Origin: a virus
Length of the DNA: 53,727 nucleotides
Reading direction: 5' to 3' (one strand)
Virus record (IMG/VR): IMGVR_UViG_3300027721_000020
Location: 1 to 53,727 of that record
Part shown: one piece after another, positions 1-53,727 of the stretch
Position numbering within the stretch: the stretch's first letter is position 1
How the letters are laid out: the number at the start of each line of letters is the position of its first letter
Notes under the pieces: generated by a model
Seen by the model: only the letters and a program-made list of their open reading frames with translations
The model's database searches: none
Told to the model about the DNA's origin: nothing
Made by a program: the position numbers and the translations under genes

Positions 1-133
1 GTTGGTTGAATATCGTAGACCTGGTTTTTTTGGCTACTAATTACCATGCGCAATTACTATGGAAAAATAGGATTATTCACTTTGATAAAATAAAGGTAAC
101 AGGATTCCCCATATTTCCGATTATACATAGCGC
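1..133. repeat. Terminal overlap, left copy (circular contig)
   Basis: Bases 8-133 are identical to 53602-53727. Bases 1-6 also match 53595-53600, and base 7 differs (T here, G at the right end). The gene interrupted at the right end continues in frame here, so the simplest reading is a circular assembly of a circularly permuted genome of about 53,594 bp. A true short direct terminal repeat cannot be excluded from sequence alone. Confidence 0.9.
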
Positions 134-581
134 ATACAAGGAAAATATTGTGGTATTCCCACATAGACTGGATGATGAAAAAAATCCTGAGGAATTTACC
201 GAATTTTCAAAATTATGCAATACCGAGGAGTTTGACTTCTTAAGAACCAAGGATTTAGTTAATACTAAGGAGGGGTATTTTTCCATTTTGGAAACAAGTA
301 CCTTTGCATTCTCCTCAGCATATCAGGAGACCTGGGGTATTGCCATGCAGGAAGCAGTATTATGCGGTTGTATCCCAATTGTGCCTAATCGGTTATCGTA
401 TTCTGAAATGTATTTGGCTGAATTTAAGTATAACTCATTGGATGAGGCGGTGGAAATGTTTCACAGTCATTGTGCATCACCTCCTATAATTGCCTTGCGG
501 AAACAAAAGGAAATGATAGAGGAAAAAGGCTGCAAAGCTATTCCTAATATATTCACATATATACAAACCTTAGATGGATAG
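1..581 (+). CDS. GT-B glycosyltransferase, C-terminal part (gene continues from 53180)
   Basis: This is the 3' part of a 331-residue protein that starts at 53180 and crosses the circle join. The TTG at 6-8 is not a real start: the other copy of this site reads TGG (Trp) inside an open frame. In the joined protein the C-terminal half has the pattern of a retaining GT-B donor domain: HRLDDEKNP at residues 193-201, then SAYQETWGIAMQEAVLCG at about 244-261, with the E-x7-E pair (E248, E256) that binds the nucleotide-sugar. It overlaps the DpdA-like gene by 8 bp (ATGGATAG), so the two are probably translationally coupled. Its position between a radical SAM gene and dpdA suggests that it glycosylates the modified base. 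That is inference; another phage or host acceptor is possible. Confidence 0.85.
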   Translation, partial: WLNIVDLVFLATNYHAQLLWKNRIIHFDKIKVTGFPIFPIIHSAYKENIVVFPHRLDDEKNPEEFTEFSKLCNTEEFDFLRTKDLVNTKEGYFSILETSTFAFSSAYQETWGIAMQEAVLCGCIPIVPNRLSYSEMYLAEFKYNSLDEAVEMFHSHCASPPIIALRKQKEMIEEKGCKAIPNIFTYIQTLDG

Positions 582-1575
582 TACATTTAATTACAAAATA
601 TTTGCGGATTGCGGTGCGCCTTCGCTGTACAACAAATTATCAAGAAAAACTGGAGATAGAGGAATAATGGGCTCCAGTTTCAAAAATAGGAAGTATGATT
701 CATTTTCTTATACGGAAACCGCGGAATATGATGAGTATCGTACGGCGTATATTACCTTTTTGAAAAAACACAAACACCAAATAACCACATATTCTAATCT
801 TGATGTTATCAATAATCCAGACCTAACTTATAGAAATCAATTAACGTTAGAAGCTCAGGGGCTAAATCCTATTCCAGTATTCCATATAGGGTCGAATTTG
901 AAATGGCTTAGAAAACTATTAAGGAAATACGAGTACATTGCCTTAGGCGGGCTAGTACCTAATACTACCGCAGTATTAATACCATTATTGGATAGACTTT
1001 TTAAGGAGGAATTACTTGATAGTAATGGTTTACCAAAAGTAAAATTACATGGTTTTGCTTGCACTTCAATTCCACTAATGTTAAGGTACCCGTGGTATTC
1101 TGTTGATAGTGCAACCTGTAGGAAACTTGCAGGATATGGTAGTATAGTCATTCCTAATTTCACGCAAAAAAAATTAATCCCAGTCCAAATTTCATCAAGG
1201 GACACACCACTACGGTATAAATTTACCGAAGGTTTGCTAAATAGTTTCAATACATTGATGGAAAAACATGGTACTAATACATTTAATTTGAGTACCTTAG
1301 AAGCGGACAGAATGACATGGAATTATTTGATGTACTCTTTAATAATTCAAAAAAGTGTTCCTAATTGGCCTTGGAGCTTTTCCACCAGGAAACAAATTAA
1401 TCCCACAAATGAACTAATGTGCTTTTACTTTGCAGGAGCATACCATTTGGAAAAGGAAGTTTTCTTATGGAATACTTTAAAAGACAAAGGAATTGATAAC
1501 CTAAAAGGTAGACTGCAATCCTTTTTTTACCGAACATCTTTGGAAGCGACAATTAAACTTAAATATACCAAATGA
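574..1575 (+). CDS. dpdA: DpdA-like 7-deazaguanine DNA transglycosylase
   Basis: A 333-residue TGT-superfamily protein of the phage DpdA type. This family exchanges guanine in DNA for a 7-deazaguanine base. Visible motifs are ADCG (residues 11-14), NLDVINNP (75-82), PVFHIG (101-106), ALGG (123-126), KLHGFACTS (157-165) and YSVDS (175-179). The last carries the probable nucleophilic Asp178, and the whole pattern is characteristic of DpdA rather than of tRNA-guanine transglycosylase. The zinc-binding Cys/His block of bacterial TGT is not seen. It starts inside the end of the glycosyltransferase gene and its stop overlaps the sliding clamp start (ATGA), so base modification and replication genes form one transcription unit. 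queD, queE and folE upstream supply the precursor. I recognise the family from its motifs; the exact base inserted cannot be read from sequence. Confidence 0.85.
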   Translation: MDSTFNYKIFADCGAPSLYNKLSRKTGDRGIMGSSFKNRKYDSFSYTETAEYDEYRTAYITFLKKHKHQITTYSNLDVINNPDLTYRNQLTLEAQGLNPIPVFHIGSNLKWLRKLLRKYEYIALGGLVPNTTAVLIPLLDRLFKEELLDSNGLPKVKLHGFACTSIPLMLRYPWYSVDSATCRKLAGYGSIVIPNFTQKKLIPVQISSRDTPLRYKFTEGLLNSFNTLMEKHGTNTFNLSTLEADRMTWNYLMYSLIIQKSVPNWPWSFSTRKQINPTNELMCFYFAGAYHLEKEVFLWNTLKDKGIDNLKGRLQSFFYRTSLEATIKLKYTK

Positions 1576-2573
1576 TAATAGATAGACTAAAATTAATAAA
1601 AGCACTGGAAACAGTGAAGCCCGGACTGGCTAGTAAAGAAATGATCGAACAAAGTACCTCATTTTGTTTCATTAAGGGAAATGTGGTGACTTATAATGAT
1701 GAAATAAGTATCTCCTGTCCATTGTCAGGATTAGATATGGAAGGTGCTATATCTGCCTTTGAATTACATGCTTTCATATCTAAGGTCAAACTTACGGAGA
1801 TTGACTTGGAAATTAAGGAAAATGAATTGATAATAAAGGCAGGAAAATCCAAAGCTGCATTGAAATTAAATGTTGATGTGGTGCTACCTATTGAGGAAAT
1901 TGGAGTAATTAAAAAATGGAAAAAATTGCCTGACAATTTTTGTAGCGGATTAAATTTTTGTATGCCAGTATGCTCAAGGAATATGTCCAGACCGCTTTTT
2001 ACTTGTGTCCACGTTAATGGAGATTCAGTGGAAGGTAGTGATAGCTTTCGCATCGCTAAGTATACACTAACATCCAAAACCGAAACAAAGCCATTCCTAA
2101 TACCTGCAAATGTATGCAGCAAGGTGATAAAGATGTTTCCTTCACATATAGCTGAGGGGGAAGGATGGGTTCATTTCAAAACAGAGGATGGAGCTGTGTT
2201 GAGTTGTCGGATATTTGAGGAGAAATATCCCGAAGTTGTTGAGATATTGCACGTTAAAGGTACAGCAATAACATTTCCGGGAAATCTATTGTCTATTTTG
2301 GACAAGGCAAGTATATTTTCAAAGCGGGAACATATATTGGATGAAAGTATTACCATTATCATTGAATCACGGATGATTAAGGTAATATCAGCATCCGAGA
2401 CAGGCAGATTCGAGGAAAAGGAGAGAATAGCATATACTGGAGAACCTATTACTTTCTCCATCCCTCCATATTTGTTAAAGGATATTTTGAAACAAACCTC
2501 ACAAGGCATTATAAATGCAGAGCGTCTGCGATTTGAAGGAGATAATTGGGAGTATGTAACAATGGTTCAATAA
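1572..2573 (+). CDS. dnaN: DNA polymerase sliding clamp (beta clamp-like)
   Basis: A 333-residue DnaN-like protein, somewhat shorter than bacterial beta clamps (about 370). It has the three-repeat style of alternating strands and short helices, and patterns such as DGDSVEGSDSFRIAKY near residue 155-165 that resemble the clamp's TDGHRLA motif. It would act as the ring-shaped processivity factor for the PolA-type polymerase encoded next to it. Its start overlaps the DpdA stop by four bases, and the clamp loader follows at 5291. The pairing of clamp, polymerase and loader supports the call. Identification rests on fold-like pattern and context rather than on one decisive motif. Confidence 0.8.
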   Translation: MIIDRLKLIKALETVKPGLASKEMIEQSTSFCFIKGNVVTYNDEISISCPLSGLDMEGAISAFELHAFISKVKLTEIDLEIKENELIIKAGKSKAALKLNVDVVLPIEEIGVIKKWKKLPDNFCSGLNFCMPVCSRNMSRPLFTCVHVNGDSVEGSDSFRIAKYTLTSKTETKPFLIPANVCSKVIKMFPSHIAEGEGWVHFKTEDGAVLSCRIFEEKYPEVVEILHVKGTAITFPGNLLSILDKASIFSKREHILDESITIIIESRMIKVISASETGRFEEKERIAYTGEPITFSIPPYLLKDILKQTSQGIINAERLRFEGDNWEYVTMVQ

Positions 2574-2581
2574 TTTTACTT

Positions 2582-5215
2582 ATGAAAGAAGGATTTTTTT
2601 CAGCTAAGGAAACAAGCAGTGATTCCCGTCCCGATGGGAAGGTTTACTCCTGTGTATCCTGCGGCAGGTACAAGGGATGCTACACACCGAAAATGAAAGC
2701 CTCAGGGGAGTTCAATAAGGGAATTCTAAATATAGGAAGTTTCCCTACTCAAATAGAGGACAGACGGGGAAAACATTTCCAGAATAAGGAAGGTATACTG
2801 CTTGAAAAAACATACAAGAAATTGGGAATTGACCTCCATAAAGATTGCCTCAATATATATGCCGTGAATTGTATGGGTACGGATATTCCTTCCACTTATG
2901 AGCTGGATTGTTGCAGGAAAAGTATTCTCAAAATAATTGAGACCCATAAGCCTAAAATAATAATATTGTTAGGTGAAGAGGCGCTATACTCAGTAATAGG
3001 TAATAGGTGGAAATCGGATTTAGGGAAGGTCGAAAAGTGGAGAGGCTTTACAATACCTGATCAGGATTTTAAAGCATGGGTTTGTCCTACATTCGCAATT
3101 AAAACGATTATAGAGGCTAAATATGAGGTGTCTTCACTTATTTGGGAGCAGGATTTGAAAAAAGCCTTTGATTTGATTAATACTCCATTTCGATACTCTG
3201 AACCTCCTGTAATTGAATATTTAACGGAGGATAATCTTAAGGTACTCAATGCGATCAAAGATTGTGATATTGCCTTTGATTATGAGACCACGGGGTTAAA
3301 GCCGTATGCAAAAGGACACAAAATAGTTTGCGCTTCGGTAGCATACACTGAAAATAACGTGTACTCCTTTATGATGCCAACTACCAAAAATGGAATGAGG
3401 CCCTTTACAGACCTACTACTAAGACAATCTGTGGCTAAAATCGCCGCTAATATGAAATTTGAGGATACATGGTCTATTATTAAGCTGAGGACTAAAGTGG
3501 TTAAATGGCTATGGGATACTATGCAGGCTGCACATATTATTGATAATCGAAGCGGGGTAACGGGATTAAAATTTCAAACCTATGTTAATTTTGGGATTGT
3601 GGACTACGCCAGTGAGATTAGTCCGTATCTTAAGGCTAAGGATGATAAGGATGCGAATTCAATCAACCGAATAGAGGACCTGCTAGCAATACCAGGGGGA
3701 AAACACAAATTATTGCAATATGGTGCATATGATAGTATATATGAGTATCGCTTATCGGTTTTACAGCGAAAAATAATAAATACAATCCAACCTAAAGGCA
3801 GCAGGTTCGGTGCAAATGTAGTGGAAGCATATGAATTATTCCATAACGGTATTTTGGATTTGGCAAAGGCTGAACGTCAAGGACTAAGAGTAGATGAGAA
3901 TTATACGATTGAGCAAAAACAAAAATTAACAGAAAATATAGAAAATGTAGAAAATGAATTATATAATTCCAAATTCTATAAGCATTGGCGACACGTTGCA
4001 AGGTGTACTATTAATTTGGATAGTCCAGTTATGTTAGGTTCTTATCTATATGGTACCTTAGGACTTACACCTAAGAAGTATACAAAGACAGGTAAGGGAA
4101 GCACCGATGAGCAGGCACTATCAATGTTGCATATACCTGAATTAGATATGCTCCTCAAACGAAGTAAGTTAATGAACCTTAGAGATACATTCTTAGAAGG
4201 GGTGTCGAGGGAACAAGTCAATGGACGACTTCATCCTTTTTTCAATCTACACTTAGCCCGAACCTACAGAAGCTCATCTAATAACCCTAACTTTCAAAAT
4301 ATCCCAAAACGAGATACTTTAGCCATGACTACCATACGGTCTGCCATTTACCCAAGGGTAGGGCATCAATTGTTGGAAATGGATTTTTCGGGTATTGAGG
4401 TGTGTATAGCAGCATGTTATCATCAGGACCCTAACATGGTCAAATATATCAAAGACCCTAATAGTGATATGCACGGGGATATGGCTAGGCAAATATTTAT
4501 TATTGATAAGTGGGATAGAGGAAGGAGAGACCACTCATTGCTTAGAGGTGCAGCTAAAAATGGATTTGTATTTCCACAATTCTATGGAGATTATTACAAA
4601 AATAATGCGGAAAATATCTGCAATAATTGGGTAAACTTACCCTTGTCAAAATGGGATGTTTCAATGGGAATAAAATTAGATAACGGAATTACCATTGCAG
4701 AGCATCTAATTTCAAAAAAAATAAACTCCTACGATAAATTTGCTGAACATTTGAAAGGCATTGAGGCCGATTTTTGGAATAACAGGTTTCCCAGATATGC
4801 TGAATGGAAGGAGGAGCATTTTGCTACTTACTTGAAATATGGGTATATTCCCTTAAAGACAGGATTTGTTTGCAGCGGTGTAATGGGGAAAAATGATGTT
4901 TCAAACTACCCTGTACAAGGCTCTGCTTTCCATTGCCTTTTATGGACATTCTCAAAAATAACTGAGGAATTGGAAAAAAGAGATATGCAGTCAAAGGTAA
5001 TAGGACAGATACACGATGCTGTGGTTTTCGATATTCACCCTCCTGAACTAAATGCAGTATATTACTTAATGCAACAAATTGTGGTCCATTTACTCCCAAA
5101 ACATTATACGTGGATAAATGTCCCATTAGGTATTGATGCAGAGCTTTGTCCTATTGATGGAAATTGGGCGGAAAAAAAGAAATGGAAACCAGAAGTAGAT
5201 GACCTGCCTTTTTAA
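2582..5215 (+). CDS. polA: Family A DNA polymerase with N-terminal uracil-DNA glycosylase-like domain
   Basis: An 877-residue replicative polymerase; ATG 2582 is chosen because the upstream in-frame TTG lies inside the clamp gene. Residues 1-200 look like a family 4 UDG with a probable Fe-S site: CVSCGRYKGC near the N-terminus, then a Cys pair followed by KPKIIILLG. A DnaQ/PolI-type 3'-5' exonuclease starts with FDYETTG near residue 230. The polymerase part has motif A (EMDFSGIE, about 598), motif B (RGAAKNGFVFPQFYGD, about 654) and motif C (QIHDAVVFD, about 808). Motif C reads HDA where most family A enzymes have HDE. A UDG fused to phage PolA is known from other phages (SPO1-like). It probably works with the neighbouring clamp and clamp loader. 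Confidence 0.93.
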   Translation: MKEGFFSAKETSSDSRPDGKVYSCVSCGRYKGCYTPKMKASGEFNKGILNIGSFPTQIEDRRGKHFQNKEGILLEKTYKKLGIDLHKDCLNIYAVNCMGTDIPSTYELDCCRKSILKIIETHKPKIIILLGEEALYSVIGNRWKSDLGKVEKWRGFTIPDQDFKAWVCPTFAIKTIIEAKYEVSSLIWEQDLKKAFDLINTPFRYSEPPVIEYLTEDNLKVLNAIKDCDIAFDYETTGLKPYAKGHKIVCASVAYTENNVYSFMMPTTKNGMRPFTDLLLRQSVAKIAANMKFEDTWSIIKLRTKVVKWLWDTMQAAHIIDNRSGVTGLKFQTYVNFGIVDYASEISPYLKAKDDKDANSINRIEDLLAIPGGKHKLLQYGAYDSIYEYRLSVLQRKIINTIQPKGSRFGANVVEAYELFHNGILDLAKAERQGLRVDENYTIEQKQKLTENIENVENELYNSKFYKHWRHVARCTINLDSPVMLGSYLYGTLGLTPKKYTKTGKGSTDEQALSMLHIPELDMLLKRSKLMNLRDTFLEGVSREQVNGRLHPFFNLHLARTYRSSSNNPNFQNIPKRDTLAMTTIRSAIYPRVGHQLLEMDFSGIEVCIAACYHQDPNMVKYIKDPNSDMHGDMARQIFIIDKWDRGRRDHSLLRGAAKNGFVFPQFYGDYYKNNAENICNNWVNLPLSKWDVSMGIKLDNGITIAEHLISKKINSYDKFAEHLKGIEADFWNNRFPRYAEWKEEHFATYLKYGYIPLKTGFVCSGVMGKNDVSNYPVQGSAFHCLLWTFSKITEELEKRDMQSKVIGQIHDAVVFDIHPPELNAVYYLMQQIVVHLLPKHYTWINVPLGIDAELCPIDGNWAEKKKWKPEVDDLPF

Positions 5216-5254
5216 AAAAACATTTTTTAAAATAATTGTTTAAAAATGTTTTTT
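5215..5254 (+). terminator. 13-bp AT-only style inverted repeat before clamp loader
   Basis: AAAAAACATTTTT at 5215-5227 is the exact reverse complement of AAAAATGTTTTTT at 5242-5254, with a 14-base spacer. It lies just after the polA stop. The right arm ends in a T run, as in an intrinsic terminator, but the stem has only one G-C pair, so it may instead be an operator or an attenuator. A weak promoter-like TAAATTTA sits at 5271-5278. Confidence 0.45.
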
Positions 5255-5290
5255 ATTCAGAAATTTTTTATAAATTTACAAAAAAAACAA

Positions 5291-6205
5291 ATGAGCTTAT
5301 ACCAAAAACACCGACCGTCCTCATTGGATGAGGTTCGGGGAAATGAAATAATAATTGAGAGCATTGCTTCTATGCTTGCAAACCATAAGACTTGCCCCCA
5401 TGCTTTCTTATTGCATGGAGCTACAGGCTGTGGGAAAACTACAATTGGCAGGGGGATTGTTCATGCTTTAGGAGTGCATGAGGTAGACTTCCAAGAGATA
5501 GATTCCGCTGACTTTCGGGGAATTGATACTATCCGAGAGATTCGCAAAAATTGCATGTTTAAACCGATGAAGGGAGCCTACAGGGTATATCTATTAGATG
5601 AGTGTCACCAAATGAGTAAGGACGCTCAAAATGCCCTTCTAAAAATATTAGAAGACACACCTCCTCATGTTTTTTTCATACTGTGTACTACGGACCCTGG
5701 CGGTCTAATCTCTACAATAAAAGGTAGGTGTTCATCATTTGAGGTCAAGCCACTTTCAGATGAGAACATGAAAAGCTTGCTTAAGGTAATTGCCCGAAAA
5801 GAAGGGTCGTCCTTAGATAAGGAAGTCATTGACCAAATAATACTTGATGCTCAGGGACACCCTCGAAATGCCATTCAAATATTAGAGCAGGTTCTTAACA
5901 CTGAACCAGAGAATAGGTTAAAGGTAGCGAAACAAACAGCCGCCGAACAAAGTGAAAGTATTGAACTATGCAGAGCATTACTCTCCAATTCTAATTGGAA
6001 ACAAATAGCTACGATACTTGATGGACTAAAACAACAAAATCCTGAGAGCATAAGGAGGCATGTATTAGGATATGCTCAGTCCGTTTTGCTGAAAGCAGAT
6101 AATCCTAAGGCAGGTTTAGTTCTCGAATTATTCCTTGAACCAACTTATAACAGTGGATTTCCACAAATTGTATTCGCTTGTTATTCAATAATCAAAACAG
6201 AATAG
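5291..6205 (+). CDS. Clamp loader AAA+ ATPase (DnaX-like)
   Basis: A 304-residue AAA+ protein. I chose ATG 5291 (MSLYQKHRPSSL), because LYQKHRP is the usual N-terminus of DnaX/RFC proteins; the in-frame ATG at 5246 would add a basic, AT-coded extension. Walker A is HGATGCGKTT (about residues 41-50), Walker B is LLDECHQM (about 100-107), and the sensor 1 region is LCTTD. The zinc module of bacterial DnaX is not evident. It should load the clamp encoded at 1572 onto primed DNA for the PolA enzyme. It is the only loader subunit I see, so it may form a homo-oligomer or use host subunits. Confidence 0.88.
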   Translation: MSLYQKHRPSSLDEVRGNEIIIESIASMLANHKTCPHAFLLHGATGCGKTTIGRGIVHALGVHEVDFQEIDSADFRGIDTIREIRKNCMFKPMKGAYRVYLLDECHQMSKDAQNALLKILEDTPPHVFFILCTTDPGGLISTIKGRCSSFEVKPLSDENMKSLLKVIARKEGSSLDKEVIDQIILDAQGHPRNAIQILEQVLNTEPENRLKVAKQTAAEQSESIELCRALLSNSNWKQIATILDGLKQQNPESIRRHVLGYAQSVLLKADNPKAGLVLELFLEPTYNSGFPQIVFACYSIIKTE

Positions 6206-6206
6206 T

Positions 6207-6440
6207 ATGGCAAAAGCAATGGAATTAATGGTAGGGAGAAAATATAAATTATATACACCAAACAGCTATGGACGGTTAGTTATCATTCATATAGATTATA
6301 TTTTACCAAGCATACAATATCCCGGCAATACTGAACATACATTGTTTATTTGTAGAGAATATTGGGCACCAAAAAAAAGATGGATGTATTATTCAATTCC
6401 TTATTTTATTTTAGCCATACACAATGATTGGGATAATTAA
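6207..6440 (+). CDS. Small protein of unknown function
   Basis: A 77-residue protein, starting one base after the clamp loader stop. It is rich in Tyr and Ile, and its middle (KYKLYTPNSYGRLVIIHIDYI) looks like a small beta-barrel. No family is recognised. It is co-directional and tightly spaced within the replication operon. Confidence 0.6.
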   Translation: MAKAMELMVGRKYKLYTPNSYGRLVIIHIDYILPSIQYPGNTEHTLFICREYWAPKKRWMYYSIPYFILAIHNDWDN

Positions 6441-6451
6441 AAATTAACAAA

Positions 6452-6703
6452 ATGGACGTACAGGACTTAAGATTCCGATACAAGTGTGAAACAGGATTAG
6501 CTGCAATTCCTGAACATACAATAACTATTGACACCAATGAATTAGGATTTACTGAGATTAAGGATTTGGAAAAATCAGTAGCTCAATCATGTAAATTTGA
6601 TTTTGACCAAATCCCTTATCTATTATGGCTGGAGGAACGGATACTATCCTTAGATAATAGCATATCCTCATTAATACCTTTACAACGAAAAATAAGAATG
6701 TAA
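6452..6703 (+). CDS. Small protein of unknown function
   Basis: An 83-residue protein with mixed acidic and hydrophobic character and no motif I recognise. Its TAA overlaps the ATG of the following XRE-type regulator (6703), so the two are probably translated together. Confidence 0.6.
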   Translation: MDVQDLRFRYKCETGLAAIPEHTITIDTNELGFTEIKDLEKSVAQSCKFDFDQIPYLLWLEERILSLDNSISSLIPLQRKIRM

Positions 6704-6909
6704 TGATGGAAAAGGCAACAAATATCCATGTGGAACGGGCGAGAATAAAAATATCTCAAAAAGAATTGGCAGACGCAATGGACGTTACAACAAATCATAT
6801 ATGTAATTTAGAACTAGGAAAATCACTGCCTAAAATAGGTTTAGCTTTGAGATTGGCAAAATATTTCAATTGCGAAGTTAGTTATCTTTTAAAATTAAAG
6901 GAGGATTGA
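6703..6909 (+). CDS. XRE/Cro-type helix-turn-helix protein
   Basis: A 68-residue single-domain DNA-binding protein. The HTH follows the Cro/C1 pattern: KISQKELADAMDVTTNHICNLE, then SLPKIGLALRLAKYFNCEVSYLL. There are two consecutive ATG codons (6703 and 6706) and the first overlaps the upstream stop. It has no multimerisation or cleavage domain, unlike CI-type repressors. It probably adjusts expression timing of phage genes. A lysogeny switch is unlikely, because there is no integrase and no divergent partner. Confidence 0.8.
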   Translation: MMEKATNIHVERARIKISQKELADAMDVTTNHICNLELGKSLPKIGLALRLAKYFNCEVSYLLKLKED

Positions 6910-6910
6910 T

Positions 6911-7393
6911 ATGGATTATAAAGAGGATTGCAAGATAGATGAAAGTGCATTAGACGTAGAATGGCTAGCCCAAACGGAACTAGGGATTAAATACGGTGAG
7001 TATTGGGCTGAATGCAAAGATGCTCTTACAAGGGCAGAGGAGAAAATAAAATTGGTACGGGCTGAATTATGCAAGGAATGTTATGAGAAGAACGAAAAAC
7101 CCACTGATAAAAAATTGGAAACGTATTTCCGCACCCATAAAAGGCACATTCAAGCCAAAGAGGAGTGGATGGATGCTAAATTCAAGGAAAATATAGCTGA
7201 TATTGCAAAATGGCAAATTTCCAATACCCGAAAAGATGCGCTGGAAAATTTGGTCAGATTGCATGGGCAAAGCTATTTTGCTGGCCCTAATATGCCTAGA
7301 GACCTAATAGAGGAAGCTGAAAAAAAGAGGGAATTACAAATAAAAACCAATGCGGGTGTAGCCGGCAAATTGAAGAGGAGAATTAGAGATTAG
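6911..7393 (+). CDS. Conserved-looking helical protein of unknown function
   Basis: A 160-residue, mostly helical, highly charged protein (many Lys and Glu) with a basic C-terminus (AGKLKRRIRD). It contains a CKECYEKNEKP patch near residue 56 but no clear zinc motif. It sits directly before the gp32-like SSB and close to the UvsX-like recombinase, a position where a recombination or loading accessory factor could be expected. That role is inference from position only. Confidence 0.6.
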   Translation: MDYKEDCKIDESALDVEWLAQTELGIKYGEYWAECKDALTRAEEKIKLVRAELCKECYEKNEKPTDKKLETYFRTHKRHIQAKEEWMDAKFKENIADIAKWQISNTRKDALENLVRLHGQSYFAGPNMPRDLIEEAEKKRELQIKTNAGVAGKLKRRIRD

Positions 7394-7415
7394 TATTAAC
7401 TTAAAAATTATTAAA

Positions 7416-8717
7416 ATGGCAAAAAAACAAAGGGTATCGCCTTTCAGAGGAAAAGTCAATAATGATGCTAAGAGACAGAGTAGGAATAATTCAGGTTTTG
7501 GACATCTGAATTTGCCGAAAGGAGTAGTATTATATTCTCCAGTACCTGGACAAAAAGAGAGTATTGACATCATTCCTTACATTGTGTCCGACCCTAAGCA
7601 TCCTGACGCTAATGCCGAAGCAGGCATTGCTGGAGTAGGGGATTTATGGTACAAGCGTCCTTACAAAACTCACAGGCAAGTAGGGGTGAACAACGAGACA
7701 GTGGTGTGTCTGGCCTCATTTGGTAAGAAATGTCCAATTTGTGAGTACAAAAAGCAAAGGACAAAAGAAGGTGCGGAAAAAGATGAGCTAAAAGGGTACA
7801 ACACTTCCAATAGGAACTTGTATGTTATTATCCCAATAGGGGTGAAAAAAAGAGAGGAGGAGATACATATTTTCGATTTTTCACAATTCAATTTTCAGGA
7901 CCTGCTAAATGAGGAATTAGAGGAGAATGAAGACAATGAAATTTTCCCCGACATTGAGGAAGGACTTACTTTAGCCGTGAGATGGGCAGAGGAAGTTTTT
8001 GAAAAAAATAAATACGCTAAAGCAGGAAGGATTGACTTCAACAAACGGAAGTCAGCCTACGATGAGAGTATTTTGGACGATGTACCGGATTTGGACAAGG
8101 TGCTAAAACAATTGACCTATGATGAACTTAGTGCTAAGTTCTTTGAAATGGAAGGTGTAGAGGACGTGGATGATGCTCCAAAAAGAAAGACAAAATCAAA
8201 GATAGTAGAAGAGGAGGAGGAGGAGGATGAAGCTCCTAAAAAAAGAGTAGGTAAAACTGTATCCACGAAAAATAAGGTTAAACTGAGTTGGGGAGATTTA
8301 TCTGACATGGATGATACCGAATTATTAGAGGTAGCGGAATCATATGCCCTTGAAATTGATGAGGACGACTATTCCTCAACTTCGGAATTAGCAAAATTAA
8401 TAGCGGATACTTTGGGGGTAACGATACCTAATCCAAAGAAAAGGCAGCAAATAGTCGAGATTGAGGAGGAAGAGGAAGAGGATGAAGCTCCTAAAAAAAG
8501 AGTAGGTAAACCCGCACGTAAAGTAGTAGAACCTGATGAGGAGGAGGAAGAAGACCTTACCTCTCCAAAAAAGAAGTCTTCAAAGACCAAAGGTAAAAAA
8601 GAAGAGGACGAGGAATGCCCAGAAGGAATGGAATTCGGAGTAGACACGGACACGGACACCGCTTGTGATGATTGTCCTTTATGGGGAGATTGTTCGGATA
8701 AAAAGGAGGGTAATTAA
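7416..8717 (+). CDS. gp32-like single-stranded DNA-binding protein with acidic tail
   Basis: A 433-residue protein. The N-terminal 250 residues resemble phage gp32-type SSBs: a basic start (MAKKQRVSPFRG), DLWYKRPYKTHRQVG, then a zinc-site-like KKCPICEYKKQRTK. It would coat ssDNA during replication and recombination. The C-terminal third is an acidic linker with two copies of a repeat of the form VEEEEEEDEAPKKRVGK (about 8199-8268 and 8452-8508). It ends in a Cys cluster, CPEGMEFG then CDDCPLWGDC, that could bind a second metal. Acidic C-tails of SSBs recruit partner proteins. The doubled repeat and the Cys tip are unusual additions. Confidence 0.75.
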   Translation: MAKKQRVSPFRGKVNNDAKRQSRNNSGFGHLNLPKGVVLYSPVPGQKESIDIIPYIVSDPKHPDANAEAGIAGVGDLWYKRPYKTHRQVGVNNETVVCLASFGKKCPICEYKKQRTKEGAEKDELKGYNTSNRNLYVIIPIGVKKREEEIHIFDFSQFNFQDLLNEELEENEDNEIFPDIEEGLTLAVRWAEEVFEKNKYAKAGRIDFNKRKSAYDESILDDVPDLDKVLKQLTYDELSAKFFEMEGVEDVDDAPKRKTKSKIVEEEEEEDEAPKKRVGKTVSTKNKVKLSWGDLSDMDDTELLEVAESYALEIDEDDYSSTSELAKLIADTLGVTIPNPKKRQQIVEIEEEEEEDEAPKKRVGKPARKVVEPDEEEEEDLTSPKKKSSKTKGKKEEDEECPEGMEFGVDTDTDTACDDCPLWGDCSDKKEGN

Positions 8718-8718
8718 T

Positions 8719-9084
8719 ATGACATTATTCTCCCGAAAATCAACCACACGAGGTAAGGAGGTTAAATTTGTAGGGGTTCATTTTCCCCTACATCTTAATA
8801 CCTACATCACCTTATATGCAATGACAATGGAGACCTCAAAATCAGCCATTATTTGCAATGAATTAGAGGCTTGGAATAAAGCTAATGAAAAAACAATGTC
8901 AATTGATGCAATGGTTGCTATATTGGTAAAAAAGGCCATTGGATTGTATGAATCAGGAAGGGTACATAATAGCGCGGCTTTAAGAAAATTTCTAATAGAT
9001 ATACGAAAGGAATTAATTATCAAAGGGATAGATACGGATGTGGTCACAAAAATAATAAAACAGATACAAAATGGAGCGGACTAA
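8719..9084 (+). CDS. Protein of unknown function next to recombinase
   Basis: A 121-residue protein. ATG 8719 is favoured over the in-frame ATG at 8665, which lies inside the SSB gene, and it has a good Shine-Dalgarno-like AAGGAGG about ten bases upstream, which is rare in this genome. It begins MTLFSRKSTTRGKEVKF and is otherwise helical. No family is recognised. It overlaps the recombinase start at 9071 by 14 bp. Confidence 0.6.
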   Translation: MTLFSRKSTTRGKEVKFVGVHFPLHLNTYITLYAMTMETSKSAIICNELEAWNKANEKTMSIDAMVAILVKKAIGLYESGRVHNSAALRKFLIDIRKELIIKGIDTDVVTKIIKQIQNGAD

Positions 9085-10177
9085 ACAAGTATCCTTACAT
9101 GCACAAATGAAACGGAAGGTTTCCGATGCGATTAAGACTCCCAATGGTAGATCGATCACTTCTGAGTTAATCCCAATGGGGTCTACTCTGCTTAATTTGG
9201 CAATGTCAGGGACAGTCCACGGTGGAGCCAAGAAGGGAACCATGATTAATATTATAGGTGCTAGTCATGGAGGGAAGTCTATCCTTGCATTGACTGCATT
9301 CGCCGAAGCGGCTTCCAGAAAAAGGTTTGATACCTACTCATTAATTTATGATGATGTTGAACGGGCAAATTCTTTTGACATGGAGTATATGTTTGGTGTT
9401 AATGCAGCTTCCAGGATAATCCCTCCTAGATTGGACAAAGATGACAATTATAGTTGCACTGTGCAACATTTACAGGCAAATGTAATGCACTGGCTTAGGA
9501 AGAAGGTACCTTTCATTTACGTATTGGACAGTTTTGATGCACTGGATGCCTTAGAAGACCAGAAAAAAGTAGAGGAAATGTCCGAAGCACTGGAAAAGGA
9601 TAAAAAAGATATACCCGGAACGTACGGAATGGCTAAGGCAAAAGCAGCAAGTAGTATATTGAGAGGCATCACAAGTGGGATAGCAGACACAAATAGTGCC
9701 TTATTCATTATTTCACAAACCAGAGATAATGTGGACCCCAGAGATTTTCAAAAAACAACCCGCTCTGGAGGACGTGCATTAAAATTTTATGCTCATCATG
9801 AATTGTGGTTATCAGTTAATGGTAGCAGTATTAGGAAAAAGGATACCGTAATAGGAAATTCCATTAAGGTTAAAATTTCCAAAAATAAAATAACTGGAAA
9901 GCAAAGGGAGGTAAAATTTGATATATATTATGATTATGGGATAGATGACATTGGTAGCTGTATTGATTATCTTATTGAAATGAAACGTTGGTCGGGTGGG
10001 GGATCTGCTAAAATAAACCATAATGGGGATTTTACATTTGAGAGTTGCACACGTGCGAAAATGATAGCACAAATGGAGGATGAGCGGTTATACACAAAAT
10101 TACAATCACTAGTCCAAGAGGAATGGGATTCCTTTGAGGAAAGCATACGGCTAAATCGTAAATCAAAATACACATAA
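9071..10177 (+). CDS. UvsX/RecA-like recombinase
   Basis: A 368-residue RecA-fold ATPase. Walker A is GASHGGKS (residues 63-70). A YVLDSFDALDAL Walker B follows near 147-158. FIISQTRDNVD with KTTRSGGRALKFYAHHELWLS matches the L1/L2-to-sensor region of phage RecA proteins. It would form filaments on SSB-coated ssDNA for strand exchange and recombination-dependent replication. Neighbours are an SSB, a RuvC-like resolvase and Mre11/Rad50-like proteins, making a complete recombination set. The N-terminus reads MERTKQV, one of several M-x-R-T-K starts in this genome. Confidence 0.85.
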   Translation: MERTKQVSLHAQMKRKVSDAIKTPNGRSITSELIPMGSTLLNLAMSGTVHGGAKKGTMINIIGASHGGKSILALTAFAEAASRKRFDTYSLIYDDVERANSFDMEYMFGVNAASRIIPPRLDKDDNYSCTVQHLQANVMHWLRKKVPFIYVLDSFDALDALEDQKKVEEMSEALEKDKKDIPGTYGMAKAKAASSILRGITSGIADTNSALFIISQTRDNVDPRDFQKTTRSGGRALKFYAHHELWLSVNGSSIRKKDTVIGNSIKVKISKNKITGKQREVKFDIYYDYGIDDIGSCIDYLIEMKRWSGGGSAKINHNGDFTFESCTRAKMIAQMEDERLYTKLQSLVQEEWDSFEESIRLNRKSKYT

Positions 10178-10188
10178 AACCAAATAAA

Positions 10189-10353
10189 ATGAGGATACTG
10201 ATAAGATATATAATAGGGATATTAATAGGCATAATGGTTTCACAAGCAGGAAGATATAAATTACATATAGAAATGGTAATCGCATTGTTAGTAATGACAA
10301 TGTTAATAGCTGCGGATGTGTACATTACAAATTCAAAAAATGGAAAGAACTAA
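10189..10353 (+). CDS. Small two-span membrane protein
   Basis: A 54-residue protein starting MRILIRYIIG. It has two hydrophobic stretches (about residues 4-20 and 29-46) joined by a short basic linker, and a polar Asn/Lys-rich C-terminus. It overlaps the RuvC-like gene start at 10340 by 14 bp in another frame. A holin-like or inner-membrane role is possible, but its place among recombination genes does not point to lysis. Confidence 0.6.
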   Translation: MRILIRYIIGILIGIMVSQAGRYKLHIEMVIALLVMTMLIAADVYITNSKNGKN

Positions 10354-10894
10354 GAATTCACCTAAGGCAAGTGAGCGGAAACGAATAATTTGTTTTGACC
10401 CTAGTTTGACCGCCTTTGGCTATGTAGTAATGCAGGGTAATCACCTAATTGCCAAAGGCTGTATTAAAACAGAGCCTAGTGGAAAAAAGCTAAGGATACG
10501 AAAGGGCGATGACCGTTGCCGTCGAATTACGGAAATAAATAGAGCATTATTACAAATTATTGAGGAGCATGATGTTTGTTATATCGTATCCGAACAACCT
10601 CACGGAAGCCAGTCCGCAGTTGCGGCTACTGCATTGGGTATAGTATTGGGTATTGTGCAGACGCTCGGAGACACCCTCAATATCGGAGTTGAGTGGTACA
10701 GTGAAGGAGATTCAAAAAAGAATGCCTTAGGCAAACAAACCGCAACAAAGATGGAAATGGTTAACAGAATGAATAAACTGTATAAGGTATCATGGTTTAA
10801 TGTCCAATACAAAGATGAGGCAGTGGCGGATGCCTTAGCGATTCATTACTTAGCCAGAAATCAATCTAATATACTGAAAATGATGTTATTATGA
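10340..10894 (+). CDS. RuvC-like Holliday junction resolvase
   Basis: A 184-residue RNase H-fold nuclease. ATG 10340 (MERTKNSP) is preferred to an in-frame upstream start because it lies beside the end of the small membrane gene and carries the shared M-x-R-T-K start. Catalytic acids fit the RuvC pattern: D20 in CFDPSLTAFG, E85 in YIVSEQP, and acids around KDEAVADALAI (159-167). It would cut four-way junctions made during recombination and help resolve DNA before packaging. Its stop overlaps the Rad50-like start (ATGATAA). Confidence 0.85.
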   Translation: MERTKNSPKASERKRIICFDPSLTAFGYVVMQGNHLIAKGCIKTEPSGKKLRIRKGDDRCRRITEINRALLQIIEEHDVCYIVSEQPHGSQSAVAATALGIVLGIVQTLGDTLNIGVEWYSEGDSKKNALGKQTATKMEMVNRMNKLYKVSWFNVQYKDEAVADALAIHYLARNQSNILKMMLL

Positions 10895-11943
10895 TAAGGC
10901 TTCTAAAAATAGAAAATTTTCAAAGCCATAAGGATACTATTATGGAATTTGATAAAGGCATGAATGTAATTGTCGGACAGTCGGACAGTGGGAAGACTGC
11001 AATTATTAGAGCTTTGAAATGGCTGATGACAAACCGTCCTTTAGGTGAGGAGTTCCAATCGAATTGGGGAGGTAAGACAGTTGTAAGCATTACCACTACG
11101 GAAGGACATCTTGTGTCTCGTAGACAAGCGGAGAACGGAACGGACAAAACGTATATAATTGATACCGCACCACTAAAGGCATTCGGCACCGAAGTTCCTG
11201 ACGAAGTACTTTCCATATTAAATATGGATGAGACCAACCTTCAACAACAAATGGATAGTCCTTACTTATTAAATGATACTAGTGGAGCGGTCGCTGCACA
11301 TTTCAATAGGATAGCAGGACTTGAAAAAATAGACCGAGGTTTGCAGAATATTCAAAAGGAAATTAAAGCAAAAACTTCGGGCATAACGTATGCTAAACAA
11401 TCAATTGAAACAAAGGAAGCGGAATTACAAAGGTACTCTACATTAGCAAATTTTGAGGCGTATGTGATTAGAGTAGAGAGTATGGTTTTGCAAGAGGAGA
11501 AATTGAAAACCAAGATAAAAATATTAAAGGGAATGGAAGTACGAATAGAGGATATTACAAAAAAAACAAAAAGTATACTTGGTAAATTACGTAAGGAAGC
11601 CGCGATTAATTATATTTTGGAAAAATACAATAGAAAAAATGTATTGGTCGAAGAAAAGGAAGTATTGAACAATATTTCCATTAAGTATTTCCGAAAGCAA
11701 GAGGAAATAAAAAAGGCGGAAAAATCAATAATCGCAGAGGACAGCATAAATAAAATACTAATAGTATATCAAAACCGGGCAAAATCTTTGCAGGAATCAA
11801 TTAAAATAGCAAAACTATATCAAAATATAGCAGATAATAAAATAATGCAGGCGACCAAAGAAAAACAGGTAAAGATATTAGAAGCGCAATTTAAAAGTGA
11901 ATTCCCCGATATTTGTCCGTTGTGTAATTCAAAAATTAAATAA
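10891..11943 (+). CDS. Rad50/SbcC-like ATPase, N-terminal half ending at the zinc hook
   Basis: A 350-residue protein equal to the first half of an SbcC/Rad50 ATPase. It has the N-terminal pattern IENFQSHKDTIMEFDKGMNVIVGQ, Walker A GQSDSGKT (29-36) and a Q-loop-like region. A long coiled coil follows from about residue 150. The chain stops just after a zinc-hook motif CPLC at 342-345. The second ATPase half is a separate gene at 13706. The Mre11 partner lies between them at 12117. With Mre11 it should process DNA ends. The zinc hook at the very C-terminus, instead of mid-chain, is unusual. Confidence 0.85.
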   Translation: MIRLLKIENFQSHKDTIMEFDKGMNVIVGQSDSGKTAIIRALKWLMTNRPLGEEFQSNWGGKTVVSITTTEGHLVSRRQAENGTDKTYIIDTAPLKAFGTEVPDEVLSILNMDETNLQQQMDSPYLLNDTSGAVAAHFNRIAGLEKIDRGLQNIQKEIKAKTSGITYAKQSIETKEAELQRYSTLANFEAYVIRVESMVLQEEKLKTKIKILKGMEVRIEDITKKTKSILGKLRKEAAINYILEKYNRKNVLVEEKEVLNNISIKYFRKQEEIKKAEKSIIAEDSINKILIVYQNRAKSLQESIKIAKLYQNIADNKIMQATKEKQVKILEAQFKSEFPDICPLCNSKIK

Positions 11944-11944
11944 T

Positions 11945-12103
11945 ATGGAAGCCGTACAATTAATAAAGATTGCGAATAAATTTTTAGAATTAAATCCAAG
12001 TTTTGGATTAGCTGGTTCCCTGATGTTATATATTAGAGGAATTTCCTTAAATAGGCCTATTGGTGATATTGATATTGTTGGCAACGAGAATCTGATCAAT
12101 TAA
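11945..12103 (+). pseudogene. Truncated nucleotidyltransferase-like fragment
   Basis: A 52-residue product starting at ATG 11945. It contains the opening of a minimal nucleotidyltransferase fold, GLAGSLMLYIRGISL followed by GDIDIVGN, matching G-S-x(n)-D-x-D. It ends right after the catalytic DxD pair, whereas active members need a further strand and usually exceed 100 residues. It is therefore probably a remnant, or a very short protein with no independent catalysis. It is tightly spaced after the Rad50-like gene. Confidence 0.55.
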
Positions 12104-12116
12104 GATTTTTTCATAT

Positions 12117-13001
12117 ATGATACGAACTAAACATATACAACGTAAAAAAGTCGATGCAATATTGACAGGGGACTGGCATCTACAAGAAGGCGTTCCTCCT
12201 GTTTGTCGGCTTGACAATTTTGAGGAGACTCAATGGAGAAAAGTTCAATTTATTTCCGAACTTCAAAAGGAACACAATTGCCCTGTGGTTCATTCGGGAG
12301 ATTTATTTGATTTTTGGAAACCTTCTCCTGAACTACTCACCAAAACCATGTTGCGACTTCCTGATTATTTTTACACTATATACGGCAACCATGATTTGCC
12401 GCAACACAATTTGGAATTAGCTGTAAAAAGCGGTGTGAATACCTTAGCAGCGGCGGGTAAATTATGTATTTTAGAAGGAATCCACTGGGGGCAATCGCCT
12501 GTCAAATTATTACATGACCAACTTTTCAGGAAACCTACATTGATTTGGCACATCATGACCTATCAAGGTAAAGAGCCGTGGCCGGGATGTACTGACCCAA
12601 AGGCGGCTTCATTACTAAGGAAATACCCTCAATTTGATTTAATCCTAACAGGAGACAATCATAAACCTTTTGTTGAGGAATTTGAAGGGAGATTATTGGT
12701 AAATCCTGGTTCTATATTCAGGACTACGGCAAGTCAACAAGATCACAAGCCTAGGGTATACTTATGGTATGCAGACACCAACACAGTAAGTCCTGTATAC
12801 ATCCCTATTGAATCCGATGTGATTAGTAGAGAACATATTGAACGGCAAGAGGAACGTAATAATAGAATAGATGCTTTCATAACAACATTAAACCAAGATT
12901 GGCAGACAGGTAATGGATTTGAGGAAAATTTGGCACGTTGGGCTAAAGTTAACGATATAAGGAAATCTGTTATGGATATTATATATCGAGTTATGGAGTA
13001 G
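12117..13001 (+). CDS. Mre11/SbcD-like nuclease
   Basis: A 294-residue calcineurin-like metallophosphoesterase. All core motifs are present: GDWH (D19, H21), SGDLFD (D62), GNHD (90-93), a lone His in LIWHIM (H144) and GDNHK (178-182). It would form the nuclease of an Mre11-Rad50-type complex with the two ATPase half-proteins encoded at 10891 and 13706, acting on DNA ends and hairpins. The N-terminus is MIRTKHIQRKK, another M-x-R-T-K start. It is shorter than bacterial SbcD (about 400) and lacks much of the capping region. Confidence 0.88.
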   Translation: MIRTKHIQRKKVDAILTGDWHLQEGVPPVCRLDNFEETQWRKVQFISELQKEHNCPVVHSGDLFDFWKPSPELLTKTMLRLPDYFYTIYGNHDLPQHNLELAVKSGVNTLAAAGKLCILEGIHWGQSPVKLLHDQLFRKPTLIWHIMTYQGKEPWPGCTDPKAASLLRKYPQFDLILTGDNHKPFVEEFEGRLLVNPGSIFRTTASQQDHKPRVYLWYADTNTVSPVYIPIESDVISREHIERQEERNNRIDAFITTLNQDWQTGNGFEENLARWAKVNDIRKSVMDIIYRVME

Positions 13002-13026
13002 TTTTGAAACATTAAAAAACTTGCGT

Positions 13027-13230
13027 ATGGTACGGACGAAAAAAAGAGGAGAGTTATTAACACCTGCACGAAGGTTATTAATTAACCATGTTCTAATTTA
13101 CTTTCCGCATTGGAGAGGTTGTATCAAATATCAAACCAACACTTTCTTAATAGCCAATTGCCATCCAGAGCAACGGAATAGATTGAAGCATATTTTGGAA
13201 GACGAAATCTTAAAAAATAAAATGATATGA
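13027..13230 (+). CDS. Small basic protein with M-x-R-T-K start
   Basis: A 67-residue, strongly basic protein beginning MVRTKKRGELL. ATG 13027 is chosen over the TTG two codons upstream. It has no known motif. It overlaps the next gene by ATGA and lies inside the Mre11/Rad50 set, so an accessory role there is possible. Confidence 0.6.
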   Translation: MVRTKKRGELLTPARRLLINHVLIYFPHWRGCIKYQTNTFLIANCHPEQRNRLKHILEDEILKNKMI

Positions 13231-13475
13231 TTACGGAAAAGGAATTGCTTGCTAAGAAAAAAGAAATTGAGAGGACTAAGGTCGAGCTTTCGGAATTGAA
13301 AGGTGAGGAAAAGGCGCTACTAAAACAACTTAATGAGGATTGGGGTATTAATTCCTTAGCAGAGGCGAAAAATAAAATTATTACTTTTGAAAAAGAAATA
13401 AAACAACTCAGTGAGGAGATAGAGGAAAAGACACAGGAATTAGAGGAAACCTATTTAAGCGAAGAGGATGAGTAA
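13227..13475 (+). CDS. Small coiled-coil protein
   Basis: An 82-residue protein that is almost all heptad-like coiled coil (Lys/Glu/Leu rich), with a short break DWGINSLAEA near residue 38. It lies between the Mre11-like gene and the Rad50 C-terminal half. A structural part in that complex is possible, because the C-terminal half has a short coiled coil of its own. That is inference from context. Confidence 0.65.
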   Translation: MITEKELLAKKKEIERTKVELSELKGEEKALLKQLNEDWGINSLAEAKNKIITFEKEIKQLSEEIEEKTQELEETYLSEEDE

Positions 13476-13737
13476 AATAAATAAAGGACGTTCATTCACA
13501 TTGATAAATGGACAAGGTGAGCCTTTGATCTGTAAAAAGACTGGGCGCAATGCTATGTGCAGATGTGGCAGTGGCAAGAAAAATAAAAATTGTTGCAATA
13601 TCACTAACCAGTACTTTCTAAGTCCTACGGTAGCAATGAAAAAAAAGAAAGAGGAATTGGATGAAGCAAAAGAATATGATATTATCAAACAACTTTTAAT
13701 GGAAAATGGAAACTACAATTCAGGAAATTCGGAATAA
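13468..13737 (+). CDS. SEC-C zinc motif protein
   Basis: An 89-residue protein with a clear SEC-C-type zinc site, CRCGSGKKNKNCC, at residues 28-40. This motif binds zinc and often mediates protein or nucleic acid contacts. The C-terminal half is a charged helix. It overlaps its neighbours on both sides (13475 and 13706), which points to coupled translation with the Rad50 C-terminal half. Confidence 0.75.
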   Translation: MSKINKGRSFTLINGQGEPLICKKTGRNAMCRCGSGKKNKNCCNITNQYFLSPTVAMKKKKEELDEAKEYDIIKQLLMENGNYNSGNSE

Positions 13738-14314
13738 ATTGGAACGCCTAAAAGGTCAGAAAAACCAATTACTATTAGATTTGGCTAGTTTACGTAAATT
13801 TGTGAAAGTGGAAACTAGGGAGTTGGAGAAGTACGAGCAAGCTAAGGAAATAATACGGGAAGTAGGCTTACGGACTCAGGAGCAACTCCAATTCCATATT
13901 TCCGACATTACCTCACTTGCGTTGCAAGCTGTATTCCCTAATCCTTACACATTGGAGTTGGAATTTGTCAACAGACGGAACAAAACGGAATGTGATATTT
14001 ATTTTTCCCGTGAAGGAAATAGAATAGACCCACTCTCAGCAAGTGGAGGTGGCGCTGTTGACATTGCTTCGTTTGCGTTACGTATTGCTTCTTGGTCCTT
14101 ACAAACTCCGCATTCGAGGAGCACGATAATACTTGATGAGCCTATGAGGTTTGTATCTGAAAGTCTCAGGGATAAAGCTTCGGCAATGATTAAGGAGGTT
14201 AGTGAAAAATTAGGGATTCAATTCATAATAATTACCCATGAACCAAAACTATCTGCTTATGCAGATAAGGTATTCGAGGTACAAAATAACAAAGGTATAA
14301 GCAAGGTCATATGA
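13706..14314 (+). CDS. Rad50/SbcC-like ATPase, C-terminal half
   Basis: A 202-residue protein forming the second half of a Rad50/SbcC ATPase. It starts with a coiled coil (about 1-65), then has the ABC signature region DPLSASGGGAVD (about 108-119), Walker B with catalytic Glu in IILDEP (141-146) and an H-loop in IITHEP (175-180). The signature reads SASGGG rather than the usual LSGGE/Q. Together with the half encoded at 10891 it would rebuild one ATP-binding head. It is the last gene of the plus-strand arm and runs into the hairpin terminator at 14324-14346. Confidence 0.85.
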   Translation: METTIQEIRNKLERLKGQKNQLLLDLASLRKFVKVETRELEKYEQAKEIIREVGLRTQEQLQFHISDITSLALQAVFPNPYTLELEFVNRRNKTECDIYFSREGNRIDPLSASGGGAVDIASFALRIASWSLQTPHSRSTIILDEPMRFVSESLRDKASAMIKEVSEKLGIQFIIITHEPKLSAYADKVFEVQNNKGISKVI

Positions 14315-14480
14315 AATATCTAAGGAGGTACTGTAATAATACCTCCTCTTTTGTGTAAATAATCCTTGCTAATTTTTTAGCCTTATTTCCGTTATAATAC
14401 CTTATATTATCGCCTACACATACCTCTACTTCCTTTATTATTGGAGCATTTTCAGAATGTCTTATGGTGATGCTTACCAT
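14307..14480 (-). CDS. Small protein of unknown function at end of late arm
   Basis: A 57-residue reading frame, MVSITIRHSE to LLRYFI, starting two bases after the stop of the preceding minus-strand gene. It would end inside the convergent terminator and overlap the tail of the Rad50-like gene by 8 bp. Tight spacing supports translation; the lack of any known domain and the terminator inside it argue for caution. Confidence 0.4.
   Translation of the reverse strand: MVSITIRHSENAPIIKEVEVCVGDNIRYYNGNKAKKLARIIYTKEEVLLQYLLRYFI
14322..14353. terminator. Convergent bidirectional terminator
   Basis: GGAGGTA (14324-14330) pairs with TACCTCC (14340-14346) over a 9-base loop, followed on the plus strand by TCTTTT. 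It sits exactly where the plus-strand replication arm meets the minus-strand late arm. An A-rich flank on the other side would also allow it to act on minus-strand transcripts. Confidence 0.8.
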
Positions 14481-14482
14481 AC

Positions 14483-14617
14483 CTAGTTATTTAGTGCATT
14501 TTTTCTACGCCTTTTATGCCGCCGTACCATACAGGTAAATACGGAAATCACCATAAATAAGATTGCTATCTTAATTATGGTGAGGATCAACCCTGTTAAA
14601 ATAGTCGTCCAATCCAT
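14483..14617 (-). CDS. Small single-span membrane protein
   Basis: A 44-residue protein (MDWTTILTGL start) with one hydrophobic segment at about residues 8-31 and a strongly basic C-terminus (RRHKRRRK). It is the typical shape of a small phage holin or lysis accessory protein. It overlaps the end of the 107-residue membrane protein gene upstream. Position at the end of the late arm fits a lysis role; this is inference. Confidence 0.55.
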   Translation of the reverse strand: MDWTTILTGLILTIIKIAILFMVISVFTCMVRRHKRRRKNALNN

Positions 14618-14919
14618 TTTTCAATTGTGGAATTAGTTAATAATGTATATATTCCTAATAATATTAATGCTAATAGCCATTTATACTTGAAAAATACCTT
14701 AAAAATATCCGTAACATTTTCGGATGATGCCAAGCGGGTATCGTAAGATTCCATTTTATCTATAAGCGCTTGCAAGGTAACATTTACGATTTTAAAACCA
14801 CTATCCATTTGCTCTATTGCGGATTTAATATCATGGTATAATTTAGTGTAATCCTCTATTGCGGATTTAATATCCTGATACAATTTAGTGTAATCCTCTT
14901 TACTCGGTTCATTTTCCAT
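14596..14919 (-). CDS. Coiled-coil protein with C-terminal membrane anchor (holin or XhlA-like candidate)
   Basis: A 107-residue protein with a polar helical N-terminus, then one membrane segment WLLALILLGIYTLL (about 82-95) and a short tail. The N-terminus holds two tandem copies of DYTKLYxDIKSAIE, encoded by a 42-bp direct repeat. A GGAGGGG purine tract precedes the ATG. Its layout resembles XhlA-type haemolysis proteins that assist phage lysis. Its late position after the tail genes agrees, but there is no sequence motif proving lysis. Confidence 0.6.
   Translation of the reverse strand: MENEPSKEDYTKLYQDIKSAIEDYTKLYHDIKSAIEQMDSGFKIVNVTLQALIDKMESYDTRLASSENVTDIFKVFFKYKWLLALILLGIYTLLTNSTIEKWIGRLF
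14812..14895 (-). repeat. 42-bp tandem duplication in membrane protein gene
   Basis: Two 42-bp units (14812-14853 and 14854-14895) differ at only a few bases and code for near-identical 14-residue segments. The multiple of three keeps the frame. It is a recent in-frame duplication that lengthens the helical stalk. Confidence 0.9.
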
Positions 14920-14941
14920 ATTCTTTCCCCTCCTTTTCCTT

Positions 14942-15280
14942 TTATAACGTGTAATGAATTTCCAATGTAAATATTACCGCAGCCCCCATCTCATTCACTA
15001 TCCTAACATTTGTACCGTTATCCTTAATAATCACATGGTCAGTTCCTGTTTGCAATGTTGTGAAGACATTTACCGATTTGTATATTTCAGTTAATGCCCC
15101 GGCCGCTGTAAACATGTAATTAGCGTACCCCTGCCCATCACCGAAAACAATGGACAAAATTCCCGCCCTGCCTGCGATAAGATCAAAATAACTTCCGACT
15201 GCTTCCGCTTCGTTTGAATCCGCCAAAGAAAACGAGGCAAAATGGTGGTTATTCAATATTGTGTAACCCGGCTCTATCAT
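14942..15280 (-). CDS. Probable virion-associated small beta protein
   Basis: A 112-residue, beta-rich protein (MIEPGYTILNNHHFASFSLAD start) without known motif. It ends just before the holin-like gene and directly follows the 173-residue gene with a three-base gap. By position among tail fibre genes it could be a fibre tip or fibre-associated protein. Confidence 0.55.
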   Translation of the reverse strand: MIEPGYTILNNHHFASFSLADSNEAEAVGSYFDLIAGRAGILSIVFGDGQGYANYMFTAAGALTEIYKSVNVFTTLQTGTDHVIIKDNGTNVRIVNEMGAAVIFTLEIHYTL

Positions 15281-15283
15281 ATC

Positions 15284-15805
15284 TTATATTTTATTTTCGA
15301 TTAATACCCCTTCATTTAGATATGCCTCTAATATAGCCAAATCTGGCGCAGGGATAGCTATAAAATAAATTACTATTGTATACTTGCAATTATTTGTGTA
15401 AGGAGCGTATGTGCTCCTATATGAAGCTAACAAGGTGTCAATATCATTACCAGTGTACATGTACTTAACAATTAGCTCAGAAGGGATCGACACCCTTACC
15501 GTATTGTTTACATTTCCCGCACCCTTGTTGAATACCCAGCATTGGTTTGCCTTTATGGCCAATTCACTGCCGGACTTTGCCTCCTTTAATGATTGTTCAC
15601 TAATATAAACCTCAAAATCAGGTGTGTTATATCCTTGGTCTGCAATAATATCCTTGTTAATTTTGATATTATCTGAACTCCTTCTTATCCCATTTGCATA
15701 TTCCACCCCATTATCATAATAGTCATAATAGACACGCTCAAAGGTGCTACTGCTCTTAATTATTTGCAAAATGTACCCCTTCGTCTTATTAATTACATTT
15801 TTCAT
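15284..15805 (-). CDS. Protein of unknown function downstream of tail fibre
   Basis: A 173-residue protein of mixed alpha/beta look, with no family recognised. It follows the large fibre gene by four bases. A fibre chaperone or accessory baseplate role would fit the place but cannot be shown. Confidence 0.55.
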   Translation of the reverse strand: MKNVINKTKGYILQIIKSSSTFERVYYDYYDNGVEYANGIRRSSDNIKINKDIIADQGYNTPDFEVYISEQSLKEAKSGSELAIKANQCWVFNKGAGNVNNTVRVSIPSELIVKYMYTGNDIDTLLASYRSTYAPYTNNCKYTIVIYFIAIPAPDLAILEAYLNEGVLIENKI

Positions 15806-15809
15806 ACCC

Positions 15810-17627
15810 CTATATTTTATATTTGCTTATCCGATTGGTATTATTGCCCGAATTATTGATTATACTTGCATTTCCCCCGTACATGTCGTCCGCGGTTGTA
15901 ACTCCAATGTCGATAACACAATTCTCAACACCAGCATCCAATGTGATCGTCCCTAAGCATATTCCTGTTAGTTTTGTTGAATCGGCTGTACCTGATATTG
16001 AAATATTGCCTATATACTCACCATTGACTATTTGGTTATTTTCTGCACTGATTGTTAATGTATTTAATGTCCTAATTGCATTTAATATATTCCTTACAGT
16101 CCCTATTGTTATGGCATTAACAAATTCTATTGATGTTAATATTCGCTTGCCATTACTCATGCTTAATGTCAAGAATTTACCGTTTGTTATTATATCATTC
16201 TGGTTTTGGTTATTACCCGCTCTCAATGTCATTGCAGGAAGGTATATGTTCGTTCCATATGAAGGTCGCCCTTGATAAGCGTTGGATATATGGATATTTC
16301 CTGTTGCATATCCTTGGATATTAGATACTGACCCTGCAAAATATAAATATAAGAACAATCCATTAACTATTATATCTGAAACTATTACATTAACAGGTTC
16401 ATACTTTGGAATTGTAAATACAGTGGTAGCACTACCCCCATTCACAATATTATTTGTGAATATAATATCACCAGCATATAAGAGATCTGCAAACATAACA
16501 TCTACTGAATTGCTGGATACGTTGAATACGTTATTATTCATTTTGGTATTGAATCTAATACCAGTAAACAATACCCCTCCAGCTACTATAATATTTATCG
16601 TGCATTTTTCAAAATTAACGGTCGCTACATTTATGAGCGAAAGGAAGGCATAAGCATCACCAACGGTATATGTAAGTTCTACAAAATTTATGGTTATCCC
16701 TACTGAACAAATGAAATGGTATCCTGCTGTATCAATGGTATATAATGGGTTGGCTGCGGTAATAGTTGTACTTGCGGTGATACTCAAATTAGCAATCAAT
16801 GTAACATTGGCTAGTAGGAGGATATTAATTTTCCCCGCTGCCAATGCGCTAGTCAATTCGCCTATTGTAGACACGGCAGCATCGAATGCTGAAATACCTC
16901 CTGTGCCTCCCCCAGAAGCAGATATAGCCCAATTTCCTACAATTTGCCCAGGGGTGTCTACTAATGCTCTTACGGTCTGTCCCGCCACTACTGCTTGCCC
17001 TCCTAGTGTCCCTCCTATAATAATCAACCATATATCTGCTTTCAAAATAGCCCCGGCAGTACCACTCCCGCCTGTTGATGGAAATACATTAACACTAGCA
17101 TCATAATTTCCTCTATCATCCCATAACCCTACTACGCTATCAAGCACAAATTTTCTGTTAGCTACTTGATAGTCTGTTGTCGGGGCACTGGAGGGGGTTA
17201 TGGGAAATGATGAAAATGTTTTTATGCCGTCAATTGTCTGCGCAATATGATTGATCCCCAGTATATATAGCGCACCATTTGAATATTGGTATATATCTGA
17301 ATATGGTGTCGTAGGATAGGTGACAAATTGGCTTTCTTTTAGGGCTGAGTACCCCCAGGTAACGGAGTCTATCGCAACATAGATCCTAAATGTGTCATTG
17401 GAAACATAAGTGTCTCCAGTATTATTTATGGTAGGGCGCATGTTATCTGGGCCCACCCCTCTATTAGCCATTATAGAAGCAACATAGCTCTGACTGTATC
17501 CGAGAATAATGTACGAGCCATCGCTATTGATTTTAATAGGGTTTCCATCCAAATCAAAACCGTATCCTAGACAATCCGTAGGCGGTACATTGAATGTGCT
17601 GCCTCTCTTTATATTTACCTGTCCCAT
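15810..17627 (-). CDS. Tail fibre or tailspike-like protein
   Basis: A 605-residue structural protein. The N-terminus (GSTFNVPPTDCLGYGFDLDGNPIKINSDGSY) looks like a virion attachment region. Around residues 130-155, DGIKTFSSFPITPSSAPTTDYQVANRKFVLD matches the short repeats common in phage tail fibres. From about residue 280 the sequence is a long run of short beta strands rich in Val, Ile, Asn and Thr, as in parallel beta-helix spikes. It probably contacts the host surface. I see no catalytic motif for a depolymerase. Confidence 0.7.
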   Translation of the reverse strand: MGQVNIKRGSTFNVPPTDCLGYGFDLDGNPIKINSDGSYIILGYSQSYVASIMANRGVGPDNMRPTINNTGDTYVSNDTFRIYVAIDSVTWGYSALKESQFVTYPTTPYSDIYQYSNGALYILGINHIAQTIDGIKTFSSFPITPSSAPTTDYQVANRKFVLDSVVGLWDDRGNYDASVNVFPSTGGSGTAGAILKADIWLIIIGGTLGGQAVVAGQTVRALVDTPGQIVGNWAISASGGGTGGISAFDAAVSTIGELTSALAAGKINILLLANVTLIANLSITASTTITAANPLYTIDTAGYHFICSVGITINFVELTYTVGDAYAFLSLINVATVNFEKCTINIIVAGGVLFTGIRFNTKMNNNVFNVSSNSVDVMFADLLYAGDIIFTNNIVNGGSATTVFTIPKYEPVNVIVSDIIVNGLFLYLYFAGSVSNIQGYATGNIHISNAYQGRPSYGTNIYLPAMTLRAGNNQNQNDIITNGKFLTLSMSNGKRILTSIEFVNAITIGTVRNILNAIRTLNTLTISAENNQIVNGEYIGNISISGTADSTKLTGICLGTITLDAGVENCVIDIGVTTADDMYGGNASIINNSGNNTNRISKYKI

Positions 17628-17954
17628 TTACTTGATATTTATTGTTCCACTACAATCAACACTGCCTTCCACTGTCAAATAATAGCTATTATAAGCATAA
17701 TTATTTGGGATGTTCAGGACTTCTTCCGCCTCTATTAACTCTTTAATCCCGCCAACGATAAAACCATTTAAAGTAACTCCTACCCCCTGAAAAACCCCCG
17801 CTCCGTATTTTTTCATGACACCGTTATCAACCTGAAAAAAATAGGTTTTGTCACTCGGATAGTAGAATGCACGGTCTATCCAATTGGCGTCTCCCTCAAC
17901 TAAGGACAAGATTTGAGCTTCCGTTCCGTATATATATTTTACAAGTCCTGCCAT
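17628..17954 (-). CDS. Small tail-associated protein
   Basis: A 108-residue protein (MAGLVKYIYGTEAQILSL start) in which the central FYYPSDKTYFFQVDNGVMKKYG resembles short head-tail or fibre connector modules. It overlaps the end of the tail tip gene by 16 bp and precedes the fibre gene directly. It is probably a baseplate or fibre component. Confidence 0.55.
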   Translation of the reverse strand: MAGLVKYIYGTEAQILSLVEGDANWIDRAFYYPSDKTYFFQVDNGVMKKYGAGVFQGVGVTLNGFIVGGIKELIEAEEVLNIPNNYAYNSYYLTVEGSVDCSGTINIK

Positions 17955-19456
17955 GTTAGATCCTGCCCTAAGATATTGGTAATCTGGTTATTGCTTTCGT
18001 TAATAGTGTATGTGTTCTTATTGATGTTATATATCTCTTGTTTATTTGCAAAATTAATACTTTTTAGCGAACTGAGCAAACTCTTAGGGAGCACATCCCC
18101 AAATTTTATAGTGTACTTGTAAGGATTGGTTATCCCTTGAACTAATTCCTTTACCTCATACAGATTATCTATGGCAAATGTTGCACTAACTATCCTGATG
18201 AAGTCTCCCAGAAATATTGCCATACTATTTGCTCTGATATAATACTCGTCTATTGTTCCTTCATATACCTCAATATTCGATGAGTTTGAATCAAGGTATG
18301 CCTGAGTAGCGTCTTTCAAACGAGATTCGGCATCCGTCAGGTAACTCTGCGGCATGATAATATCAAATAGCTTGTATTGATCCCCTATATTTGCCTTAAT
18401 TACTGAATTAGGGTATTGCCCGCTTTCATCCGAATAGTAATCCATTGTTACCGTCTTAGTCGAAAATACAAATGAAATATCAAAAGTAAGCCCTATCAAA
18501 GAGCCAGTAAGGAATGTTATCTTTGGTTTGATTCCTTGTATCTTTTGCGCCTCAATGTCAAATTCTATTGAAGTATCGGTGAATATCCGCAGATCCCCCG
18601 AATTAATCCCAGTTATACTTCCTGTTTTTTCAGGAGAAATGTCAAATTCTTGGACGGTTTCAATCCTTCCGAATAATGCAATATTTTTTTCAAGTTTTGA
18701 TTCTCCGCCCACCCCTACAAAGGATAGCCTGTTTTCAGTCAATAATGAGCTATCGTATGTTATTTGTGGGGGTGTAGCAATACGAGGGGGTAGGTTTGAG
18801 GTTGCGCCATACCCATATACACAAGTTACCGTGTCCTGACTGTCTATCCTAATCCTTGTTAATTGTGTGAACCCCTTTAATTTGCCTACTTGCAATACAT
18901 AAGAAGTGCTAGTGGTCTTTGTGGTAAAGTGTAATTTTTTACCCTCCAAATACCACGAAAAAAGCAATAGATTAGATAGCTCTGTTATGGCTTCTAAGGC
19001 ATTCCAGTTATTGAAATTCACCGTTATCATCCCTGTTGGGGTATAGCTGCCTACTGAATACCCCGTTGAATTTCTGTTTAGGTTATCAACAATAAAACTC
19101 AAAAAAGTTTGAGCATTTCCAGTCAATGAAAATTTATAATCCTTATAGTACCCCGTTTGTTTAGGTGTAATAAGAAATATTTTTGTTTTCCTTAATTCGT
19201 GGATAGGGCCTTCAAATATACACTCATATTGGTAATTCTTAGGGCTTTCTGTTACCCTGGGCCGTTTGTTTAGTGTGTAGATAACTCCCGCTTTGGTGTG
19301 CTCTATATAGTCGCCTATCCTAATATCCGCTAATTCAATCAACGTGAAATTAATCCTGATAATATCCTCAGATTGCTTTTTTTGGGACAATTCAGAATTA
19401 TCGGAAGGCTGCACCTCCAATAAGCGTATTTTATTGCGAAATATAGAAATATTCAT
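17939..19456 (-). CDS. Tail tip / baseplate hub-like protein
   Basis: A 505-residue protein located after Dit-like and other tail genes, where siphophages encode the tail-associated hub (Tal/gp27-like). The N-terminal half has alternating strands (FTLIELADIRIGDYIEHTKAG, TGYYKDYKFSLTGNAQTFLSFIVDNLNRN) reminiscent of hub proteins and prophage tail endopeptidase families. The C-terminus is polar and Asn-rich. No peptidase motif is evident. Assignment is mainly positional. Confidence 0.6.
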   Translation of the reverse strand: MNISIFRNKIRLLEVQPSDNSELSQKKQSEDIIRINFTLIELADIRIGDYIEHTKAGVIYTLNKRPRVTESPKNYQYECIFEGPIHELRKTKIFLITPKQTGYYKDYKFSLTGNAQTFLSFIVDNLNRNSTGYSVGSYTPTGMITVNFNNWNALEAITELSNLLLFSWYLEGKKLHFTTKTTSTSYVLQVGKLKGFTQLTRIRIDSQDTVTCVYGYGATSNLPPRIATPPQITYDSSLLTENRLSFVGVGGESKLEKNIALFGRIETVQEFDISPEKTGSITGINSGDLRIFTDTSIEFDIEAQKIQGIKPKITFLTGSLIGLTFDISFVFSTKTVTMDYYSDESGQYPNSVIKANIGDQYKLFDIIMPQSYLTDAESRLKDATQAYLDSNSSNIEVYEGTIDEYYIRANSMAIFLGDFIRIVSATFAIDNLYEVKELVQGITNPYKYTIKFGDVLPKSLLSSLKSINFANKQEIYNINKNTYTINESNNQITNILGQDLTWQDL

Positions 19457-19460
19457 AATG

Positions 19461-20213
19461 CTAAGGTATCGTCATTGTTACATTCACGGACATACTAAGC
19501 TTAAGGGAAGGAGTGTTAAAGTTATATATTTTCCTAATATATAATTGCGTTCCATTCAGTTGAGTCCCAATGGCAAAAATATCTACCGTTCCAGAAAAAT
19601 TCTTAATTACTACCTCTACTTCGTAATTTCCAGCATAAACCATTTCTGCCGTAAAAAAGAACGGGGTGTTTTCTGCCGCAAATACCCCCCTGCACGATAT
19701 TCCGTTCATGGATCTTCCTGAAGGAAGCACAGGGGAGAATACAACTTTTTGCCCAGTATTAATATCCGCTTCTGCTGTAACGGAGTACGCCATCGCCCCC
19801 ATTAATGAGTTTCCTGATTGAGGGTCTACTCCAGTAGCATTGACCCTATACGTATTAGGGACGAAATTACCTACAAAAAAATCATTTTTTAGAGTAGCGT
19901 TCATTAAGACTTGATTAGCTGCCGTTAGCAACCCACTGCCTGTTTTCGCAGTAATTTCTCCATCCGTAGCCATTCGATTAATCCCCATAACCACAGTAGT
20001 CATAACACTATCGTAGAATGCCTTAGGAGTCATTGCTTGATAGTTATTTGCGTTGGACGAGATTACCGCATTGGTAAGGATTGTTTGCAAAAGCAACTTT
20101 TTTGCATCCGTAAAGCTTGTAGCGTCTACCGCCAAATATAGGGTTGCTAGTAACGCTTGAATTTGCCCCGAGGAGACTTCTCCATCTAAATCTTTTATTC
20201 GTGAATCTGCCAT
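19461..20213 (-). CDS. Virion structural protein of unknown role
   Basis: A 250-residue protein. The N-terminal region ADSRIKDLDGEVSSGQIQALLATLYLAVD and a later VISSNANNYQAMTPKAFYDSVMTT are typical of fibre or baseplate proteins with repeated short helices before a beta domain. It lies between Dit-PKD and the tail hub, so it is probably part of the tail tip. Confidence 0.5.
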   Translation of the reverse strand: MADSRIKDLDGEVSSGQIQALLATLYLAVDATSFTDAKKLLLQTILTNAVISSNANNYQAMTPKAFYDSVMTTVVMGINRMATDGEITAKTGSGLLTAANQVLMNATLKNDFFVGNFVPNTYRVNATGVDPQSGNSLMGAMAYSVTAEADINTGQKVVFSPVLPSGRSMNGISCRGVFAAENTPFFFTAEMVYAGNYEVEVVIKNFSGTVDIFAIGTQLNGTQLYIRKIYNFNTPSLKLSMSVNVTMTIP

Positions 20214-20218
20214 ATTGG

Positions 20219-21145
20219 TTAGTTAGTTATTATTTTATTTGTTGTGCCACTAAGAAAGGCATCCGTATCATTCCATAATAGCCTTGCCTGTCTTATTAAT
20301 ATATAATTTGTTTTGGTCATTGTTGCAAATCCTCCTACACTATTGAAAACCTGCAATGAAACAGTATAAATACCTTCATTAATGTAAGTATGTGAAGGGT
20401 TACTAGCATCCGAGGTGCTACCGTCCCCAAAATCCCACGACCATAATCCAATTGTACCCGTACTTAAGTCGGTGAACACCACGGTTTGTGGTTTTATTCC
20501 CGATGTGATATTGGCGGAAAAATCAGCCAACAAAACTGCCACGTCCACCTCATCTGAATCAATATCTATCACAACATCAATGGGGACATTTGCCAGAAGT
20601 GAACCCTTTGCATATGCCCCCGAATTGCTTACTATTGCCCTTTCACCATTTCCCCAGTATAATTGAGCTGTCTTTCCTTTGGTGTAAACAATGGTAAGAA
20701 CTCCTAATACTATTGATGTATAATATTTAACGGCCTTTGGATTAACGTCTTTCAATCCTATTTTGAAAAGATAGAGGCTGTTGCTATTCCTTATTTTAAG
20801 GTCTGCGGCGATCGCATTAGACCTGCTGCACAAATAGCATTGCCTTAACCCTTGTGCAGTATCCCGTAAAGACAGGACGAACACCGATTTTGAATACAAA
20901 TAATCTGTGAAGGTCTTAACCAATACGTATGCAGCGGACAATGTAGAAGCCTTGCAATAACAAGATAGGACAAACTCCCTTGCATCGTATTTTACATTGG
21001 ATAAGTCTCTGTCCACCCCCGATTTGTCCTCCCATGTACGTTCCTGTACCCTTTCTGCGGGAAATGAAAAAACATCCGTATAATCCAGTACCTCTACTCC
21101 GTATACGGTTTTTAAATCCTTATTATCTATCAATATGCTTATCAT
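20219..21145 (-). CDS. Distal tail (Dit)-like protein fused to a PKD domain
   Basis: A 308-residue protein directly after the tape measure gene, the standard place for Dit. The N-terminal 200 residues (LIDNKDLKTVYGVEVLDYTDVF, then REFVLSCYCKAS) have Dit-like character. Residues about 215-290 form a PKD domain with the diagnostic WDFGDGSTS followed by THTY-like SHTYINEGIYTVSLQVFN. PKD domains are beta-sandwiches that often bind surface polymers and are common in Bacteroidota. The fusion would put a binding module at the tail tip. It overlaps the tape measure stop by four bases. Confidence 0.75.
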   Translation of the reverse strand: MISILIDNKDLKTVYGVEVLDYTDVFSFPAERVQERTWEDKSGVDRDLSNVKYDAREFVLSCYCKASTLSAAYVLVKTFTDYLYSKSVFVLSLRDTAQGLRQCYLCSRSNAIAADLKIRNSNSLYLFKIGLKDVNPKAVKYYTSIVLGVLTIVYTKGKTAQLYWGNGERAIVSNSGAYAKGSLLANVPIDVVIDIDSDEVDVAVLLADFSANITSGIKPQTVVFTDLSTGTIGLWSWDFGDGSTSDASNPSHTYINEGIYTVSLQVFNSVGGFATMTKTNYILIRQARLLWNDTDAFLSGTTNKIITN

Positions 21146-24100
21146 ATACTTTCAAGTTTTTGGTACGTCTTTTTTGTATTTTCCGCAATTTCAGGCAAAT
21201 AATCAGTATTCAATTTGATTTGCTGTAAATATACCAAATTTTGAATCGCATAATCCAACATATCGTTTGAATTATTGGACATTAATTGGTTGCTCATCAT
21301 AATTGCACCTAACCGACCTACTAACATCGAACCTGTTTCCTCTGTTATCGCTTGGGATATTTGTCCTGCGGAAGAAGCTGCCTGCGCTGTTTGTGTGGAA
21401 AATGCACTGCCAAAACCCGCTTGTGCTGCCAATTCATCTGCACTTTTGTAAGCATCCAATATGGTAGGTTGTAATGCCTTAACATCATTGTAGAACCCAC
21501 CCAAGGACGTAATAACATTTTGTTGCAATTGTTCGGCTGTGATAGCTCCCCCTGCAAATAAATCCCTGTATTCCGCTGTCTTTTTATTCAGTCCATCTAA
21601 TAATGGTTGAAGGAATGTAAATTCAATAGCCTGATTTGTAAAGCTCTCAACCATATTAGACAAGGAATCCTCTAATCCTGTTAGTGAGCTATTGCCTTCC
21701 TCGTACATTGTTTGAAATGCCCCCGATATTGTAGAACCCAGTCCTTCAAATATATCTGAAACATGTTGCCCAAATTGATCTACTACTCCTTCAAAAACAT
21801 CCAATTGCTCAACTATGGTATCGACTACAACGGGTTCTATAACAGGTTCTATAACAGGTTCAATAGGTTTATTAAACGCTTGGTCAAATCCTGCTGCCGA
21901 AGCCATTGCATCCGCAGCTGCATACGCTTCAATTATAGTTGGTTGCAAGGTCTTCATTTGGTCGTAGAACGCTCCTAAGGAAGTAATAACATTTTGCTGC
22001 AATTCAGTAGCGGTTATTTCTCCTTTAGCATACTGTTGTCCAAATGCTTTGGTCTGTTCGTTAAGTTGTGTCAATAACGGCTGCAAAAAGGCAAATTCAA
22101 TCGCATCGTTGGTAAAGCTTTCAATCATTTGTGCGAATGACTCCTCCAGACCTGCCATTGCATCGGTACCTCCCTCGTACATGCTTTGGAATGCAGAAGT
22201 AACTACATTACCTACATTCCCAAATATTCCCGCAATATAATCTCCGAATTGTGCATATGCAGTATCCGCCTCATCCATTAGGGTTAGCAAAGATTCAATA
22301 GAAGCCCTGTCTGCCTCTCCAATATCCTCCGCTGCACTTACCGTAGCTAATAACGTTCTATTCAATTCTCCGTTTGCGTCAATTAATTCGGGGTACATGT
22401 CCAACAAATTGGAATAAGAATCCTCTACTCCAAAAAAGTTTGAAAAGTTACTACGGTCAGTAGTCTTAACCGATATTCCGGCAAGTAGTTCTTCTAAGGG
22501 GCTGCCTCCTACCCCTATTATCTGTCCTTGCTGAATTTCTCCTAATGCTAGTATGGCATCAATTTGGGCTTTGTACTGATCAGAAATATTTGCGGTATTC
22601 CTTACAGTCTCTAGTAGAGACCTGTTTAATACACCATTTGCATCAATCAATCCTGGGTACATATCAAGGATCGACTGCATGTTATTGGGTATCTCGGTAA
22701 ACATGGCTCCAATAGGGTTCATATACGCTGCTATCACATCTCCCGCATCGGTTGTGCCTACCTCGGCTTTTATCCTTCGCAAAACCTCCTCTAATGTGCC
22801 TCCCCCTCTTTCTACTGCCTGAGCATTTATTTTTGCCAGTGCATCTATTTCCGTTTTCGCTCCAATTGTACGTGAATCTTTGCTTTCCCTGTTCGTTTGA
22901 TTTATATCTTTTAGGAATTTATCGGTCTGTTTCAAAGCTAAATTATAAGCAGAAAGTCCTGCTAATGCGGTTCCCCAGGTGTCTTTGGAAAAAAGGGTGT
23001 TACCTTCCGCATACAACATTTGTTGTTTGATTAATTCGGTATTTTCTGCTTGAATAAGTTTGATAGCAGATACTTGACTGGCTTCTTCCTCCGCTCTCTT
23101 TTGCTGTTGTATTTTGCGTATACCTTGAATTGCGGCTACAACCAGCCCTATAATGGTAATTGATGAGTTAAATTTTTGATTACTGGAAGACTGTTCAGAA
23201 TTAAGGGTTTTAAATTCCTTAGACATGGCCCCAATATTTTTACCTATTCCTACAATATTGGTTATGGTGGACTTTGTGGATTCGTCTACCCCCTCAAAGT
23301 TATTAGACATTTCAGATACAAGGTCGGTAGCTTTTCCTATCGCTCCTATACTTTCCTTCCACGCCTTGGGGCTTTTTCCTTCTTCTGTGTTCTTTTTTTC
23401 AATTTCTTTAGTGAGTTCCTGTACTTGTGCGGTGTATATCGCTACTAATTCTGGGTCTAATACCTCTCCTTGTGCGCTTAACTTAAACTCTAAGTTTCCT
23501 AATTCGATTTGAAGGGCTCCCATACCCTCCTCAACAATACTGGGCAATGTCTTATCTATCCAATCTTGATATACTTTGGATTTGGCAACAAACGAGGCTT
23601 CAAGGTCGGATAGTTCTATTTCATACGCTTTTCGAGCTTCCTCAGCCCCTGCCGCATTATTATTGTTTTCTAATGTCGTAATACTCTTAGTGTAATTTAA
23701 GGCTAAATCCTGCCGTTTTTGCCCATAAGACCTATATAGTGATTCTAATTCCTCTAAGTTCTTTTTTGCAGCGTCTAATTTTTTCTGGTCTTCCTTTTGT
23801 GTGGAGACCACTTGTTCATATTTTACGGCCTTAATTTCCTCCTTTATGATACTTCGTTTCCGAATATCTTTTTCCTTAGCCAAAGAGTTTTCCAGAAATA
23901 CCAGATATGAAGCCCCGGATCTCATTAATCCAGTATATTCATTTTGTACGGCTTTTAGCCTACCCTCGGTAAGTCCTTCAATATCAGCGTTATATTGTTC
24001 GTACAATTTCTTATTTTCGGAAACATACTTTTCAAAATTTTGTATCTTTTCATCGTAATTCTTTTGTGCCTCGAGTTTTTCTTTGGCTGATACCTCTACT

Positions 24101-25347
24101 AATTTCTTGCCTATATCCTGTTTATCCTTTAACTCGTCCCTTGCAGCCTGTATACCTCTATCCTGTGCCTCTTTTATTTGCAGGGATGTAAGTGTTACTC
24201 CACCCTCGTTGAAGGTATCATTCCAAGCTTTCTTAAAATTATCAATTGCACTGCTTAAGCCAGGAAATATTATAGTCAACCCCTTTATTCGGGCTTCCAT
24301 TTTTTCCCAAAATGTGGTATCTGAACTATTCAATACTTTCATTGAATAAGTAAGTTCTTGAACAACCCCGTTCAATAGTCCTATTCCCCCAGTAATCCCG
24401 CCTTGCCCTGATTTTCCTATTTGGTTAAGCAAATTATCCCAAGCATCGCCTAAATTAGATACCTGCCCAGTTAAACTAGCTGCAATCTTTGCATTGGCTC
24501 CAGCTACACCCTCTAATTTCCCCAGACTTAATATATATTCTCTTATGGATTCGGAGGTATTCTTTACAGTGGTAGTTTGTCCCTTAAATGTGAAGGACAC
24601 GTCATCGCCTACTTTTTTAGCTTTAACTCCGAATTCTTTTAGCCTTTCAAATTCGCCTGTCTGTGCATCAATTATGGCTTCGGCTAATTGTGTGAACCCT
24701 TTTCCTGTTGAACTCGCAAGATCCCCTAATCTTGTCATTTCCTCATATGTAGGCTGGAATCCTTGATTTGTAAGTCTTACAAAGGCATCGGATAGCTCAG
24801 TGAGCTGAAATGGTGTCTCCGCAGCAAAATCGGAAACCATTTGTAGTGCATTATCCGCAGCTAATTTACTGCCTAATGTATTTTCGAGTACTATCCCAAA
24901 TTTTTCAAATTCGGCACGTGTAGTGATTATTGATTTTCCAAATTGAATTAGTTGTTGGCCTCCAAAATAAGCAGCTAAACCTGTGCCTATGGTGCGGAAA
25001 GTATTATTTAATCCCTTGGTAGAGGTGTCTAATGAATTGATTGCTTGTTTCGTCTTATTTATTTCGGCATTAACCTTCCCTAAATCCGATGCCTTATTTT
25101 TATATTCAACGGTGTCCCTGCTTAGGGTAAGCATTTCCGCATGTAACTTATTTGCAGCATCTTGTAGGTTTTTTAAAGGTACTGTTGAAATATTTTGAAG
25201 CGTATGGCCAATAGACCCGAATCCCTCGTCAATTTTTGGCAATGCTCGCCCAGTACCTGCCACAAATTCATTTATGGACGCATTCATCCGCTTCAAGTCA
25301 TCCTCGAACCCTTTGTCAATCCCGCTTTCAAAAAAAAGTCCCGCCAT
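21142..25347 (-). CDS. Tape measure protein
   Basis: A 1401-residue protein, the largest in the genome, which is the hallmark of a siphovirus tape measure. It is mostly helical, with long coiled coil from about 400 to 650 and a hydrophobic patch near 740-760. It contains two internal duplications: a roughly 120-residue block (about 1034-1154 and 1189-1313) sharing LQQNVITSLG and EFxFLQPLL, and a shorter block with LDMYPxLIDANGxLNRxLL (about 891 and 979). Length sets tail length in this family. It is preceded by the tail assembly chaperone pair. Confidence 0.92.
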   Translation of the reverse strand: MAGLFFESGIDKGFEDDLKRMNASINEFVAGTGRALPKIDEGFGSIGHTLQNISTVPLKNLQDAANKLHAEMLTLSRDTVEYKNKASDLGKVNAEINKTKQAINSLDTSTKGLNNTFRTIGTGLAAYFGGQQLIQFGKSIITTRAEFEKFGIVLENTLGSKLAADNALQMVSDFAAETPFQLTELSDAFVRLTNQGFQPTYEEMTRLGDLASSTGKGFTQLAEAIIDAQTGEFERLKEFGVKAKKVGDDVSFTFKGQTTTVKNTSESIREYILSLGKLEGVAGANAKIAASLTGQVSNLGDAWDNLLNQIGKSGQGGITGGIGLLNGVVQELTYSMKVLNSSDTTFWEKMEARIKGLTIIFPGLSSAIDNFKKAWNDTFNEGGVTLTSLQIKEAQDRGIQAARDELKDKQDIGKKLVEVSAKEKLEAQKNYDEKIQNFEKYVSENKKLYEQYNADIEGLTEGRLKAVQNEYTGLMRSGASYLVFLENSLAKEKDIRKRSIIKEEIKAVKYEQVVSTQKEDQKKLDAAKKNLEELESLYRSYGQKRQDLALNYTKSITTLENNNNAAGAEEARKAYEIELSDLEASFVAKSKVYQDWIDKTLPSIVEEGMGALQIELGNLEFKLSAQGEVLDPELVAIYTAQVQELTKEIEKKNTEEGKSPKAWKESIGAIGKATDLVSEMSNNFEGVDESTKSTITNIVGIGKNIGAMSKEFKTLNSEQSSSNQKFNSSITIIGLVVAAIQGIRKIQQQKRAEEEASQVSAIKLIQAENTELIKQQMLYAEGNTLFSKDTWGTALAGLSAYNLALKQTDKFLKDINQTNRESKDSRTIGAKTEIDALAKINAQAVERGGGTLEEVLRRIKAEVGTTDAGDVIAAYMNPIGAMFTEIPNNMQSILDMYPGLIDANGVLNRSLLETVRNTANISDQYKAQIDAILALGEIQQGQIIGVGGSPLEELLAGISVKTTDRSNFSNFFGVEDSYSNLLDMYPELIDANGELNRTLLATVSAAEDIGEADRASIESLLTLMDEADTAYAQFGDYIAGIFGNVGNVVTSAFQSMYEGGTDAMAGLEESFAQMIESFTNDAIEFAFLQPLLTQLNEQTKAFGQQYAKGEITATELQQNVITSLGAFYDQMKTLQPTIIEAYAAADAMASAAGFDQAFNKPIEPVIEPVIEPVVVDTIVEQLDVFEGVVDQFGQHVSDIFEGLGSTISGAFQTMYEEGNSSLTGLEDSLSNMVESFTNQAIEFTFLQPLLDGLNKKTAEYRDLFAGGAITAEQLQQNVITSLGGFYNDVKALQPTILDAYKSADELAAQAGFGSAFSTQTAQAASSAGQISQAITEETGSMLVGRLGAIMMSNQLMSNNSNDMLDYAIQNLVYLQQIKLNTDYLPEIAENTKKTYQKLESI

Positions 25348-25355
25348 AGTAATTA

Positions 25356-25616
25356 TTATCTGAATGCCCCCGTAATTGCTGCGATCTCCTCTGCCGCTGT
25401 TTTAGGGACAATTATTTCCTCTTTTTTCTTATCGTAATCTATGCAAGGTGCATCCAGCATTCCCAGCACAAATAATATATAAGGAATTTCCATTATTTCT
25501 CTTATGCTCATTCCTGTTTTTTCTTGATAGGAGAATATTTTCCCTATTATTGTTTTTCCTCCTTTAACAGCGTATTGTCCTTCTGTCTTAGGAGTTTCCA
25601 ATAACTCAAAAAAAAA
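25356..25616 (-). CDS. Tail assembly chaperone, -1 frameshift extension (GT-like)
   Basis: This frame has no ATG start near its beginning (the first possible start is a TTG at 25601), yet it stays open back through a run of nine T (25608-25616 read on the minus strand). A -1 slip there would join the 145-residue upstream protein to about 85 further residues ending ITGAFR. This is the lambda G/GT arrangement: two overlapping frames directly before the tape measure gene. The extension would let the chaperone bind major tail protein while the upstream part binds the tape measure. I therefore treat it as part of a frameshift product and not as an independent gene. Confidence 0.75.
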   Translation of the reverse strand, partial: FFFELLETPKTEGQYAVKGGKTIIGKIFSYQEKTGMSIREIMEIPYILFVLGMLDAPCIDYDKKKEEIIVPKTAAEEIAAITGAFR

Positions 25617-25984
25617 GCTGGCTCATTCAATTTGTGAATAGTAACATACAAATTCAGTATGTGGTAATGCCCACAATTCTGGAGCTTTCTCTTTAGTAGG
25701 GGCTTAAAAAACCAACAAAATAATCTCCGATTAAGCAATGCAATAAGGCAATACTCAATAATAAGCGGGGTTACTGCCTCCTGTAACTTGGAATCATAGA
25801 AATTGGAAACTTTCATATCCTCTTCCCGTCCTGATACGTTCTCTATTAGCTCCTTAATTTTGCATAGTTGAATATGGGTTCCTACCTTAATATAGCGAAG
25901 GTAAAAGGGGAAAACCCCTAATACCTTAAAACCTTGAAGCTTCTTTTTTTCATCAGTCGCTATGTCCGCTATCTCAATTTTCAT
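25547..25984 (-). CDS. Tail assembly chaperone (gpG-like)
   Basis: A 145-residue protein between the major tail protein and tape measure genes, the position of lambda gpG. It starts at ATG 25984. Near its 3' end it holds a slippery run of nine T followed by GAG, after which the -1 frame remains open to 25356. Sequence itself gives no family motif, so the call rests on gene order and on the frameshift layout. Confidence 0.7.
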   Translation of the reverse strand: MKIEIADIATDEKKKLQGFKVLGVFPFYLRYIKVGTHIQLCKIKELIENVSGREEDMKVSNFYDSKLQEAVTPLIIEYCLIALLNRRLFCWFFKPLLKRKLQNCGHYHILNLYVTIHKLNEPAFFLSYWKLLRQKDNTLLKEEKQ

Positions 25985-25988
25985 ATAA

Positions 25989-26759
25989 TTATGGTGTAAC
26001 GGTTACGGTTACTGTCCAATTTTGAATAGCTCCATTTGCCGATTCCACTGCATATATTACTGGAGCTGTGAAATTTTGAGCTTCTCCAGAAATAGGCAAA
26101 ATAGATGCTCCCAAACTTACTCCTATAACAGGAACTAATGCTGTTACCACAGTTAATGCAGGCATTGTTACGGCTACGGTATGTGCCACGGCATCAATAG
26201 TGGAAGACCCTGTTTGAAGCGGAATTACAAACGTAATAATGTCGTTTGCGTTCGGTAATAACAACTCCTCATAGGTGTAACTACCTATTGTGGTTTTGTC
26301 AGGTTGAAGTACAACCCCATTAATCATATAATAATGAAGATCGTCATCGTTGATCATGGGGTATCCATCGAATACTACTCTAGGAATAGTTACCAACACG
26401 TTCCCTCCTGTGAGGATTTTTACTGATTTTTCAATTATTTGATTTGGATTTATTGGGGCTGAAAATTTCACTGAATTTGCATCCGTTGTAACCGTACCAC
26501 CTGTGAATTTTGCAATGTTTTCAGGGGTCAAATCCGCCAATTGAAAATTCAAAGTCATATCTCCTTTGACCGAAGAACTTTCGAGCAAAGACCCCTGCAC
26601 ATTTTTGTAATTATTGGTTGCTGCATCGCTACCATTTAATTTTACCGAAGCTTCTCTTTGCCCAATTTGGATTTCCTCCCAATTTGTGCCAGCTCCGCCA
26701 TCTTGGGCTACATCCGCGGTCCAAAACTTTTTTATTTTTACACTTGTTACAATTGCCAT
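25989..26759 (-). CDS. Major tail protein with C-terminal Ig-like domain
   Basis: A 256-residue protein before the tail chaperones, the normal place of the major tail tube protein. The first 170 residues are beta-rich (VTSVKIKKFWTADV, GDMTLNFQLADLTPENIAKFTGG). The last 85 residues, from about IDAVAHTVAVTMPAL to QNWTVTVTVTP, form an Ig-like module of a kind common on Bacteroidota surface proteins and tail tubes. Such appended domains decorate the tail and may bind cell-surface glycans. Confidence 0.75.
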   Translation of the reverse strand: MAIVTSVKIKKFWTADVAQDGGAGTNWEEIQIGQREASVKLNGSDAATNNYKNVQGSLLESSSVKGDMTLNFQLADLTPENIAKFTGGTVTTDANSVKFSAPINPNQIIEKSVKILTGGNVLVTIPRVVFDGYPMINDDDLHYYMINGVVLQPDKTTIGSYTYEELLLPNANDIITFVIPLQTGSSTIDAVAHTVAVTMPALTVVTALVPVIGVSLGASILPISGEAQNFTAPVIYAVESANGAIQNWTVTVTVTP

Positions 26760-26762
26760 GAT

Positions 26763-27161
26763 TTATAATATTACAAAATTAATTTTTAATATTGCGTAAT
26801 GTTGGTGGATTTCCTCCACCGCCTCCGTGTATACTTCACGGCTCTCAACATAAAATGAGTATCCTGCTGTCTTTAGCAGCACACCGCATAAATTATATAA
26901 TAAGGTCTCCTTAGACGCTCCATTTACCAAATCCTCATAATAGGTGTTATTGTTCAATAGATCCTTGTAGAATATCTTAACGTACAACGCCCCATTTTGG
27001 ATGAATTTGGCAGTAGTTCCGGGAATCAAACTAATGACACAATCCTCTAGCACACTATCAGTAGGACGCCTCTTTTTGTATACTCCACCGCTCAATAAAT
27101 TAATCGGGCTTGCAGTAACAATAGTCCAAATATCCGTTAGTATGCCGTTCGTGGTTTTCAT
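26763..27161 (-). CDS. Tail terminator / completion protein candidate
   Basis: A 132-residue protein directly upstream of the major tail protein. The order adaptor, stopper, gp10-like, terminator, tail tube is standard in siphophages, and this protein occupies the terminator slot. No residue motif confirms it. Its start overlaps the stop of the upstream gene by four bases. Confidence 0.55.
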   Translation of the reverse strand: MKTTNGILTDIWTIVTASPINLLSGGVYKKRRPTDSVLEDCVISLIPGTTAKFIQNGALYVKIFYKDLLNNNTYYEDLVNGASKETLLYNLCGVLLKTAGYSFYVESREVYTEAVEEIHQHYAILKINFVIL

Positions 27162-27589
27162 TTAATTTTCTGTTTTAATTTTTCCACCAATTCCTGCAAT
27201 TTAGAACCCATTATAAGTTCGGATTTTTTTAAAACATTAAGATTATGGTAATTCTCCACATACGTAGCATATTCCATTCCAGCTACAATAATGACAGTAT
27301 ATCCATTTTGAGAAGTAGGAAATAAGGATGTGATAAATTCCATCCCTGTACCTGTACCTGTTTGTACACCTTCAAAACCTCGGAATCCTATCGGTTTTCC
27401 GTCCTTTAAAACAACTCCTCCTATGGAACTCTTTAGGTTGCTGGTTTGATCTGTATACCCTGCATTCATTTTCGCATGTGTAACTAATTCACTAACCAAC
27501 GCCTCTAAATTGTATATTAATGCAGCTTCAATTAACATTCCTTGTTGGCGGATATACTCCTTTAATTTAGTAGGGTTTTGTAATTTCAT
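27158..27589 (-). CDS. HK97 gp10-like head-tail joining protein
   Basis: A 143-residue protein. Its start (KLKEYIRQQGMLIEAALIYNLEALVSELVTHAKMNAGYTDQTSNLKSSIG) matches the helical N-terminus and Y-x-D-x-T-x-N-L-x-x-S-I pattern of gp10-type tail completion proteins. Its middle, YTVIIVAGMEYATYVENYHNLNVL, matches the conserved A-x-Y-A-x-Y-V-E core. It joins head and tail. Confidence 0.75.
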   Translation of the reverse strand: MKLQNPTKLKEYIRQQGMLIEAALIYNLEALVSELVTHAKMNAGYTDQTSNLKSSIGGVVLKDGKPIGFRGFEGVQTGTGTGMEFITSLFPTSQNGYTVIIVAGMEYATYVENYHNLNVLKKSELIMGSKLQELVEKLKQKIK

Positions 27590-27918
27590 ACCACAAGTTT
27601 TAACTTCCGTGTTAAATCCATATACTCCCTATCTTGTACTTGAAATATCCCTAAATTAACATTTCGGGCATCTTGTAATTGAACTTCCTTAACCCCAGTA
27701 ATATCTATACCGTCCAATATGGAATAATCAATATAAACAATATACTTGGCTTGTGTAGCCTGCCCATCAAGTAACAAAACATACTCCCGCCTTACTGTGG
27801 CATGATTACAAGGGAAATATACACTATTAACCTTTGTGGTAGCAATAGGATTCCCATTAATGTCAAATCCTCCGCCACTTCCCTCTGTTATTAATGATAT
27901 ATACCCCGTGTTTATCAT
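27586..27918 (-). CDS. Head-tail connector (stopper-like)
   Basis: A 110-residue beta-rich protein. ATG 27918 overlaps the upstream TGA (ATGA), and the TTG two codons earlier is not needed. It lies in the head-completion cluster between the adaptor and the gp10-like protein, where a stopper is expected. Positional call. Confidence 0.55.
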   Translation of the reverse strand: MINTGYISLITEGSGGGFDINGNPIATTKVNSVYFPCNHATVRREYVLLLDGQATQAKYIVYIDYSILDGIDITGVKEVQLQDARNVNLGIFQVQDREYMDLTRKLKLVV

Positions 27919-28241
27919 GTCCAATCCTCCCCGTTAAAACCATATTTTCCTCCGCTATACTTCGGGTCTCCATATGTCCCGTATATCTTATTGGCTAATC
28001 CTAAAAATCTCCCCTTAACGGAGATAGCATTGTTTATGCCTGCTTCTTGCTCAGTTAATGAAGGCTGTCCTGCCAAATATAGATATACGTCCGCAGTAGC
28101 TAATTGATAATTTTGTGAATCTCCTATTAGCTTCGTATAGACAGTAGAGCCAATAAGTTCCCTATCCAAACAAATCACCTCTAAGGTAACAGTAGGAATA
28201 GGGAAGACATTAATGGCCTGTAAGGCTTGAATGGTAGTCAT
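27915..28241 (-). CDS. Head-tail adaptor candidate
   Basis: A 108-residue protein from ATG 28241 (MTTIQALQAINVFPIP). It is the first gene after the capsid gene, the usual place of the gp6-like adaptor that binds the portal. There is no diagnostic motif. It overlaps the next gene by four bases. Confidence 0.55.
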   Translation of the reverse strand: MTTIQALQAINVFPIPTVTLEVICLDRELIGSTVYTKLIGDSQNYQLATADVYLYLAGQPSLTEQEAGINNAISVKGRFLGLANKIYGTYGDPKYSGGKYGFNGEDWT

Positions 28242-28253
28242 AATACTCAAATA

Positions 28254-29354
28254 TTACCAAGGAACTGCATTAATTTTCAAATAGAAATTATCTGCATACG
28301 TGTCTACAACGGAAAATGCACGGGCTTTTCCATAGATCTTTGCATAAGAAGGGTCAATTTGAGTATAATTCCCTGTTAGGAAAAAACTTTCGTAAACCTC
28401 CCTTGTAGGGTCAATTATCGGGATTTTATTCCACTCAAAATGCCCTACTTCCGTAGATTGTGCGAATACTGCTACCCCATCTTGAAATGGATTCGCTGTT
28501 GTTTTAGCTCCTTCCAAATCCTCTCTCGTTACCTTCTCATTGATAACTTCAAATATCACATTAGTATCAAAATAAGATACCAACATTTCATTTATTTGAG
28601 CCAAATTGGGGCTATTGTCTGCACCAACTAAGGAACCTATCAAAGTGATCGTTTGATTTTTTATTTGGGTGTTTTTTCGCACATAATTGAACCAAGTTTG
28701 GTTGATTTTGATGACGGTGTACATTTTGGAATGAGCTTCCCCAACATCGAGTATCCCTTGTATATCGTCTAATATCAGTGCAGCAGGATTTGCCCATGAT
28801 GTTCCTACATCATCCTTCTGCCAAGCAGCTACGGGATACTCCATTGCGGTAATCCCCTGCATATAGATAGAATTCGCAGATATGAACGAGTATTTGCAAG
28901 CCGAAGACAGCAAGCTCCATCCTATATACGCCATTTGTGCTACCATTGATAACCTTATTTTTTTCAGATCATCTCCGTAAAAATCCAATAATGCTTGCGC
29001 AGCGGAAGCATTTTGCAATTGCTGGAAATTGATTTTTAATTCATTATATTTTTCAATTTCGTCCGCAGTCCATTCATAACCTTTGCCAAAGGTTGTCATT
29101 TCACCGATCACACTTTGGTACCCAGGCCTGCCTGATACAGGAATAACCGAGTTAAGTGACATATGGTCAGCTGCCTCATTCAATGCCGTAGTAGGATTAC
29201 TTATCGTTTTCCAAGTTGTGCTTTTCATATTCTGCACAATAGGAAATGACACCTCCGCTTTGGTTGGCAGAATTGGGTTATCATTGTACCATGCCGTAAT
29301 ATCCTCGATAGATAATACACTGCCTATGGTAACTGGTTTTAATTTTCCTCCCAT
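28254..29354 (-). CDS. Major capsid protein (HK97-fold)
   Basis: A 366-residue protein after scaffold and decoration genes and before head-tail adaptors. Features typical of phage coat proteins include SNPTTALNEAADHM, a long helix around LQQLQNASAAQALLDFYGDDLKKIRLSMVAQMAY, YTVIKINQTWFNYVRKN (P-domain-like), and a C-terminal FFLTGNYTQIDPSYAKIYGKARAF with strand endings. It resembles the lambda E-like coat family in layout. No protease domain precedes it, so maturation probably relies on a separate scaffold. Confidence 0.8.
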   Translation of the reverse strand: MGGKLKPVTIGSVLSIEDITAWYNDNPILPTKAEVSFPIVQNMKSTTWKTISNPTTALNEAADHMSLNSVIPVSGRPGYQSVIGEMTTFGKGYEWTADEIEKYNELKINFQQLQNASAAQALLDFYGDDLKKIRLSMVAQMAYIGWSLLSSACKYSFISANSIYMQGITAMEYPVAAWQKDDVGTSWANPAALILDDIQGILDVGEAHSKMYTVIKINQTWFNYVRKNTQIKNQTITLIGSLVGADNSPNLAQINEMLVSYFDTNVIFEVINEKVTREDLEGAKTTANPFQDGVAVFAQSTEVGHFEWNKIPIIDPTREVYESFFLTGNYTQIDPSYAKIYGKARAFSVVDTYADNFYLKINAVPW

Positions 29355-29374
29355 TTTTTTTATATTTGAACTAA

Positions 29375-29947
29375 TTAATACTTAATTTCATTAATATCCA
29401 TCGTAGCTAGGTATAATGGACCTATACGACCTTCGTATATATCTGCACGGACAAAAGCATCTGCCATGAAAATTACCTGCGAATCTGAGGGAACTTGAAA
29501 GGATTCCTTCAATATAGTATTGGCAACATTGCTCAAGGCTCCTGCGGTGGCTCCAGTAGCAGAGGATTGGTATATAAATATACCTGCAGTTGCGGCTTCT
29601 AATGCTGTACCTACGGTAACATCCGAAGTACCGTCTCCATTATCTACAATAGTAGTAATTGCATACGCCTTTCCTCCAGTAGCTTGCATTAGATACTCTC
29701 CAACCTTGAAATTATTGGTATCCGTATCTATTTTGAATATACTGGTAGAAGAACCAGTCAAAAGTTTTGCTTGCTTGCAAACAGTCCTTTTGCCGGATGA
29801 AGGTGCTGTTAAGGGGGTAGCCTCTTCTACAAACTTACCCGTTACCAGCGTAGATAGTACCAAAGAAACCCCTCCGGGCACATCACTAATCCTATTAATG
29901 ATATTTTTCTTTAGCAACTTATCGCTGGATGTTGTTATTTGTTTCAT
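29375..29947 (-). CDS. Capsid decoration-like protein
   Basis: A 190-residue protein between scaffold and capsid genes. The middle (GEYLMQATGGKAYAITTIVDNGDGTSDVTVGTALEAA) is a beta-rich segment typical of decoration proteins in this position. It overlaps the scaffold gene by 29 bp. Positional and compositional call. Confidence 0.55.
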   Translation of the reverse strand: MKQITTSSDKLLKKNIINRISDVPGGVSLVLSTLVTGKFVEEATPLTAPSSGKRTVCKQAKLLTGSSTSIFKIDTDTNNFKVGEYLMQATGGKAYAITTIVDNGDGTSDVTVGTALEAATAGIFIYQSSATGATAGALSNVANTILKESFQVPSDSQVIFMADAFVRADIYEGRIGPLYLATMDINEIKY

Positions 29948-30632
29948 CTTTTTTCATTTTATTGATTAATACTCTGGCGTCTCTTAATTCTGGAGTCTCG
30001 CCATTCAACTCCGGTAACTTAACCTCACTTTTCGGACTAATTGTATTTAGTCCTTGCTCCTTAGCTGCCTGTACAAAGGCTTTGGTATCGCTTTCTATTG
30101 CGGACAGGTACGATGAAAAACTTTCCTCAGTATCGAATTTTGCAGACTTAAACGAGGTGATAATAGGATTGCTTAAATATGCAGGTAAGCCTGTCAACAT
30201 CTTATTAAGCTTGTCCTGCCTTGTGGTGTCTGTCTTTTCCATCCGTAATGTCAATAAATCGGCATTTAACTGAGATAAAGCCTCTTGTGAAGCTTTGTTT
30301 TGTGCCATTATGTCCAGAATATAATCAGGAATACCCTCTTTTTGTTTTTTCTTTGTCTCCTCCTCTCGGGTTTTCCTTGTATTTTCCTCTTGTGCAGCTT
30401 TTGCCTTGTCGGCTTCCTCTTTTTCCTTCACTTTCCTCAATACATCCGAGGTGTAATGGCTGATATTGCCGTCAATACTCTTAATTGCACTGGATAGCTC
30501 TGCTTTTTGCAGAATTTCATCCGTAGTAATTATTGATTCCAAGCTTTTTGCCAAGTCTTCTAAGGACCTGTCCGATACATTCGAGGTAGTTCCTCTCTGT
30601 ATTTTTAATTTTTGTAGGATTTTTTCGTACAT
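29919..30632 (-). CDS. Capsid scaffolding protein
   Basis: A 237-residue, highly charged, helical protein. Residues 60-105 are a Lys/Glu/Ala coiled coil (KVKEKEEADKAKAAQEENTR) and the C-terminus is basic and polar. That composition, together with the position directly upstream of decoration and capsid genes, is typical of phage scaffold proteins that shape the procapsid and leave before packaging. A Bacteroidota-type promoter lies immediately upstream at 30659-30666. Confidence 0.75.
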   Translation of the reverse strand: MYEKILQKLKIQRGTTSNVSDRSLEDLAKSLESIITTDEILQKAELSSAIKSIDGNISHYTSDVLRKVKEKEEADKAKAAQEENTRKTREEETKKKQKEGIPDYILDIMAQNKASQEALSQLNADLLTLRMEKTDTTRQDKLNKMLTGLPAYLSNPIITSFKSAKFDTEESFSSYLSAIESDTKAFVQAAKEQGLNTISPKSEVKLPELNGETPELRDARVLINKMKKDETNNNIQR

Positions 30633-30658
30633 GGTATAAAAAATTTAAAAATATATTA

Positions 30659-30700
30659 CAAAGTTATGAAATTAATTAATAGATAATCTTTTTATATTCA
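30659..30700 (-). promoter_or_regulatory. Late promoter for scaffold-capsid operon
   Basis: On the minus strand a perfect TAACTTTG (30659-30666) matches the Bacteroidota -7 element TAnnTTTG. It lies in a 70-base AT-rich gap between the MuF-like and scaffold genes. A clear TTG at the expected -33 distance is missing, so activity may be modest or need an activator. It could boost capsid and scaffold levels. Confidence 0.6.
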
Positions 30701-30702
30701 AT

Positions 30703-31722
30703 TTAAGGGATATTTACAAGAAATTTAGGCTTAGTTTTCCAGTTTTTCCATAGCTTTTCATTGATTTTCACATATGAGGTGAACTTCTTTGGTAGTTTCG
30801 GAACCGCATTAACACTAGGTGTACTAGGCTGCTCTCCAGCCAATATCAAATCAGTATCTTTATCCATTTCCTCAGGAGTTTTGATAATATCTGTGGACAC
30901 ACATTTGCAATTCACATGCCACTTATAGGTAAAATCAAAATCTTTAGGATAATCCCCCTGTAAATCAGTGCAGCTTATGCCTCCTTTGTCGCTTGCAGGA
31001 TTATGACTAGGACTGGTAGTTATCCTCACACCTACTACAAAATCCTGCTGCTTTCTTTTTTCCAAATTGCTTGCCTCGTATGCAAAATTTGTTTCATTCC
31101 TTGTTACACGTAAGGCATTCCTATATGAACTTCGGTATACTCCTTGTCCAGGGGTATACGCCTTCGCAGCTTTGGATAATCTTAATGTACCTGATTCACT
31201 TCGCACCCTTCTGAACAACTTATCAGGAGCATTTAGGTATTGTTGTATCTGCCTTGCTATGGTATCCGCACTGTATCCCCTTCCTATACCTAACTCTAAT
31301 GCCAATTCCATCTCCTGTTTGAATTGCTTCGTATTTTTCCATATTCGGTCGGATAGATTTAACCCGTTTATTTTTCTTGCTACGAAAGCTCTCCTTGCTC
31401 CATCATTTCCTGATAGATATTTATTTTTGAATTGTGTAGGCAATTCCTCTATGGATTTACCAAAGGCATAATAAGCTAATTCATTATTCTTATTAACGGC
31501 TAAATCCCATTCACTATTTATTCCTTCAATAGTGATTCCTTTTACCTCTGAAAATAACCTTTCCAAGAGGGCATTTACTTTTTTGTTAAGTGTAGGATAG
31601 TTTTTGAAATAAAACTCGTCTCCGGGCGTAAAACTAATCGGAATGGCTAATAGAGATATTTCCTTTATTACCTGAATATAGGCTTTTCGTATCTGATCTA
31701 AATATTTCTTCTGATTAGGCAT
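30703..31722 (-). CDS. MuF / SPP1 gp7-like minor head protein
   Basis: A 339-residue protein starting at ATG 31722 (MPNQKKYLDQIRKAY). It shows the phage head morphogenesis pattern: helical N-terminus, LELGIGRGYSADTIARQIQQYLNAPDKLFRRVRSESG, RVTRNETNFAYEASNLEKRKQQDFVVGVRITTSPSHNPASD, and the C-terminal HVNCKC that pairs with an upstream Cys. Such proteins bind the portal and enter the capsid. It follows the fibre gene at 31729 and the portal gene at 33693. Confidence 0.85.
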   Translation of the reverse strand: MPNQKKYLDQIRKAYIQVIKEISLLAIPISFTPGDEFYFKNYPTLNKKVNALLERLFSEVKGITIEGINSEWDLAVNKNNELAYYAFGKSIEELPTQFKNKYLSGNDGARRAFVARKINGLNLSDRIWKNTKQFKQEMELALELGIGRGYSADTIARQIQQYLNAPDKLFRRVRSESGTLRLSKAAKAYTPGQGVYRSSYRNALRVTRNETNFAYEASNLEKRKQQDFVVGVRITTSPSHNPASDKGGISCTDLQGDYPKDFDFTYKWHVNCKCVSTDIIKTPEEMDKDTDLILAGEQPSTPSVNAVPKLPKKFTSYVKINEKLWKNWKTKPKFLVNIP

Positions 31723-31728
31723 GGTCAA

Positions 31729-33690
31729 CTAGTTAAAATGAATTATTGCCCATACCAGTACATTTGTACCTGCCGTCTTTGATTCCAGAACATGGCCTAT
31801 CTCCCTAAAATGCACAACAGGCGTAGGAATAGCTAAAGTGGTGTCCACACGTCCAGCAGTAGTGCTGCTAGATACCATTATATAGCCTCTGGTTGTTGCT
31901 ACTGCATCAACTAACAACACCTGAGCCTTTCCTGACACAGTTACCCATGTTTCCTGCCCATCTGCGATACCGTCCTCGTATACAATTCCCATAGGAAAAT
32001 CTCCATCAATAGGATTGACCATAAAAGAATTATCAGTTACTGTGGACACAGCTACCACCATACCCTTAACTGAATTGGCTCCTGTTTTGTTTACAATTTT
32101 AACCTTACCTTCATAAGTATCAACATATCCTTTTGTCGGAATAGTATCATTGCCGGTTATTCCAGTAGCTACCTTTGTTAGGGTCTGAGAATCTATTGTT
32201 ATTCCATTAATAGATATTATTCTATTCCTTGAAATAGTAATCCTACTCACTTCATTTCCCCAAAACATTTCTATTTGCTGAGTGCTGCCTTTGTTGACTA
32301 TATGGAAGACATTTTGTATATCTCCTATATCTTGTGTACCGGCACCAGAATTGTACCTTGCAGAAAGTTCCGCAGCGGATAACTTCCAATCATACACAAC
32401 AAATTCATCTATAAGAAAATTAACACATGCCGTAGAACCTCCTGAAATACCGGACAATTGGAATACATCGGCGACTAACAAGGTATCGCTAGCCTCAATG
32501 TTTGCAGAGCTTAAGGATACGGTATCTATTGCATTATTGACGTAGATATTTAATCCTGATAGTGTTCCTGTTCCGTCGTAAATTACTGCTACATGGAACC
32601 AAACGTTCAGATTATCCTCAAAATTGAATGTGCCTCTTTTGCGAATCAACCTACTCGAATTACTCGAGGCTAATACACAATCCAGGAGTCCTGCAATAGT
32701 AACCTTCAAAAAGAACCCATTAGTTTCACTTGACGCTTTGGAAAATAGTATCCTCTCTGCTCCTGATACTGCGGCACATAAAAACCAACCTTCAAAGGAA
32801 AAAGGGGTATTGAAATCAAAACCGAAATCAATAGCATTACTTGAAGCCAATCTTTGTGAAGCTCCAGTAATACTAATACTGGATTCTCCTAATTTTTTCA
32901 ATACTAGGTCCCATACCGGAGTATTGACAAATGATAAGGTCCGTAGATTCCCACTAGCATCACTAGCTATTGTTCCCACGCTATCGTTAAGGTGATACCA
33001 GGCATATGGTGCTTTTGTAGTAGGGATTCCCAATACTATCTCCTTATCGAAAGGGAGAATGATATTTTCAAATTGCAATGTCTCAAAATAACTAATTATT
33101 CGGTTATTTTGTACATATAGATCAAAATTCAACCTGCTTATCTCAATAACATATATAATTGCAGCAGGATTGGAGGGTAGACCACCACTAATAGTATAAT
33201 TGCCATTAATATCAAAACTGGAAACAATGCTAAGGGAGGGGTCAAAAGTAGGTACTCCTTCAATTGAACATACCAAAGCGTCTTCTCCGTTTTCCCATTG
33301 GTTGAGGAGTATAGTTGCACCCTGAGGCTTGCTGATCGTGCCGCTAATTGTCGTAATTTCTGCATAGTAATAAACTTTTAAGATTCTATTTTCAAGATTA
33401 GTAACCCTTTGTGAAATATCGCCCCCGTCCCCGGAGGCCTCAAAAAAATCGGCTGTGGCGGATTCAAACTCTGCTATACTAAGATAATTATCTCCGGGCG
33501 TAGCACTCTTTTGAATGGTAGTTACATCTACACCGTTTATGAAAAACCAATCTCCTATAATCCTGACGGAGATGCGATAACCCACATAACTCCATACACA
33601 AGTTCCTGCTACTAATCCGTGAAAATTACCATGTTCATCCGTATACCCCCAATTACCATTAGGTCTTTTATAAAATTGCCTGTTTTCCAT
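31729..33690 (-). CDS. Fibre-like protein with concanavalin A/LamG domain
   Basis: A 653-residue protein from ATG 33690 (MENRQFYKRPNGNWGY). Around residues 225-465 there is a laminin-G/ConA-like lectin fold: SSISITGASQRLASSNAIDFG, TPFSFEGWFLCA, WFHVAVIYDGTGTLSGLNIYVN, and FLIDEFVVYDWKLSAAELSARYNSG. The section after it has a fibre-style repeat GNDTIPTKGYVDTYE near 540. The C-terminal 110 residues look like a capsid fibre tip. It lies between portal and MuF genes, so it may be a head fibre or decoration with a sugar-binding domain. LamG domains are not usually encoded at this place. Confidence 0.75.
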   Translation of the reverse strand: MENRQFYKRPNGNWGYTDEHGNFHGLVAGTCVWSYVGYRISVRIIGDWFFINGVDVTTIQKSATPGDNYLSIAEFESATADFFEASGDGGDISQRVTNLENRILKVYYYAEITTISGTISKPQGATILLNQWENGEDALVCSIEGVPTFDPSLSIVSSFDINGNYTISGGLPSNPAAIIYVIEISRLNFDLYVQNNRIISYFETLQFENIILPFDKEIVLGIPTTKAPYAWYHLNDSVGTIASDASGNLRTLSFVNTPVWDLVLKKLGESSISITGASQRLASSNAIDFGFDFNTPFSFEGWFLCAAVSGAERILFSKASSETNGFFLKVTIAGLLDCVLASSNSSRLIRKRGTFNFEDNLNVWFHVAVIYDGTGTLSGLNIYVNNAIDTVSLSSANIEASDTLLVADVFQLSGISGGSTACVNFLIDEFVVYDWKLSAAELSARYNSGAGTQDIGDIQNVFHIVNKGSTQQIEMFWGNEVSRITISRNRIISINGITIDSQTLTKVATGITGNDTIPTKGYVDTYEGKVKIVNKTGANSVKGMVVAVSTVTDNSFMVNPIDGDFPMGIVYEDGIADGQETWVTVSGKAQVLLVDAVATTRGYIMVSSSTTAGRVDTTLAIPTPVVHFREIGHVLESKTAGTNVLVWAIIHFN

Positions 33691-33692
33691 CA

Positions 33693-35087
33693 CTATATTA
33701 TTTGATTATTAACGGATAATTCGTCCTCTATTGCCTTTACTTCGCTTGCGTAGTCATCAACCTCTCTTAACAATTCTACACGTGTGGAAAGGCTCATACT
33801 ACCTCCAGCTAATGAGATATACTCAGCTAATTCCTTTTTTGAATTGACCGAATACGGCTGAATTTCACTCCTTATTGAAATGGAATTGAACTCATTGGTA
33901 TATTTGGGTAGAAGTACCGCCAGGAATTTTTTGATTATCTCTAATTCATCGTAGAACATCTTTTCCCATTCACCTCCCAAATCTCGGGCTTTAGCCTTTG
34001 CATCACTGAATAATAATTCCTTGTTCTCTGCACTGGTATTGCTATTGATCATATTGGCAAATGATATATCTGGCATTTGCACCTGTTCAAAAAATGAGTT
34101 GCGAATACGACCATAACGGTCTGCGATTGCTTCTTTAGCTCCTGGCCAAGTAACATCCTGCATAACACCACCCTTTCCTACCAAAATTATATGCCTAGAA
34201 TCTGTGGACTTTTCCGTAACCTCATTTGGACTATTGTTAGTTATCTCACCATAATCCAAAGTGAATGTAGGCAATGAATTTCTTTTAATATAAAGTCCTT
34301 GAAAGCTCTCCATTTCCTCAAGTTGTTCAACTAATGCGGTTCCTGCTTTGCCTCCCCAAACAGGTTCTGGCAACCAAGTATGTACTACTGGAAATACCTC
34401 TAATTTCAACGGACTAGGTGTACTTGTCTCGTCTAATTTCCATCCCCCTCGATTAACATACCTACGAAACTCAGGAGCTACTCCATTAATGTACGTATCA
34501 AAATAGGCTACATTTGCCTTATCCTTGTACGCAATAGACACCACTAATAGTTCACCATTTTCATCATTATTAGCATATATTTTGTAACCATCCATTTCGC
34601 TGTATATAGAATGGGTGAGCTTTTTTGTTACTTGTTCCCCCTCAATTGTTCCTGGCTTATCATATACCTTCCATACAGTTACCACTTCACAACAAGCATT
34701 GACCCGCTTGGCACGTTCTATGTTGGTAGAATCAATATTATTATTTATCCTATATACCTGCTCTATTATAGAGCTTGCTTTTTTTTCAGTATCTGAACCA
34801 GTAAGATAGGAATATTTCCTTTCCGTAGAGGCAGAAAACATAGCCTGTGCAATCCTGGATACGGCAAGCTTTTGAAGGGCTAAAGGTGTACGCTTGAAAT
34901 CGTCCTGCCCTGTTTCCGTTAGTTTAACCGGGTATGCTACGGTATCCCAAATCTTATGCAACATAGGGTCATACTGCGGCAACAAGTCCGTCCATAATGG
35001 AACCGCAAAACTTGTTACCGAAAGTAGTTTGACAATTTCAGAATTATCCGTTAAGGCTAAAATTGCCTCTAATTGACTATTTGTCAT
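33693..35087 (-). CDS. Portal protein
   Basis: A 464-residue SPP1/HK97-type portal. It sits between terminase and head genes. The early RTPLALQKLAVSRIAQAMFSA, the middle ERAKRVNACCEVVTVWKVYD and the later LVEQLEEMESFQGLYIKRNSLPTF resemble wing and stem regions of portal proteins. It would form the dodecameric channel for DNA packaging. Its start overlaps the end of the acidic 119-residue gene by 11 bp. Confidence 0.8.
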   Translation of the reverse strand: MTNSQLEAILALTDNSEIVKLLSVTSFAVPLWTDLLPQYDPMLHKIWDTVAYPVKLTETGQDDFKRTPLALQKLAVSRIAQAMFSASTERKYSYLTGSDTEKKASSIIEQVYRINNNIDSTNIERAKRVNACCEVVTVWKVYDKPGTIEGEQVTKKLTHSIYSEMDGYKIYANNDENGELLVVSIAYKDKANVAYFDTYINGVAPEFRRYVNRGGWKLDETSTPSPLKLEVFPVVHTWLPEPVWGGKAGTALVEQLEEMESFQGLYIKRNSLPTFTLDYGEITNNSPNEVTEKSTDSRHIILVGKGGVMQDVTWPGAKEAIADRYGRIRNSFFEQVQMPDISFANMINSNTSAENKELLFSDAKAKARDLGGEWEKMFYDELEIIKKFLAVLLPKYTNEFNSISIRSEIQPYSVNSKKELAEYISLAGGSMSLSTRVELLREVDDYASEVKAIEDELSVNNQII

Positions 35088-35436
35088 GATTCCTATGTTT
35101 TTGTGATTTTCTCACCAGAGGCGGATGTGTTGCTTCGGATGCCTCATCTTCCTCAGGTAATTCAACCTCATCGTCCACTTCCTCAGGTAATTCAACCTCA
35201 TCGTCCTTAATTTCGGCCTTCCCTTCTGCAATCAATGCTTTTGCAAAATCAATTTTCTTTTTTTCGATTGCACTTTCTGAGGATTCCAGAATAACGGAGA
35301 ATTTATTGGGATTCACCCTTAGTCCAGACTCCATTGTATAATACATTTCCTTTGTGCTGAAATCTTTGGAAATCACTTTCACAATCTCCTTTTCCCCATC
35401 TACCAAAACGGTACTACCTATTTTTATTGTTTCCAT
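35077..35436 (-). CDS. Acidic protein preceding portal
   Basis: A 119-residue protein. The N-terminal 60 residues form a small beta domain (KIGSTVLVDGEKEIVKVISKDFS). The C-terminal part is acidic with two copies of DDEVELPEE(V) encoded by a 30-bp tandem repeat, then a basic tail RKSQKHRNHDK. No family is recognised. It lies between large terminase and portal, so it may assist packaging or portal assembly. Confidence 0.6.
   Translation of the reverse strand: METIKIGSTVLVDGEKEIVKVISKDFSTKEMYYTMESGLRVNPNKFSVILESSESAIEKKKIDFAKALIAEGKAEIKDDEVELPEEVDDEVELPEEDEASEATHPPLVRKSQKHRNHDK
35148..35207 (-). repeat. 30-bp tandem repeat in acidic protein gene
   Basis: Two units, 35148-35177 and 35178-35207, nearly identical; they encode repeated acidic peptides and keep the reading frame. 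Confidence 0.9.
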
Positions 35437-35460
35437 AATTAATTAATTTGATTATTTATA

Positions 35461-35488
35461 CAAAGTTAAGAAAAATATTTTGTTGCAA
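35461..35488 (-). promoter_or_regulatory. Late promoter for portal operon
   Basis: On the minus strand TTG (complement of 35486-35488) lies 17 bases before a perfect TAACTTTG (35461-35468). This is a close match to the Bacteroidota -33/-7 pair. The start would be about 20 bases before the ATG at 35436. The promoter overlaps the last codons of the large terminase gene. Confidence 0.7.
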
Positions 35489-36773
35489 GCTTAAACGCTT
35501 GTTTTACTGGAGCCATATCCTTTTTGTTTTTTCTTGAAATATACCTGGTGTAGAAATACCTCGCCCCATCTATGGCGTGGTTAAAAGCGTCTACCGGCTT
35601 ATTCAATGGCTTGCCTTGCTTATCAGTATCCCACGTATACCTCCGTAATTCCTTGATCACATTGGTACTATTCTTTGTGACCAGAAAATTTTCTTGTTGA
35701 ATGAGGTCAATACCAAATGAGATACTATCAGGACCTTTCTCTGCTCCCTCTACTGAAAACCCAAATTCATTTACCTCGTCAATAGATTTAGGTTCCGCAC
35801 TATCTGCCACAATTCTGGAATACTTTGTTTTACCTTGTTGTTTCAATAGCATTGCAATATCCTTATTCTTTAATCCTGTTAAGTATATTTGCTCATCCCA
35901 GATAATTGTATTATTCCAGCGGTAGAAGTCTGTTATGGCTGTCGGATGATTAGTATACCCAAAGTCCATCCCCGAACCTAGGTACTCTGCTTCTACTGGT
36001 ATTCCTTCTATTTGCTTCCAATTAGTGAAGACTACTCCCTCTAATACCCCTAACAATCCTAGCCCATATACCTTCCACCAGTTAGCCCAATACCTACTCT
36101 TAATGTTATTAAGGGAAAATACGTCTGGTGCAGCAGGATTATAAAATGCCTTGACCAATGCCTTCTCAATTTCAGTAACCAGACTTTGGGGAAGACCTTC
36201 ATTGTCCTTGTACGTCAAGGTGAGCCATTCAGCATCCTCATCATCCTGCAACTCTGTATGTGACCAAAACTCATTAGTAGGATTGAAGTCTATCCATATT
36301 TCCTGGTCTGTCCTTATCGAAAGGTCATAATAGGTTTGCCACGATAGGTTATTTGCTTCATTGATGAATAATATGTTCCTTCTAGGGCCTCTCACTTTCT
36401 CCGGCTGGTCAGCTGAAAAGAACTCTATATATGAATTATTGGAGAATGTGTAGACAAGGTTAGTACCGTGCCACCTTGCATCAGCATATCTGTTAATATC
36501 CTTCATAATCTTAAGGAAGTCTTTCATTGCACCACGCCTTAGGTGGGGGACTGATTCAGATACTATTGATATTTCAAGATTGGGTGTTTTGATTGCCTTG
36601 TCTATTAGGATAGGGGTGATTCCGAACGTTTTGCCAGCCGAAGTTCCCCCTGGGATTACTTTGATACGCTTGTGCAGCTTTTTGAGCTTATTTATGGCGG
36701 TAGTCCTCTGGAACATATTAGTCGGGGAATAAAGGTTGTTCCACACTAATATCCAGCCTGGTGGCGGATTCAT
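35466..36773 (-). CDS. terL: Terminase large subunit
   Basis: A 435-residue packaging ATPase and nuclease. Walker A-like GGTSAGKT lies at about 43-50, Walker B LFINEAN at about 134-140, then the coupling motif region. The C-terminal RNase H-like nuclease has GMDFGYTNHPTA (about 248-259), VADSAEPKSI (about 310-319) and DAFNHAIDGARY near 400. It cuts and translocates DNA with the small subunit encoded just upstream, which it overlaps by 56 bp. The type suggests headful-style packaging, consistent with the circular overlap of the assembly; that is inference. Confidence 0.93.
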   Translation of the reverse strand: MNPPPGWILVWNNLYSPTNMFQRTTAINKLKKLHKRIKVIPGGTSAGKTFGITPILIDKAIKTPNLEISIVSESVPHLRRGAMKDFLKIMKDINRYADARWHGTNLVYTFSNNSYIEFFSADQPEKVRGPRRNILFINEANNLSWQTYYDLSIRTDQEIWIDFNPTNEFWSHTELQDDEDAEWLTLTYKDNEGLPQSLVTEIEKALVKAFYNPAAPDVFSLNNIKSRYWANWWKVYGLGLLGVLEGVVFTNWKQIEGIPVEAEYLGSGMDFGYTNHPTAITDFYRWNNTIIWDEQIYLTGLKNKDIAMLLKQQGKTKYSRIVADSAEPKSIDEVNEFGFSVEGAEKGPDSISFGIDLIQQENFLVTKNSTNVIKELRRYTWDTDKQGKPLNKPVDAFNHAIDGARYFYTRYISRKNKKDMAPVKQAFKLATKYFS

Positions 36774-37290
36774 ATCCCATCAACTTGTCTATCCGTTGTA
36801 AGGCTATTGTCTTTGGGTGCAGCTTTATTTTTACATAGATTACTTCCACCAGCTCTTTGGATACTATTCGTTGTTCGGTTTTGTATTCTATTGATTCGAT
36901 AGCATCCTTCTCATCTGAGGTTAATTTTGTGTACTCTGCCAATTCGGTCCACTTATTGTGTATCTTACCTATGGATGAATACGCTATTTTCATATATTCC
37001 TTAATTTGCCTTGCTTTAGTTATGCCGCACAGTAATTCAAAATCGTCCTTTATATAAGCTATGTACTGCCTTACCTTATTGTTCCTTAATATCCTATTCC
37101 CCTGCACTGCCGCAGTGTTATCCGTGCTACAATCATTGTAAACCTCCTTATAAGCCTGTGTTTTATTCCACCCATTATTAACATATGCCATAGCCATCAT
37201 TTTCCACCTTACAGGCAAATCTCTCTCCAGTGCATACTTTGAATACACCTTATCAAGTTTTTCATGATTCCTCGGTTTTGTCCTTTCCAT
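36718..37290 (-). CDS. terS: Terminase small subunit
   Basis: A 190-residue protein with a helix-turn-helix-like N-terminal part (RWKMMAMAYVNNGWNKTQAYKEVY, then VQGNRILRNNKVRQYIAYI) typical of terminase_2-type TerS. It would recognise phage DNA and recruit TerL. It is the first gene of the minus arm and starts MERTKPRN, the same M-x-R-T-K motif as several plus-arm DNA proteins. A -7 element TAATTTTG lies 27 bases upstream. Confidence 0.85.
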   Translation of the reverse strand: MERTKPRNHEKLDKVYSKYALERDLPVRWKMMAMAYVNNGWNKTQAYKEVYNDCSTDNTAAVQGNRILRNNKVRQYIAYIKDDFELLCGITKARQIKEYMKIAYSSIGKIHNKWTELAEYTKLTSDEKDAIESIEYKTEQRIVSKELVEVIYVKIKLHPKTIALQRIDKLMGYESATRLDISVEQPLFPD

Positions 37291-37316
37291 TTGTCAAATT
37301 GCTATATTGTATAGGA

Positions 37317-37324
37317 CAAAATTA
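37317..37324 (-). promoter_or_regulatory. Late arm promoter -7 element upstream of terS
   Basis: On the minus strand a perfect TAATTTTG lies 27 bases before the terS ATG. A good -33 TTG is not found at the normal distance. It marks the head of the long minus-strand transcript. Confidence 0.55.
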
Positions 37325-37418
37325 ATCAATATTGTGTTATGTGAGGGTACATTTGATATTATTTGCTAATTTTTTAATTTTTTTGCGCTTCTGTATACGT
37401 TGATTTTGTTAGGATTTA

Positions 37419-37439
37419 AAACTATTTTAAAAATAGTTT
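37419..37439. promoter_or_regulatory. 10-bp palindrome in the divergent control region
   Basis: AAACTATTTT (37419-37428) and AAAATAGTTT (37430-37439) are exact reverse complements one base apart, between the two opposed arms and just upstream of the first plus-strand promoter. It has the shape of a dimeric operator. The XRE-type protein encoded at 6703 is one possible ligand (inference). Confidence 0.5.
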
Positions 37440-37491
37440 AAAAATAAGTTTAAAAAAGTTTGGAAATTGGAAAAATAAGCATTAATTTTAC
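37437..37491 (+). promoter_or_regulatory. Early promoter cassette, copy A
   Basis: TTG at 37460-37462, then 20 bases, then TAATTTTA at 37483-37490, matches the Bacteroidota promoter form. The whole 55-base block, which also includes repeated TTTAAAAA units upstream, recurs at 47841-47894 with one substitution and one indel. It drives the first plus-strand genes. Confidence 0.75.
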
Positions 37492-37530
37492 ACTATATTT
37501 ATTTATTGATTCTTTAATTATTTATTCACA

Positions 37531-37547
37531 TAAAAACTTGCAAAATG
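37531..37547 (+). promoter_or_regulatory. Conserved translation leader, copy 1
   Basis: TAAAAACTTGCAAAATG, ending in the start codon of the first beta-helix gene. The same 17 bases recur at 37853, 47932 and 49653, and without the final G at 48112. A looser form is found at 39497-39512. Confidence 0.8.
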
Positions 37548-37796
37548 AAAACATTATTTTTAAGGAAAGTAGAGCGCAATAACAGCTGGTACGGGTTTGA
37601 ATACACAAATTTATCCGAATTAACCCAAGAATTAAAAAGTAGGAATATAATCATAGGTAGTAATTGTACAATAGGTGATTATTGTTCGTTAAACGATAAT
37701 TGTATATTGGAAGATAATTGTGTATTAGGAACTTATTGTGAAGTAGGGGAAGGCTGTAAATTAGGACCCCACTCCTATATTAAAAGGCCAGACTAA
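37545..37796 (+). CDS. Cysteine-ladder left-handed beta-helix protein 1
   Basis: An 83-residue protein. After a 35-residue head (MKTLFLRKVERN...) it has hexapeptide repeats of the left-handed parallel beta-helix type, [ILV]-G/x-x-x-C-x. Cys occurs at residues 41, 47, 53, 59, 65 and 71, exactly every sixth position. In LpxA-type helices this position is a small inward-facing residue, so the Cys side chains would stack inside the helix. With about two coils it is very short and lacks any acetyltransferase catalytic part. It is the first gene of the plus arm and paralogous to the next gene, sharing the start MKT-FLR, head domain and leader. Function unknown. Confidence 0.75.
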   Translation: MKTLFLRKVERNNSWYGFEYTNLSELTQELKSRNIIIGSNCTIGDYCSLNDNCILEDNCVLGTYCEVGEGCKLGPHSYIKRPD

Positions 37797-37807
37797 ATTA
37801 AAAAATT

Positions 37808-37835
37808 AAATAGGCAGCTATCAAGTTGCCTATTT
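37808..37835 (+). terminator. Hairpin between the beta-helix paralogues
   Basis: AAATAGGCA (37808-37816) pairs with TGCCTATTT (37827-37835) over a 10-base loop. Only short T runs follow, so it may be a weak terminator or an mRNA processing or stability element that separates the two early genes. Confidence 0.55.
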
Positions 37836-37852
37836 GTTTCACTTTTAACATT

Positions 37853-37869
37853 TAAAAACTTGCAAAATG
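37853..37869 (+). promoter_or_regulatory. Conserved translation leader, copy 2
   Basis: TAAAAACTTGCAAAATG, identical to the leader of the first paralogue and ending in the start codon at 37867. Confidence 0.8.
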
Positions 37870-38193
37870 AAAACAATATTCCTAAGATCAACAGAAAATG
37901 AATTATTAAGCTTCTCTTATTCAGAAATAAATGAATTGGCAATTGAATTAAAAAAAAGAGATATACATATTGATAATACCTGTGTATTGGGAGATTTTTG
38001 TGAGATTGGATATGGTTGTATATTATTCCCACATTGTGAATTAGCATATGGTTGCTCATTAGGAGACCATTGCATACTTTGGGGTGATTGTGTTTTGGGA
38101 GAACATTGTACTTTTGGTGACCACTGTACTGTGGAACAATATCGTACAATGGAAGGCTTTCAAACATTTGGTAATTACTATCATTTTATTTAA
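37867..38193 (+). CDS. Cysteine-ladder left-handed beta-helix protein 2
   Basis: A 108-residue paralogue of the protein encoded at 37545. Residues 1-36 form the shared head (MKTIFLR, then a helix). Hexapeptide repeats follow with nine Cys at residues 39, 45, 51, 57, 63, 69, 75, 81 and 87, strictly every six residues. His or acidic residues frequently precede each Cys (FPHC, GDHC, GEHC). That gives about three helical coils with cysteines at all interior small-residue positions. A metal-binding or redox role, or simple core packing, are all possible. No enzyme motif is present. It probably arose by tandem duplication including the leader. Confidence 0.75.
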   Translation: MKTIFLRSTENELLSFSYSEINELAIELKKRDIHIDNTCVLGDFCEIGYGCILFPHCELAYGCSLGDHCILWGDCVLGEHCTFGDHCTVEQYRTMEGFQTFGNYYHFI

Positions 38194-38209
38194 AAATAAA
38201 TAATATTAT

Positions 38210-38368
38210 ATGAAAAAAGCCGTAATTGTGAAAATGGCTGGAGTAATGAATGGTAATTCATTGTTCGCCATAATGGATGTTAATGGTCGCTGTGAGAGAC
38301 AAATTTGGTCTACAAAGTCTCAAATGTTAGCTACCAAACTTTACCTTCTTTGTGATGAGCCGACTTAA
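38210..38368 (+). CDS. Small protein of unknown function
   Basis: A 52-residue product beginning MKKAVIVKMAGVMNGNSLFAIM, with a beta-rich first half and a helical end. It follows the second beta-helix gene by 16 bases. No family is recognised. Confidence 0.55.
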   Translation: MKKAVIVKMAGVMNGNSLFAIMDVNGRCERQIWSTKSQMLATKLYLLCDEPT

Positions 38369-38409
38369 CTCGGTAGATGAGAGCAAGTGGGAGGCTTTCA
38401 GTTGTTTGT

Positions 38410-38441
38410 TTGTACTGTTTGTTTGTGCTTTATTACTTTTG
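38410..38441 (+). promoter_or_regulatory. Bacteroidota-type promoter
   Basis: TTG at 38410-38412, 21 bases, then TACTTTTG at 38434-38441, a perfect TAnnTTTG element. The region 38369-38503 carries no gene. Transcription from here would cover the small genes starting at 38504. Confidence 0.65.
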
Positions 38442-38503
38442 CTAATTAGTAGCTTAGTATCCTACGCTGGATAATCGTGTGTGTGAATTTAAAAAAAATA
38501 ATA

Positions 38504-38722
38504 ATGAAAAAATCAAAAGTTTCCTCATCAGTAAGAGCCAATATCTCGTTTTATGCCGTTGAAAACGGATTCTCCTCATTTGTTGGAGAAGGTAAAGAGA
38601 TAAAATTAGGAAATGGTAGCCGATACGCCATCATAAAAAATAAAAAGTATCGAATTGATTTTGACGGGGTAAATAACTCCGAGTTAATCGGATTGGAATC
38701 AAACAAAAAAATACAATTATGA
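38504..38722 (+). CDS. Small protein of unknown function
   Basis: A 72-residue protein starting at ATG 38504 (MKKSKVSSSVRANISFYAVENG); the upstream in-frame start would lie in the leader. It is beta-rich with many Lys and Asn. It overlaps the next start (ATGA-like TTATGA). Confidence 0.6.
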   Translation: MKKSKVSSSVRANISFYAVENGFSSFVGEGKEIKLGNGSRYAIIKNKKYRIDFDGVNNSELIGLESNKKIQL

Positions 38723-39006
38723 AGACAAAATTTAAGAGTATCTGGACGATTGTGAAGGAAAAAATATGGTTTGATAAACTGCATGATTCCTATTCAGGAG
38801 TAAAAGACTTATACAAAGGAGCTTATGATTCCCTTACTGAGGAACAACGCTTAGAGATGTTAAATCTGGAAAAGGAGGAATTAGACCTTCTGTACAAATA
38901 TGGAGACTTGCGAATGCACAAAACTACCACAAGGGATGTGCTAAGTTGGCAGGAGAGAGTTGATGCTTTCTACAAAAAACTTTTGCCTAAGGATAAATTA
39001 ATGTAA
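38719..39006 (+). CDS. Small helical protein of unknown function
   Basis: A 95-residue protein, mostly helical and charged, with no known motif. Tight overlap with the previous gene points to co-translation. Confidence 0.6.
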   Translation: MKTKFKSIWTIVKEKIWFDKLHDSYSGVKDLYKGAYDSLTEEQRLEMLNLEKEELDLLYKYGDLRMHKTTTRDVLSWQERVDAFYKKLLPKDKLM

Positions 39007-39040
39007 ACATATTTTTTAAACTAAATTAATTCAAATAATT

Positions 39041-39346
39041 ATGAAAACATTGGAGATAGCATTGTATGTTATGGCATTTCTTGCCGTTGTTGCAGGAATA
39101 GCTTATTTTGAATGTAGATCAAAGTTCACTAACTTTGTGGCAGAGCAGGAAATTTTGACAAAAGAAAAGAAGGCTCAGATAGGTTATATTATGCCTGTGG
39201 TTAAGGAGAAAAAAATTAATTATGAATTTCTTAAGACTTATACCAAAGGTGTCGGAGAGCTTATTAACTCAGAAGGAAAATCCGCTGAACAAAGACAAAG
39301 CGAAAAGGAAATAATGGAATTGTACAAGCAAATGAACAAATTTTAA
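39041..39346 (+). CDS. Small membrane-anchored protein
   Basis: A 101-residue protein with one N-terminal hydrophobic segment (LEIALYVMAFLAVVAGIAYF, about 3-22) and a charged helical remainder facing one side of the membrane. It lacks a cleavage motif, so it is probably anchored. Early position suggests host take-over or superinfection roles; that is a guess from place only. Confidence 0.6.
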   Translation: MKTLEIALYVMAFLAVVAGIAYFECRSKFTNFVAEQEILTKEKKAQIGYIMPVVKEKKINYEFLKTYTKGVGELINSEGKSAEQRQSEKEIMELYKQMNKF

Positions 39347-39348
39347 AA

Positions 39349-39498
39349 ATGAAACGAAAACGGATAAAAAAACCAGCGGGTAAAAGTAAAATCGACACAC
39401 TGACCATAGAAGTACTTGAATGCGAAAAAATTAAACTTCTTAAAATAGCTGAAAGCATTACAAAAAATAGTGTAATAACAAAAAATAAATCTAATTAA
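39349..39498 (+). CDS. Very small basic protein
   Basis: A 49-residue product, MKRKRIKKPAGKSKID start, strongly basic N-terminus, helical middle, Lys/Asn-rich end. It starts two bases after the previous stop. It may bind nucleic acid. No family is recognised. Confidence 0.5.
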   Translation: MKRKRIKKPAGKSKIDTLTIEVLECEKIKLLKIAESITKNSVITKNKSN

Positions 39499-39509
39499 AA
39501 CTTGGTAAA

Positions 39510-39710
39510 ATGGAAAATGTAAAAAATCATGAATGCAATACCGACGGAGATAATTTTTTCTTCAATGGAAACGGGGAGTACTTCAATGTGAAGGAAACAA
39601 AAGGAATGAGCCCAATGGAAAAAATGGCATGGATGCAGGAAAAGAACACAATGGGGGTATGCCATTCATGCTCAATCTGCGGCAGGTATATGACAATAGC
39701 AGTATACTAA
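39510..39710 (+). CDS. Small Cys-containing protein
   Basis: A 66-residue protein ending in a metal-site-like CHSCSICGRYM. Preceded by TAAAACTTGGTAAAATG, a looser version of the conserved leader. Unknown function. Confidence 0.6.
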   Translation: MENVKNHECNTDGDNFFFNGNGEYFNVKETKGMSPMEKMAWMQEKNTMGVCHSCSICGRYMTIAVY

Positions 39711-39712
39711 TT

Positions 39713-39871
39713 ATGTGCTGGTTACAAAAATGCTTGCTTTGGTTCCTACTAGGAGCATGTGAAAAATGTGGAGGAAAAATGGTTAATGAGGATAAAGGTA
39801 ATTACTCTTATTTTGCTGAAATTCCTCCGCATAAAGTATGTGAAAAATGTGGATTTATGGAAGAAGTTTAA
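39713..39871 (+). CDS. Small zinc-ribbon protein
   Basis: A 52-residue protein from ATG 39713 (MCWLQKCLLWFLLGACEKCGGK). A hydrophobic N-terminal stretch is followed by two CxxC knuckles, CEKC and CEKC, spaced about 25 residues apart, a zinc ribbon layout. It starts two bases after the previous stop. Confidence 0.55.
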   Translation: MCWLQKCLLWFLLGACEKCGGKMVNEDKGNYSYFAEIPPHKVCEKCGFMEEV

Positions 39872-39884
39872 AAAAAATTAGGAA

Positions 39885-41690
39885 ATGGCGAATAAATTCA
39901 TGGCTCTTAAAATGGCTAACTTATTTGAGATAGGAGACGATACGGTAATTCGTTTGGTCTTCCCTTTCAACCAGTACACCATTGATAATGTTAAGGCAAT
40001 ACCAGGAAGAAGGTATTCGGTTGAGCAAAAATATTGGACCGTCCCTCTACGAATAGAGAACTATTTTGAACTGAAGGAACTTCTTTTTTCCTTCGGTAGT
40101 GAATTGCAAAATTGGGCTGATAATGAGATCAGATCAAAAAAAGCCAAGTCTGTTAACCTTGACTTATCGGGGGTAAAAGGGACATTGTTGCCGTATCAAA
40201 TTGAAGGGGTCAAAGCGATTGAAAATAATGAAGGAAGGTGTCTATTGGCAGATGAGATGGGACTAGGTAAAACAGTACAAGCTTTGGTATGGCTTCACAC
40301 TCATCCCGAATTGCGTCCGGCACTCGTGGTTTGCCCTGCTAGTTTGAAATTAAATTGGGAGAAGGAAGCGTTAAAATGGATTAAGTGTAAGGATGTTCAG
40401 GTATTAGAAGGGAAGGAACTTGTTGCTTTGTCAAATGATATTATTATTATTAATTATGACATTATCGGAAATGATTCGAGACAATCTATCTCTAAAACAG
40501 GAGAACCCATGTTTAAGCCCAATGGTAAGCCTCGTATGGAAGAAATACCTAATTCTGGCTGGCAAGATGAATTGATTGCACATAACATCAAGGTAATAAT
40601 TTTGGATGAATCACATTACATCAAAAACGAAAACACCAAAAGAGCTACAGGAGTAAGGTCAATTTGCAGAGGAGTAAAACATATATTAGCTCTTACTGGT
40701 ACACCTATTGAAAATAGGCCTATTGAACTATATAATATTGTGGCTATGCTAAAGCCTACGTTATTTCCGAATAAATGGAACTACCAGCACCGATTTTGCG
40801 GAGCAAAGCACAACGGTTTTGGATGGGATTTTTCGGGGTCGAGCAATACGGAGGAACTTCATGAACTATTGACAAAATGGGTCATGATAAGGCGCATGAA
40901 AAGGGATGTTTTGCAAGATTTGCCGGATAAGATCTACTCATATATTCCGCTAAGAATTACTAACAGAGGAGAATATCGTAAGGCAGAGCAGGATTTTGTG
41001 GATTATTTACAAAATAAGGTATTAGGCACTTTGCAAAATAAGGTGGAGGAAAGTATGCAATTAGGTTTTCCTGAGATGCAGTTCACCGAAGCGTCTGTGG
41101 AAAATCTCAAACAAAGTATAGCGGACAAAACGAACCCATTAACAATAATAAGTGGATTAAAACAGTTAGCTGCACAAGGTAAAATAAACGGGATGTTAGA
41201 ATGGGTAGAGGATTTTCTGGAATCTGGCGAAAAACTTGTCTTATTTTGTGAACATATATTTGTAGTGGACGCCGTAATGGAGAAGTTCAACAAGGTGGCT
41301 GTGAAGGTCATAGGAGGAATGTCTGCAAAAAATAAGGAACTGTCAGTAACACAGTTCCAAGAAAACAAAAAAATAAAACTATTTGTAGGCACTTCTGCGG
41401 CAGAAGTAGGTTACACTTTGACCGCTGCATCAAATGTAGGAATTATTGAATTCCCCTGGAAACCTGGGCAACTATCCCAACGGGTAGATAGGCTACATAG
41501 AATCGGACAAAAGAATGCTGTTAATGTGTATTATTTCATCGGGGTAAGAACTATTGATGCGAAAATTGCCGAATTACTTGATGGAAAACAGAAGGTGCTA
41601 GATGCGGTATTAGATGGAAAAGAGACCGAAACGGTTAATTTAATCACAGAACTCATAAAAAAATATAAAAATGGAAATATCTCTAACTAA
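39885..41690 (+). CDS. SNF2-family helicase with HARP-like N-terminal domain (SMARCAL1-like)
   Basis: A 601-residue DNA translocase. The N-terminal 90 residues (FPFNQYTIDNVKAIPGRRYSV, EQKYWTVPL) resemble the HARP-type substrate domain of SMARCAL1 and related annealing helicases. Motif Q/I includes LPYQIEGVKAIE and ADEMGLGKT (about 122-130). Motif II is LDESHYIKN (about 240-248), motif III LTGTPIENRP, and motifs V-VI are GTSAAEVGYTLTAA and QRVDRLHRIGQ (about 532-542). Such enzymes reanneal or remodel forked DNA. It lies near the primase and helicase genes, so a fork-restart role is likely. Confidence 0.88.
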   Translation: MANKFMALKMANLFEIGDDTVIRLVFPFNQYTIDNVKAIPGRRYSVEQKYWTVPLRIENYFELKELLFSFGSELQNWADNEIRSKKAKSVNLDLSGVKGTLLPYQIEGVKAIENNEGRCLLADEMGLGKTVQALVWLHTHPELRPALVVCPASLKLNWEKEALKWIKCKDVQVLEGKELVALSNDIIIINYDIIGNDSRQSISKTGEPMFKPNGKPRMEEIPNSGWQDELIAHNIKVIILDESHYIKNENTKRATGVRSICRGVKHILALTGTPIENRPIELYNIVAMLKPTLFPNKWNYQHRFCGAKHNGFGWDFSGSSNTEELHELLTKWVMIRRMKRDVLQDLPDKIYSYIPLRITNRGEYRKAEQDFVDYLQNKVLGTLQNKVEESMQLGFPEMQFTEASVENLKQSIADKTNPLTIISGLKQLAAQGKINGMLEWVEDFLESGEKLVLFCEHIFVVDAVMEKFNKVAVKVIGGMSAKNKELSVTQFQENKKIKLFVGTSAAEVGYTLTAASNVGIIEFPWKPGQLSQRVDRLHRIGQKNAVNVYYFIGVRTIDAKIAELLDGKQKVLDAVLDGKETETVNLITELIKKYKNGNISN

Positions 41691-42093
41691 TAGATTACAC
41701 TCATTTGAGAAAATGAATGGTGTGACCTTATATTCAAAAAAATATGGACACCATGATATGTATAAATGTGCAAAATGCGGAATCGAGGGGATACGTATAG
41801 GTTTGCATCCTTCTATTTTTTTACAACGCCTATACGATAGTGGTATAATCAGAGGTTGTAAGGATAGTGATAATTCATGGGTAGGGGTATTGATAGTAAT
41901 TCGACAGTGCTCGGCTGCAGGTCCTAGAGTTGATAACTTAACCCCTGATTCAATCCATGTAACGGTCGCTCCTCCAGACAATGAATATACAGGAGACATT
42001 GGGGTCTGGGTAATGGGTACTACTGAACCTGTAAAAATATTATGGTCAGAATTTTCAAAATATATTATGAAACGAACAAAAAAAAGGATATGA
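41671..42093 (+). CDS. Protein of unknown function with CxxC
   Basis: A 140-residue protein. One CAKC knuckle near residue 31-34 could bind zinc. The C-terminus reads MKRTKKRI. No known family. It overlaps the helicase gene by 20 bp and shares ATGA with the next gene. Confidence 0.6.
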   Translation: MEISLTNRLHSFEKMNGVTLYSKKYGHHDMYKCAKCGIEGIRIGLHPSIFLQRLYDSGIIRGCKDSDNSWVGVLIVIRQCSAAGPRVDNLTPDSIHVTVAPPDNEYTGDIGVWVMGTTEPVKILWSEFSKYIMKRTKKRI

Positions 42094-42290
42094 AAAAAAT
42101 GAAAAAAATTAAAATAATATTTATTTGGATAACATCAATCACAATTGTACTAATTGGTTGGATATCCATCTTATTTTACAGAGGATTAGCTGAATACTCT
42201 CCGTTTTTAACGGTGGTAAGTACATTTACAATAGGTCCTGCAATACTTTGGTATATTGAACTTTTAATTAATTTATTTACAGAGGATTAG
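42090..42290 (+). CDS. Small two-span membrane protein
   Basis: A 66-residue protein from ATG 42090, which overlaps the previous TGA; the alternative start at 42042 lies well inside the previous gene. Two hydrophobic segments (about 6-25 and 38-60) follow a Lys-rich start. It could be a holin-like or host-membrane protein. Function unknown. Confidence 0.6.
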   Translation: MKKMKKIKIIFIWITSITIVLIGWISILFYRGLAEYSPFLTVVSTFTIGPAILWYIELLINLFTED

Positions 42291-42292
42291 CA

Positions 42293-43204
42293 ATGGACAT
42301 TGAATCATTATACAGAGATCATAACATTAGGTATCAATCCGAAGGTCATAAGCATTGCAGACCAGGATGGATAAATACAGTGTGTCCTTTCTGTACTGGA
42401 GAACACGCTGGACTGCATCTTGGATATGATCTTGTCGGCAATAAGTTTGTATGTTGGCGCTGTGGAGGACATTGGACAGACCTCACTATTTCCAAACTCC
42501 TGAACATAACAAAACAAGAGGCTAATACAATTATCAGGCAATACGGAGCTTTGACAAGGAAAGCACCTGAAATGAAGAGGAAAATACGTATACTATCCTT
42601 TAAATTACCTGCTAATACCTCTGCATTGCAAGCTAATCATACTAAATATCTTACCAATCGTATGTTTGATGTGGATAAGCTTGTACATGAATGGAAAATC
42701 CAAGGCACAGGAGTCTCAGCTAAATTAGACAATATCGAGTATAAGCATAGGATTGTAATTCCATTTTTCTGGAATGGAGTTATGGTATCATTTGATAGCA
42801 GAGATATTACCAACAAATCCCAGTACAAGTATATGGCTTGTCCAGAAGCAAGGGAATTAATCGGGCATAAGCAAATATTGTATGGTCGAAAGGATAAATG
42901 GGGTAAGACAGGAATATGTGTAGAAGGCCCGACGGATGTATGGCGTTTCGGATTCAATTCATTTGCCACGTCAGGAATAAAATACACCCCTGCGCAATTA
43001 CGAATAATGGCTAAGACATTCACTAGGATTCCTGTTATATTCGACAATGATATAGGAAACCCTCAGGCAAAAATACAAGCCAACAAATTAGTAGCAGAGC
43101 TGAAATTTAGAGGAGTAGACGCCTTTAGAGTTGACATTGAAGGAGATCCTGGAGGAATGAAACAAACAGAAGCGGATTATTTAATCAAACAATTATTAAA
43201 ATAA
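42293..43204 (+). CDS. DNA primase (zinc finger plus TOPRIM)
   Basis: A 303-residue DnaG-type primase. The zinc-binding domain has CPFC (31-34) and CWRC (54-57). The TOPRIM core shows CVEGPTD (about 208-215) with the catalytic Glu, and IFDNDIG (about 249-255) with the metal-binding DxD. There is no helicase part, so it works with the separate DnaB-like protein encoded at 46256. It makes primers for the PolA-type polymerase. Confidence 0.9.
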   Translation: MDIESLYRDHNIRYQSEGHKHCRPGWINTVCPFCTGEHAGLHLGYDLVGNKFVCWRCGGHWTDLTISKLLNITKQEANTIIRQYGALTRKAPEMKRKIRILSFKLPANTSALQANHTKYLTNRMFDVDKLVHEWKIQGTGVSAKLDNIEYKHRIVIPFFWNGVMVSFDSRDITNKSQYKYMACPEARELIGHKQILYGRKDKWGKTGICVEGPTDVWRFGFNSFATSGIKYTPAQLRIMAKTFTRIPVIFDNDIGNPQAKIQANKLVAELKFRGVDAFRVDIEGDPGGMKQTEADYLIKQLLK

Positions 43205-43211
43205 TAACAGT

Positions 43212-43454
43212 ATGTATAGTAATCGAACATGGTTAAATCCTATAGAATCGGACAGTACAGGTTCTATTGTATGTTACAGCGGAAAAGTTACATACAAAAG
43301 AAAACCAGTGAGTTCCACATTTATAGAAATATCGGATTGTCAAAATAAAGTAAGACTCCATCTATCATCAGATGACACTGTGGAGGATTTTATCCGCAAA
43401 TTAAGTGTATTAAAAAAAGAGATTGGAAAATTTATAGAGTATTTAGACCAATAA
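43212..43454 (+). CDS. Small protein of unknown function
   Basis: An 80-residue protein, beta-rich at first (GSIVCYSGKVTYKRKP) with a helical C-terminus. It follows the primase by seven bases. No family is recognised. Confidence 0.6.
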   Translation: MYSNRTWLNPIESDSTGSIVCYSGKVTYKRKPVSSTFIEISDCQNKVRLHLSSDDTVEDFIRKLSVLKKEIGKFIEYLDQ

Positions 43455-43457
43455 TAT

Positions 43458-43679
43458 ATGGAAAATGTGACTAAATGTAACAATGAGGACAGTACAGGGG
43501 ATGGTGGACATTATTTTTTGGCGATAATAGATATGATAGAAATTATATCTAAGATTAATGAAAATTATGGTGTGCTTTCGTGCTCAATTTGTGGAAATGA
43601 CTTAAAATGGTCTAAAGCAATTAATGGCCATATTAAAGGAAAATGTCTTACGGAAAATTGTGCATCCTGGATGATGTAA
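43458..43679 (+). CDS. Small Cys-rich protein, possible zinc site
   Basis: A 73-residue protein whose second half has CSICG, then a C-x4-C pair in KCLTENC, a plausible zinc site. Function unknown. Confidence 0.6.
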   Translation: MENVTKCNNEDSTGDGGHYFLAIIDMIEIISKINENYGVLSCSICGNDLKWSKAINGHIKGKCLTENCASWMM

Positions 43680-43700
43680 CTCGAATTAAATTATTATTTG

Positions 43701-43708
43701 TAACTTTA
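43701..43708 (+). promoter_or_regulatory. Promoter -7 element before secreted protein gene
   Basis: TAACTTTA followed by CG, the same TTTACG context as at 44241 and 47886. There is no clear TTG at the -33 distance. Confidence 0.45.
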
Positions 43709-43754
43709 CGTTCTATTTAGAACGGTGTTTTAGTATTAATTTTAAATTTTTTGT

Positions 43755-44159
43755 ATGAAACCAATTAAAACGTTGTTTGCTTTGTTTGCCTTGTTTTCTT
43801 GCATGTTTGTTGCAGGAAAAGCTTACGGATTATCAAGTACGGATATTTTTACAGGGAAGGAGGTGTCCGTTATGGAAAGCACTAACTCCGTACTGCCATT
43901 AAATACCTTTATTTGCAGTGAGTTTGCTTACTATTATTCATCTTTAGGCTTACATTTTTTGGTCGAATCAGGAAAAGACGTGTTTACGTTTCCTGAGGAA
44001 ACCGATTGGGGCAATTATGTGCAGGGCATGACACATATACCTTATTTCAGGCAAAATAAGTTTCCTTCATATACACGGTCAGGACAAATTTGCCGAAAAA
44101 TACCGACATTAGAAAATTTAGGTGGACTATCTTGCGGCGGACAAGGAGATAGATGTTAA
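43755..44159 (+). CDS. Secreted or periplasmic small protein
   Basis: A 134-residue protein with a classic signal peptide (basic MKPIK, hydrophobic TLFALFALFSCMFVAG, then KAYG). The mature part has several Cys (two in GLSCGGQGDRC at the end), which could form disulfides outside the cytoplasm. No lysin or adhesin motif is seen. It could act in superinfection exclusion or in lysis; both are guesses. Confidence 0.65.
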   Translation: MKPIKTLFALFALFSCMFVAGKAYGLSSTDIFTGKEVSVMESTNSVLPLNTFICSEFAYYYSSLGLHFLVESGKDVFTFPEETDWGNYVQGMTHIPYFRQNKFPSYTRSGQICRKIPTLENLGGLSCGGQGDRC

Positions 44160-44219
44160 TAATATCACATTATAATACTTTGATTATCATATTATTAGGT
44201 ATTATTTTCGATTTAATTT

Positions 44220-44248
44220 TTGGGGGTTAATTATTTTTTGTACTTTTA
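44220..44248 (+). promoter_or_regulatory. Promoter for candidate small RNA
   Basis: TTG at 44220-44222, 18 bases, then TACTTTTA at 44241-44248. Transcription would start a few bases later, at or close to the first arm of the 18-bp inverted repeat. Confidence 0.65.
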
Positions 44249-44250
44249 CG

Positions 44251-44390
44251 TTACTCTACAAAATAATGCTAAATTGTGCCATAATATATCATTATTTTGT
44301 AGAGTAAATTGTTATTAGTTTTTAGTTGAATCAAAAGTCTTTGGGGAGTAGGTGAGGCACCACTGAAACCCAAGGGCTTTTTTATTTTAA
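44251..44390 (+). ncRNA. Candidate small RNA with two hairpins and terminator
   Basis: The gene-free stretch 44160-44482 contains a full transcription unit in miniature. After the promoter comes an 18-bp perfect inverted repeat, TTACTCTACAAAATAATG at 44251-44268 against 44290-44307, with a 21-base loop. Then a second stem-loop pairs AAGTCTTTGGG (44335-44345) with CCCAAGGGCTT (44369-44379, two G-U pairs) and encloses GGTG-AGG-CACC (44351-44361). A T run follows (44378-44389). This looks like a stand-alone RNA of roughly 130-140 bases, or a structured leader of the initiator gene. It codes for nothing obvious. I do not recognise it as a named family. Confidence 0.6.
44335..44388 (+). terminator. 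Branched intrinsic terminator
   Basis: The 11-bp outer stem (44335-44345 with 44369-44379) with an inner GGTG/CACC hairpin runs into CTTTTTTATTTT. It ends the candidate small RNA and may partly insulate the initiator gene. Confidence 0.65.
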
Positions 44391-44402
44391 AAATTTCATG
44401 AT

Positions 44403-44471
44403 ATGAATACAATAAAGGAGAAAAAAGAACTATTAAAAAACCATAATACAGGAAATGGAATCCACAAATAA
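44403..44471 (+). CDS. Possible 22-residue leader peptide
   Basis: ATG 44403 opens MNTIKEKKELLKNHNTGNG and ends at 44471, twelve bases before the initiator start. It is too short to judge by composition. It could be a leader peptide or chance. Confidence 0.25.
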   Translation: MNTIKEKKELLKNHNTGNGIHK

Positions 44472-44482
44472 ATAGACGGTAT

Positions 44483-45292
44483 ATGAAAAATACAAATTAT
44501 TTTGTTATTCAAGGATGGATGATAAATGAATTAAAACTAGGTGGAACGAATCTTATGATTTACGCCATAATTTATGGATTTTCACAGGATGAAAATTCCT
44601 CATATACTGGAAGTTTAGCATATTTAGCATCTTGGGTCAATGCAAGTAAACCTACTGTAATTAAGGCACTAAAGGAACTGGTAGACTTGGAGTTAATTTA
44701 CAAACATACCGAAGTTAAAAATAAGATAATTTTCAACTCGTATAAGGTATTAACGGTAGTAAAGGAACTTTACGGGGGTAGTAAAGAACCTTTACAGGGG
44801 GGTAGTAAAGAACCTTTACTCAATAATAAACAATATATACATAAAGAAATAAATAATAAAAAAAATAAACAAAAAAAAACTGAAATCATTACAAAAATGG
44901 AAAGGACTAAACCTTCCAAAATAAAAGAATCCATATCCGCCAAATCAACATTACCGAACTTCTATTTCGATTACGGATTTTTCACAAATGATTTTTCCAA
45001 AATATGGTTTGATGAATTCCTTCCATTGAAAAAAAGGAAGAAAGCAGCGATTACTGAACGAGCATTGAATTCCCAATTGAAAAAAATAAGCAATTATAGC
45101 CAAAATAATTATGATACTGCCTTAGAAATCCTTGAAAATAGTGTTAATGCGGGTTGGTCAGATTTTTATCCATTAAAAAATAAAACCAATTACACTCCAA
45201 CAAACAAATTAGGCTCCCGTTCTCAAACTTCCCATACCATTGACTATTCGAGCAAGGGGAAAAAAATACTTCATTTTTCTGAAATGTCATAA
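44483..45292 (+). CDS. Replication initiator (lambda O-like) with winged helix
   Basis: A 269-residue protein. The N-terminal 95 residues form a winged helix-turn-helix of the phage replisome-organiser type (LMIYAIIYGFSQDEN, YLASWVNASKPTVIKALKELVDLELI). A repeated, low-complexity linker follows (two GGSKEPL units, then Asn/Lys-rich). The C-terminal domain (about 139-269) begins at an internal Met with MERTKPSK. The gene contains the iteron array at 44756-44819, as lambda O contains its own origin. The next gene encodes a DnaC-like loader, as lambda P follows O. It should bind the iterons and recruit the loader and helicase. Confidence 0.8.
   Translation: MKNTNYFVIQGWMINELKLGGTNLMIYAIIYGFSQDENSSYTGSLAYLASWVNASKPTVIKALKELVDLELIYKHTEVKNKIIFNSYKVLTVVKELYGGSKEPLQGGSKEPLLNNKQYIHKEINNKKNKQKKTEIITKMERTKPSKIKESISAKSTLPNFYFDYGFFTNDFSKIWFDEFLPLKKRKKAAITERALNSQLKKISNYSQNNYDTALEILENSVNAGWSDFYPLKNKTNYTPTNKLGSRSQTSHTIDYSSKGKKILHFSEMS
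44756..44819 (+). repeat. Three origin iterons
   Basis: Three 18-base units start at 44756, 44778 and 44802: GTAGTAAAGGAACTTTAC once and GTAGTAAAGAACCTTTAC twice, each with dyad symmetry GTAAAG-n3-CTTTAC, separated by G-rich spacers. Unit 1 is read in a different reading frame from units 2 and 3, so the conservation is of DNA and not of protein. They are probable initiator binding sites. Confidence 0.8.
44820..44896 (+). other. Probable replication origin unwinding region
   Basis: Directly after the iterons, about 75 bases are almost pure A/T with long A runs. In lambda-type origins such a stretch next to the iterons is where the helix opens. Coding of the same stretch is a poor Asn/Lys linker, as expected when DNA function dominates. 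Confidence 0.65.
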
Positions 45293-45296
45293 ATTA

Positions 45297-45893
45297 ATGA
45301 TTATGAAAGAGTTCAAACATGCACCAATAGAAATTCAGGCTGAAAGGAATACTTTTTGGCAGGAAAATAAAAAACAGGAAATAATAAAATACTTCTCTCC
45401 AAGAGTAGCTAAGGTAATATCGGAGGTATACTCACCAAGTATGGAGTACCCTATCCCCAGTTGCTACATGTATGGTAAAACAAGGACAGGCAAAACAATT
45501 GCCGTGTATATTCGGTTATTAGAATGGTGCAGAATCCAATACATTAATAGAGGAATGATGAATTACAAGGTAACCTCTGTATTGCACCTGCTTGAAAGTC
45601 TTAGGAATAATTACAATAATCCTGAAATAAAGGAATTAATTGTCAGTGATGCGAAAAATGCAAGATTGCTGGTATTAGATGATTTTGGAGCGGAAAAGAT
45701 TACCGAATGGGCGTTCATGATGCTGTATGACATTATTGACCACAGGTATAACAACCTATTGACCACGTTCTACACCTCCAATTTGTCATTGAATGAGCTG
45801 AGTGCCCAATTACAGGATGACAGAATCCCATCCAGAATAGCACAGGATTGCGGTGAAAACATTTTTGAGTTTACAAATAAACCATATATTTAA
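45297..45893 (+). CDS. Helicase loader (DnaC/IstB-like AAA+ ATPase)
   Basis: A 198-residue ATPase from ATG 45297 (ATG 45303 is an equal alternative). Walker A is YGKTRTGKT (about 58-66), Walker B LLVLDDFG (about 124-131), and a DnaC-type arginine region DDRIPSRIAQ lies near the end. It would load the DnaB-like helicase of 46256 at the origin inside the preceding initiator gene. It is shorter than DnaC and lacks most of the N-terminal helicase-binding part, so contact may go through the initiator. Confidence 0.85.
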   Translation: MIMKEFKHAPIEIQAERNTFWQENKKQEIIKYFSPRVAKVISEVYSPSMEYPIPSCYMYGKTRTGKTIAVYIRLLEWCRIQYINRGMMNYKVTSVLHLLESLRNNYNNPEIKELIVSDAKNARLLVLDDFGAEKITEWAFMMLYDIIDHRYNNLLTTFYTSNLSLNELSAQLQDDRIPSRIAQDCGENIFEFTNKPYI

Positions 45894-45919
45894 TTCCGTT
45901 CGGTTTAAGCGATTATTTT

Positions 45920-45948
45920 TTGAAAACAATACATAGACATTGATTTTA
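45920..45948 (+). promoter_or_regulatory. Weak promoter candidate
   Basis: TTG at 45920-45922, 18 bases, then TGATTTTA at 45941-45948, a one-mismatch -7 element. The gap 45894-46025 holds no gene. A second TTTTACG-like stretch lies at 45968-45974. Confidence 0.3.
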
Positions 45949-46025
45949 CATTTTATTAGCTCTCCAGCAAAATTTTACGTTGTTCCGTAAGGTTAAATTA
46001 ATAACTTAAAGTAATTAGTATCATT

Positions 46026-46244
46026 ATGAATGAAAATATAAATTGGACTAAACATAAAGAAGACCTTATAGAGAAGGGAAAATCCCTCAACCAAGTTGAA
46101 CTAAACAAGGTAATTCTTACCTTAGATAATTATAGGAATGGCATCATACTGTCAGTAGACCTACCTAATCGGGAAGTCATATTATTATACATTGAAGGTT
46201 TAATGGAAATATACAAAACCTTAAAAACCACTAACAATTTCTAA
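46026..46244 (+). CDS. Small helical protein of unknown function
   Basis: A 72-residue, helical, charged protein starting MNENINWTKHKEDL, eleven bases before the replicative helicase gene. It could be a helicase accessory. No family is recognised. Confidence 0.6.
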   Translation: MNENINWTKHKEDLIEKGKSLNQVELNKVILTLDNYRNGIILSVDLPNREVILLYIEGLMEIYKTLKTTNNF

Positions 46245-46255
46245 TCATTATAAAA

Positions 46256-47833
46256 ATGATTGAACGTCAAATAATAATTGGACTAATTACGTCCACAGCG
46301 TACCTTAAGAGGATTAAGCCTTCTTGGAATCCTATGTTACTGGAATCCTTTACAGCTAGATTGTTAGCTGATTGGGCATTTTCCCATTTTAAAAAATATG
46401 GAAAGGCTCCTAATAAGGAGATTGAAGCTATTTTTTTCAAAAAAGCAAGGGAAGGATTCAGTATGGTCTTTACAAAGGAAATAGCAGAAGAGATAGAAGA
46501 GGACATCCTGCCGGACCTAAGTGATGAGAGTGTTCACACTGAATTTGATTTAGAATACATGGTATCTGAGACATTGGTTTATTTGCGCTCTAGGCAGATA
46601 CTTATTTATGGTTCGCAGCTCACCAATATAATTGAAAACGGAAAAGGTGATATTGAGGAACGGATAAAACAAGCGGATAACATATCGAAGGAGTTCAAAA
46701 TTGTCAATACAATAAAGGACACAAGTATAGACCTGAGCAAAAAAGAAAGTCGGACAAACATAAAAAAGGCTTTTTGTAGTGCAGGGGACTGCATCGTCCA
46801 TTGGCCAAAACAATTAGGGCGATTTTGGAATGATAATTTTGTAGCAGGAGGATTCCTTTCTATTTTGGCTACTGAAAAACGGGGAAAGACATTTTGGTTA
46901 TTAGAAATTGCCATTCGAGCTGCCAGGCAAGGCAGAAAAGTAGCTTTCTTCCAAGCTGGAGATATGAACGAAGCGGAACAATTGAAGCGGATAGGAGTAT
47001 ACCTTTGCAAGCGTTCCAACTTGGAAAAGTATTGTAGTACTCATTGGGAACCTGTGAGAGACTGCATATTGAATCAAATGGACGAATGCGGAAAATCTGA
47101 AAGGGAATGCGATTACGGCATATTCCAAGAATTGAAAGAGGATGAAATTCGTAAATTAGGAAGCAAGGAGTTAATAGAGGCTGCGGAATCAGTAGAAGAC
47201 TACCTTCCATGCTACAATTGTAAGGATTATGACTTGAAAAAATTAGGAGCTCCTTATGTGAGAAAGGTGAGGAGCGTAGAACCATTAGAATGGAAAGACG
47301 TAGATAACGCTGTGGAGAGATTTTTCCGAAAATTCAAAAGGAGCTTCAAATTAGACACCTCAGCAAGCGGGACACTCTCAATAGATGCTGCTATTTCCAA
47401 AATGGATGCTTGGCAGGAGGAGGATGGATTTGTTGCGGATGTTGTGTTGTTTGACTATGCAGATTTGCTGGTACCTTCAATCAAAACAGAATTCAGGCAC
47501 CAGCAAAACCAAATATGGAAAGACCTGCGGAAGCTTTCACAGACAAAAAGAGAAGGCATACTTCCATTAGTAATATCACCTACGCAGGCTGATGCTCCTG
47601 CCTATAAGGCATATAGACTAAGTTTAGCAAATTTTTCTGAGGATAAACGTAAATATGGGCATGTTACTGCTATGTGGGGACTTAATCAGGACCCATTAGG
47701 ACGGGAAAAAGGAATAGGTCTAATGAGAATTAATGAACTAATTAAACGAGATGGAGATTTTTGCGAAACAAACGAAATAACTGTTTTACAGAATCTTAGG
47801 CAAGGACGACCATTTAAAGGAAGCTATTTTTAA
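46256..47833 (+). CDS. Replicative DNA helicase (DnaB-like)
   Basis: A 525-residue RecA-fold helicase. The N-terminal 190 residues are helical, in the place of the DnaB primase-binding domain. Walker A reads ATEKRGKT (about 205-212), preceded by AGGFLSIL as in DnaB-like proteins. Walker B is VVLFDYADLL (about 401-410), and SQTKREG with LVISPTQA match later motifs. A Cys-rich insert at about 250-325 (C-x3-C patterns and CYNCKDY) may bind zinc and is unusual for DnaB. It would unwind the fork with the primase at 42293. Confidence 0.85.
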   Translation: MIERQIIIGLITSTAYLKRIKPSWNPMLLESFTARLLADWAFSHFKKYGKAPNKEIEAIFFKKAREGFSMVFTKEIAEEIEEDILPDLSDESVHTEFDLEYMVSETLVYLRSRQILIYGSQLTNIIENGKGDIEERIKQADNISKEFKIVNTIKDTSIDLSKKESRTNIKKAFCSAGDCIVHWPKQLGRFWNDNFVAGGFLSILATEKRGKTFWLLEIAIRAARQGRKVAFFQAGDMNEAEQLKRIGVYLCKRSNLEKYCSTHWEPVRDCILNQMDECGKSERECDYGIFQELKEDEIRKLGSKELIEAAESVEDYLPCYNCKDYDLKKLGAPYVRKVRSVEPLEWKDVDNAVERFFRKFKRSFKLDTSASGTLSIDAAISKMDAWQEEDGFVADVVLFDYADLLVPSIKTEFRHQQNQIWKDLRKLSQTKREGILPLVISPTQADAPAYKAYRLSLANFSEDKRKYGHVTAMWGLNQDPLGREKGIGLMRINELIKRDGDFCETNEITVLQNLRQGRPFKGSYF

Positions 47834-47840
47834 AAAAATA

Positions 47841-47894
47841 TTTAAAAATAAGTTTAAAAAAGTTTGGAAATTGGAAAATAAGCATTAACTTTAC
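47841..47894 (+). promoter_or_regulatory. Early promoter cassette, copy B
   Basis: Near-exact repeat of 37437-37491. TTG at 47864-47866, 19 bases, then TAACTTTA at 47886-47893. It drives the small genes before queD. Confidence 0.75.
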
Positions 47895-47931
47895 GGTATA
47901 ATTGATTGAATAAAATTTATTATTAATAATT

Positions 47932-47948
47932 TAAAAACTTGCAAAATG
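47932..47948 (+). promoter_or_regulatory. Conserved translation leader, copy 3
   Basis: TAAAAACTTGCAAAATG ending in the start codon at 47946. Confidence 0.8.
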
Positions 47949-48107
47949 GAACAAATAGTAAAGAATATACGAATTAATACTTTTACAGACGCAAAAAAGG
48001 CTTTAAAGGAATCTGCGAAAAGAAATAAACAAGGTATCCCTACTTGCATCGCAGTATGTTACATAAATAATGTAAAAACATATCATTTAGGGCCTCGTAT
48101 TTTTTAA
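47946..48107 (+). CDS. Small protein of unknown function
   Basis: A 53-residue protein starting MEQIVKNIRINTFTDAKKALKES. Helical first half and a short beta end. It carries the conserved leader and follows the duplicated promoter, so it is probably strongly expressed early. Confidence 0.6.
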   Translation: MEQIVKNIRINTFTDAKKALKESAKRNKQGIPTCIAVCYINNVKTYHLGPRIF

Positions 48108-48111
48108 CATG

Positions 48112-48127
48112 TAAAAACTTGCAAAAT
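48112..48127 (+). promoter_or_regulatory. Conserved translation leader, copy 4 (offset)
   Basis: TAAAAACTTGCAAAAT followed by AACAATG. Here the start codon is five bases further on (48132), so the leader is kept although the ATG moved. Confidence 0.65.
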
Positions 48128-48131
48128 AACA

Positions 48132-48419
48132 ATGGTAAGAACAAAACCCCGAAGAGGTCCTAACGACCCTGTAATATCCTCTATTAAAATAGGGAGAAAA
48201 ATATATGAGGTAAAGAAAGGAGATTACATATTATACAATCAAAGCTGTTACCAATTTTATACTGGAGATAATAGGACCTTACGTTACAATAATCATACCT
48301 GCTATCGCTATATTATGCTACCATATTTGGCAATACAAGATATACCTCTGCATAAAATGAAAAAAATAATCGAGGAAAAGAACCTCACAAATTGGATATT
48401 GGAATACTATTTTTTCTAA
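48132..48419 (+). CDS. Small protein with M-x-R-T-K start
   Basis: A 95-residue protein starting MVRTKPRRGPNDPVI. A beta-rich middle (IGRKIYEVKKGDYILYNQ) is followed by a helical end. Function unknown. It lies 22 bases before queD. Confidence 0.6.
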   Translation: MVRTKPRRGPNDPVISSIKIGRKIYEVKKGDYILYNQSCYQFYTGDNRTLRYNNHTCYRYIMLPYLAIQDIPLHKMKKIIEEKNLTNWILEYYFF

Positions 48420-48441
48420 ATAATCACTAAAATAACTAAGT

Positions 48442-48819
48442 ATGTACACGATAACAAAAGAATTTGAATTTTCAGCAAGTCATCAATTACTGTACCTAGC
48501 AGAAGGGCATCCTTGCAGCAGGCTTCATGGACATAATTATAGGATACGAATTGAGTGCAAAAATGCTGTTTTGAATAAAGCGGGGTTTGTACTTGATTAC
48601 CATGAATTAGAAGGTATTAAGACTTGGTTGAATGAAATGATTGACCATGAACACTTAAATAACCTAATGGAAGAAAATCCTACCGCTGAGAATATAGCAA
48701 CTATGATTTACCGGTATGTAAAGCACACATTGAAAATTTGGCAAATTTCTGCCGTAGAAGTGTCCGAAACTCCTAAAACAAATTGTCGATATGAGCCAGA
48801 TTATAATACCAAGTTATAG
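48442..48819 (+). CDS. queD: 6-carboxytetrahydropterin synthase
   Basis: A 125-residue T-fold enzyme. It makes 6-carboxytetrahydropterin from dihydroneopterin triphosphate, step 2 of 7-deazaguanine synthesis. Zinc ligands are H14, H29 and H31 (LHGHNY). Catalytic residues are C25 and the D68-H69 pair in IDHEHLN, with the pterin-binding Glu in VSET (E109). Its 3' end overlaps queE by 29 bp. FolE, encoded at 50885, supplies the substrate. Confidence 0.93.
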   Translation: MYTITKEFEFSASHQLLYLAEGHPCSRLHGHNYRIRIECKNAVLNKAGFVLDYHELEGIKTWLNEMIDHEHLNNLMEENPTAENIATMIYRYVKHTLKIWQISAVEVSETPKTNCRYEPDYNTKL

Positions 48820-49540
48820 CATTAATAATACAAATTTCGGAAACCCCGATAATTGTTTGCGAATTTCCGAGTTTTTTTGTGATACTATACAAGGAGAGGG
48901 GGTAAATATAGGAATGCCCGCTGCATTCCTTAGATTACAAGGATGCACACTAAATTGCAACTATTGCGATACAAAGGATATTTGGAAATTCGGCAGTGAT
49001 TACTCCTTCACCTACTTATTTGAATTGATGGAAACGTATCATCTCATCCCCAAATTAAGACAGGGAGTCCACTTGGTTATTACAGGAGGCAGTCCTCTGT
49101 TACAACAAAAAAACCTTATTTTATTTTTCAATAAATTTTCTAATAAATATAAATTCACTCCATATATTGAAATAGAAAACGAATGTATAATAATTCCACA
49201 TGAGGAATTAATTAATATGGTCTCGTGCTGGAATAATAGTCCTAAATTAAAATCAAGTGGTATGAAACCCCAAAATATAGTGGTGGAGTATATGCGGTAT
49301 TTACACAATAGTTGGTTTAAATTTGTTGTATCCTCGCAAGAGGATTGGATTGAAATAGCGGAAAGTTATTTGAATACAGGGTTAATTAATAAAGAGCAGG
49401 TAATATTAATGCCTAAAGGTGCTAATTTAGCTGAATTAGAAAAAAATAGGCAGCTAACTGTGGAATTAGCTATTCAAAACGGAGTGCGGTACTGCACACG
49501 TGAACACGTGGTTTTGTGGGACTTAGCAACGGGGGTTTAA
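48791..49540 (+). CDS. queE: 7-carboxy-7-deazaguanine synthase (radical SAM)
   Basis: A 249-residue radical SAM enzyme that converts carboxytetrahydropterin to 7-carboxy-7-deazaguanine. The Fe-S cluster motif is GCTLNCNYCDT (C52, C56, C59), after the typical QGEGVNIGMPAAFLRLQG. The SAM-binding GGE motif reads GGSP here (99-102), with Ser in place of Glu. The start overlaps queD. No QueC that would turn CDG into preQ0 is visible in the genome, so CDG may be the end product or the host may complete it. Confidence 0.92.
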   Translation: MSQIIIPSYSINNTNFGNPDNCLRISEFFCDTIQGEGVNIGMPAAFLRLQGCTLNCNYCDTKDIWKFGSDYSFTYLFELMETYHLIPKLRQGVHLVITGGSPLLQQKNLILFFNKFSNKYKFTPYIEIENECIIIPHEELINMVSCWNNSPKLKSSGMKPQNIVVEYMRYLHNSWFKFVVSSQEDWIEIAESYLNTGLINKEQVILMPKGANLAELEKNRQLTVELAIQNGVRYCTREHVVLWDLATGV

Positions 49541-49591
49541 TATTTTAAAAAAATATTTAAACTTTTTTTAAATTATTTTGTAGTATAGGTG

Positions 49592-49621
49592 TTCAACCGT
49601 TGGAAATTTGTTTTATCTTTA
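49592..49621 (+). promoter_or_regulatory. Promoter upstream of the 75-residue gene
   Basis: TTC at 49592-49594, 19 bases, then TATCTTTA at 49614-49621. The -33 element has one mismatch. The region 49541-49600 also has the TTTAAA-rich upstream segment seen in the cassettes at 37437 and 47841. Confidence 0.5.
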
Positions 49622-49652
49622 CATTATAAATAAAAACAAAAATTTTAACAAT

Positions 49653-49669
49653 TAAAAACTTGCAAAATG
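49653..49669 (+). promoter_or_regulatory. Conserved translation leader, copy 5
   Basis: TAAAAACTTGCAAAATG ending in the start codon at 49667. Confidence 0.8.
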
Positions 49670-49894
49670 GAAAATTTAAAAAATGTCACCAAAAAACAAA
49701 TATCCTTTTATTGTGATTTTATAAAATTAAATTGGCAAGAAATATACGAAACCGAAGAGTCATTTTATGTGGAATGTGTAAGTAATAAACATTGTCATAT
49801 CGAGCACTTTACATCATGGGATAAAGATACCAATACTTACAGACTTTCAAAAAAAGATCTGAATACTCCAATAACTGGCAATTATTTTAAATAA
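49667..49894 (+). CDS. Small acidic protein of unknown function
   Basis: A 75-residue protein beginning MENLKNVTKKQISFYCDFIKLNW. It has its own promoter, the conserved leader and a strong double hairpin afterwards, so it is an independently transcribed gene. No known family. Confidence 0.6.
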   Translation: MENLKNVTKKQISFYCDFIKLNWQEIYETEESFYVECVSNKHCHIEHFTSWDKDTNTYRLSKKDLNTPITGNYFK

Positions 49895-49899
49895 AAAAT

Positions 49900-49962
49900 C
49901 CCTGCATGTTTCCTGCAAGTTCATGCAGGGCTACCCCGCTGCCGTAAATGGAGCGGGGTTTT
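49900..49962 (+). terminator. Tandem hairpin terminator
   Basis: Two G/C-rich stem-loops follow each other: CCCTGCATG (49900-49908) with CATGCAGGG (49922-49930), then CCCCGCT (49934-49940) with AGCGGGG (49952-49958), followed by TTTT. The G+C content is far above the surroundings. It is probably a strong terminator; the first hairpin may add stability or be part of a small RNA. Confidence 0.75.
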
Positions 49963-50009
49963 GGGAGTACAAAATTTTAGGTAATAAATAATAACTAATA
50001 CGTAATAAA

Positions 50010-50834
50010 ATGAAAGTAGCAGATTTGAAAAAAACCGCAAAAGAATTAAATGACATTCTTTTCGATGACAAAACCAAAATCAATGTGAATCAAAGCCAAT
50101 CGAGCTTAGAAAACCTTGTTAAAGAAGCAGCAACCTTACTGGATGAGGGAGAAGAAGAGGAGCTCACCGCCATAGCTAGGAGAGTAATCGCAGAATTAAA
50201 AGAAAATAAGGAAGAGGTTGACGAGGAAGAGGTTGACGAGGAAGAGGTTGACGAGGAAGAGGTTGACGAGGAAGAGGTTGACGAGGAAGAGGTAATTGCG
50301 ACTAAAAAAGTAACTAAGGTTCCTGTACCATCACCAGTTACCAAAATTAACAAAACTGAGCCTTTGCCAGAGGACAAAGAAGCAGATATGAGTTTTGATG
50401 ACTTGACCTTGCAAGAACAAGTGCAAGCCACAGCTGATTTATTGGAACTTAAAAAACTTGTGAAGTCAGAGGAAACCTTCAAATACCTAAGACATTGCAT
50501 AGGTATTCAAAAAGATGCAAAAAAATTAAAAACATCTATGTTATTAGCCATCAAGGCGGAGCAAGCTACACCGGTAAAGGCAGCATCTAAACCTGCACCT
50601 GTTAAAAAAGAAGTAGTAAAAAATACCGGTGATAAACCAGAAAGTTGTGAATCGGTTGCATCGAGATTAGTCGCAAGCAAAGCCACAGAAGCTGTTTGGC
50701 TCAGTACTTTTACCGCTATTTATAAGGCAAAAGGAAAAACGGACACTGCTTTCATCCAAAAAAGAATTGATATATACAAAGAGATTGCACTTAGAAAGGC
50801 CGGACTTTCAGTGGTAAAGCCCGCAAAAAAATAG
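50010..50834 (+). CDS. Acidic repeat protein of unknown function
   Basis: A 274-residue protein in four parts: a helical N-terminal domain (about 1-68), an acidic EEVDE repeat tract (about 69-94), a Pro/Thr/Lys linker, and a helical C-terminal domain with basic linkers (PVKAASKPAPVKKEVVK). The repeat is encoded by five identical 15-base units. It has its own leader region and terminators on both sides. The architecture suggests a scaffolding or DNA/protein-bridging factor. No family is recognised. Confidence 0.6.
   Translation: MKVADLKKTAKELNDILFDDKTKINVNQSQSSLENLVKEAATLLDEGEEEELTAIARRVIAELKENKEEVDEEEVDEEEVDEEEVDEEEVDEEEVIATKKVTKVPVPSPVTKINKTEPLPEDKEADMSFDDLTLQEQVQATADLLELKKLVKSEETFKYLRHCIGIQKDAKKLKTSMLLAIKAEQATPVKAASKPAPVKKEVVKNTGDKPESCESVASRLVASKATEAVWLSTFTAIYKAKGKTDTAFIQKRIDIYKEIALRKAGLSVVKPAKK
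50214..50288 (+). repeat. Five 15-bp tandem repeats
   Basis: Five perfect units of GAGGTTGACGAGGAA, coding for EVDEE. Perfect identity suggests recent expansion and possible length variation between isolates. Confidence 0.95.
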
Positions 50835-50842
50835 TGTATTTA

Positions 50843-50866
50843 GAACCCTCATAATGAGGGTTTTCC
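50843..50866 (+). terminator. Intrinsic terminator
   Basis: AACCCTC (50844-50850) pairs with GAGGGTT (50856-50862) over a 5-base loop, followed by TT. It lies between the acidic repeat protein and folE. The distance to the folE ATG is only 20 bases and no clear promoter is visible, so readthrough may feed the modification operon. Confidence 0.7.
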
Positions 50867-50884
50867 ATCTTAATAATACTTAGT

Positions 50885-51466
50885 ATGAATAATAATTGTG
50901 TAATAAAAGATCAATCAGATCAAATCATGCAAACATTACTTTCCACCATATTACAATATATAGGAGACAATCCAAATAGAGAAGGTCTCCAAGATACACC
51001 AAAACGTGTAATAAAAAGTTGGAATGAGCTTTACTGTGGGTATTCACAATCCCCCGAAAGTATGCTAACCACATTTGCTGAGGATACCTCCGACCAAATA
51101 GTAGTTCTAAAGGACATTGAGCTATACTCCATGTGTGAACACCATATGTTACCATTCTTTGGAAAAGCCCATGTAGCATATTTACCTGATGGTAAAATAA
51201 TCGGTATTTCAAAATTAGCTAGGTTAGTTGATATTTACGCCCGTAGGTTGCAGATACAGGAACGTATAGGTGACCAAGTTACCTCTGCATTGATGCAATA
51301 CCTAAAGCCAAAAGGAGCTGCTTGCATAATTGAAGCCTCTCATATGTGTATGAGAATGAGAGGGGTTTCAAAACAACATTCAAAAATGATGACTTCAAGC
51401 ATGAAAGGAGTATTCCTGACTGATACAAATTTGGAAAGTAAACTGTTAACCATGATCTCATTATGA
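50885..51466 (+). CDS. folE: GTP cyclohydrolase I
   Basis: A 193-residue enzyme, GTP to dihydroneopterin triphosphate, the first step of 7-deazaguanine synthesis. Zinc ligands are C84 and H87 in [10 protein letters not shown] and C155 in HMCMRMRGV. The [25 protein letters not shown] block and the [13 protein letters not shown] end are highly typical. It overlaps the next start by four bases, beginning the tight operon folE, QueD-like, radical SAM, glycosyltransferase, dpdA, clamp. Confidence 0.95.
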
Positions 51467-51792
51467 AACGATATGTAATAGTTAATACCAGTTTTACCGC
51501 ACAACATTCATGGCCAGAGTGTGAACTTGCTTCGGTATTATTTTTGCAGTATACACACAGGCATAATTTTTATGTTACCTTGAAAATAGCAATATCTCAT
51601 AATAATAGAGATATTGAAATAATTAGGCTTAAAAATGCTGTGGATATATTTTTAGATTCCTATAGGAATACTGATATGGGTAGCAAATCTTGTGAAGACA
51701 TTGCAGAGGAGCTACTAAGGACCTTTCATGCAAATTATGTTAGTGTATTAGAAGACAATGAAAACGGAGCTGAAATATATGAAAACTATTAG
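51463..51792 (+). CDS. Second T-fold (QueD-like) small protein
   Basis: A 109-residue protein that keeps the QueD metal site: H15 in TAQHSW, then H32 and H34 in YTHRHNFYV, with C20 where QueD has its catalytic Cys region, and a C-terminal [12 protein letters not shown] that corresponds to the pterin-binding Glu. It is shorter than QueD (125) and diverged, and the D-H pair is not obvious. It may act on a pterin or a 7-deazaguanine intermediate. It overlaps folE and the radical SAM gene on both sides, so it is a fixed part of the modification operon. Function unknown. Confidence 0.65.
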
Positions 51793-53176
51793 AACTATAA
51801 ATATAATTGATCCCAGCTCATCCGAGTTTAACCGAGGGAGTTTTTGTTATGCAGCCTATCTGGCATACAATTATTTAACCCAGAGTAAATTTGAGTATGA
51901 GGTTAATCTATTCGAGACGTTTATTCCTGAGGATATGGATAAATTGCCGAATGTAGATATAAATTTAGTTTGCCTCTGGTCATATCCACAAATCGAAACA
52001 TGCCAAATGTTGTATAATTTATTGCCCATGGCATTGGATGATAGCAACATTTATTTTATTGGGTATACTGAATTGATACTACATTTAGGTCTTCCTCATG
52101 CTAAACATGTGTTTTCCTTTGATTTTTTGAAAGACCGTAATTTTATTTTGGAATCCATAAAGGAATATCCTAAAAATTACCGTAATTTCAAAAGACTTCT
52201 ATTATCAGATTGTGATATGCACTTGAAAAAATTAGAAGTAGGTAATAATTTAGTTTACCCATTGTTTACTTCCTATGGCTGTCCTAATGGGTGTAATTTT
52301 TGTCCTTCAACAACCAATTGTGGAATGACAAGATTTTCCTTATCCATATGTGAAACTTTAGACCTACTTAGTGAATGTATATCTTTAGGAATCAATAGGA
52401 TTCATTTCACGGACGAGGATTTTTTCTACGATATTCATCGAGCGTACGGTATTTTAAACGGGGCTATTGAATTAATGGGAGGTTTTAATTTTATTGCCTT
52501 AGGTTCTGCCGAAGCTGTTTTACGGTATATATCTACCTACGGTACTGATAGTATTAGAGATAGTGGATTAAAGATTATTGAGATAGGTTTTGAAAGCGCC
52601 TCGGAAGAAATGTATGATTATTTAGGGGAAGGTAAATCATTAACAGCATGTGAAACCTTAGCACAAGGTCAATTAGCGTATCCATTTGATATATTCTGGT
52701 TAGTACAGACATTTTCAGTAGGGGAGACCATCGCATCATTGAATAAGACAGGTCTATTTATGCGGAAATATGGAAAAAATATAGACGAGGTTGTGGGTAG
52801 ATTGCGAACCAATGGGACTAAAGGAGGACTTGGGCAGTATTTTCAAGCATATCATGGTACCGGAATATACAAACGTGCAATGAAACATGGCAAATCCTTG
52901 ACAGATAGACCTATTAGATTATTTCCGAGTTATATTCCTAATTCTTTTTTGAATTCAGAACCGAAGGTAGTTTATCAGGAGCCGTACTGTCTACCGGCTT
53001 GGGAGTTCCAAATATGGTTAGATTTTTACCAAGTACCTACATCGGTTGTGAATTATCTTTTGGATACCATTAACGGAGAGCTTTCCGTTAGTGAACTATG
53101 TGAAGGTTATCCGAATTCGCATACAAAATTATATATCTGTTTAGCCATATTGGCTCGATTCCAAATAATCTCATAG
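51779..53176 (+). CDS. Radical SAM protein with degenerate N-terminal B12-binding-like domain
   Basis: A 465-residue protein from ATG 51779; ATG 51758 is an alternative. Residues 1-150 look like a reduced cobalamin-binding Rossmann domain (INIIDPSSSEFNRGSFCYAAYL, IYFIGYTELILHLGL) with no clear DxHxxG motif. The Fe-S motif is GCPNGCNFC (about 166-174, Cx3Cx2C). ISLGINRIHFTDEDFFYD (about 202-219) and IIEIGFESASEEMYDYLGEGKS fit the B12-type radical SAM family. The substrate is unknown. Placement between a QueD-like protein and a glycosyltransferase, upstream of dpdA, suggests it modifies the 7-deazaguanine base. Confidence 0.8.
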   Translation: MKTIRTINIIDPSSSEFNRGSFCYAAYLAYNYLTQSKFEYEVNLFETFIPEDMDKLPNVDINLVCLWSYPQIETCQMLYNLLPMALDDSNIYFIGYTELILHLGLPHAKHVFSFDFLKDRNFILESIKEYPKNYRNFKRLLLSDCDMHLKKLEVGNNLVYPLFTSYGCPNGCNFCPSTTNCGMTRFSLSICETLDLLSECISLGINRIHFTDEDFFYDIHRAYGILNGAIELMGGFNFIALGSAEAVLRYISTYGTDSIRDSGLKIIEIGFESASEEMYDYLGEGKSLTACETLAQGQLAYPFDIFWLVQTFSVGETIASLNKTGLFMRKYGKNIDEVVGRLRTNGTKGGLGQYFQAYHGTGIYKRAMKHGKSLTDRPIRLFPSYIPNSFLNSEPKVVYQEPYCLPAWEFQIWLDFYQVPTSVVNYLLDTINGELSVSELCEGYPNSHTKLYICLAILARFQIIS

Positions 53177-53179
53177 GAT

Positions 53180-53727
53180 ATGAAAATATTAAATATACCA
53201 ATAGAACCAATAGGGGAGCGGTATTCAGTACAGTGGGATAGATGGTTTACTGATTACTTAGAGAAGTCCGGACTTGATTATACTACCGTATACGGTAACG
53301 AAACCAGTGGCATAATACAAACAGGCAGCTTTCTGGATGTTATCGAAACCAATGAATATAAGACAACCCAATTACTTGGAATTATTCAAATCCTTAAAAA
53401 TTGGAAATCAAAGGAAACATTAGTTCTATTTTTCCATGACTTATGGTTCCCTGGGTTACCTACAATAGCTTATATTAGAGATGGTTTGAAATTGAATATT
53501 AAGATCTGCGGTTGTTTGCATGCCGGTAGTTATGACCCACACGACTTTCTTACAAAAATGGGAATGGGGATTTGGGCTTCACACTCAGAAAATAGTTGGT
53601 GGAATATCGTAGACCTGGTTTTTTTGGCTACTAATTACCATGCGCAATTACTATGGAAAAATAGGATTATTCACTTTGATAAAATAAAGGTAACAGGATT
53701 CCCCATATTTCCGATTATACATAGCGC
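53180..53727 (+). CDS. GT-B glycosyltransferase, N-terminal part (gene continues at 1-581)
   Basis: Begins MKILNIPIEPIGERYSVQWD four bases after the radical SAM stop. The N-terminal acceptor domain has FFHDLWFPGLPTIAYIRDG (85-102) and HAGSYDPHD (114-122), as in GT4-type GT-B enzymes. The frame is open at the window end and resumes at position 1-581 via the 126-base exact overlap, giving 331 residues. It belongs to the operon that links folE to dpdA. Its expected role is transfer of a sugar to a modified base or to phage DNA; direct evidence is lacking. Confidence 0.85.
   Translation, partial: MKILNIPIEPIGERYSVQWDRWFTDYLEKSGLDYTTVYGNETSGIIQTGSFLDVIETNEYKTTQLLGIIQILKNWKSKETLVLFFHDLWFPGLPTIAYIRDGLKLNIKICGCLHAGSYDPHDFLTKMGMGIWASHSENSWWNIVDLVFLATNYHAQLLWKNRIIHFDKIKVTGFPIFPIIHS
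53595..53727. repeat. Terminal overlap, right copy
   Basis: Exact repeat of bases 8-133 at 53602-53727, plus one mismatch (53601 G against base 7 T). See the left copy. Confidence 0.9.

What the first reader, a model, noticed from the sequence alone, without database searches (positions are those of the whole stretch)
37545..38193. Paired mini beta-helix proteins with a cysteine at exactly every sixth residue
Two tandem paralogues at the head of the early arm have six (residues 41-71) and nine (39-87) cysteines at strict six-residue spacing within hexapeptide repeats of the left-handed beta-helix type. This position points inward in LpxA-like folds, so the thiols would form three continuous internal ladders. 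The proteins are tiny, lack an enzymatic part, and share a head domain (MKT-FLR), the same leader and a separating hairpin. A thiol-lined rod could bind metal, sense redox state, or mimic a host beta-helix or DNA, as pentapeptide-repeat proteins do for gyrase.
Basis: partly seen in the sequence, partly recalled or inferred. Interest (0 to 1): 0.72.

Follow-up and report, generated by a model that had tools for sequence, protein, structure and literature searches.

The report
Phage beta-helix proteins with cysteine core
A bacterial virus carries two very small rod-shaped proteins with a cysteine at exactly every sixth residue; they belong to an undescribed family of repeat rods found in phages, whose cysteines most likely pack the core of the rod rather than do chemistry.

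Summary
ORF A (37545-37796, 83 aa) has all 6 of its Cys, and ORF B (37867-38193, 108 aa) all 9, at strict six-residue spacing. Both match Pfam Hexapep above its cut-off. The model of B superposes on left-handed beta-helix enzymes at 2.1-2.4 A over 82-86 residues. The Cys sits at the small inward position of the hexapeptide.

They are short, capless members of a phage family (phrog_5353, function unknown): head, hexapeptide solenoid, usually a C-terminal cap. Relatives carry 5-40 Cys hexads in unbroken runs. Others carry Val, Ala or Thr at the same position, and one Flavobacterium phage member mixes Cys, Val and Ser. So a thiol is not needed by the fold or by the family as a whole. In B it is kept in 9 of 9 hexads although outward residues have drifted to 14% identity.

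The cap follows four kinds of beta-solenoid in phage contigs (31 of 35 loci) and matches no Pfam family (0 of 16).

Best reading: early accessory binding rods with a structural Cys core, perhaps acting against a host enzyme. The target is unknown; metal or redox roles are unsupported.

The parts
37531..37564 (+). leader and start of ORF A, direct repeat of 37853-37886
   Evidence: the repeat finder D2, 91% identical; core AAACTTGCAAAATG also at 47935 and 49656 exact, 48115 with one mismatch
37545..37796 (+). ORF A, 83 aa: head (about residues 1-34) plus 6 Cys hexads, no cap
   Evidence: Pfam Hexapep 56 bits against cut-off 27; phrog_5353 E 7.6e-8
37665..37757 (+). Cys array of ORF A, Cys 41 to 71, six-residue spacing
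37807..37836 (+). hairpin between the two genes, terminator-like
   Evidence: 13 pairs, loop 4, T-rich tail
37853..37886 (+). leader and start of ORF B
37867..38193 (+). ORF B, 108 aa: head (about residues 1-32) plus 9 Cys hexads, no cap
   Evidence: Pfam Hexapep 34.4 bits against cut-off 27; model m01dd89afce70
37981..38127 (+). Cys array of ORF B, Cys 39 to 87, six-residue spacing

Best explanation
A and B are two short, capless paralogues of a phage family of beta-solenoid binding proteins. Each is a beta-beta-alpha head that starts a left-handed beta-helix of hexapeptides (C-x-[LIV]-G-x-x). Shown by sequence and model: the repeat, the head, the kinship, and the left-handed fold of B. Inferred from the known left-handed beta-helix register: the Cys takes the small inward position, so the thiols line the core as stacked, mostly hydrophobic packing residues in a reduced cytosol; they neither catalyse nor carry metal. 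Inferred, weaker: the protein is made early, and its outward face (strongly drifted between repeats) binds a host or phage macromolecule, most plausibly an enzyme of host DNA metabolism or defence that it blocks or decoys, in the way that pentapeptide-repeat solenoids occupy gyrase. Longer relatives add a C-terminal cap that probably joins subunits; A and B lack it and so probably act alone, with each other or by stacking. My odds: fold 0.85, Cys mainly structural 0.7, anti-host binding role 0.35.
For: Fold: Pfam Hexapep above cut-off for both. B matches LpxA chains at E down to 1.8e-8, its Cys in register with the small position. The B model (head pLDDT 84-89, repeats 55-85) superposes at 2.1-2.4 A over 82-86 residues on PglD, serine acetyltransferase, LpxD and LpxA. 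Cys as one choice among small residues: Val, Ala or Thr at the same position in Leptospira plasmids and other phages, and a Cys/Val/Ser mixture in the Flavobacterium phage V156 member; Cys is 14% of this position in cellular enzymes. Head-repeat-cap architecture. Phage restriction: the cap profile matches 1 of 296 Bacteroidota-phylum genomes, marginally (E 9.9e-4). Binding-protein reading: no NCBIfam enzyme model comes near its cut-off for A or B; one cap follows four kinds of solenoid, including pentapeptide repeats. Accessory status: 0 of 80 terminase-related loci carry any such array. Coding: over 70 aligned codons A and B have 15 identical, 14 synonymous and 41 nonsynonymous; all 6 paired Cys are kept, 2 of them by different codons.
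Against: The Cys is held more strictly than a free small residue would be: 9 of 9 in B while outward residues are 14% identical between repeats. Non-Cys arrays with outward identity up to 0.30 (16 arrays) agree at this position in 0.18 to 1.00 of pairs, 12 of the 16 below 0.8. That leaves room for a thiol role; mutational isolation (TGY is one step only from Ser among the usual small residues) may explain part of it. No target, expression or phenotype is known. Neighbours of relatives are ordinary early phage genes (44 Pfam families among 102 neighbours; Dam in 2, cytosine methylase in 1, Mom in 1), which only suggests a role. The family is not uniformly acidic, against general DNA mimicry. 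Of 9 proteins none matched PADLOC except a spurious one-residue Cas6 hit in L142.
Confidence: 0.45

Rival explanations
1. Thiol-lined rod with a chemical job: the three inward Cys columns bind soft metal ions (Cu(I), Zn, Cd) or act as a redox sink during infection.
For: 15 of 15 hexads of the two Cys runs are kept despite strong drift elsewhere; Cys-type relatives reach 39 and 40 consecutive Cys (L014, L142); Cys types with at least three different heads exist.
Against: Relatives with the same head and cap use Val, Ala, Thr; the Flavobacterium phage member mixes Cys, Val, Ser. The Cys column sits in a tightly packed core by the known fold. In the Cys-blind cap search only 1 of the 13 loci matching the hexapeptide pattern was of the Cys type.
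Confidence: 0.12
2. DNA-mimic or gyrase/defence inhibitor in the strict sense of the pentapeptide-repeat proteins MfpA and Qnr.
For: B is acidic (net -10, pI 4.8); phage caps are shared with pentapeptide proteins and in Leptospira plasmid pLiSL34 both kinds are neighbours. Pentapeptide solenoids mimic DNA and dimerise by C-terminal helices (PMC10886550, section 13 read).
Against: A is only -2; relatives range to +3. A and B have no cap to dimerise. No target evidence.
Confidence: 0.2
3. Cys purity is only a by-product of repeat amplification: 18-base units duplicate and are homogenised, and whichever small residue the founder had fills the array.
For: Ala-pure and Val-pure arrays exist (L380, L394, L381, L009b); long arrays have repeat DNA identity up to 0.91 (L160).
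Against: A and B repeats are only 0.46 and 0.52 identical at DNA level, outward codons 0.32 and 0.41, so they are not recent copies, yet Cys is unbroken and uses both codons in B.
Confidence: 0.2
4. Degenerate acyltransferase fragments without function.
For: They score as hexapeptide proteins and are short.
Against: Conserved head and starts, leaders, no stops, Cys kept; relatives with the same architecture in many unrelated phages.
Confidence: 0.04

Closest known systems
phrog_5353 (PHROGs v4, unknown function; matched by Flavobacterium phage V156 protein ASD52775.1)
   Same: Same head, hexapeptide solenoid; A E 7.6e-8, B E 4.7e-4, V156 protein E 9e-75.
   Different: The fuller relatives have a C-terminal cap (phrog_32789-like); A and B have none. 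The V156 member mixes Cys, Val and Ser at the small position.
LbH acyltransferases (LpxA, LpxD, PglD, serine acetyltransferase; Pfam PF00132)
   Same: Hexapeptide repeat, predicted left-handed beta-helix.
   Different: No catalytic or acyl-binding part, 2-4 coils only; NCBIfam enzyme models far below cut-off (30.4 and 34.7 against 207 bits); Cys in every hexad.
Pentapeptide-repeat proteins MfpA and Qnr
   Same: Small beta-solenoid with small and large inward residues; possible binding by the outward face; some phage pentapeptide proteins share the cap.
   Different: Five-residue right-handed square helix (recalled); A and B do not match Pfam pentapeptide models.
Bactofilins
   Same: Triangular beta-helix without enzyme; the L222 model superposes on 6rib and 2n3d at 2.2-2.3 A.
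   Different: Right-handed (recalled); that hand is probably a model artefact for near-perfect repeats, as reported for AlphaFold2 (PMC12775518, passages seen). B came out left-handed.

Membership tests
Hexapeptide-repeat proteins (PF00132) | Hexapep profile above curated cut-off | tested here: met
   A 56 bits, B 34.4 bits, cut-off 27
Hexapeptide-repeat proteins (PF00132) | Left-handed beta-helix fold | tested here: inconclusive
   B model left-handed by 2.1-2.4 A fits over 82-86 residues, but repeat pLDDT is 55-85 and the relative L222 was modelled with the opposite hand; A was not modelled
LpxA/LpxD/NeuD-type acyltransferases | Full-length enzyme model above NCBIfam cut-off | tested here: not met
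   Best for A 30.4 against 207 bits, for B 34.7 against 207
phrog_5353 | Profile match including the head | tested here: met
   A residues 14-80 E 7.6e-8, B residues 29-88 E 4.7e-4; head conserved in an alignment with the V156 member. B's match is mostly repeat
phrog_5353 | C-terminal cap (phrog_32789-like) | tested here: not met
   A ends 12 residues after its last Cys, B 21 residues after its last Cys, neither with the cap motif; no cap match for A or B in PHROGs
Pentapeptide-repeat proteins (PF00805) | Pentapeptide profile match | tested here: not met
   No such match for A or B at E up to 1
Metal-thiolate proteins (metallothionein-like) | Metal binding by clustered Cys | not testable with these tools
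   Needs protein and metal analysis

The most novel reading that the evidence does not exclude
Phages of several lineages have independently settled on an all-Cys core in their beta-solenoids, and this is functional: a rod with three continuous thiol columns that holds soft metal or buffers thiol-disulfide state in the infected cell, while uncapped members such as A and B stack end to end into longer thiol-lined rods.
Probability: 0.1. Interest if true: 0.85.

Novelty: new variant of a known kind. Interest (0 to 1): 0.5.

Why it matters
The pair opens a view on a modular phage family that no Pfam model names as such: a small head, a beta-solenoid of variable length, and a cap that is shared by hexapeptide, pentapeptide and two other repeat types. 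If these rods bind host enzymes, they are a ready source of inhibitors whose length and surface phages tune by adding repeats. The all-Cys core asks a clean question of protein design: why one lineage holds Cys where others use Val, Ala or Thr. It also gives small test cases for AlphaFold's handedness problem with repetitive beta-helices.

Tried and rejected
Close relatives of A and B by peptide patterns in IMG/VR: none. A five-member alignment was too diverse to search with. The first Cys pattern scan had the wrong spacing (16 instead of 18 bases); its 89 stretches are not counted. The 5-Cys L/I/V-type scan gave 23 stretches, about ten genuine by eye.

Similarity between the cap of the window's relatives and the ending of the C-S-F-G arrays (GCF motif) is by eye only: the profile comparison does not support it (hhalign probability 0.6%). 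The cap profile has no convincing solved relative (best E 0.13). The viral structure library gave one hit below E 0.001 with poor TM-scores.

General DNA mimicry as the family function was set aside because charges vary in sign. A conserved slot beside the terminase genes was set aside: 0 of 80 related loci (670 kb, many of them short contigs) hold any of the repeat patterns.

Paper searches for a description of such proteins (listings only) found none; the library holds open-licence papers only.

Full report
What is there. The window is an IMG/VR virus record. Its terminase large subunit matches 706 phage records, those of Flavobacterium psychrophilum phages best (58.6% identity). At the start of the rightward arm, divergent from the terminase genes, lie ORF A (37545-37796, 83 aa) and ORF B (37867-38193, 108 aa). 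A has 6 Cys and B 9, all of them at six-residue spacing; 0 of 200,000 shuffles of each sequence reach this. The genes share a 34-base stretch over leader and start (91%) and are parted by a terminator-like hairpin at 37807-37836. The leader core recurs at three other places in the same arm (47935 and 49656 exact, 48115 with one mismatch), so it belongs to the phage's early genes in general.

Fold. Both proteins match the Hexapep model above its cut-off. B matches solved LpxA and LpxD chains by sequence (best E 1.8e-8), its Cys falling on the small position of the hexapeptide. That this position and the aliphatic one two residues later point inward in left-handed beta-helices is established knowledge, recalled here; no coordinates of the model were inspected. 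The AlphaFold2 model of B (7 sequences, mean pLDDT 67.9; head 84-89, repeats 55-85, last 19 residues below 50) superposes at 2.1-2.4 A over 82-86 residues on PglD, serine acetyltransferase, LpxD and LpxA. The model of a long relative, L222 (15 Cys hexads, mean pLDDT 70.5), is also a triangular beta-helix, but fits right-handed bactofilins at 2.2-2.3 A and left-handed enzymes only at about 11-13 A, so it has the opposite hand. AlphaFold2 is reported to favour right-handed solenoids for highly repetitive sequences (PMC12775518, passages seen), so I trust the less repetitive B more, but the hand is not proven. The head is predicted as two strands and a helix.

Relatives. tblastn in phage records gave two human-gut phage proteins with the same head, 9 and 5 Cys hexads, and a C-terminal cap (L004, L005), and the Flavobacterium phage V156 protein, a strong match of phrog_5353 (unknown function). 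Two Leptospira plasmids carry the same head and cap, but Val or Ala at the Cys position. One of them, L009, has five such genes in tandem, the first three without a cap; so tandem paralogues with and without cap occur elsewhere, and the window's capless pair fits that. Pattern scans of IMG/VR added Cys-type proteins with the window's head (L222, L232, L233, L238, L156, L160) and with other heads, among them C-S-F-G arrays of up to 40 Cys.

Is Cys special? In 21 cellular hexapeptide proteins from Bacteroidota genomes (257 hexads) Cys fills 14% of this position and the longest run is 3. With the register set only by the large hydrophobic residue, the arrays are bimodal: Cys-type arrays are nearly pure (two internal exceptions, a Val in L125 and a Ser in L158; others only at array ends), most others have no Cys at all, and three are mixed (V156 protein 4 of 16, L387 1 of 13, L396 1 of 18). 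Most Cys-type arrays were found by searching for Cys runs, so their purity is partly selected. The pair itself was flagged for its Cys; L004, L005, L222, L232 and L014 came through homology. In the Cys-blind cap search only 1 of the 13 loci that match the hexapeptide pattern is of the Cys type. The informative case is drift: in B the outward residues agree in 14% of repeat pairs, the large hydrophobic residue in 42%, the glycine position in 28%, and the Cys in 100%; in A 8, 33, 29 and 71% (6 Cys and a final Ser). Non-Cys arrays of outward identity up to 0.30 (16 arrays) agree in 18 to 100% (12 of 16 below 80%; the purer ones are L009b, L009c, L382, L372 at 86-100%); Cys arrays in the same range (12) agree in 47 to 100%, L156 being lowest because its array end is included. 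So Cys in the pair looks selected and not just copied. Part of this may be mutational: Val, Ala and Thr are one step apart, while Cys reaches only Ser among the usual small residues (from the genetic code).

The cap. In 35 of these at least 20 residues lie upstream in frame; 31 of 35 have a beta-solenoid pattern there: left-handed hexapeptides 13 (one of them Cys), V-S-G-N-A hexapeptides 10, five-residue G-G repeats 3, pentapeptides 5. Five of the ten V-S-G-N-A loci hold the same protein; counted once the figure is 27 of 31. The same patterns, asked for with one repeat more, gave 0 hits in 670 kb of terminase-related loci. No Pfam family matches any of 16 caps, and the cap profile is nearly absent from Bacteroidota chromosomes (1 of 296, E 9.9e-4). 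The cap is thus a phage module that follows solenoids of different kinds. Pentapeptide proteins such as MfpA and Qnr dimerise by C-terminal helices and use the solenoid surface to occupy gyrase (PMC10886550, section 13); the cap, predicted with two C-terminal helices at low confidence, could serve likewise.

How it most likely works. Shown: repeat, coding pattern, kinship, accessory nature. Supported: left-handed helix with inward Cys. Inferred: the thiols are core packing, because relatives of the same architecture do without them. Inferred and weaker: the outward face binds a macromolecule early in infection. Neighbours of Cys-type relatives are early phage genes (DnaB-like helicase in 2, Dam in 2, HNH in 3, cytosine methylase 1, Mom 1, of 102 neighbours scanned out of 202), and the window's own arm carries a phrog_62 helicase and preQ0-pathway genes (folE, queD and probably queE). 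This fits, but does not show, a role against host nucleic-acid enzymes or defence.

Verdict. Its thiol chemistry is not supported for the family and remains a minor possibility for the Cys lineages. The open-licence papers searched (listings) describe nothing of the kind. The find is a new variant of hexapeptide-repeat protein within an unnamed, modular phage solenoid family.

Noticed in passing
window 48442-49540 and 50885-51466: 6-pyruvoyl tetrahydropterin synthase (queD-like), a radical SAM protein in the queE position, and GTP cyclohydrolase I (folE): most of a preQ0 (7-deazaguanine) pathway, as used by some phages to modify DNA (the pathway link is recalled).
   Followed up: partly
window 37534, 37856, 47935, 48115, 49656: Leader TAAAAACTTGCAAAAT repeated at five early places; upstream of three of them (37.5, 47.9, 49.6 kb) a promoter-like TTGGAAA ... 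TTTACnnTATA is also shared.
   Followed up: partly
L008:6001-7232, L009:4172-7102, L010:2671-3207, L371-L408: One C-terminal cap module behind four kinds of beta-solenoid in phages and Leptospira plasmids; no Pfam family.
   Followed up: yes
L142:2-1206, L125:12136-13212, L157:10447-12763: C-x-F-G-x-x arrays of 13-40 hexads in which the residue before the next Cys is more variable than the rest (entropy up to 3.3 bits), as if one outward column were diversified.
   Followed up: partly
L014:92-931 and 3275-3898: Two long Cys-hexapeptide genes (39 and 27 Cys in a row) and a further capped piece on one contig.
   Followed up: no
L009:4172-7102 (Leptospira mayottensis plasmid p2): Five tandem hexapeptide genes, three without and two with a cap, Val or Ala at the small position.
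   Followed up: partly
window 50010-50834: ORF of 274 aa with a tandem acidic stretch (EEVDE repeated).
   Followed up: no
models mea5c8d68db7f (L222) and m01dd89afce70 (window B): AlphaFold2 gave opposite hands to two members of one family, a compact test case for its handedness bias.
   Followed up: no

What the first reader, a model, noticed from the sequence alone, without database searches (positions are those of the whole stretch)
44756..44896. Lambda-style origin inside the initiator gene, with iterons conserved across reading frames
Three 18-base dyad units start at 44756, 44778 and 44802. The 22-base step puts unit 1 in a different reading frame from units 2 and 3 (24-base step), so identical DNA encodes different peptides. 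That argues for DNA-level selection. About 75 bases of nearly pure A/T follow. The host gene is a winged-helix initiator and the next gene a DnaC-like loader, the exact layout of lambda O/P.
Basis: partly seen in the sequence, partly recalled or inferred. Interest (0 to 1): 0.75.

Follow-up and report, generated by a model that had tools for sequence, protein, structure and literature searches.

The report
Phage replication origin inside its initiator gene
A phage, probably of Bacteroidota, carries its likely DNA-replication start site inside the gene for the protein that should recognise it, and across about 140 related genes the protein's DNA-reading residues and the repeats change together, so the two very probably belong to one lock-and-key system like that of phage lambda.

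Summary
Three dyads GTAAAG-nnn-CTTTAC lie at 44759-44773, 44781-44795 and 44805-44819. They are the only exact copies in the 53.7 kb record, sit in codon frames 0,1,1, and beat 1000 synonymous reshuffles of the gene (p=0.001). A tract of 77 bp, 88% A+T, follows. The host gene has a winged helix (HTH_36; PHROG O-like). The next gene is a DnaC-like loader, then a small ORF and a DnaB-like helicase.

The decisive evidence is comparative. Of 182 distinct relatives, 140 carry in-gene dyad repeats beyond synonymous shuffles (p<=0.05), spaced mostly 20-24 bp, usually in several frames. The half-site differs between phages and tracks the N-terminus of the recognition helix: residue 57 with half-site base 3 (Arg gives G 19/19, Pro gives A 41/44), residue 58 with base 6 (Gly gives C 33/35). 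Phylogenetically independent pairs agree 18:0 for Arg/Lys/Glu57 with G and 18:0 for Gly58 with C; control columns do not. Initiator and in-gene iterons thus co-evolve as protein and binding site. Origin firing itself is inferred.

The kind is known (lambda O; SPP1 gene 38, whose 38-39-40 order is closer than lambda's). The readable code is the new part.

The parts
44483..45292 (+). Initiator gene, 269 aa: winged helix, disordered linker, C-terminal helical domain
   Evidence: Pfam HTH_36 3.3e-8; PHROG 678 replication initiation O-like 5.3e-20, PHROG 186 DnaD-like 8.9e-10; AlphaFold2 model with winged helix 1-89 at pLDDT about 95
44648..44686 (+). Codons 56-68: recognition helix; residues 57 and 58 (Pro, Thr here) co-vary with half-site bases 3 and 6
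   Evidence: Helix 56-68; covariation
44756..44773 (+). Iteron 1, dyad GTAAAG-GAA-CTTTAC, codon frame 0
44778..44795 (+). Iteron 2, dyad GTAAAG-AAC-CTTTAC, codon frame 1
44802..44819 (+). Iteron 3, dyad GTAAAG-AAC-CTTTAC, codon frame 1
44820..44896 (+). A+T-rich, T-poor tract, candidate DNA unwinding element
   Evidence: 88% A+T; relatives also A+T-rich here, median 77% versus 66% for the gene
44960..45151 (+). C-terminal helical domain (residues 160-223), candidate loader/helicase contact (inferred)
   Evidence: AlphaFold2 model; PHROG O-like and DnaD-like matches extend into it
45297..45893 (+). DnaC-like AAA+ helicase loader
   Evidence: PHROG 50 DnaC-like 2.3e-30, Pfam IstB_IS21 5.7e-7; ATG at 45297 or 45303
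46256..47833 (+). DnaB-like replicative helicase
   Evidence: PHROG 19 2.5e-14
42293..43204 (+). DNA primase (TOPRIM type) upstream
   Evidence: PHROG 47 1.7e-29; Pfam DNAG_N 0.0019, below the curated cut-off

Best explanation
This is an iteron-type phage replication origin embedded in the initiator gene. The winged-helix domain (residues 1-89) binds each dyad, most likely as a dimer with one recognition helix per 6-bp half-site; residues 57 and 58 at the start of that helix set half-site bases 3 and 6. Three dimers spaced 22-24 bp form a nucleoprotein complex next to the A/T tract and destabilise it. The C-terminal domain then recruits the DnaC-like loader, which places the phage's DnaB-like helicase on the opened strand for theta-type replication. 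Both DNA elements are coded in the disordered linker between the two protein domains, where peptide sequence is free to vary. SHOWN by computation: dyads, frame independence, position, A/T tract, predicted protein fold, neighbouring genes, helix-iteron covariation. INFERRED: dimer binding, unwinding, loader recruitment, actual firing.
For: (1) Dyads beyond chance and beyond coding constraint. (2) 140 of 182 relatives carry such repeats at p<=0.05 (85/114; 55/68); the same statistic recovers lambda O's known iterons. (3) Spacing peaks at 22-24 bp with multiples near 42-46; spacings modulo 3 are spread 110/128/93; units in two or more frames in 117/139 genes. (4) Among all winged-helix columns, 57, 60, 58, 55, 62, 56 rank highest for association with the half-site (residue 57 with base 3, z 19). 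Arg57 gives G3 19/19, Pro57 gives A3 41/44, Lys57 gives G3 9/10, Gly58 gives C6 33/35. (5) A rule learnt on 85 genes predicts 226/330 half-site bases in 55 genes not used for training; 5000 permutations reached at most 210. (6) Independent pairs 18:0 and 18:0 (p 7.6e-6 each); cross-controls and 8 non-helix columns not significant. (7) Own-unit matches elsewhere in the held flanks: 5, none within 300 bp upstream of the start. (8) The next gene matches a DnaC-like loader family in 30 of 60 relatives, DnaB-like or primase/helicase families in others. (9) Iterons and A/T tract fall largely in the low-confidence (disordered) linker, about residues 98-150. (10) Lambda and SPP1 origins have this anatomy.
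Against: No experiment. The tree rests on about 70 short columns: on well-supported branches alone only 1-4 independent pairs remain, too few for significance. The covariation rule is incomplete: mean accuracy 0.69 versus 0.57 for always guessing GTAAAG, and below that guess at base 2. 42 of 182 genes show no significant array with this 6-3-6 search. Part of the A/T-richness is peptide composition (Asn, Ile, Lys), though A+T exceeds the synonymous mean in 123/136. A second, unrelated origin elsewhere in the record is not excluded.
Confidence: 0.88

Rival explanations
1. The dyads are operators: the winged-helix protein is a regulator that binds inside its own gene and blocks or modulates transcription of itself and downstream replication genes.
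For: The fold is shared with CRP/MarR-type regulators; the covariation shows binding, not the purpose of binding.
Against: No copy of the own unit within 300 bp upstream of any of the 140 genes. PHROG matches are to replication initiators, and loader/helicase neighbours are common. An A/T tract follows the array in most genes. Autoregulation as a side effect is not excluded.
Confidence: 0.06
2. The repeats are a centromere-like partition or incompatibility site of a plasmid-like prophage, not an origin.
For: Arrays of bound repeats next to a DNA-binding gene also occur in partition systems (general knowledge).
Against: Neighbours are a helicase loader, a DnaB-like helicase and a primase. Terminase and portal genes make this a tailed phage. 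No ParA-like ATPase was seen among the genes examined, but not every gene was annotated.
Confidence: 0.03
3. The repeats act as RNA hairpins in the initiator mRNA (translation or stability control).
For: Each dyad could form a 6-bp stem with a 3-nt loop in the transcript.
Against: Arm mismatches show no excess of G-U (76) over the complementary A-C class (101). Covariation is with DNA-reading residues of a winged helix. Spacing peaks at 20-24 bp.
Confidence: 0.02
4. Coincidental or peptide-level repeat (GGSKEPL twice) with no DNA function.
For: Units 2 and 3 are in the same frame and encode the same peptide.
Against: Unit 1 is in another frame; synonymous shuffles never reach the score; the peptides differ across frames in most relatives while the DNA repeat is kept.
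Confidence: 0.01

Closest known systems
Bacteriophage lambda ori in gene O (O/P system)
   Same: Inverted-repeat iterons inside the initiator gene, 18-bp units spaced 20, 24, 23 bp and lying in codon frames 0, 2, 2, 1, followed by a 40-bp A+T-rich region; each is bound by an initiator dimer; a loader gene follows.
   Different: Lambda O is Pfam Phage_rep_O, this protein HTH_36; hhalign finds no match between the family profile and lambda O. Dyad core is 6-3-6 here, best 6-5-6 in lambda. Loader here is DnaC-like AAA+; the phage has its own DnaB-like helicase and primase.
Bacillus phage SPP1 oriL in gene 38 (gp38 initiator, gp39 loader, gp40 DnaB helicase)
   Same: Origin of direct repeats plus A/T tract within the initiator gene; order initiator, loader, DnaB helicase (PMC6316719).
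   Different: SPP1 has a second copy, oriR, about 13 kb away; this record has only one array. gp38 was not compared with P0001 by sequence here.
Flavobacterium phage FCV-1 and Bacteroides phage B40-8 homologues (annotated as hypothetical proteins)
   Same: About 47-48% identity over the winged helix. B40-8 carries three in-gene dyads (L139). The FCV-1-type gene shows one intact GTGCAG-nnn-CTGCAC dyad (L011).
   Different: Other half-site sequences, with different recognition helices; the array test was not significant for L011 (p 0.35).
RepA_N initiators and iterons of V. cholerae PLE satellites
   Same: The DNA-binding domain co-varies with the origin iterons (PMC8263062).
   Different: The PLE origin is intergenic, the initiator family is different, and covariation is by module swap rather than by named residues.

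Membership tests
In-gene iteron origins (lambda / SPP1 kind) | Array of three or more repeats inside the initiator coding sequence | tested here: met
In-gene iteron origins (lambda / SPP1 kind) | Adjacent A+T-rich tract | tested here: met
   44820-44896, 88% A+T
In-gene iteron origins (lambda / SPP1 kind) | Helicase loader encoded next to the initiator | tested here: met
   DnaC-like, PHROG 50 2.3e-30
In-gene iteron origins (lambda / SPP1 kind) | The initiator binds the repeats | tested here: inconclusive
   Strong indirect support from recognition-helix/half-site covariation; no binding assay
In-gene iteron origins (lambda / SPP1 kind) | Replication starts at the array | not testable with these tools
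   Needs marker-frequency data or a plasmid assay
Lambda O protein family (Pfam PF04492 Phage_rep_O) | Match to the family model | tested here: not met
   Only HTH_36 passes its cut-off; lambda O scores 123 bits to PF04492; hhalign A4 versus lambda O finds nothing
Broad O-like initiators (PHROG 678) | Match to the PHROG profile that lambda O also matches | tested here: met
   P0001 5.3e-20; lambda O 1.7e-35
HTH_36 winged-helix domain (PF13730) | Score above curated cut-off | tested here: met
   33.6 bits, cut-off 25

The most novel reading that the evidence does not exclude
A readable initiator-to-origin code: two residues at the start of the recognition helix largely fix two half-site bases of iterons that sit in the same gene, so the origin of many unannotated phages can be located and its specificity predicted from the protein; gene plus origin behave as one self-contained specificity cassette that diversifies quickly, perhaps to escape cross-talk or origin-directed interference between phages.
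Probability: 0.5. Interest if true: 0.68.

Novelty: new member of a known kind. Interest (0 to 1): 0.52.

Why it matters
Homologues of this initiator in public phage records are annotated as hypothetical proteins, and I found no mapped origin for this family in the papers searched. This gives a large family of candidate origins with a testable specificity rule, useful for predicting origins, building replicons for hosts with few tools, and asking how initiator and origin change together without losing function when both are written in the same DNA.

Tried and rejected
GC skew as an origin marker: it follows gene orientation only. Rfam: nothing at gathering threshold in the window; sub-threshold microRNA matches at 44246-44314 are chance matches to a palindrome. 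PDB sequence and fold searches place the N-terminal domain among winged helices (CRP, MarR and others), with no replication initiator standing out; Foldseek on viral models finds replisome organizers and a lambda GpO N-terminal entry, but with low whole-chain TM. The treekit pair test on starred branches had too little support to be informative, so pairs were recomputed on all branches of the best tree; this is a weakness and is stated as such. Eight paper searches found no earlier description of iterons in this family or of a helix-iteron code; the library lacks most subscription journals, so work on lactococcal phages such as Tuc2009 and TP901-1, known to me from memory, could not be checked.

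Full report
WHAT IS THERE. The window is a whole IMG/VR virus record of 53,727 bp. Terminase and an SPP1-type portal mark a tailed phage; the closest public relatives of the initiator are in Flavobacterium, Bacteroides and Parabacteroides phages, so a Bacteroidota host is likely (inference). In gene 44483-45292 three units GTAGTAAAGnnnCTTTAC start at 44756, 44778 and 44802. The 6-bp arms are identical; only the 3-bp centre varies. The exact dyad occurs nowhere else in the record. The units are in codon frames 0, 1, 1. Keeping the protein and codon usage and reshuffling synonymous codons never gave as good a set of repeated dyads (1000 trials, maximum 18 against 24). A tract of 77 bp follows with 53 A, 15 T, 7 C and 2 G.

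THE PROTEIN. AlphaFold2 gives a confident winged helix (residues 1-89), a recognition helix at 56-68, a low-confidence, presumably disordered stretch at about 98-150 and a helical C-terminal domain at 160-223. The iterons and the A/T tract are written in and just before that linker (codons 92-138). Profiles call the protein HTH_36, O-like and DnaD-like. Next come a DnaC-like loader, a small ORF and a DnaB-like helicase, with a primase upstream. This is the order of SPP1 genes 38-39-40 more than of lambda O/P.

RELATIVES. Scans of viral and genome contigs, with phage records, gave 182 distinct initiator genes. The same repeat-plus-dyad statistic, each gene against its own synonymous shuffles, is significant (p<=0.05) in 85 of 114 and in 55 of 68 found later. 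Run on lambda O it recovers the known iterons, whose annotated positions also fall in frames 0, 2, 2, 1. Across 139 genes with clustered units, spacings pile up at 22, 23 and 24 bp (118, 60, 59 cases) with multiples near 42-46, are not restricted to multiples of three, and 117 genes use two or more frames; the first unit starts at codon 96 (median). The search region was codons 65-175, so the position is partly by design; the more independent check is that own-unit matches elsewhere in the loci number 5, with none within 300 bp upstream of the start. The 75 bp after the array are 77% A+T (median) against 66% for the gene, and exceed the synonymous expectation in 123 of 136.

THE KEY TEST. Half-sites differ between phages: GTAAAG, GTCAAA, GTGTAA, GTGAAA, GTGCAA, GTTCAG, TGCAAC, GTAAAC and others. 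If the winged helix binds them, its DNA-reading residues should change with them. The six winged-helix columns most associated with the half-site are 57, 60, 58, 55, 62 and 56, all at or next to the N-terminal part of the recognition helix. Over 140 genes Arg57 goes with G at base 3 in 19 of 19, Lys57 in 9 of 10, Pro57 with A in 41 of 44; Gly58 goes with C at base 6 in 33 of 35, Ala58 with G in 4 of 4. A rule trained on 85 genes predicts 226 of 330 bases in 55 genes not used for training; 5000 permutations averaged 177 and never exceeded 210; nearest neighbours chosen by the rest of the domain do worse (0.52 against 0.69). On a tree built without the helix, pairs on disjoint paths that differ at residue 57 (Arg/Lys/Glu or not) agree with base 3 in 18 cases and disagree in none; for Gly58 and base 6 also 18 and 0 (p 7.6e-6 each). 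Crossed pairings (57 with base 6 C, 58 with base 3 G) and eight other columns, including two between helix and iterons, are not significant. That specificity argues against simple linkage of neighbouring DNA. The tree is weakly supported: on starred branches only 1-4 pairs remain. CRP/CAP is among the fold matches; in CAP the equivalent of residue 57 would be Glu181, a known specificity residue (my knowledge, by motif alignment, not tested).

MECHANISM. By analogy with lambda and SPP1: dimers on three iterons, distortion, melting of the A/T tract, loader and helicase recruitment. Binding specificity is shown indirectly; everything after binding is inferred. Operator, partition-site, RNA-hairpin and peptide-repeat readings are less likely for the reasons given with each rival.

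STATUS. It works like a lambda/SPP1 in-gene origin and meets the anatomical features of that kind. It is not a member of the lambda O Pfam family, though both match one broad PHROG. The origin is a new member of a known kind; I did not find the helix-to-iteron code of this family described in the library searched.

Noticed in passing
window 44251-44307: 57-bp near-perfect palindrome (28-nt arms, 89% complementary, 1-nt centre), 176 bp upstream of the initiator start; its outer arm sequence occurs nowhere else in the window. Possible operator or second origin element.
   Followed up: partly
window 44333-44382: Terminator-like RNA hairpin with T-run just upstream of the initiator (fold z-score -3.2).
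   Followed up: partly
window 2546-5215: One 889-aa ORF joins a uracil-DNA-glycosylase-type domain, a 3'-5' exonuclease and a family A DNA polymerase domain.
   Followed up: no
window 48442-49540, 50885-51466, 51758-53176: PTPS (QueD-like), QueE-like radical SAM, GTP cyclohydrolase I and another radical SAM protein: looks like a 7-deazaguanine pathway, perhaps for DNA modification.
   Followed up: partly
window 39885-41690: SNF2-type helicase with a weak HARP match at its N-terminus, upstream of the primase.
   Followed up: no
L126 (genome contig), initiator codons 99-147: An eight-unit in-gene array, the largest seen, with half-site near TGGAAC and spacings of 15-22 bp.
   Followed up: no
L139-L142 (phages B40-8, BF10P2, PD491P1, BKO1-3): Cultured Bacteroides/Parabacteroides phages carry relatives of this initiator, annotated as hypothetical; usable for marker-frequency mapping.
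   Followed up: partly

What the first reader, a model, noticed from the sequence alone, without database searches (positions are those of the whole stretch)
48442..53727. 7-deazaguanine DNA modification operon with extra radical SAM, T-fold and glycosyltransferase genes, and no queC
Seen: folE, queD and queE with complete active sites, a DpdA-type transglycosylase across the circle join (574-1575), and three further genes overlapping or nearly touching in the same operon: a small QueD-like protein (51463), a radical SAM protein (51779) and a GT-B glycosyltransferase (53180 to 581). Known: folE/queD/queE make 7-carboxy-7-deazaguanine, and DpdA inserts 7-deazaguanines in phage DNA; several base forms, including the carboxy one, are reported. 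Inference: without QueC the product stops at the carboxy base, and the three extra enzymes may turn it into a new, possibly glycosylated, hypermodified guanine. All are co-transcribed with the clamp and polymerase, which ties modification to replication.
Basis: partly seen in the sequence, partly recalled or inferred. Interest (0 to 1): 0.88.

Follow-up and report, generated by a model that had tools for sequence, protein, structure and literature searches.

The report
Phage operon for sugar-decorated deazaguanine DNA
This virus of bacteria carries a compact gene set that swaps guanines in its DNA for a chemical relative (7-deazaguanine) and, judging from a sugar-attaching enzyme and a radical enzyme that travel with it, probably hangs a tailored sugar on that base: a DNA modification that, as far as I could find, has not been described and that could be checked at once in phages already in culture.

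Summary
The operon is real. The record is circular (133-bp end repeat) and runs queD-queE-...-folE-T-fold-radical SAM-glycosyltransferase-dpdA-clamp-polymerase. DpdA is of the phage 9g type. No QueC is detectable in this record, nor, above Pfam's cut-off, in 37 related records. The three extra genes are not local oddities. Among 74 DpdA-seeded viral loci, 48 carry QueC and none of these the T-fold gene; 18 carry the T-fold gene (all with GT) and none of these QueC. All 32 loci found through the radical SAM family lie in this operon. Of 65 GT loci with 4 kb of context on each side, 63 show a DpdA/TGT gene there. The T-fold protein is a QueD relative that keeps the zinc histidines but has lost the catalytic Cys. 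The GT is GT4-like with an EX7E motif. The radical SAM enzyme most resembles AprD4, an aminosugar diol dehydratase; where it is missing, an unrelated BtrN-like SPASM radical SAM gene usually sits by GT, and the two never co-occur. Best reading: DpdA inserts a QueC-independent 7-deazaguanine, GT glycosylates it, and the radical SAM enzyme tailors the sugar. The last two steps are inferred, not measured. New variant of a known kind.

The parts
48442..48819 (+). queD (6-carboxytetrahydropterin synthase), 125 aa; Cys25, His29, Gly30, Asp68-His69, Glu109 invariant in the local family
   Evidence: PF01242 3e-30; TIGR03367 2e-23; alignment A4
48791..49540 (+). queE (7-carboxy-7-deazaguanine synthase, radical SAM), 249 aa
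   Evidence: phrog_2076 3e-47; TIGR03963 2e-21
50010..50834 (+). acidic, lysine/glutamate-rich protein of unknown role inside the operon; a gene of the same kind sits near queE/folE in 19 related loci
   Evidence: cluster
50885..51466 (+). folE (GTP cyclohydrolase I), 193 aa
   Evidence: PF01227 5e-73; NF006825 3e-76
51463..51792 (+). T-fold protein (phrog_17812 family), 109 aa: QueD relative with His15/His32/His34 and Glu97 kept, catalytic Cys replaced by Leu28, Asp-His pair gone, new invariant Ser76-Cys77-Glu78; candidate DpdL
   Evidence: phrog_17812 1e-21; hhalign vs QueD E 1.2e-8; PDB PTPS/QueD hits; alignment A2
51779..53176 (+). AprD4-like radical SAM enzyme (465 aa from ATG 51779; ORF opens at 51758); CxxxCxxC; invariant Asp151/Asp153/His155 and His216/Asp219/Glu220 (numbered from 51758)
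   Evidence: alignment A1; model pLDDT 89.5; AprD4 Z 23.3, next 18.9; profile vs AprD4 E 8e-12
53180..53727 (+). glycosyltransferase gene, first part (continues at 134-581 after the 133-bp end repeat); 331 aa in all; FPHR...EK and EX7E (E248..E256)
   Evidence: model of homologue L016 pLDDT 92.9, GT4-type GT-B fold
1..581 (+). glycosyltransferase gene, last part (1-133 repeats the record's end)
574..1575 (+). dpdA (DNA guanine transglycosylase, phage 9g type), 333 aa; Asp12, His104, His159, Asp178 invariant
   Evidence: phrog_887 2e-40; alignment with 9g DpdA; 9g-type hits
1572..2573 (+). sliding clamp, overlaps dpdA by 4 bases
   Evidence: phrog_947 3e-31
2546..5215 (+). family A DNA polymerase, next gene of the run

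Best explanation
A QueC-independent branch of phage 7-deazaguanine DNA modification that ends in a glycosylated base. FolE, QueD and QueE make 7-carboxy-7-deazaguanine (established chemistry for these families). The T-fold protein, a repurposed zinc QueD relative that takes the place of QueC, prepares the base, most likely by removing the 7-carboxylate (inferred). DpdA exchanges guanine in DNA for this base (shown for the 9g homologue, inferred here). The GT4-type glycosyltransferase then attaches a sugar from a host nucleotide-sugar to the inserted base, at C7 or the 2-amino group (inferred). The AprD4-like radical SAM enzyme oxidises, dehydrates or epimerises a hydroxyl-bearing carbon of that sugar (inferred). 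The bulky base protects phage DNA from host nucleases (inferred from dG+ and dPreQ0 phages).
For: Conserved order queD-queE-folE-Tfold-rSAM-GT-dpdA in divergent contigs: rSAM family 27-56% identical to the window's protein. All 32 rSAM-seeded loci lie in the operon, and the only GTDB contig found with the rSAM also has it. QueC and T-fold exclude each other in 74 DpdA loci: 48 vs 0 and 0 vs 18. QueC absent above cut-off in 37 GT/rSAM records, among them the whole genomes PA5oct, Phosso, ACP17 and BUCT-ZZ01. GT beside DpdA/TGT in 63 of 65 loci with context; Phosso has the TGT elsewhere. GT+T-fold pair in 91 of 120 T-fold loci. T-fold homology. GT fold and EX7E. rSAM closest to AprD4, a radical SAM diol dehydratase acting on paromamine (PMC5461906). 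Where it is missing, a SPASM rSAM closest to BtrN usually lies by GT: 18 AprD4-like, 8 SPASM, 0 both, 2 neither, with several switches on the GT tree. Enzymatic glycosylation of a deazaguanine-derived base is proposed for huimycin (PMC7439116). Phage 9g has the same scaffold with gat-queC and without the extra genes.
Against: No modified base has been measured here. GT4 folds take many acceptors, and the fold search does not favour a nucleic-acid acceptor. The QTMAN_N family that glycosylates queuosine in tRNA does not match, but that test had no positive control. AprD4 works with a reductase partner, AprD3, and no such partner was noticed in the operon. Similarity to AprD4 is 12-13% identity, so the substrate class is a soft inference; the BtrN match rests largely on the shared cluster-binding domain. 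Much of the co-occurrence lies in syntenic relatives, so counts are not independent events.
Confidence: 0.55

Rival explanations
1. The DNA carries a plain known base (dCDG or dDG); GT and radical SAM act elsewhere, for example on host surface sugars or virion glycans, and only share the operon.
For: GT4 enzymes and radical SAM genes are common in large phages; T-fold occurs without GT in view in about a quarter of loci and in phages such as Cellulophaga phi13:1.
Against: GT and dpdA genes overlap in the window and rSAM ends 3 bases before GT; 63 of 65 GT loci with context have DpdA/TGT; the rSAM was found only in this operon; the T-fold/GT set and QueC exclude each other.
Confidence: 0.17
2. 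The radical SAM enzyme modifies the base (for example carbon-carbon bond formation, methylation or reduction at C7), creating the atom that GT then glycosylates.
For: The AprD4 neighbourhood of folds also holds ring- and base-modifying radical SAM enzymes (TsrM, MiaB, OxsB); rSAM precedes GT in most operons.
Against: GT and T-fold occur without any such rSAM beside them in cultured jumbo and T4-like phages, so rSAM is not needed to create the acceptor there; two unrelated rSAM types alternate beside GT, and both have best solved relatives that act on aminosugar or aminocyclitol hydroxyls.
Confidence: 0.23
3. The operon modifies tRNA or makes a free deazaguanine glycoside (a small-molecule weapon) rather than modifying DNA.
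For: GT on a free deazaguanine-type base is proposed in huimycin biosynthesis; some phages may use preQ0 genes to boost tRNA queuosine (PMC6884629).
Against: DpdA belongs to the 9g type shown to modify DNA and keeps 9g's His196; the operon is embedded in the replication run clamp-polymerase as in 9g.
Confidence: 0.05

Closest known systems
Phage 9g / Queuovirinae dG+ system (FolE, QueD, QueE, Gat-QueC, DpdA; Hutinet 2019, PMC6884629)
   Same: folE-dpdA-clamp-polymerase scaffold, DpdA type, FolE/QueD/QueE
   Different: No QueC or amidotransferase here; T-fold, radical SAM and GT genes sit between folE and dpdA
QueC-less dCDG/dDG phages with predicted DpdL (Cui 2023, NAR gkad657; title seen in reference lists, content from memory, text not held)
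   Same: No QueC; a small gene that could be DpdL; base would be CDG or 7-deazaguanine
   Different: As far as I recall no glycosyltransferase or second radical SAM enzyme is described there
AprD4, radical SAM diol dehydratase of apramycin biosynthesis
   Same: Two-domain fold over the full length (Z 23.3), CxxxCxxC
   Different: 12-13% identity, no AprD3-type reductase noticed, phage DNA-modification context
T4/RB69 DNA glycosyltransferases on hydroxymethylcytosine
   Same: Phage GT-B enzymes that glycosylate DNA bases after replication (general knowledge)
   Different: The acceptor here would be a 7-deazaguanine put in by transglycosylation, not hmC
HuiG, glycosyltransferase of huimycin
   Same: Proposed to put a sugar on a 7-deazaguanine-derived base (2-amino group)
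   Different: Small-molecule natural product, QueC-dependent; no homology test made

Membership tests
Phage 7-deazaguanine DNA modification (DpdA systems) | DpdA/TGT paralogue with DNA-type active site | tested here: met
   phrog_887 2e-40; 38% identity to 9g DpdA, His159 = His196
Phage 7-deazaguanine DNA modification (DpdA systems) | FolE, QueD and QueE encoded together | tested here: met
Phage 7-deazaguanine DNA modification (DpdA systems) | 7-deazaguanine present in virion DNA | not testable with these tools
   needs LC-MS; no isolate of this phage
dPreQ0/dG+/dADG branch | QueC (or Gat-QueC) present | tested here: not met
   PF06508 absent in the record and above cut-off in 37 relatives; exclusive with T-fold in 74 loci
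QueD (6-carboxytetrahydropterin synthase), for the 51463 gene | Catalytic Cys and Asp-His pair | tested here: not met
   Leu28 in place of the Cys, no Asp-His pair
T-fold/PTPS superfamily, for the 51463 gene | Profile-level homology with three zinc histidines | tested here: met
   hhalign prob 95.6, E 1.2e-8; His15, His32, His34 invariant
DpdL (predicted CDG decarboxylase) | Homology to the published DpdL | not tested
   paper not held; no sequence at hand; family known only from memory
GT4-like retaining GT-B glycosyltransferases | GT-B fold and EX7E motif | tested here: met
   Z about 25 to BshA, MshA, sucrose-phosphate synthase; E248..E256 with Glu256 invariant and Glu248 nearly so
QTMAN (tRNA-queuosine mannosyltransferase) | QTMAN_N domain PF12038 | tested here: inconclusive
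   no match in GT or in 39 records, but no control genome rang either
AprD4 radical SAM diol dehydratase | Family-level sequence match (NF033070 cut-off 500 bits) | tested here: not met
   11.6 bits; similarity is at fold and distant-profile level only
Radical SAM superfamily | CxxxCxxC cluster motif and radical SAM fold | tested here: met

The most novel reading that the evidence does not exclude
A new DNA base class: 7-deazaguanine carrying a sugar at the position vacated by the carboxylate (a C-glycoside at C7, possibly made by a decarboxylative step) or at N2, the sugar then remodelled on DNA or just before transfer by interchangeable radical SAM enzymes (AprD4-like or BtrN-like). It would be the first radical-SAM-tailored DNA glycan, spread over many unrelated phage groups.
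Probability: 0.35. Interest if true: 0.92.

Novelty: new variant of a known kind. Interest (0 to 1): 0.76.

Why it matters
Known phage 7-deazaguanine bases are small; a glycosylated one would be a new kind of DNA hypermodification, and one built on guanine. The gene signature (T-fold + GT, no QueC) marks well over a hundred viral contigs and cultured phages such as PA5oct, Cassandra, Paride, ACP17 and X1, where the proteins concerned are mostly annotated as hypothetical, so a nucleoside digest of existing stocks would settle it. It also suggests a role for several unnamed families (phrog_17812, phrog_10773) and offers DNA-acting glycosyltransferases and radical SAM enzymes.

Tried and rejected
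Plain QueC oversight: rejected; a QueC model finds QueC in 49 DpdA loci and the Pfam search rings in 12 of 14 control genomes. Assembly or coincidence: rejected by the conserved order in many contigs. QTMAN kinship of the GT, suggested by a motif that looked similar: no domain match, the search had no positive control, and QTMAN did not appear among the structures shown; left open. T-fold pattern search with alignments failed for lack of conserved stretches and with the Cellulophaga protein found nothing; a DNA pattern worked. Profile of the T4-like TGT family gave no PDB hit and no clear match to the window DpdA, so calling it a TGT rests on the DSGG motif and on X1's annotation. Literature on DpdL and on glycosylated 7-deazaguanine in phage DNA: nothing in the held library; absence there is not proof. 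L047 and L048 show no radical SAM beside GT.
Full report
WHAT IS THERE. The window is a circular viral record: its last 133 bases repeat its first 133 with one mismatch. Across the join runs queD (48442), queE (48791), a small ORF (49667), an acidic protein (50010), folE (50885), a T-fold gene (51463), a radical SAM gene (51779), a glycosyltransferase gene (53180 to 581), dpdA (574), a sliding clamp (1572) and a family A polymerase. From folE to clamp the genes overlap or are 3 bases apart. FolE, QueD, QueE and DpdA are firm by family models, and DpdA is 38% identical to that of phage 9g, with 9g's His196 conserved. No QueC match exists in the record.

THE EXTRA GENES BELONG TO THE PATHWAY. 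Three searches with different seeds agree. (a) GT-seeded: 44 IMG/VR loci, nearly all carrying T-fold and dpdA. (b) rSAM-seeded: 32 loci, every one in this operon; dpdA is missing only where the held sequence ends soon after GT. In one genome for each of 84,980 cellular species the rSAM search found one contig, again with the whole operon. Of 65 GT loci with at least 4 kb on both sides, 63 show a DpdA or TGT-like gene there. Of the two others, Phosso has a TGT-like gene elsewhere. Xanthomonas phage PhiXhv-12 has only a remote GT, without T-fold, beside a Gat-QueC fusion.

QueC AND THE EXTRA GENES EXCLUDE EACH OTHER. A DpdA-seeded scan gave 80 loci; in 74 of them folE or queE is in view. Of these, 48 have QueC and none of those has T-fold; 18 have T-fold, all with GT, and none of those has QueC (Fisher p 2e-11, not corrected for kinship or for near-duplicate contigs). 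This scan is also a positive control for QueC detection. Whole-record searches found no QueC above cut-off in 37 GT/rSAM records, including whole cultured phage genomes. Phage 9g has the scaffold queE-gatqueC-queD-folE-dpdA-clamp-polymerase, so the window's operon looks like the 9g type with the QueC branch replaced.

T-FOLD. Forty-four members keep three histidines (15, 32, 34) and Glu97, and have an invariant Ser-Cys-Glu. Profile comparison with the local QueD family gives E 1.2e-8, and solved relatives are PTPS/QueD proteins. QueD's catalytic Cys25 (4 before the first His of HxH) is an invariant Leu, and the Asp-His pair is missing. It is thus a repurposed zinc T-fold enzyme. From memory, Cui et al. 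2023 (NAR gkad657, not held) predicted a CDG decarboxylase DpdL and found dDG and dCDG in phages; T-fold is a candidate for it, untested. If so, the product does not stop at the carboxy base.

GT. The family has an FPHR..EK motif and EX7E. The model of homologue L016 (pLDDT 92.9) is a GT-B fold with Z about 25 to GT4-type enzymes such as BshA, MshA and sucrose-phosphate synthase. No acceptor follows from this. The closest viral models are ACP17's protein and one unnamed entry.

RADICAL SAM. The model (pLDDT 89.5) matches AprD4 over the full length, Z 23.3 with 3.3 A over 370 residues, ahead of CysS, MgmA and TsrM at about 18.8. By sequence profile AprD4 is also first, E 8e-12. AprD4 dehydrates paromamine at C3' and needs a reductase partner (PMC5461906). 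In 28 non-redundant loci with the window-type dpdA and 4 kb of context, 18 have the AprD4-like gene, 8 have a SPASM radical SAM gene, mostly next to or overlapping GT, none has both and 2 have neither (the SPASM match in L055 is weak, 48 bits). The best solved relative of that SPASM protein is BtrN, an aminocyclitol dehydrogenase (general knowledge), and it shares no more than the cluster motif region with the first. On the GT tree the two types switch several times (quick tree, many weak branches). That two unrelated radical SAM classes fill the same slot beside the sugar-transfer gene is the best hint that they act on the sugar.

HOW IT MOST LIKELY WORKS. Shown for homologues elsewhere: FolE/QueD/QueE make CDG; 9g-type DpdA modifies DNA (PMC6884629). 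Inferred: T-fold processes CDG; DpdA inserts the product; GT glycosylates it, at C7 or N2 (N2 linkage is found in huimycin, PMC7439116); the radical SAM enzyme remodels the sugar. GT and T-fold without such an rSAM in PA5oct, ACP17 and X1 suggest that rSAM acts after or beside GT, not before it on the base.

LIMITS. No base was measured; host unknown; many loci are syntenic relatives or near-duplicates, so co-occurrence counts overstate independence, although the GT+T-fold pair also lies with a second, unalike TGT family (phrog_10773; DSGG motif) in T4-like and jumbo phages. That a literature search found nothing on glycosylated 7-deazaguanine in phage DNA covers open-licence papers only. Jumbo-phage work noted a deazaguanine system in PA5oct; the passages found do not mention a GT in it (PMC7824862).

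Noticed in passing
9071, 10340, 13027, 42067, 44897, 48132 (+); 37290 (-): Seven reading frames contain the same short peptide M[EVK]RTK, in most cases at their likely start, in otherwise unrelated proteins; L021 shows MERTKK too. Unexplained.
   Followed up: partly
L007 (Xanthomonas phage PhiXhv-12, 3301-11728): A remote relative of the GT sits with a Gat-QueC fusion, a PIG-L deacetylase, a GNAT acetyltransferase and a GFO/IDH/MocA oxidoreductase: perhaps another sugar-type modification cluster.
   Followed up: partly
L006:7004-8347 (Synechococcus phage BUCT-ZZ01): A second GT4-like gene (447 aa) lies in the deazaguanine cluster near the first GT, suggesting two sugars.
   Followed up: no
L009:9128-10279 and L011:9452-10333: The T-fold domain is fused to a further N-terminal part in Vibrio phage Bakedbeans and to an endonuclease VII-like part in Chryseobacterium phage MA9V-3.
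   Followed up: no
50010-50834: Acidic repeat-bearing protein (EEVDEEEVDEEEVD) between queE and folE, with counterparts in 19 related loci.
   Followed up: no
L265-L268, L280, L281: DpdA loci with folE, queD and queE but with neither QueC nor T-fold found; perhaps plain dCDG phages or a third branch.
   Followed up: no
L003 (Faecalibacterium phage Roos, 10001-11219): T-fold directly upstream of a DpdA of the phrog_887 family with no GT in view: a simple GT-less case for comparison.
   Followed up: partly
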